In this document: positions 1-20,129 of the stretch, in pieces
Layout of the letters: the number at the start of each line of letters is the position of its first letter
How positions within the stretch are numbered: the stretch's first letter is position 1
Origin: a virus
Virus record (IMG/VR): IMGVR_UViG_3300007519_000622
Span: 1 to 20,129 of that record
Length of the DNA: 20,129 bases
Direction: 5' to 3' (one strand)
Notes under the pieces: model-generated
Database searches by the model: none
Seen by the model: the letters and a program-made list of their open reading frames with translations, nothing else
Told to the model about the DNA's origin: nothing
Made by a program: the position numbers and the translations under genes

Positions 1-53
1 ACGTCGGGGTCTACGGCCTCTGGAAAAATCCAGTAGTGCGGGTCAAGCTGCAT
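1..53 (-). CDS. 5' end of an unidentified late gene, cut by the window edge
   Basis: Reading leftward from an ATG at 53-51, the frame stays open to the window edge and gives 17 residues beginning MQLDPHYWIFPEAVDPD. A purine-rich GGAAGAAAG lies directly upstream and could be a ribosome binding site. The start lies inside the last codons of the 248-aa gene, an 11-base overlap of the kind seen throughout this operon. Too little is visible to name a function. The overlap and the natural-looking composition are the only support. Confidence 0.5.
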   Translation of the reverse strand, partial: MQLDPHYWIFPEAVDPD

Positions 54-789
54 CTTTCTTCCATGCGTGAACAATGATCGTGGGATTGAGGGCTTTGATA
101 ATAATTGGGTCTTTGCTGGTCAGCTTAATGTAACGTCCAGCCGGATAGGTCTTCCCGTTGATCTCAATGTCAGCATACACAGAGACTATGTAGTTGTTTT
201 CATTGGACTTTCGGACAACAGTGGTCGATGCGCTCTTGAATGGGATGGCTGTGGCGTGGCGTTCCCACTCCCAGCGGTTTTTCTTGGGGTTGATACAGAC
301 AAGATCGACACCACCCCGAGGGAACTCTGTCCAACATGACTTCCAACGCATCGTAGTTGGCAGATAAGTGTCGTGCCAGATGAAAGGATTGTCCCAAAGG
401 AAGTTCGGATCGGCGTACCACGTGGTAAGTCGCTTGGAAACGCTGGTAACTTGCCGAGGATACATGCCAGTTGGCACATACTTTTCCTCAACCTTGGTCA
501 TATCGACGTCATCTTCTGCGATGCCGGGGAAACTCGGCAGGTCTGTGATCCTTGGGGATTTATACGGCTTCAGGAACATGAAGCCCGGCAGGTCTCGCGT
601 CATGTGATGGACGCTTGGCGCATTGTCGAGCCAGTATTTGGAGCGGCGGAATTCTTTTTCGCCAGTGTAGAATTCCATCGGAATGACTATGCCAGTCGTC
701 CCGGCTGCGACGTCGCGTGTGTTTGAATAGACAAAATCGCCAGCGTCGTAGTCTATCGCCTCCTTTGGGACTGTGCGTGTCATGTTCAT
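43..789 (-). CDS. Hypothetical late-operon protein, 248 aa
   Basis: I do not recognise a family. The protein is soluble-looking, rich in Trp, Tyr, Pro and charged residues, with no signal peptide or membrane segment. Its C-terminal third (around ADIEINGKTYPAGRYIKLTS) looks like short beta strands. The ATG at 789 is preferred over the in-frame ATG two codons later because it forms an ATGA overlap with the stop of the 90-aa gene upstream, and AGAGGAAG lies just before it. It sits in the leftward late operon after the fibre and DUF6065-like genes, so a virion or adhesion-related role is plausible, but this rests on position only. Confidence 0.85.
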   Translation of the reverse strand: MNMTRTVPKEAIDYDAGDFVYSNTRDVAAGTTGIVIPMEFYTGEKEFRRSKYWLDNAPSVHHMTRDLPGFMFLKPYKSPRITDLPSFPGIAEDDVDMTKVEEKYVPTGMYPRQVTSVSKRLTTWYADPNFLWDNPFIWHDTYLPTTMRWKSCWTEFPRGGVDLVCINPKKNRWEWERHATAIPFKSASTTVVRKSNENNYIVSVYADIEINGKTYPAGRYIKLTSKDPIIIKALNPTIIVHAWKKDAA

Positions 790-1058
790 ACTTCCTCTGG
801 TCCAGCTGCCTTGCTGACTGTGCGCTGTTTGCCGATGAGCTTCTCAATGCCAGATGGGACTGAGGTTTTTCTCTCATGCGCGCCGCGAATATGACGCTCA
901 ATGGAGTAATGCGTGGCCTCAACGTCCACTTCGCCGCCTTCGCCCTCTAGGATAGGACGCACATTGATCGTGTGTCGCTCGCCGTCGTAAGTATATTTGA
1001 CGACGAGGCTCTCGATGTCCGCATCGAAGTCGATGACGGTGTACTTTGTGTTTCTCAT
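786..1058 (-). CDS. Small hypothetical protein, 90 aa
   Basis: No family is recognised. The first half (MRNTKYTVIDFDADIE, then VVKYTYDGERHTINVRPI) reads as a small beta-rich domain; the C-terminus is basic. A GTG four codons upstream (1070) would extend the frame. The ATG at 1058 is chosen because it overlaps the stop of the preceding DUF6065-like gene as ATGA, the coupling used elsewhere in this operon. The gene's own stop overlaps the start of the 248-aa gene in the same way, so 1744 to 43 is a chain of translationally coupled genes. Function unknown. Confidence 0.8.
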   Translation of the reverse strand: MRNTKYTVIDFDADIESLVVKYTYDGERHTINVRPILEGEGGEVDVEATHYSIERHIRGAHERKTSVPSGIEKLIGKQRTVSKAAGPEEV

Positions 1059-1744
1059 TTGCGTTCCCACATTGTTTCTCGGTAAAGACTTGGTTGGCTC
1101 GTGCGCTTCATGCGTGTTTCTCGAAGCTTGGCTTCTTCTTTGGGTGTCATCCCCCGGATAATTGCTTTCTTGTCCATGCCCCTCCTGAAAGGCACCGCCT
1201 GCACAAGTGGATAACCTCTAGGGATGGTCTTAGTCGTCCCTTTGAAATTGAGGAAGCTCGGAAAATTGACGTACTCGAAGTATTTGTCGGTCTCGACGAT
1301 GCCAGACATTGGCGTAAAAAGGCTGTCTTCTTGGGAAAGAAGCGGCGTGAAAAGAGTGGACCAGCCTTTTGTCGTTGTGACCTGCCAGTAATTCAGGAAC
1401 TTGAGGGGCGGAAGGTTGGACTTTGGGTGCTTGCCGATCTGTTCTTTGGTGTGAGCCTCAATGACTGGCACCACAAAGTCTGACTTCCAGTCAACGATGT
1501 CGCCTTCTTCGTTGACGCGCACTTCGATCTCGGCTGGCGTAGTTAAAATATACCCGGCACTCATGGCGTCCAAGACAGGCGGGCACCTCTTGAGGGTGCG
1601 CCCCATGAATTTATCAGGGCCTTCCACAAAATTGGGAAGATGCCTGTACCAGTTGGGGAGCTTTGTCCGGGCTGGAACTGGGGGCGGAATGATGTCTTTG
1701 AGATAGGCTTCTGTCGTGAAGATTGTCTTGGGTTGGAAAAACAT
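1055..1744 (-). CDS. DUF6065-like phage protein, 229 aa
   Basis: The sequence shows a pattern I associate with the phage family DUF6065: an early Pro-rich segment followed by LPNWYRHLP, then LKRCPPVLDAMSAGYIL, a central WQVTTTKGWSTLF, then GIVETDKYFEYVNFPSF and a late GYPLVQAVPFRR. Length and order of these blocks suit that family, which is common in phages but has no established biochemical role that I know of. The assignment is from memory of the pattern, not from a search. The start has AGGAATAGGA immediately upstream, beginning in the TAA of the collagen-like gene nine bases away. The stop overlaps the next gene. It probably belongs to the late, virion-related set. Confidence 0.8.
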   Translation of the reverse strand: MFFQPKTIFTTEAYLKDIIPPPVPARTKLPNWYRHLPNFVEGPDKFMGRTLKRCPPVLDAMSAGYILTTPAEIEVRVNEEGDIVDWKSDFVVPVIEAHTKEQIGKHPKSNLPPLKFLNYWQVTTTKGWSTLFTPLLSQEDSLFTPMSGIVETDKYFEYVNFPSFLNFKGTTKTIPRGYPLVQAVPFRRGMDKKAIIRGMTPKEEAKLRETRMKRTSQPSLYRETMWERK

Positions 1745-1753
1745 TCCTATTCC

Positions 1754-3553
1754 TTACTGTCTCGACCACGTGACAGTTAGGGTTGTACCAGAAGCGACGG
1801 ATACTGCAACCTCAGCATTCGGATCAAGGACGTCTACGTCAGCGTCAGCGTAAGCTGTCGCGCCACCTGCCAAGCCTGCATTGCCAGAGGTGCCGCCCAT
1901 TCCGGGCCACGTGTTGGCAGCTGTCGCGCCGGGATTGCCAGCTGGGCCTGCCGTGCCGGGATTGCCAGCGGAGCCTGCGGAGCCTGATGTGCCGGGGTTG
2001 CCAGCTGCAGCGCCCGTTCCAGATGCGCCGGGGTTGCCGTTGTAGCCTGCGTTGCCGGGGTTGCCTGCGCTGCCTGAGGTGGCACCATTGCCGTTTGCGC
2101 CGACGTTGCCGCCTGCGCCAGTGTTGCCATTGGAGCCTGCGTTGCCTGCGTTTCCGGGGTTGCCTCGACCACCACGGCCACCTGTTCCGCCTGCGGGACC
2201 GCCGTTGCCGCCTGCGCCGCCATTTCCGTAGGGCGCAAAGCTTCCGTCTGGTGATCCAGTGTTGCCATTCGTGGCTGACTGTCCGGCGCCACCATTGCCG
2301 CCACCGCCTCGCGCACCACCATTGCCTCGCGCACCAGCAGAACCGATATTTCCTGACGCGCCAGTATTGCCGGGGTTGCCAGAGTTTCCTGCGTTGCCGC
2401 GGGCGCCGCCGGGACCACCGTTGCCATTGGTGCCAGCGTTGCCTGTACTGCCGGGATTGCCAGCTGAGCCGCCGTTTCCCCGGACGCCATTGTTGCCGGG
2501 ATTGCCGGGATTGCCTACGCCACCGGTGGTTCCGCCGTTGCCGCGGGCGCCGCCGGGACCGCCTGCACCACCTGTGCCGCCTGTGCCTTTGGTCCCGCCT
2601 GTGCCACCTGAGAATGTGTGCAGCGAGCCAAAGGTCGTGTCAGCGCCTGCCGCGCCATCTGTACCGTCTGGGCCTGTAGAGCCTACGTTCCCTGAAGCGC
2701 CAGTGTTTCCTGCGGTGCCTGTATTGCCAGCCGTACCGGGATTGCCTGCTGTCGCGCCTAAGCCATTGGTTCCTACGTTACCGTTGGCTCCTGCGCTGCC
2801 TGCGCTTCCAGACGTTGCACCATTGCCGCCAGCGCCACTAGAGCCAGTGTTGCCATTGGTGCCAGCGTTGCCGGGATTGCCGGAGCTTCCGGCACCACCG
2901 GGATTTGCGTTTCCATTTGAACCCACATTACCGTTGTTTCCGAGACCACCAGAATTTCCGGGGCGCGCGGCTACGAATGCCGCATTGGCCGAGTACGTTG
3001 ATGCTGATCCACCATTGCCGCCAGCGCCGCCTGACGGACACGCGTTACCAGACGAGCCGGGGTTGCCCGGTACATAAGAGTTTTTACTAGCATTTGACAG
3101 GCCACCGCCACCGCCGCCACCACCACCGCCTCTGCCCGTGTTGCCAGAGGTGCCGGGATTGCCGGTGCCACCGTTGCCGCCAGCGCCGCCATTTCCCCGG
3201 ACACCATTCGAGCCGGGGTTGCCAGAATTACCAGACGCGCCAGAGTTTCCTGCGTTGCCGCGGGCGCCGCCGGGACCGTTTGTGCCGGGATTGCCTGCGT
3301 TGCCGGGGTTGCCTGATGTGCCACTATTGCCACCGGGGCCAGCGACACCGGGATTTCCTGCGTTGCCGGGATTACCTGCGCCGCCATCGTCTCCGATGCT
3401 GCCGGGATTGCCAGAGTTTCCTGCATTGCCCTTACCATTGATGGCGACTTTTTTGATGCCGGGCGGCGTCTGGAAGTTTCCGGGGGCATTAAATACTTGG
3501 CTGCCGCCGGGGTTTAGAGGCTTGAACCTGTGGGACGTTCCAATGATGGGCAT
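1754..3553 (-). CDS. Collagen-like glycine-rich phage adhesin or fibre protein, 599 aa
   Basis: Residues about 40 to 560 are nearly all glycine triplets, mostly G-N-P, G-N-A, G-N-S and G-G-x, with a few short breaks such as a ten-glycine run before LSNASKNSYVPG and an aromatic patch near TFGSLHTFSGG. The N-terminus (SQVFNAPGNFQTPPGIKKVAI) looks like a beta cap before the repeats. The C-terminus ends in a repeat-free strand segment, EVAVSVASGTTLTVTWSRQ. Collagen-like or polyglycine-II repeats are established in phage fibres and tail-tip adhesins, where they form elongated trimers or sandwiches that bind host surfaces. GGAG six bases before the ATG supports the start, which lies three bases after the preceding stop. 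A virion adhesin is the best call; the exact attachment point is unknown. Confidence 0.85.
   Translation of the reverse strand: MPIIGTSHRFKPLNPGGSQVFNAPGNFQTPPGIKKVAINGKGNAGNSGNPGSIGDDGGAGNPGNAGNPGVAGPGGNSGTSGNPGNAGNPGTNGPGGARGNAGNSGASGNSGNPGSNGVRGNGGAGGNGGTGNPGTSGNTGRGGGGGGGGGGLSNASKNSYVPGNPGSSGNACPSGGAGGNGGSASTYSANAAFVAARPGNSGGLGNNGNVGSNGNANPGGAGSSGNPGNAGTNGNTGSSGAGGNGATSGSAGSAGANGNVGTNGLGATAGNPGTAGNTGTAGNTGASGNVGSTGPDGTDGAAGADTTFGSLHTFSGGTGGTKGTGGTGGAGGPGGARGNGGTTGGVGNPGNPGNNGVRGNGGSAGNPGSTGNAGTNGNGGPGGARGNAGNSGNPGNTGASGNIGSAGARGNGGARGGGGNGGAGQSATNGNTGSPDGSFAPYGNGGAGGNGGPAGGTGGRGGRGNPGNAGNAGSNGNTGAGGNVGANGNGATSGSAGNPGNAGYNGNPGASGTGAAAGNPGTSGSAGSAGNPGTAGPAGNPGATAANTWPGMGGTSGNAGLAGGATAYADADVDVLDPNAEVAVSVASGTTLTVTWSRQ
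2378..3277 (-). repeat. 39-bp exact direct repeat pair within the collagen-like gene
   Basis: Bases 2378-2416 and 3239-3277 are identical, 861 bp apart and in the same reading frame. On the minus strand both encode GGPGGARGNAGNSG. A shorter version of the same block lies at about 2534-2560. Much of the gene between about 1860 and 3450 is a degenerate 9-bp repeat (one Gly-X-Y triplet per unit). Exact copies this long point to recent duplication or recombination inside the gene and make it a likely length-variable locus and a likely place for assembly errors. Confidence 0.85.
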
Positions 3554-3556
3554 AGG

Positions 3557-3883
3557 CTACTCCGTGGAGCGAGCGAGAGCCGCGAAGTCACTTGGAAAGC
3601 CTTCTGGGCTGAGCGCAAAATTCTGTTTGACGTACTTGTCGTCGTCGTCTTCCCAGAGAACTATTTCGTATGTGACCACCGGGGTTTTCCTGAAGATAAT
3701 TTCTTTGCCGTCTTTATCTTTGAACCACGTGCTGATGGCCTCCAAGTCTTGGGTGGCGTCAACGTGCTCTAGGTTCGTGAATGGCACGTCCATGTCTTCG
3801 AGGATACGCCGAAGATTTTGGGCGCTCTTGTCGCCCTTCTCACAATGAAGAACAATATTGTCGTATGCGATTGGCTTGGTCAT
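3557..3883 (-). CDS. Small thioredoxin/glutaredoxin-fold-like protein without CxxC, 108 aa
   Basis: The N-terminal 75 residues follow a glutaredoxin-like order: a strand (NIVLHCEKG, residues 9-17), a helix (SAQNLRRILEDM), a strand (FTNLEHVD), a helix, then TPVV at 67-70 in the place of the cis-proline loop, followed by a strand (YEIVLWE). In a redox-active member one expects CxxC; here only one Cys (C14, in C-E-K-G) is present, so a dithiol reductase is unlikely. A structural or binding role is more plausible. The fold call is by eye and could be wrong. GAGGGA upstream of the ATG lies in the end of the tail-fibre gene, and the gene sits between two fibre genes, which suggests a role in fibre attachment or assembly. 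Confidence 0.8.
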   Translation of the reverse strand: MTKPIAYDNIVLHCEKGDKSAQNLRRILEDMDVPFTNLEHVDATQDLEAISTWFKDKDGKEIIFRKTPVVTYEIVLWEDDDDKYVKQNFALSPEGFPSDFAALARSTE

Positions 3884-3887
3884 GGGT

Positions 3888-5771
3888 TTATCCCTCGTAG
3901 AATGACAGGCTGGCGTAGATATCTGTGCTGCCCTTGATGTAGGTGAACGTGTAAATAGTGGTTTTGTTTGCTGCCGGATTAACGTCTGGCTGGCTCGAAG
4001 CGTTGTTCCAAAGAATGCTGTAGCCTACCGGCGCAAGAAAGCTTATTGCGCGGGAGCCAGTGGCGTCCTGCTCGAAGATGGTCGTGACTGCGCGAGTTGT
4101 GCCAGATGGCATATTGTCAGTCGTTGGCAGAGTTACATCGCAGTCTCCACCCAGATTGTATCTGGCGACGTTGATGTTGTTCGGGACCGTGAAGTCTGTG
4201 GCCTTGCTGACGTCTTCGGCTAGGGTCTCTTGGTAATCATCGAACGTGACGTTGGTGATTTTATTATCGCCAGCGTTGATGTCGCCAGACATTGTGCCGC
4301 CAGATTTATCCAGCTTGGTAGCGATGCTCGCAGTGATGGTCGTCGCGAAGTTCGGGTCGTCTCCGAGAGCTGCCGCCAACTCATTGAGCGTGTCCAGTGT
4401 GCCCGGCGCGCTCGCCAAAAGATCAGCAATGGCTGTGTCAACGTAGAGTTTGGTCGTGGCGTGACCGTCGGCGGTCGGGGTCGCCACGGAGATCGTGTTG
4501 GTCGTGACTGCGCCAATGTCTGTGATCGTCTGAAGGTTCATGGCCGTCGGGACATAGACCGTGCCATTAAATAGCGGGACTTCGTTTGTGGCGGGCGCAG
4601 TGCCCGACACGTCATTGAGATCGCCGAAGTTGAGGCTGCCAAAGGACGCGCTGGTTACGAAGCTCGTGCCGTTGTAGACCTTCATTGCGTCAGTGGTCGT
4701 GTCGTACCAGAGCATACCGTCGGTCGGAGAGCCGGGCGCATTGGATGCGATAATATATTTGCTGCCGAAATAATTGATGTTCACAGCGTTGGCTGCGGCG
4801 TTGGTAACGTCTGTGCTGATCGCACTCAGAGTTGAGACAGCTGCGCTGATCGAGCTTAGGTTCGAGACCGCCGCGGAAACCGGACCCAAAGCAGTGATCT
4901 CGGTATCAAGTCCGGCCAGTGTGGTGATGTTCGCGTTGTTTGTATAAAGCCCGGACAAGGCAGTCGTGATCGCGCCAAGAGCTGTGATCTCGGTGTCGAG
5001 AGCCGCCAGAGCATTGATGTTGGTTTCGTTGGCCAAGACGTTGGTGATGTCCGAGGTCATGCCAGCAACAGTTGTGATGTTTGCGCTGATGCCTGCGACG
5101 GTAATAACGCTTGCGGCATTGGTCGCGACAGTTGTGATGTTTGCGCTGATGCCTGCGAGCGTGGTGATGTTTGCGCTCTGGGTAGCCAGCGTGTTGATAT
5201 CAGCGAGATCGCCGTATACCGTGTTGAGTTCACTCAGGTCGGCATAGAGGCCATTGATGGCCGTTAGTGCGCCAGAAACGGCCACAATGTCCGCGGACGT
5301 GGCCCAGTATTTGGCGGAGTAATCGCTGCCGTCTACCGTGGTGACAAGCTTGGTGGCCCAATCTTTGGCCAGACTTGCGTTGACGATCTTGGTGAAGTTT
5401 GAATCTGGGCTTGCCCCGCTGGACGTGTGCGCGGCATTGGCGACATAGGTGTCCATGTCGTGCGTGACGATATCAAGACGTTCGTAATCTGTGGCGTCTG
5501 CGTATGCGCCAATGGTCCTGAAGATGTACTCGCCACTGTCCACCCAGCCGCCACCAGAGACTTGGTTCTGGAATTTCTGGGTAGAGCTATCAACGCGGAA
5601 CTCAAACACTGTCGCATCGAAGTCGCCGGAGACATCAAAGATTTGCGTGAGCATTTCGCTCAGCGTCTTTGTGCCCTGCTCGGCGTCTTCCAAGTAAGTA
5701 TCAAGGGAGTGTGTGCCCGTCTTGGACGACACAAACTGGATTTGCTCACTCTTGGGTGTGGTTCCGGCCAT
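3888..5771 (-). CDS. Tail fibre protein, 627 aa
   Basis: The architecture is that of a phage side-tail fibre. There is a globular N-terminal part (about 1-140) ending near a SAKYWA motif (about 150-157). A long shaft follows (about 160-320) built from degenerate repeats such as ANITTVAGI, SANITTLAGI and DTEITALGA, which suit a trimeric coiled or beta shaft. A C-terminal region carries LDTLNELAAALGDDPNF (about 457-473) and KLDKSGGTMSGDI (about 484-496), a motif pair frequent in phage fibres. The protein ends with a beta-rich segment that is probably the receptor-facing tip. The start is the only Met nearby; GAGG lies rather far upstream, so translation may depend on coupling to the 70-aa gene ending six bases earlier. 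Confidence 0.9.
   Translation of the reverse strand: MAGTTPKSEQIQFVSSKTGTHSLDTYLEDAEQGTKTLSEMLTQIFDVSGDFDATVFEFRVDSSTQKFQNQVSGGGWVDSGEYIFRTIGAYADATDYERLDIVTHDMDTYVANAAHTSSGASPDSNFTKIVNASLAKDWATKLVTTVDGSDYSAKYWATSADIVAVSGALTAINGLYADLSELNTVYGDLADINTLATQSANITTLAGISANITTVATNAASVITVAGISANITTVAGMTSDITNVLANETNINALAALDTEITALGAITTALSGLYTNNANITTLAGLDTEITALGPVSAAVSNLSSISAAVSTLSAISTDVTNAAANAVNINYFGSKYIIASNAPGSPTDGMLWYDTTTDAMKVYNGTSFVTSASFGSLNFGDLNDVSGTAPATNEVPLFNGTVYVPTAMNLQTITDIGAVTTNTISVATPTADGHATTKLYVDTAIADLLASAPGTLDTLNELAAALGDDPNFATTITASIATKLDKSGGTMSGDINAGDNKITNVTFDDYQETLAEDVSKATDFTVPNNINVARYNLGGDCDVTLPTTDNMPSGTTRAVTTIFEQDATGSRAISFLAPVGYSILWNNASSQPDVNPAANKTTIYTFTYIKGSTDIYASLSFYEG
5068..5158 (-). repeat. 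31-bp direct repeat, 60-bp period, in the tail-fibre shaft
   Basis: Bases 5068-5098 and 5128-5158 are identical and exactly 60 bp (20 codons) apart. They encode the shaft unit ISANITTV on the minus strand. Weaker copies continue on both sides, giving a 20-residue period in this part of the shaft. The near-identity at DNA level indicates recent duplication of a shaft unit. Confidence 0.8.
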
Positions 5772-5777
5772 GGTAAA

Positions 5778-5990
5778 TTATCTGCCTCGCTTTTCGAGCA
5801 TGTTCTTAATTCCCGTGAGTTCGCCCTCAAGGGTGTCGATGTGGCGCTGACACTTCACGATGCGCTTGTTGAAGTTGGCTTCGCGCTCGTCTGAGTTGTT
5901 GTCCAGCGCGCTGACGATCTCGTTGAGAATGTCTTGGAGATCGGAGGGCTGGTTGGCAATGAGTGCCTTGATAAGTCTGGCTTTCTTCAT
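5778..5990 (-). CDS. Small coiled-coil protein, 70 aa
   Basis: The protein begins MKKARLIKALIANQPSD and is almost wholly helical, with heptad-like spacing in two segments (LQDILNEIVSAL and the run through RHIDTLEGELTGIKNMLEKR). A longer in-frame reading exists from 6194, but it lies inside the portal gene and has shadow-like composition. The ATG at 5990 is one base after the portal stop (TAAC then ATG) and has CGGAGG ten bases upstream, so I take it as the start. It could be a small structural, chaperone or fibre-linker protein; there is no recognisable family. Its place between portal and tail fibre is the only functional hint. Confidence 0.75.
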   Translation of the reverse strand: MKKARLIKALIANQPSDLQDILNEIVSALDNNSDEREANFNKRIVKCQRHIDTLEGELTGIKNMLEKRGR

Positions 5991-5991
5991 G

Positions 5992-7920
5992 TTACTTCTG
6001 CCTCCGTTGTGGGGCTTGGCGTTGAGGCACGAGGTTGCCTTTTTCGACTTGGCGCTGGACGTCCTCGTTTGGTTGGACCGACGCGCCTCTGGCTGCTTCG
6101 CGCATGGCCATCTCTTGGGATGGGCTGTCGCCCTTGGATTGGCGTTCTTCCGGGGAAATCCTGAACTGGTCAAGATCGCTGACGCCGAGCGCACGAATGG
6201 CTTCTTCAGCGATCATGCCCATCTTGTATTCCATGTTGAGGCCCGTCTCGCTCATGATCTTAAGCATGTTCATCCATGTTTCGGCATTGCGGGTCGGCTC
6301 GAGCGGGAGCGTGCCATCAATGACGAGGTAGTCGATGTTGCCTTGGAGATCGCTGATGTCGTAGTCGATGTAGCCGTCTTTGACTACGGGGGCCAGTTGG
6401 GAGGGCATCTGGTCTTGGTCGATGCGGATGCTGCCTTCCATGGCGATGGCGTCTTGGATATTACCGACCATCATTCTGACCATGGGGCGTACAGTGGTGG
6501 CAGAAATAATTCGGCTCAAGACACCGAGACGTTGGCTGCCAAGCTGGGTAAGGCGCTGGATTTCTGTGGCGGTCCGGACGGTTGCCGTGGGCATGCCTTG
6601 TTGGGCGTCACTGGCGGCACTTACTCTTTGCTTCATGTCGGACATGGCCGCGATGTCGTTCCAGTGGCCGCGGGTGACGTCTGGGATTTTCGCAATATGA
6701 ATGCCGTCGCCGGGCTTGGAGCCGGGAAGCGTTCGCACCACGCCCCAAGGGTTCCGGTCGATCAGGTCAGGAATGTTCACTTGGGTCGGGTCAGCAAAAA
6801 TAAGGTTGCTCAGGGCTGCCTGCACGTTGTCCACACGGGAACGCAGGAGCCAAGTGGCGATGTCGTGCATTGGCAGGATCAAGTCATAGAGACTTTGGCT
6901 GTAGGTCTTGTGGCTGTCGTGGTAGAGGCCACCGATCACATTGGGGAACTGACGCCCATAAGGGTTCATCTGGCACCGGATGCAGACTTTTTCGTCTAGG
7001 ATCGTGATGACCAGCCAGATTTGATCGATGCTTGTGACGCCGATCTCGTAGCCAGAGAGGCGCACCCAGAACTCGTCTGTGACACGCGAGTTGCCCAGCA
7101 TGAAGTGCTGATCGCCCATGCCGCGCTGATTGGGAGCCGACGGGTCAATGTTGAGACCGCGACCCTGCTCAGCGTGAAACCTGTGAGCGCTCCAGCCATT
7201 GTTGGGGGCCGAGGTGCGGTTGCGCAGTTCAGGATGCTGCTTGAGCTTCGGGTAGAGCTGTGAGTTCAGGAGCGCATTGAATGAGCTGTGCTTCACGAAC
7301 GTAATGAATTGCGCATTGTCCCAGTCGCCCCAACTGACGCGGGGATCAGGGAAACAACGGCGCGGGTCACTGTTGACGATCTGGTTGGTGTTGTTCTTGG
7401 CGTCCCACAGAAGCTGGGTCGGCGCAAAACCGTAGCGTACGCAGTCCAAGAGCATCTGGGCCAGTCGTGCTTCGCCAGCTGTGCGGCGCATCTGAGAGTG
7501 CACCACGCGCTCTAGGATCATACCGTTCTGGCGGGACTGGCGGTTGAGACCTTCCAGCTGGAACATTGGATTGCGGCCCGCAAGGGCTGCCATGAGGTAA
7601 GTGAGAACTGTGTCGGCCACTGCGCGCGTATCAGCAATGACTGCCTTCTCGCGGAATTGCGTGGCATGTGGATCAACATAGACGTCGTGAGCGCGATCGG
7701 CTTCTTTCCAGTGGTCGTAGCGTCCACTGATTTTCTGGTAGCTCATCTCTGTGCACGCCTTGACGTACTGGACGATCTTGTTTTCTTCGGCCTCGGTGAG
7801 ATCGCCGGAGATGTCCTGCATGTCCACGAGCTTATTGACCAAGCGCGACAGGTCAACGACCATGCCGTCCCCGCCCAAGGCTTGGTAGTTGCCACTGTAG
7901 TTTCGCTTGGTGTCTGACAT
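5992..7920 (-). CDS. Portal (head-tail connector) protein, 642 aa
   Basis: The portal forms the dodecameric ring at one capsid vertex through which DNA is packaged and ejected. Support comes from its place 41 bases after the large terminase gene, its length within the range for podovirus/P22-type portals, and its layout: an N-terminal helical part with KISGRYDHWKEADRAHDVY, a mixed middle, and a helical segment near residue 450 (TATEIQRLTQLGSQRLGVL) resembling the stem/crown helices of portals. The C-terminal 60 residues are polar and Gln/Arg-rich, probably disordered. The start is the first ATG after the terminase stop; the upstream site is only a weak AAGG. The precise portal family cannot be fixed by eye. 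Confidence 0.88.
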   Translation of the reverse strand: MSDTKRNYSGNYQALGGDGMVVDLSRLVNKLVDMQDISGDLTEAEENKIVQYVKACTEMSYQKISGRYDHWKEADRAHDVYVDPHATQFREKAVIADTRAVADTVLTYLMAALAGRNPMFQLEGLNRQSRQNGMILERVVHSQMRRTAGEARLAQMLLDCVRYGFAPTQLLWDAKNNTNQIVNSDPRRCFPDPRVSWGDWDNAQFITFVKHSSFNALLNSQLYPKLKQHPELRNRTSAPNNGWSAHRFHAEQGRGLNIDPSAPNQRGMGDQHFMLGNSRVTDEFWVRLSGYEIGVTSIDQIWLVITILDEKVCIRCQMNPYGRQFPNVIGGLYHDSHKTYSQSLYDLILPMHDIATWLLRSRVDNVQAALSNLIFADPTQVNIPDLIDRNPWGVVRTLPGSKPGDGIHIAKIPDVTRGHWNDIAAMSDMKQRVSAASDAQQGMPTATVRTATEIQRLTQLGSQRLGVLSRIISATTVRPMVRMMVGNIQDAIAMEGSIRIDQDQMPSQLAPVVKDGYIDYDISDLQGNIDYLVIDGTLPLEPTRNAETWMNMLKIMSETGLNMEYKMGMIAEEAIRALGVSDLDQFRISPEERQSKGDSPSQEMAMREAARGASVQPNEDVQRQVEKGNLVPQRQAPQRRQK

Positions 7921-7961
7921 GGTCTGTGTTTTGCCTTATGTGGGGGTCTTTGTCGTCCGGG

Positions 7962-9581
7962 TCACTCGCCCCAACGCTTGAACTGACCGCCTGCCAGATC
8001 GCTCTTGTTGAAGCGAATGTTGTTCTTGACTTGGCTGTTGAGGCTGCCGTCCATTCTCAGGTCGCCATAGAGCATCATGTCTTGGCTACCCGTGCGGCTC
8101 AGAATGTCCAAGAGCATGGTGAGCGCGTCAACTTGGTCGTCGTGCGTCCCGCTTGGGAAAGACGTACACTCGTTGATGAACTCGTCGAGCCAAGGTGCAG
8201 CCGTCGGCAGGTAGACCCTGCCGCCTTCGATGAGGGGCGTGACTGCGTTGGCCCGCATTACTTTGTCGGTGCCGACTTTGTAAGGGATGACGCTGAGGCC
8301 GCTCTCGCGTCTCAGGTCTTGGATCAGGGATTGGCCAGAGGCTTTGTCTTCGATGTAGGTTGCGCGGTGGCCTTTGCCTCGCCAGACGGCGGCGTTCGAG
8401 ATCATGCGTTGCTTGAGCTCCGGGTATTCCCAGCGCGAACGCTGGACGTCCAAGATATAGATACTGCCGTCGCGGGTCATGCCCCCGGTCATGATGACCG
8501 AGTAGTCGTTGCTCTCGTTTTTCTTGAAGGCTGTGTCCGCGACGGTGATGAGCGTCTGGAAATTGTCTGGATCAAAGTCTTCGGGGAAGTATTTCCACCA
8601 TTCGTTCTTCAAGATGTTGCCTCCTTCAATGTAGGGGCGCTGTTGATAGAGGCTCTCGAAGTCGCGCGGGTTCATACGCCGTTTGCGCTTGAGTTCCTCT
8701 AGGGGAAATCTGGCTTCCCAGAGGGCAACTTCTTCGCTGGTTTGGATGAAACGCTTGGACTTTGTGAGTTTGGAGCTTTCGTTGGCTGCCAGAAACATAG
8801 GATGTTCTTCGGGCAGAGACGTTCTGCCGATTTTTTTGCCCAACTTTTGTGTGATCGCTTGGTAGTCTAGGTGTATCCAGCGACCTTCTTTCCAGTCGTC
8901 CGTGGCCATGATGCGGCCAGCGAGGTCGTCTGGGTGCCAGCGGGTTTGAACGACCACTTCGATTGCGGGGTTTCCGCTGTGATCTGGCTGCTTTCTCGAA
9001 AGGAGGCCAGACGTGTAGAAGTTCCAGACCTTGTTGCGCATCGTGGCGCTCTCGGCTTCTTCGCGGGACTTGATCGGGTCATCAATGAGAAGAAGATTTG
9101 ATGGTCGGCCAGTTGTGGTGCCTCCGATGCCCACGCCGAAGTAGGCTCCGCCAACGTCTGTGCGCCATACGTCTGCTGCCCGGCTGTCGCCCGCTACCCG
9201 GAAGTGAGGAAATATCTGTCTGGTGACATCGCCTTCGCTCAGGTCGCGGCATTCACGGCCAAAGTCTCCGGCCAGTTGGGCGTTGTATGAGGTGCTCAAG
9301 ACGTATCTGGTGGGGTCGCGTCCCATGAAATAGGCCGGGAAGCCTATCGTGCAGAAGGTACTTTTTGCGTGGCGGGGAGGCATGGTCATCAGGACGCCAC
9401 GGATCGACGTGCCGTCTTTGGATTTCAACAGACCCTTTTCGAGTTGGTCGAGGGTGTCGATGATTTCGATCTGGAATTCAGTCAGGACGAACTTGGGATG
9501 CACTAAGTTGATGAAGCCAAGGTAGGAGGTTGACGCATAGTCAAGCGCCAGCAGGTGCTTTGCGGCCTCTGCTGGCGTCAA
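7962..9581 (-). CDS. terL: Terminase large subunit (packaging ATPase and nuclease), 539 aa
   Basis: TerL pumps DNA into the prohead and cuts it at genome ends. The N-terminal ATPase shows an adenine-side Gln region (TEFQIEII, 34-41), a Walker A variant MPPRHAKST (67-75), Walker B LLLIDDP (163-169) and a coupling motif VVQTRWHPDDLAG (210-222). The C-terminal RNase H-like nuclease has VADTAF (D349), YIEDKASG (E411/D412) and THDDQVDA (D481, D482, D485). All expected catalytic acids are present. The frame starts at a TTG (9581) with no clear Shine-Dalgarno sequence. In-frame residues upstream of it (ITLAAPPEPKP) also look protein-like but lack a standard start codon. The small genes just upstream include the probable small subunit. 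Confidence 0.96.
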   Translation of the reverse strand: MTPAEAAKHLLALDYASTSYLGFINLVHPKFVLTEFQIEIIDTLDQLEKGLLKSKDGTSIRGVLMTMPPRHAKSTFCTIGFPAYFMGRDPTRYVLSTSYNAQLAGDFGRECRDLSEGDVTRQIFPHFRVAGDSRAADVWRTDVGGAYFGVGIGGTTTGRPSNLLLIDDPIKSREEAESATMRNKVWNFYTSGLLSRKQPDHSGNPAIEVVVQTRWHPDDLAGRIMATDDWKEGRWIHLDYQAITQKLGKKIGRTSLPEEHPMFLAANESSKLTKSKRFIQTSEEVALWEARFPLEELKRKRRMNPRDFESLYQQRPYIEGGNILKNEWWKYFPEDFDPDNFQTLITVADTAFKKNESNDYSVIMTGGMTRDGSIYILDVQRSRWEYPELKQRMISNAAVWRGKGHRATYIEDKASGQSLIQDLRRESGLSVIPYKVGTDKVMRANAVTPLIEGGRVYLPTAAPWLDEFINECTSFPSGTHDDQVDALTMLLDILSRTGSQDMMLYGDLRMDGSLNSQVKNNIRFNKSDLAGGQFKRWGE

Positions 9582-9604
9582 TGGTTTGGGCTCTGGAGGG
9601 GCCG

Positions 9605-9859
9605 CTAGAGTAATGTTTTGATGTTCCCTCGGTGTAGGACGCCTGAGGCGCGGAGCTGGGTGGAGAGTTCTTGGTCTTGGATACTGTCGGCCATGATGGA
9701 GTAGAAGTGTTCCATGATGGCTTTGCGGCGCTTGTGTGGCGGAACGCTCGTGGTGTCCAGCTGGGCCATGGCTTTGCCGAGGTCGTTGGCACTGATGCTT
9801 GTGGGCAGGGCCTCGGCTTGGGGATTGCTGATGATGTTCGTGTTGTCTCTGCGTTTCAT
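9605..9859 (-). CDS. Small hypothetical protein between TerS and TerL, 84 aa
   Basis: I recognise no family. The N-terminus is basic (MKRRDNTN) and the middle is a probable helical segment (NDLGKAMAQLD, then RRKAIMEHFYSIMADSIQDQEL). The ATG overlaps the stop of the probable TerS gene as ATGA, and GAGGAC precedes it, so the start is well supported. The stop lies 24 bases before the TerL start. Position and size fit an accessory packaging factor. It could itself be the small terminase if the upstream 138-aa protein is not. Confidence 0.8.
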   Translation of the reverse strand: MKRRDNTNIISNPQAEALPTSISANDLGKAMAQLDTTSVPPHKRRKAIMEHFYSIMADSIQDQELSTQLRASGVLHRGNIKTLL

Positions 9860-10272
9860 GGTGCGTCCTCGTATTCGGCGTCTAGGATTTCGGGTTCGTC
9901 CGGGTCGTTCGGGTCTTGCTCGCTGGCTTTGGCGGCGATGGCCATGAGGTCTTCACGGCTGAGTTTGGTGGCGTCTGTGTGGACGTGATCGTGTTGATTG
10001 TGCGTTAATTTCAGGTCGGGCACGACCTTGTTCAAGAGGGCCGAGAAGACGCGGGCTTGGGTTGGCGACCACGTTTGGGTGCCGAGGATTACTTTTTCAG
10101 CGGTGTCCAGTTGGGACCCGATAATTCCTGAAATGCGGCTTCGGAGGGCAATTATGCGGGCTGGCGTAAGCTTCACGTCTTTCGAGACGACGGCGGCTAA
10201 GACGGTCGTTGACTTTTTTTTTCTGTCGGAGGCCAGCGCCTCGGTTACGTCTTTACCTGTGATCTTGGTCAT
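9856..10272 (-). CDS. Probable terminase small subunit, 138 aa
   Basis: It is the first gene of the leftward operon, two genes before TerL, which is the usual TerS position. The N-terminus is basic with GKDVTEAL and a Lys cluster, followed by helical segments (ARIIALRSRISGIIGSQL). The C-terminus has LLNKVVPDLK followed by TKLSREDLMAIAAKA and a very acidic tail, a pattern seen in several phage TerS-like proteins. TerS recognises the packaging site and regulates TerL. The family call is from memory and is not decisive. Bases 10213-10221 hold nine A residues on the coding strand (Arg-Lys-Lys-Lys codons). A weak AGGA lies 11 bases before the ATG. Confidence 0.8.
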   Translation of the reverse strand: MTKITGKDVTEALASDRKKKSTTVLAAVVSKDVKLTPARIIALRSRISGIIGSQLDTAEKVILGTQTWSPTQARVFSALLNKVVPDLKLTHNQHDHVHTDATKLSREDLMAIAAKASEQDPNDPDEPEILDAEYEDAP

Positions 10273-10616
10273 GTGGTTGTGTATCCTGTTTGTTTGGAAG
10301 TTTCAAATTTTGCTCGCTACTAGAGAGGCACCCGTGACGTGAGATGGCCGATGGGACCCACGGCGGGGCCGGGCCTGCCCCCCCCATGCGCAAGAGAGCG
10401 CATATTCGACGACGGTGGCACAAATGGGGCACAGCCCAAGGAAAAAAGCCAATGAAAACAAGGTTTTGCTCTCCCCTCCAAGGGGTAATCCACTGGCCTC
10501 TCGCGTTTCGGGCGCGTGAAGATCCGCGCATGCGAGGGCCTCTGGGAAAACCTTGGCGTCATGAGGGAAAAATACCTCGCGGGCGGGCTATGTGTCGTCC
10601 GCGGACAGGCGCGCAC

Positions 10617-10639
10617 TCCCCAAAGGGGAGAGGGGGTTT
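10617..10639 (+). promoter_or_regulatory. Copy A of a duplicated 23-bp G-rich motif
   Basis: The motif is TCCCCAAAGGGGA, one variable base, A, then GGGGGTTT. It matches the element at 14814-14836 at 22 of 23 positions and lies 62 bases before the 131-aa gene. It contains a small inverted repeat (TCCCC, AAA, GGGGA) and is followed by another G run (GGGG at 10641-10644). Because both copies lie in non-coding DNA just before rightward genes, a phage-specific promoter, operator or RNA leader element is likely. No function can be assigned from two copies. Confidence 0.55.
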
Positions 10640-10645
10640 TGGGGT

Positions 10646-10669
10646 GGATCGACCAATCCCGGTCGGTCC
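10646..10669 (+). other. Hairpin following motif A
   Basis: GGATCGACC (10646-10654) pairs with GGTCGGTCC (10661-10669), nine pairs including one G-U, around the loop AATCCC. There is no following U-tract, so it is not a standard terminator. It lies between the 23-bp motif and the ribosome binding site of the 131-aa gene. Copy B of the motif is likewise followed by a hairpin. Confidence 0.6.
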
Positions 10670-10701
10670 GGCATCCATGCACACACTCACAGGAGACACG
10701 C

Positions 10702-11097
10702 ATGACAAATCCATTCAAAGGCGCTACGCTTGCAGACATCGCAGTAGCACTCAACGGCGCATCCGCGAAGGACGTGTTCGCAGTGCGCAAGGCCGCGCTC
10801 GAAGTCCTCGCCCTACGCAGCGAAGCTGCGAAGCCCGGATCGTACAAGCAACGCCGCACCGATATCGCCATCGCGCAAATCAAGGCGGGCCAAGGCGTAG
10901 ACGCTAAGGCCGCTTTCGAGCAAGCCAAGGCGTCGCCCAAGGCGGCGCCTGTTGTGAAGGCTGCGAAGCAGCCTCGCATCAAGGCCAGCGCGAAGTCACG
11001 CACCAAGACGCGAATCCCTGCTGAGGTGCGCTCCGCGTTGGACGAACTCACGCCTGAGCAACGTGCTGGCGTGATGGCTCTGCTCGGCGCGAAGTAA
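10702..11097 (+). CDS. Basic Ala/Lys-rich hypothetical protein, 131 aa, first gene of right arm
   Basis: AGGAG seven bases before the ATG at 10702 fixes the start; the frame is open further upstream but that part runs through the structured non-coding region. The protein starts MTNPFKGATLADIAVAL, has a helical middle (VRKAALEVLALRSEAA, then YKQRRTDIAIAQIKAGQG), a basic Ala/Lys segment (about 70-110) and ends LTPEQRAGVMALLGAK. The middle faintly recalls the two-helix pattern of ribosomal protein uL29, but the resemblance is weak and may be chance. The charge suggests nucleic-acid binding. A strong terminator follows 29 bases after the stop, so it may be expressed as a single-gene transcript from the motif-A leader. 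Function unknown. Confidence 0.88.
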   Translation: MTNPFKGATLADIAVALNGASAKDVFAVRKAALEVLALRSEAAKPGSYKQRRTDIAIAQIKAGQGVDAKAAFEQAKASPKAAPVVKAAKQPRIKASAKSRTKTRIPAEVRSALDELTPEQRAGVMALLGAK

Positions 11098-11125
11098 GCG
11101 CGAGTCAACACACACACAAACCTTG

Positions 11126-11151
11126 GGCCACCCTTCGGGGTGGCCTTCTTT
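11126..11151 (+). terminator. Intrinsic terminator after the 131-aa gene
   Basis: GGCCACCC (11126-11133) and GGGTGGCC (11138-11145) form eight perfect pairs closed by the very stable tetraloop C(TTCG)G, followed by TTCTTT. This is a good Rho-independent terminator or attenuator. The next gene's ribosome binding site begins only about 14 bases later, so some read-through or a nearby promoter is needed for downstream genes. Confidence 0.8.
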
Positions 11152-11175
11152 GCGCTTTCAATTCGGGAGTTTCCA

Positions 11176-11382
11176 ATGCGCACTTTGTCCATCCACAACG
11201 TCCTTGCAGCAATCGACGACGATTTTCAACCCGTCAACACGGTGTCCGACGACGACACCTACAACACGTTTGACGCCGACGTAGAGCTTGCCATCGCGCA
11301 AGTGTTCGGCATCAAGCCAGACGTTGCAGGCCGCGGCCTCGACGGCCTCGTGTTGTTCGCCCCAAAGAAAACACGCAAATAA
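11176..11382 (+). CDS. Small acidic hypothetical protein, 68 aa
   Basis: The ATG at 11176 has GGGAG six bases upstream. An in-frame GTG at 11140 lies inside the terminator stem and is rejected. The product starts MRTLSIHNVLAAIDDDF, is acidic in its first half (SDDDTYNTFDADVELAIAQV) and ends in a basic tail (APKKTRK). No family, membrane segment or signal peptide is seen. It lies between two hairpins and may be expressed with the following small genes. Function unknown. Confidence 0.8.
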   Translation: MRTLSIHNVLAAIDDDFQPVNTVSDDDTYNTFDADVELAIAQVFGIKPDVAGRGLDGLVLFAPKKTRK

Positions 11383-11492
11383 TGCGTCGTCTTGCACCCA
11401 TCATCACGATGGAAATCACCCGGTGGCCAATGGCCATCGGGTTTATCGTGTTTTGGGCGCTCGCAATTACATCAACCAACAACGAAGGATAA
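11382..11492 (+). CDS. Possible 36-aa single-pass membrane peptide
   Basis: The stop of the 68-aa gene and an ATG overlap as TAATG, and the frame gives MRRLAPIITMEITRWPMAIG then FIVFWALAITSTNNEG. It has positive charge at the N-terminus followed by a hydrophobic stretch (about residues 16-30) that could span a membrane. Termination-reinitiation at TAATG could translate it without its own ribosome binding site. Against it, a strong inverted repeat (11418-11442) followed by T-rich sequence lies in the middle, so the region could simply be a terminator. The following gene's AAGGA overlaps the last codons. Confidence 0.35.
   Translation: MRRLAPIITMEITRWPMAIGFIVFWALAITSTNNEG
11418..11454 (+). terminator. 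Terminator-like hairpin after the 68-aa gene
   Basis: ACCCGGTGGCC (11418-11428) pairs with GGCCATCGGGT (11432-11442), eleven pairs with one G-U, around a three-base loop. It is followed by TTATCGTGTTTT, a broken U-tract. It starts 36 bases after the stop of the 68-aa gene and lies within the possible 36-aa reading frame. It could terminate, attenuate or stabilise the mRNA. Confidence 0.6.
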
Positions 11493-11499
11493 CCAGACC

Positions 11500-11784
11500 A
11501 TGCCAAAGTACTACATTGCAGCAATGCGCGGACGTTGCGAGATCATGGGGTCACACGATGGCCAAGCCCTGATCGAGACCAACAAAAACCCGCGTGATGC
11601 GGTTGCGTGGCAGCTGTGCCTGCAAGGCGAGTTTGACGGTGGGCCAGCGGTCAGTGCCCGAGCGTCTCACTGGCGTCTTGTGGACGAAAGCAATCGCATC
11701 ATCGCGATTGCGCTCAACCCGTTGATGGCGGGGATTTACACCGCCGAAGACATCAATGACAAAACGCAGGCGAATGCCGCCTAG
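11500..11784 (+). CDS. Hypothetical protein, 94 aa
   Basis: The start MPKYYIAAMRGRCEI is chosen because AAGGA (11485-11489) sits ten bases upstream; the frame is open earlier but runs through a hairpin. The protein has MRGRCEIMGSHDGQALIET, a Trp-containing middle (AVAWQLCLQGEF, then SHWRLVDESNRIIAIAL) and a short polar tail. It reads as a small mixed alpha/beta soluble protein. I do not recognise a family. It is followed closely by the 67-aa gene, 25 bases after its stop. Confidence 0.8.
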   Translation: MPKYYIAAMRGRCEIMGSHDGQALIETNKNPRDAVAWQLCLQGEFDGGPAVSARASHWRLVDESNRIIAIALNPLMAGIYTAEDINDKTQANAA

Positions 11785-11809
11785 CGTACCACTGCACAAG
11801 AGGCGGGCA

Positions 11810-12013
11810 ATGCGCAGACGCGTGTTGTCCGCTTTGGCGTTGGAGTGCGTGGCAGTTCTGCGCGCACACACGACGCATCCAGAATACGAGGAAGCCAGAC
11901 GCGAATGTATGCGTTTCCTCGCCAAAGCGCATGACATATGGGGCGATGATGCCGAACGTGTCGTGAGGGAAGTCCTTGGGCGAAAGCCCACAACACCGGA
12001 GAACTACACATGA
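11810..12013 (+). CDS. Small helical hypothetical protein, 67 aa
   Basis: GAGG at 11800-11803, six bases before the ATG at 11810, selects this start. In-frame ATGs at 11756 and 11774 would add a basic leader (MTKRRRMPPSVPLHKRR) and overlap the previous gene, with poorer sites. The product is Arg-rich and helical (LSALALECVAVLRA, then YEEARRECMRFLAKA, then DAERVVREVLG). The stop overlaps the next start as ATGA. No family is recognised. Confidence 0.75.
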   Translation: MRRRVLSALALECVAVLRAHTTHPEYEEARRECMRFLAKAHDIWGDDAERVVREVLGRKPTTPENYT

Positions 12014-12420
12014 CCCCTGATCAACCACGCAACCCAATCGGTTACGTCCCGCAGACCGCAGAGCAACTCAAGGTGCTGCTTCCAGACTTCGTGTTGGCCA
12101 GACAGTGGATGGGCGAGCGGTTTCTCGCACAAGACCGCCACAAGTTGTCCAGACAGCGGATTATCGGCACTGGCTTCCTCAACATGGGCCCGAGGCGGTG
12201 TCCAACAGCAGACGAAATCGACGAGTTGCTCGAGGCGCGTATTGCGGGAGAGAGCGGCACACGTCGCCTTAAAAATCTGACATACGGCAAAGACTGGCAG
12301 GAAGACGCCGAGTACATGCTTGAGGCCATTCAGTTCCTCGACGACGACACTGTGATCAACGTAGATGCGAAGACGCTTCATGTCTGGATCAGATGGACTG
12401 AACTTTGGCGTGCACGATAG
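12010..12420 (+). CDS. Hypothetical protein, 136 aa
   Basis: The ATG overlaps the preceding stop (ATGA) and has GGAG eight bases upstream. The protein is soluble-looking, with an N-terminal helix (TAEQLKVLLPDFVLARQWM), a basic central part (HKLSRQRIIGTGFLN), a helix (TADEIDELLEARIAGE) and an acidic C-terminal half ending TLHVWIRWTELWRAR. There are no Cys residues except one near the centre and no membrane segment. I recognise no family. A hairpin follows 30 bases after the stop. Confidence 0.85.
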   Translation: MTPDQPRNPIGYVPQTAEQLKVLLPDFVLARQWMGERFLAQDRHKLSRQRIIGTGFLNMGPRRCPTADEIDELLEARIAGESGTRRLKNLTYGKDWQEDAEYMLEAIQFLDDDTVINVDAKTLHVWIRWTELWRAR

Positions 12421-12449
12421 CCAATGTGTCACGCTTATGCTACACAACT

Positions 12450-12475
12450 GAGGCAGGCCAATTCCGGCCTGTCTC
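12450..12475 (+). other. Intercistronic hairpin without U-tract
   Basis: GAGGCAGGCC (12450-12459) pairs with GGCCTGTCTC (12466-12475), ten pairs with one G-U, around the loop AATTCC. The sequence after it (GCACTATTACC) has no U-tract, so a simple intrinsic terminator is unlikely; an mRNA-stabilising or processing element is an alternative. It occupies the 87-base gap between the 136-aa and 208-aa genes. Confidence 0.65.
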
Positions 12476-12507
12476 GCACTATTACCAACACAAGAAAGCA
12501 TACCATC

Positions 12508-13134
12508 ATGACCAAGAAGAAAATCACCAGTGAAACAGGCAATCGTGCCTCAACGCCAGAGGAAATCAAGTCTGCGCTCATATTCAAGGGCGTGATGTTC
12601 ACGATCACTATGTTTGCCAAGAGCGACAAGCGCAACCTCGTGATCAAGCACGAGGAACAACACATCGTAGGCATCGTGCCGGATGCCTTTGATGAGGCAA
12701 CGCAACTCGCGAAGCTTGCCGATCTGTATCCTATTGAGTTCGGAGCGGCAAACGACTGGCGTCTCATGGAACACGAGGAAATCGTTCGCATCATCTTGGA
12801 TGAAAACCACGTGAAGGCATTTTCTGCATCGGATATCAACAACCCACGCATATCCGGCAATGACCCTGTGTCCATGATCATTGCCGGGTTTATTCCGCCC
12901 GAACTCAAGACGATGCTCAAGGAACTTTATGACAGCGAGATCGCAACATTCATGACTGGATGCCGTGATCCTGAGTGTCGTTGTGGCGGTGAAGACGCCG
13001 AAATCCAGCTGCTCGGAAGCGACCTACTCGAACTCATAAAGCGGCGCGAGGCCGCTGACTGGACCGAGGAATCCCATAATGAGTGGACGGACTACATTCG
13101 TGATCGTGCCAAGGAAAGGGCGACCAAGCACTGA
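12508..13134 (+). CDS. Hypothetical protein with a Cys cluster, 208 aa
   Basis: The start MTKKKITSETGNRAST is preferred. An upstream in-frame ATG at 12424 would translate through the hairpin, and the ATG at 12508 has the A/C-rich leader style of its neighbours, with a weak AAGAAAG. The protein has a beta-containing first half (ALIFKGVMFTITMFA, then NLVIKHEEQHIVGIVP), an acidic middle and, near residue 157, GCRDPECRCGG, three cysteines that could bind a metal or be a lone knuckle. The C-terminus is charged and helical. I do not recognise a family. Function unknown. Confidence 0.85.
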   Translation: MTKKKITSETGNRASTPEEIKSALIFKGVMFTITMFAKSDKRNLVIKHEEQHIVGIVPDAFDEATQLAKLADLYPIEFGAANDWRLMEHEEIVRIILDENHVKAFSASDINNPRISGNDPVSMIIAGFIPPELKTMLKELYDSEIATFMTGCRDPECRCGGEDAEIQLLGSDLLELIKRREAADWTEESHNEWTDYIRDRAKERATKH

Positions 13135-13176
13135 CCCTCAAACCAACCCCACCAACAGTCACACAGGAAACACACC

Positions 13177-13842
13177 ATGACTGACAAGAAAACCAATACC
13201 TTTAACCGTACCACTGGACGCAAGACCATCATGGTCGAAGGCACACGCTCGTCGCTTCTCGACAGACACAAAAGACACAACGGGGCAGACGAGGCAGGCA
13301 ACAAGCCGGGCAGCAACGAGGACATGCTCATTCGGGACCTTCCCGAAGACACGCGGCCCGGCATTCGCTACTCAACCGAGTTTTACCTGCACAATCCCGG
13401 CACAAAGCGGGCCTCCTACTTCCAGATGTCGCATGACGTTGCGACAATTGATGTGCCGGAAGACTTATTGGAGGCGATGGCCTACATCAAGAAAAACTAC
13501 AAGATGGACATTGAGAAAAAACTCGGCGGCCTCGAGGGCTGGCAATGGATGGACCAAGCAACCATCACTGACTTCATCCAAAAGCAAGACGGGCTATGTC
13601 TACCGCACATGGGCAAGCCGTCGGAAACAAATGCCAGTGGGGCAATGGACCCTGTTGAAGCAGGCTATTATGCGCTCAGGAACGCCTCGAGAGAGAACCC
13701 GGAAATGTTTGCCGAGGCGCTTCGATTGATGCTGGGCAAAGTCTTCGGTAAAGGCTCGACCACTGTCTTGGCACCCGAAGGCATGACAGCCGAAGACGTT
13801 GCCAACATGCTGGCCGACAAAAAGAAACCGACCACGTACTAG
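13177..13842 (+). CDS. Hypothetical protein, 221 aa
   Basis: AGGA about nine bases before the ATG supports the start. The N-terminal 65 residues are polar and probably disordered (TNTFNRTTGRKT, HNGADEAGNKPGSNED). The middle contains PGIRYSTEFYLHNPGTKRAS, then VPEDLLEAMAYIKKNYKM and GWQWMDQATITDFIQKQ. The C-terminal region is helical (EAGYYALRNASRENPEMFAEA) and ends in a Lys-rich tail. No conserved motif I know is present. An intrinsic terminator begins 26 bases after the stop, so this gene probably ends a transcript. Confidence 0.87.
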   Translation: MTDKKTNTFNRTTGRKTIMVEGTRSSLLDRHKRHNGADEAGNKPGSNEDMLIRDLPEDTRPGIRYSTEFYLHNPGTKRASYFQMSHDVATIDVPEDLLEAMAYIKKNYKMDIEKKLGGLEGWQWMDQATITDFIQKQDGLCLPHMGKPSETNASGAMDPVEAGYYALRNASRENPEMFAEALRLMLGKVFGKGSTTVLAPEGMTAEDVANMLADKKKPTTY

Positions 13843-13867
13843 CATGGGAAAGTTCTCACAACTGATG

Positions 13868-13899
13868 GAGGGGGCGCTCGCGAGAGCGTTCCCTCTTTT
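13868..13899 (+). terminator. Strong intrinsic terminator
   Basis: GAGGGGGCGCTC (13868-13879) pairs with GAGCGTTCCCTC (13884-13895), twelve continuous pairs with two G-U wobbles, around a GCGA (GNRA) tetraloop, followed directly by TTTT. This is a textbook Rho-independent terminator, 26 bases after the 221-aa gene. Its presence argues that the next protein starts downstream of it, at 13967. Confidence 0.85.
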
Positions 13900-13966
13900 G
13901 TCGTTGCCTTCCGAACGCGAGGGTGATCCGCTTATTGTTCCAACCAAGAAAGGAAAACCATACAAC

Positions 13967-14431
13967 ATGGACAAGGACTATGTGCCTATTCGTCCACCCG
14001 ATGTCGTCGAAGACAAAGATAATCTCTGGCGCATGGCGTTGGACGCTGCCGAGGAACAGGCAAGCCTCATGTTCCAAGACAACGTGCGTCTCAAGCGTGA
14101 ACTCGACGAGCTTCATGCCACTATGGCAAGAAAAATGCACACATACGAGGCTGTGCTGCTGACCTACCGCAAGTTCGTCGAGACTGTGCGGCGCATGCGT
14201 CAGATGATCAGGGTCACACCTGAGACCAAGCACAAGCACGTCGTCAAGCTGGGCAACAAATACTACGAAGGCCCCGTTGTCGATTGGGCCTTTGAATTCA
14301 TTGACGCATTGGACTACTCGGCCAAGGTAACACAGGCCCTTGCGTCCATTCAGCTTCATGCTTCCCGTGAGCCTGATACCAACCCACCCAACCCAAGAGA
14401 GAGAGATACCACCGATGAAACTTCTCAGTAA
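13967..14431 (+). CDS. Coiled-coil hypothetical protein, 154 aa
   Basis: The start MDKDYVPIRPPDVV is preferred to ATGs at 13844 or earlier, because those would translate through the terminator at 13868-13899. AAAGGA lies roughly a dozen bases upstream of 13967. Residues about 18-81 form one long charged helix with heptad-like hydrophobics (LWRMALDAAEEQASLMF, VRLKRELDELHATMARKM), then a Lys/His-rich turn (TPETKHKHVVKLGNKYY) and a second helical segment (WAFEFIDALDYSAKVTQAL). The tail is Pro/Arg/Thr-rich. The end overlaps the membrane-protein gene by 17 bases, suggesting coupled expression; the two could act together at the membrane. No family recognised. Confidence 0.78.
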   Translation: MDKDYVPIRPPDVVEDKDNLWRMALDAAEEQASLMFQDNVRLKRELDELHATMARKMHTYEAVLLTYRKFVETVRRMRQMIRVTPETKHKHVVKLGNKYYEGPVVDWAFEFIDALDYSAKVTQALASIQLHASREPDTNPPNPRERDTTDETSQ

Positions 14432-14780
14432 ATTCAAGGCGTTCATGTCACAAGACGTGTGGCAGGACACCGTGCATCCGATTATGGTCATGGGTGCGCT
14501 GATCGCTTACATGATGATCTATCTGCCGCTGTTCTTTGTCAGCGTGATTGTGGTTGTTATACTAACTGTGCCCAAAGCCATTGGCTATGTGTGTGGACGT
14601 TGCGCACAAGGCATTCTTAGCGCCCTCGGGTTCTTCATAGAAAAGCCCCTCGATTGGGCCAAGTGTGAAGTCAACAGGTACAACCTGTTGGACGCCGACT
14701 ACATGACCGAGAGTCTCTTGGCTGAACGCGAAGAACCCAAGTGGCTGGATATAGCCAGTGTGAAGGGGAAGCTCCCTTAG
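14415..14780 (+). CDS. Membrane protein, 121 aa
   Basis: The start MKLLSKFKAFMSQDVW lies inside the end of the coiled-coil gene; upstream in-frame starts would overlap that gene much more. Residues about 22-56 are strongly hydrophobic (IMVMGALIAYMMIYLPLFF, then VSVIVVVILTV) and could form one long or two short membrane helices; another hydrophobic stretch lies at about 65-76 before a polar C-terminal part (residues 77-121). No signal peptidase site is apparent. Size and topology do not clearly match a holin, and there is no lysis gene nearby. An inner-membrane protein acting early, for instance in superinfection exclusion, is possible but unproven. Confidence 0.8.
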   Translation: MKLLSKFKAFMSQDVWQDTVHPIMVMGALIAYMMIYLPLFFVSVIVVVILTVPKAIGYVCGRCAQGILSALGFFIEKPLDWAKCEVNRYNLLDADYMTESLLAEREEPKWLDIASVKGKLP

Positions 14781-14813
14781 TATGGCGCACACCTGCGCAC
14801 ACGCACCCGCAAA

Positions 14814-14836
14814 TCCCCAAAGGGGATAGGGGGTTT
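14814..14836 (+). promoter_or_regulatory. Copy B of the duplicated 23-bp G-rich motif
   Basis: It is identical to 10617-10639 except for one base (T instead of G at 14827). It lies 68 bases before the CobS-like ATPase gene, in the only non-coding gap of this part of the arm (14781-14904). As in copy A, a hairpin follows shortly and then a good ribosome binding site, here AAGGA. The equal placement suggests a shared control element for two transcription units. Confidence 0.55.
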
Positions 14837-14843
14837 ATGGTCG

Positions 14844-14869
14844 GTGGCCCCTCACAGTGGGAGGGCCAC
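14844..14869 (+). other. Hairpin following motif B
   Basis: GTGGCCC (14844-14850) pairs with GGGCCAC (14863-14869), seven perfect pairs with a 12-base loop that can pair further if one C is bulged. No U-tract follows. Its position relative to the 23-bp motif resembles the hairpin at 10646-10669, although the sequences differ. Confidence 0.55.
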
Positions 14870-14904
14870 GGCTACCCTGAGTATCAATTACATAAGGAAA
14901 CGAT

Positions 14905-16956
14905 ATGGCTTACGGAAAGATTTTCAAAATGGCGGTCGCACCCGATGTGCGGGCCGCCGCAAACCAGATGGAGCAATTCATAGACAGGCGGTCAGCTGGC
15001 CGCGCTGGTTTCAGTAAGGCGTGGGACGTCTTCGATCAGTACATAATGGATACGTTCGCTGCCGGGCTTCCTGATCCTGTTGCTCATGCGCATGCCGACA
15101 TGAGTGCGTGGTGGAACAGTGCGTCTCCGTCTTGGGCCGAAGAGTATGGCGTCTATGATATCTCGACGTCCAAGCTGGCCTCATACATCGGCTCTCCTTA
15201 CATTGCGCTGGTCCAGATCGCCGCGATGGGCATGCTCATTGATGCCAGAGAGCAGGGCAACAAGACGCTCATTGATATGAGCGAATTCTTCTCGAACTCG
15301 GCGACCATGTCGCTTATGTGCATGGACAACGCACTCGAAAGCACGTCAGGAAAGCGTACCTATGGCCTGCCAGACATCCTTCCCCTGAACGAAGGCTTCA
15401 CGGGTTATCCCTTCACACACTTGGTGACGGGCTGGCTCAAGAATAACTTCGGTGTGGACCTTGGCGCTCCACCCCGTGGCTTCAAGGGCATCCTTGAAGA
15501 AAGCACAAAGCCAGTCAACACGAGTGGGCTGGGGTATTCTACCTCGCCGATGGCACTCGGAATTATCTCTGCTCCAATCACCAAAGGAACTTCCATGCAA
15601 GACGACGTTAAGAACTCCGCATCTGACAACAAAGCTATGATCCCAACCGAGAACACAGCCAATGAGGGGCTGGCCGAAGCGTCTAGGCTGAAGGCGCAAA
15701 TGGAGACCATCGCTGTCTCCCTCAAGGGTCTTGATCCTTCGCTCAAGAGTGCCATTGATGGCATGCTCAAGGCCGCTGGCATCGGGGACGTTGCGCTTCT
15801 CACTGAGGCTGTCGAGACTGCATCGCAGTCAGCTGGCCTCATCAAGCTGGCCGAGGACAAAACATCCACTGTTGAGGCGGAACTTATCTCTGCGAAGACA
15901 CGGCTTGCCAAGCTTAGCTCTGTTGCATCTGCGCCTTCGGGGCCAGTGAAGGTGGCGGGACACGGTGATATTCCTGATGGCGATATTGTCCTGAAGAACG
16001 CAGCCGTCGTGTTTGATATCCCCAAGGATGCGGCGAAGCTGTTTGACTTCGATATTCCGTGCGGTGAATGGGATCACCCGCACCCGCATGTGCCAGCTAT
16101 CGACCACGACTACGTGTTTGATGCAGAAATCCTTGTGACCATGCTGATTGCGATCCGCAAGAACCAAGTGCCATGGCTCAAGGGTCACACAGGTACTGGC
16201 AAAACCACGATGATCGAGCAAATCTATGGTCGCCTGAATATCCCTGTGTTCCGGGTCAACCTCGACAGTGATATCTCACGGGGCGATCTCGTTGGACGTG
16301 AGGTGCTCACCACTGATGCGGCTGGCAAGACCATCACCAAGTTCATTGATGGGGTTATCCCGATGGCGATGCAGCAGCCTTGCTGCCTGCTCTTGGATGA
16401 GATTGATGCGTCCCGGCCTGATCTTGGGTTCGTGCTTCAGCGTCTCACTGAGGGTGCGGGCTTCATGCTGCTTGAAGATGGCGGACGTACCGTCGAGCCG
16501 CATCCTTACTTCAGGCTGGCCGCTACTGCCAACACCAACGGACGTGGCGACGAGACAGGGCTGTACTCAGGTACTCGTGCGCTGGGTGTGGCGTTACTTA
16601 ATCGCTTCAAGCCCTTCATTGACGTCGATTATATGACGCAATCAGAGGAAGAAGCGTTGATAGCGGATCGTGTGCCCGGCATCCCCTCGGATACCGCCAA
16701 GCGCATCGCTTCCTATGCCAGTGAGCACCGCAAGGCGTTCATTGCATCTAGTGTGACGCTTCCGAACTCGCCACGTGACACCATCGCTATGGCGTGGGCG
16801 TTCACTGACTTCCATATGTTCGGACCTGATCGTGCCATGCAGATGGCATTTAAGTATTGCGTTCTGGCGGCAGCTGATGCAGATGATCGTCAGGTTCTGT
16901 TGGGGCTGGCACAACGTGTGTTCCCTGACAAAGTGACCAAGGGCCTCAAAGCCTGA
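14905..16956 (+). CDS. MoxR/CobS-type AAA+ ATPase with long N-terminal extension, 683 aa
   Basis: The C-terminal 300 residues match CobS of aerobic cobaltochelatase and the wider MoxR group: Walker A GHTGTGKTT (427-435), VNLDSDISRGDLVG (451-464), Walker B CLLLDEIDA (494-502), sensor-1 region LAATANTNGRGDETGLYSGT (538-557) and a candidate arginine finger at R567. Such ATPases form hexamers that work with VWA partners to remodel proteins or drive metal insertion. CobS is about 330 aa; here about 400 residues precede the ATPase, with no family I know, including a helical part at about 255-350. AAGGA six bases upstream supports the start. An internal Met231 (15595) with AAAGGA before it may start a shorter form. 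The CobT-like partner follows. Confidence 0.92.
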   Translation: MAYGKIFKMAVAPDVRAAANQMEQFIDRRSAGRAGFSKAWDVFDQYIMDTFAAGLPDPVAHAHADMSAWWNSASPSWAEEYGVYDISTSKLASYIGSPYIALVQIAAMGMLIDAREQGNKTLIDMSEFFSNSATMSLMCMDNALESTSGKRTYGLPDILPLNEGFTGYPFTHLVTGWLKNNFGVDLGAPPRGFKGILEESTKPVNTSGLGYSTSPMALGIISAPITKGTSMQDDVKNSASDNKAMIPTENTANEGLAEASRLKAQMETIAVSLKGLDPSLKSAIDGMLKAAGIGDVALLTEAVETASQSAGLIKLAEDKTSTVEAELISAKTRLAKLSSVASAPSGPVKVAGHGDIPDGDIVLKNAAVVFDIPKDAAKLFDFDIPCGEWDHPHPHVPAIDHDYVFDAEILVTMLIAIRKNQVPWLKGHTGTGKTTMIEQIYGRLNIPVFRVNLDSDISRGDLVGREVLTTDAAGKTITKFIDGVIPMAMQQPCCLLLDEIDASRPDLGFVLQRLTEGAGFMLLEDGGRTVEPHPYFRLAATANTNGRGDETGLYSGTRALGVALLNRFKPFIDVDYMTQSEEEALIADRVPGIPSDTAKRIASYASEHRKAFIASSVTLPNSPRDTIAMAWAFTDFHMFGPDRAMQMAFKYCVLAAADADDRQVLLGLAQRVFPDKVTKGLKA

Positions 16957-16972
16957 GGTCCCACAAGTAAGG

Positions 16973-17045
16973 CCCGCGCCACACTGATAAGGTGGTCCGC
17001 GGGGTTCGAGGCTCCGGCTCTTGAAAAGCTGGAGCCTCCCGAACC
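16973..17045 (+). other. Two tandem bulged hairpins between the CobS-like and CobT-like genes
   Basis: Hairpin 1: CCCGCGCCAC (16973-16982) pairs with GTGG (16992-16995) and CGCGGG (16998-17003), leaving TC bulged on the 3' side. Hairpin 2: GGTTCG plus AGGCTCCGGCT (17003-17019) pairs with AGCTGGAGCCT (17027-17037) and CGAACC (17040-17045), leaving CC bulged on the 3' side. Both have six basal pairs, a two-base 3' bulge and an upper stem. No U-tract follows. They may control how much of the second gene is made, or stabilise mRNA ends. Confidence 0.65.
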
Positions 17046-17081
17046 TTCCCAATATGTTCAATGTAATATGAGGTAATTGAT

Positions 17082-19502
17082 ATGGCTAAGGCCGCATTCA
17101 AAGTGCAGACTGCTGGAAAAGTTTCTGGCTCTGCGCTGATACACGAAATCAGGGAGACATCAAAGGTTTTCTCCCGTGATCATGGCATCAAGGTGCAGAT
17201 CGGGGGCGGTGCACAAGGCTCACGTGCAGGCTCAACGGACGGCAAGACAGTTGTTTTGCCTGACGTGCCGCTCGGCGTGCAGTATGACCCGCACGAAGTC
17301 TCTGTCATGCGTGGTTACGTTGACCACGAGGCATCGCACAAAAGGCACACGGATTTCAAGCTGCTTGAGGCTTGCAAGGGCAACAAGTGGTTCGATTTGA
17401 GCGAGCTTCACCCGCTGTTTATGCCGGTGGCCAATGCGTTGGAAGACATGCGCGTCGAAGAACTCACCACCCGTGAGTACGCTGGGTCCAAGTATAATCT
17501 GCGGGCCGTTGCCGAGGACGTTGCTCAGAATTTCTTGGACAAATATGCTGGCACCGACATTGGACGCCAGATAGCTGCGGTCCTGCCGCTTGCCGTGACA
17601 TGGGCCGGTCGCGAAGACATGGGATATAATTCTCCCGTGATGCGTGACTGTCTGGCGAGCCTGCCTGCCGGGCTGCCTGAGGTGGCCAAGGAAATAGTTG
17701 AAGAAGCCAAGACACGTGGCATGAATTCAACGTCTGACGTGCTTCAGTTGGCGCTTGATACCATCAAAAAGTATGGCTTGGACTATACACGGTCGGAAGC
17801 CGAGATCGAAGAACGGGCACGGGAACGTGAGCGTCAGAATTCCTCACGCAAACAAGACTCAGGTGCCAAGGGAAGCGGTAGCGGTGGCGAAGGCTCAGGC
17901 GGTGGCTTAGGCGAAGGCGAAGGCTCAGGCGGTGGCTCAGGAGAAGGCTCAGGCTCAGGAGAAGGCTCAGGCTCAGGCGAAGGCTTAGGCTCCGAAGGCG
18001 GTGGCGAAGGTGGCCGCGGCGAAGGCTCAGGCTCAGGCGAAGATGGCGTCGGTGAAGACGACATTGAAGGCTCCGAAGGCGGTACGGGTGGCGACACACG
18101 GACAGTTCAGGTCTCTGAGAAAGAGGCTGGCACTGGTATTGGTGGCGAGAGCGAGCGAGACGACGCAACCGAGGGCGCGACTGATGCTGATGGCATGGCC
18201 TCACAGGTAGCGTCCATGTCTGAGTCGTCTGGAACCGCGGGCATGGGCGGTGAAAGCGATGCTGGCATCAATGGTGCAGGTCGTGGCAATGGCGCAGGGT
18301 CCAACGCTGGAACAAAAGCGATGGGCCGTGACAAGATTTCCAATGCGAGCATCTTGGATAGCTCGATTGACCAAGCCATGAACGGTCTGGCTGATCGCAA
18401 GCGCACTGAAATCGGCAGCAAGGACCGTGGATGGGGCGAGCCCGATGCCAACGGACGGACTGTCGAGCACTACATTGCCCCGGCCATGGAGTTTGATGCG
18501 TATGTCACGCGCGACATGGCCAAGGGAAAATGGGGTCAGGAGCCGAAGCACGAGTCCAATATACACTGTGCCAAGCTGTATTCCATGGCGATGGCGTCGG
18601 CACGTGCCAGTGGTGCGTACCAACGTCTGAAGACGACGACTGCCGTGGCCACCAATCGGATGCGCAAAAATCTTGAGGCTGCGTTGCTCTCCAAGAAAGA
18701 TCGCATCTGGCGTGGCGGTTACGAAGACGGCTCGCTCAATACAAAGGCGCTGTCCAAGGCGATGACGGGTTCGACTGCCATCTACAAAAAGCGGTCCGAA
18801 GCCGAAGACTTTGATACGGCGGTGCTCATTGCGGTGGATGCGTCGGGGTCAATGAGGGGCAAGCGTGCTGTCGCTCAGCAATGTCTCATTGCGTTGGCCG
18901 AAGTGTTCGATCGCATTGGTATTCCCTTTGCAGTAACAACGTGGAACACGGATGCGCTTGGGTCTAACAAGTCTGAGAAAACTGATTGGGTTGCCGCCCG
19001 GGCAGCGTTCTATGAGTCCATGCGCGCCGCTGGGATTTACCCGACGCATACACGGGTCGATCCGCTGACTGTGTACGAACTCAAAGGCTTCGGGGACACG
19101 CTGAAGGCAGCTGAGAATTCTCTGGCTGGGTACGAGCACTTGGTTGGCGGTGGTAACACTGATGCTGATGCTGTGCTGGCGTCTTTCCAACGTCTCTTGA
19201 TGACGCGGCCTGAGAAACGCAAGGTGTTTATTGTGCTGAGCGATGGTGCCACCTGTGACACTGTCTCTCATGATGACAGCTCGAAGTTCGGGAGACTTAA
19301 CTTTGTCTGTCGTGAGCTTGAGGCGCAGTGCGAGCTGATCGGCATCGGCATCATGGATCAGAGCGTGAAGAAACACTACAAGAATTGGGTGGTCACGCGC
19401 TCGCTCGAAGAACTGGCTGGTGCCTGCATGAAGCCTATCTCAAGGATGCTCTTGGGTGGCAAAATCTCTGGCACTGGCAAGAAGCCACGCAAGATTGCGT
19501 GA
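17082..19502 (+). CDS. CobT-like protein with HExxH motif and C-terminal VWA domain, 806 aa
   Basis: The N-terminal 250 residues hold DHEASHKRHTDF, an HExxH motif (H82-H86), and NALEDMRVEE (118-127), whose acidic residues could be a third metal ligand, as in the zincin-like domain found before VWA-like domains (DUF2201-type proteins). Residues about 260-340 are a flexible acidic Gly/Ser/Glu linker. The C-terminus is a VWA domain with a full MIDAS: DASGSM (586-591), GGGNTDAD (T693) and VLSDG (D721). VWA partners of MoxR ATPases bind substrate or metal; CobT does so for cobalt chelation. The ATPase gene lies 125 bases upstream. GAGG eight bases before the ATG supports the start. No CobN is seen, so a chelatase is not established; a protein-remodelling or protease-like system is an alternative. 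Confidence 0.92.
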   Translation: MAKAAFKVQTAGKVSGSALIHEIRETSKVFSRDHGIKVQIGGGAQGSRAGSTDGKTVVLPDVPLGVQYDPHEVSVMRGYVDHEASHKRHTDFKLLEACKGNKWFDLSELHPLFMPVANALEDMRVEELTTREYAGSKYNLRAVAEDVAQNFLDKYAGTDIGRQIAAVLPLAVTWAGREDMGYNSPVMRDCLASLPAGLPEVAKEIVEEAKTRGMNSTSDVLQLALDTIKKYGLDYTRSEAEIEERARERERQNSSRKQDSGAKGSGSGGEGSGGGLGEGEGSGGGSGEGSGSGEGSGSGEGLGSEGGGEGGRGEGSGSGEDGVGEDDIEGSEGGTGGDTRTVQVSEKEAGTGIGGESERDDATEGATDADGMASQVASMSESSGTAGMGGESDAGINGAGRGNGAGSNAGTKAMGRDKISNASILDSSIDQAMNGLADRKRTEIGSKDRGWGEPDANGRTVEHYIAPAMEFDAYVTRDMAKGKWGQEPKHESNIHCAKLYSMAMASARASGAYQRLKTTTAVATNRMRKNLEAALLSKKDRIWRGGYEDGSLNTKALSKAMTGSTAIYKKRSEAEDFDTAVLIAVDASGSMRGKRAVAQQCLIALAEVFDRIGIPFAVTTWNTDALGSNKSEKTDWVAARAAFYESMRAAGIYPTHTRVDPLTVYELKGFGDTLKAAENSLAGYEHLVGGGNTDADAVLASFQRLLMTRPEKRKVFIVLSDGATCDTVSHDDSSKFGRLNFVCRELEAQCELIGIGIMDQSVKKHYKNWVVTRSLEELAGACMKPISRMLLGGKISGTGKKPRKIA
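17875..18060 (+). repeat. Low-complexity Gly/Ser/Glu coding repeat in the CobT-like gene
   Basis: The DNA is an imperfect array of GGCTCAGG-type units (GGC GAA GGC TCA, GGC TCA GGA GAA), with period mainly 18 bp, encoding GSGEGS. It forms the linker between the HExxH and VWA domains. Canonical CobT proteins also carry an acidic linker before the VWA domain, but the near-identical codons here indicate expansion by slippage or recombination. Confidence 0.8.
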
Positions 19503-19530
19503 GGATAGCGCGCAAACGTAAGGCGACGGT

Positions 19531-19562
19531 CCCCATTGGCTGGTTCAGGTTGGCCAGTGGGG
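19531..19562 (+). promoter_or_regulatory. Hairpin overlapping the ribosome binding site of the 42-aa gene
   Basis: CCCCATTGGCT (19531-19541) pairs with GGCCAGTGGGG (19552-19562), eleven pairs with two G-U. The last Gs of the 3' arm are part of the GGGGAG (19559-19564) that precedes the ATG at 19571 by six bases. The hairpin therefore both follows the CobT-like stop by 29 bases and could mask translation of the next gene. Confidence 0.6.
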
Positions 19563-19570
19563 AGCGTCCC

Positions 19571-19699
19571 ATGCAATTCTGGTTCGACGTTGGTTGGATC
19601 GTGAAGAATAAGCGCATAAAAAAGCGTGACCTTGACCAAGTGCGTCAGGTCATATGTGATGTAGAAAGTTCTCCACGGTGGAAGAACTTCAGGTTTTAA
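19571..19699 (+). CDS. Small basic hypothetical protein, 42 aa
   Basis: The start MQFWFDVGWIVKNKRIKK follows GGGGAG at six bases. A longer in-frame reading begins at 19328 inside the CobT-like gene and is a shadow there. The product is basic and aromatic-rich, ending SSPRWKNFRF; no family is recognised. Its ribosome binding site is partly paired in the hairpin at 19531-19562, so expression may be low or controlled. A terminator-like hairpin overlaps its last codons. Confidence 0.6.
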   Translation: MQFWFDVGWIVKNKRIKKRDLDQVRQVICDVESSPRWKNFRF

Positions 19700-19700
19700 T
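19666..19700 (+). terminator. Terminator-like hairpin at the end of the 42-aa gene
   Basis: AAGTTCTCCA (19666-19675) pairs with TGG (19679-19681) and AGAACTT (19683-19689), ten pairs with one bulged A, around the loop CGG. CAGG then TTTTAAT follows. The hairpin overlaps the coding end of the 42-aa gene. The short spacer before the T run makes it a moderate terminator candidate. Confidence 0.5.
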
Positions 19701-19717
19701 TTGTGAGGATTTATACA

Positions 19718-20129
19718 ATGAAAATTCGTCAACCCGGTACTAAAGGCGAGAGCGGCGATGCAGGTTCGGTTGCTGTGTCAACCAAGCGCACGACGGTCAC
19801 GCCCATCAATGAGGTGTGCCACAGTTTCTTTAAGGCGTTCGAGATTGATGGGACCAACGTCCTGTTTTTCGTGGACATCGAAGATGGCGGCAAGTCTGTC
19901 TCGATGAACAAGCGTGTCATCGTTCCGGCCTTGGGGGTGATCACAGAAACTAAGCGTTGGCCTATGCCTGCTGGGCGGGACATTGGTTCTGCATGCGATG
20001 AACTGATGCGTCGTCGGGCAACACATGCTGAAGCCAAGAGGTTCTATGAGGGGGTGATCAAGACCTTCGAGAGTATCGTTGGGCCAGTGGATCACAGTGT
20101 TGCTGTTGCTGGTGCTGTTGATGTTGCTG
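19718..20129 (+). CDS. Hypothetical protein, 3' end outside the window (at least 137 aa)
   Basis: GAGGA about ten bases before the ATG supports the start, and the frame remains open to the window end. The visible part starts MKIRQPGTKGESGDAGSVAV, has a beta-like stretch (TNVLFFVDIED, then RVIVPALGVIT), a helical basic segment (DELMRRRATHAEAKRFYEG) and begins an Ala/Val-rich low-complexity run (HSVAVAGAVDVA) at the edge. I recognise no family. It follows the CobS/CobT-like pair on the same strand and could belong to the same unit. Confidence 0.75.
   Translation, partial: MKIRQPGTKGESGDAGSVAVSTKRTTVTPINEVCHSFFKAFEIDGTNVLFFVDIEDGGKSVSMNKRVIVPALGVITETKRWPMPAGRDIGSACDELMRRRATHAEAKRFYEGVIKTFESIVGPVDHSVAVAGAVDVA

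Follow-up and report, generated by a model that had tools for sequence, protein, structure and literature searches.

Hairpin sites in phage early transcripts

The early unit of phage lambda has the order pL-nutL-N-tL1. Lambda-type sites are repeated at a second early unit, and their hairpin is common within a phage and different between phages. The early leaders of phage HK022 carry put, which consists of two stem-loops, occurs at two sites per genome and requires no phage protein (PMC9378689). The early promoters of phage N4 each consist of a short stem and a loop of 3 nt (PMC4496689).

The locus compared here with these systems lies in a 20.1-kb viral fragment (IMGVR_UViG_3300007519_000622, positions 1 to 20,129), hereafter the window (i.e. 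the whole stretch of 20,129 nucleotides that was analysed). The left arm (- strand) encodes portal, large terminase and tail genes; the right arm (+ strand) carries small genes followed by genes for a CobS-like AAA ATPase (14905-16956) and, 3' of cobS, a CobT-like protein (17082-19502). Portal and terminase are 71% and 59% identical, respectively, to those of Roseobacter phage CRP-810, and homologous portal, large terminase and CobS/CobT genes in conserved order place the window among the CRP-810-type phages, which have this genome plan and the element described below in common with it. The family of CRP-810 was described in PMC11288001, from the main text of which the words promoter, terminator and RNA polymerase are absent. 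Other relatives comprise two contigs of 62-64 kb (G002 and G003) and about 80 more contigs. Two relatives came from bacterial genome assemblies, one of which, a Poseidonocella scaffold (L124), is consistent with a prophage. A CobS protein search of viral contigs returned no relatives.

A two-hairpin element upstream of early genes

An earlier note had reported two copies of a 23-mer, each located shortly before a start codon and followed by a hairpin. The copies (TCCCCAAAGGGGA-N-AGGGGGTTT) were found exactly as described on the + strand at 10617-10639 and 14814-14836, and their ends are separated by 63 and 69 nt, respectively, from the start codons (10702 and 14905). The pattern TCCCCAAAGGGGANAGGGGGTTT had these two exact matches in the window as compared to an expectation of 0 from 100 shuffles, and no further match with three or fewer mismatches was present on either strand of the window. 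The 23-mer itself also forms a hairpin (i.e. TCCCC-AAA-GGGGA), while the hairpin previously noted after each copy (i.e. H2) starts 7-8 nt downstream. The complete element consists of H1, whose stem of 4-7 bp is closed by a C-(G/A)AA-G triloop, then a short linear stretch as spacer and finally H2. In copy 1, H1 (CTCCCC-AAA-GGGGAG, 10616-10630) includes the start of the 23-mer, the spacer (AGGGGGTTTTGGGGT, 10631-10645) contains its conserved 3' part and H2 (GGATCGACC-AATCCC-GGTCGGTCC) occupies 10646-10669. Copy 2 has the same arrangement, with H1 (ATCCCC-AAA-GGGGAT) at 14813-14827, the spacer (AGGGGGTTTATGGTCG) at 14828-14843 and H2 (GTGGCCC...GGGCCAC) at 14844-14869. A search of both strands of the window for C-RAA-G hairpins of at least 5 bp detected just four, namely the two H1 copies and two inside the gene after copy 1.

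The suggestion of a third, degenerate copy at 10475-10490 did not survive inspection: the small hairpin at 10473-10485 (CCCCT-CCA-AGGGG) has a different loop, is not followed by H2 and differs from the pattern by more than three mismatches. Two other structures were examined and discarded. A short upstream ORF starting after the spacer is conserved in neither start codon nor frame, and an indel displaces it between L051 and L052, which are closely related. In copy 2 of the window, the 5' arm of H1 could alternatively pair with AGGGGGTTT, but this does not hold generally.

In many relatives, GTCGTCCG is conserved shortly 5' of the H1 of copy 1 (10594-10601 in the window, + strand). This site (10594-10600) is the reverse complement of the 7-mer GGACGAC, which is present at 7952-7958 on the - strand of the window and at 14978 of L011. 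The 7-mer recurs on the late strand between the terminase and portal genes of many relatives; in CRP-810 there are 10 occurrences on the late strand and three on the other.

Distribution and within-genome conservation of the element

A scan of relatives, as proposed in the earlier note, revealed that the 23-mer is the core of this larger element. Of the 16-18 loci inspected, nearly all have H1, spacer and H2 ahead of the first early gene; this arrangement extends to at least eight lineages beyond the window, among them the isolate CRP-810 and, probably, one prophage. The spacer is roughly 7-17 nt long in the relatives, H2 varies in sequence and H1 lies 67-109 nt before the start of the first gene. 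H1 is degenerate in L042/G009. Two tandem H1-like hairpins stand before the first gene of G003 (L022, 19492 and 19580) and of the Poseidonocella locus (L124, around 6400-6500). At least four genomes, namely those of the window, G002, G003 and CRP-810, have an extra copy ahead of cobS, and G005 and G006 have one at a position consistent with this location; no copy was found before cobS in G009, G010, G011 or G013. An Rfam search gave no match to the element at the gathering score of any family. The sole Rfam hint lay far below threshold, and a CRISPR-repeat mimic, considered in passing, was set aside.

Copies within one genome are alike in H1 and the spacer or flank but have unrelated H2 sequences, whereas H1 and flank differ between genomes. 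The sequence common to the copies is CCCGAAGGGACTTC in CRP-810 (three occurrences) and CCCCGAAGGGGTT in G003 (four occurrences). Such likeness within a genome and change between genomes is the pattern expected of a trans-acting reader, and it bears on the possibility of a factor-independent antiterminator RNA, in which the two hairpins would bind host RNA polymerase directly. The layout resembles that of HK022 put, which works without a phage protein (PMC9378689), in having two stem-loops at the starts of early units, at least two copies per genome and a terminator downstream. However, put spans about 70 nt with bulged stems and little sequence between them, whereas H1 is short and variable in sequence between phages, the linear spacer is long and the genome-specific H1 suggests a phage-encoded reader, for which there is an apparent need here. 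A put-like RNA is rated as distinctly improbable.

Evidence for structure at the RNA level

Pairing in H1 was maintained across lineages. In the alignment of this stem, 94% of cells were paired as compared to 74% after shuffling, and the covariation score was 0.571 against 0.189 for shuffled alignments (reached in 0 of 500 shuffles) and at most 0.235 when the stem was slid; since many rows entered the alignment through a search for this hairpin, the test favours pairing. Rows found by position and not by hairpin search were CRP-810 copy 1, L051, L064, L091, G011 and L124. When both hairpins were aligned together, H2 was put in the wrong place, and covariation was therefore scored on H1 alone. 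For H2, 54 G-U pairs were present in the sense-strand fold as compared to 23 in the antisense fold, which argues for conservation at the RNA level. The sense fold was also the more stable in 15 of 19 cases (z of -2.1 versus -1.1).

Of the functions put forward earlier for the repeat, a promoter, an operator or a structured 5' leader, the leader is supported by the compensatory changes in relatives and by the H2 G-U pairs. The best explanation, judged from comparison of sequences, is that early phage mRNAs carry a structured RNA element at their 5' end, with the 23-mer as its core. A site acting in DNA, be it an operator palindrome bound by a phage regulator or an N4-type hairpin promoter, is considered unlikely. 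The arms of H1 form a perfect inverted repeat around 3 central nt, and its short stem and 3-nt purine loop are those of the promoters of the N4 virion RNA polymerase (PMC4496689), but the purine loop of N4 lies on the template strand and RAA here on the non-template strand. A search for a phage RNA polymerase recognised no N4-like virion enzyme in the giant virion proteins of the relatives, and none is annotated in CRP-810. The N4-type promoter was thus rejected, as far as the relatives allow, and the earlier proposal of a phage promoter is not supported. An operator would leave the fixed orientation, the one-sided conserved flank and H2 unexplained; these features, the H2 G-U pairs and the hairpins within coding sequence are more easily accounted for by RNA.

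As DNA, C-GAA-G triloops are highly stable. The region of copy 1 adjoins the terminase operon, and the hairpins could form in single-stranded DNA and serve replication or packaging where early and late genes meet, close to the terminase genes. Against this stand the copies before cobS, kilobases away, the sense-strand bias of the in-gene hairpins and the G-U pairs of H2, and such a role appears very improbable.

The first early gene and its internal hairpins

Copy 1 is followed by the first early gene (10702-11097, + strand), encoding a candidate RNA-binding factor of 131 aa with a net charge of +13. Across lineages this gene has 116-180 codons, and its product is net-positive in 18/18 cases, usually Lys/Arg-rich and basic but barely so (+1) in some lineages. 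The structural model for the window protein (mean pLDDT 72.5) predicts a helical domain joined by a disordered, Lys-rich linker to helices at the C terminus. Family searches with this product gave no match, and fold searches no significant match.

Both of the remaining C-RAA-G hairpins of the window are C-GAA-G hairpins inside this gene (CGCAGC-GAA-GCTGCG, 10816-10830; AGGCTGC-GAA-GCAGCCT, 10958-10974; + strand). Sixteen first genes together had 26 C-RAA-G hairpins with stems of 5 bp or more on the sense strand, as compared to 1.65 expected and a maximum of 6 in 1000 codon shuffles; these genes are related, so that the counts are not independent, but hairpin positions vary between lineages. 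C-GAA-G was the sole strongly enriched triloop (18 versus 0.83). Totals for four- and five-base loops were also above the null, in part because they include the same hairpin read with a wider loop, as C-CGAAG-G. No gene other than the first one has two or more C-RAA-G hairpins on its sense strand in nine genomes; the first genes of CRP-810, L026/L027/L034 and G011 have no in-gene hairpins. The first broken pair of the in-gene stems is A-C far more often than G-U, and a constraint on RNA as against one DNA strand is therefore not proven for these hairpins.

These observations give some weight to regulation of mRNA stability or translation, the main rival to a nut-like site and a possible, if doubtful, explanation. 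The leader element and in-gene hairpins would govern how stable the first mRNA and that of cobS are, or how well they are translated. The autoregulator that binds C-RAA-G would be the first gene product, or else a host protein; the terminator behind the gene would merely yield a short abundant mRNA, with leaky termination feeding the downstream genes. The in-gene hairpins would fit binding or protection at the mRNA level, as would the usually basic product and the long leader between H1 and the start codon. H1 and H2 are, however, far from the ribosome-binding site, making direct occlusion unlikely, and the same element before cobS is not explained by this reading alone.

A terminator behind the first gene and possible read-through

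An intrinsic terminator (GGCCACCC-TTCG-GGGTGGCC followed by TTCTTT, 11126-11151, + strand) lies behind the first gene of the window. A hairpin and T-run occupy the equivalent position in all 16 lineages inspected (16/16 loci), 6-40 nt after the end of the first gene, the weakest T-run being that of the window itself. Strong terminators are few in these genomes; the one in this position in CRP-810 is among three on its early strand. The second early gene (11176-11382, + strand) starts close behind the terminator, and in 8/14 lineages the next start is 17-36 nt past the T-run. This leaves no room for a promoter in between, so that the genes behind it require either read-through or a promoter within the first gene. 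A promoter-like site (10/12, with TG before the second hexamer) is located at 14536-14563, about 250 nt 5' of copy 2, and none was found before copy 1. Copy 2 follows the stop codon of the preceding gene by about 30 nt, so that no promoter need be close to it.

We tentatively favour, at somewhat less than even confidence, a nut/boxB-like RNA site that is read by a phage RNA-binding factor and controls read-through. A phage-encoded factor, probably the first gene product, would recognise C-RAA-G hairpins in the nascent transcript and change the behaviour of host RNA polymerase or of the mRNA. Most likely, transcription would read through the terminator that follows the first gene, and through later ones, with the copy before cobS acting as a second loading site and the in-gene hairpins as extra binding or autoregulatory sites. 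As in lambda N/nut, a small hairpin in the early transcript, here with a covarying stem, comes before a small first gene with a basic product, which is itself followed by a terminator; the site recurs at a second early unit, and the hairpin sequence is phage-specific. The likeness is one of layout. The lambda boxB loop is a GNRNA pentaloop whereas the element has a C-RAA-G triloop; H2 belongs to the element here, and hairpins recur inside the first gene. Inspection by eye found no boxA-like GCTCTT within 50 nt upstream of H1. In neither sequence nor fold does the first gene product resemble N, and in place of an N-terminal Arg-rich RNA-binding peptide the model predicts a helical N-terminal domain with a basic motif around K49/R52. 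The lineages with a barely basic product or no in-gene hairpins, the degenerate H1 of L042/G009, the genomes in which cobS has no copy before it and the location of copy 2 close behind another gene also count against the nut-like reading.

A more specific version of the favoured read-through model, in which we place only limited confidence, is an undescribed RNA code: a phage protein would read C-(G/A)AA-G hairpins in the leader and in its own gene, switching early transcription past the terminator, and the in-gene hairpins might be under selection overlapping the protein code. If read-through is controlled in this way, the element would be an early gene-expression switch of the CRP-810-type marine phages, which are widespread but little studied, and one more RNA antitermination or leader system outside the lambda type. 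CRP-810 is an isolate, and with its host would allow such a switch to be examined. Independently of this, hairpins lying within a coding sequence are unusual.

Other features of the window and its relatives

A gene at 1754-3553 (- strand) of the window encodes a collagen-like, glycine-rich repeat protein that matches tail fibre families, and the CobT-like gene contains a long Gly/Ser/Glu-rich repeat linker (17860-18100, + strand). The cobS-cobT gap of the window has a large hairpin lacking a T-run (16990-17060, + strand); a C-GAA-G hairpin is present in the matching gap of G002. One giant virion protein, 3536 or 3077 aa long, is encoded in G002 (43444-54054, L020) and G003 (42165-51398, L024); in CRP-810 it is divided among several genes (gp34-gp36, L010). 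This giant protein contains HExxH-like and ADP-ribosyltransferase-like stretches.
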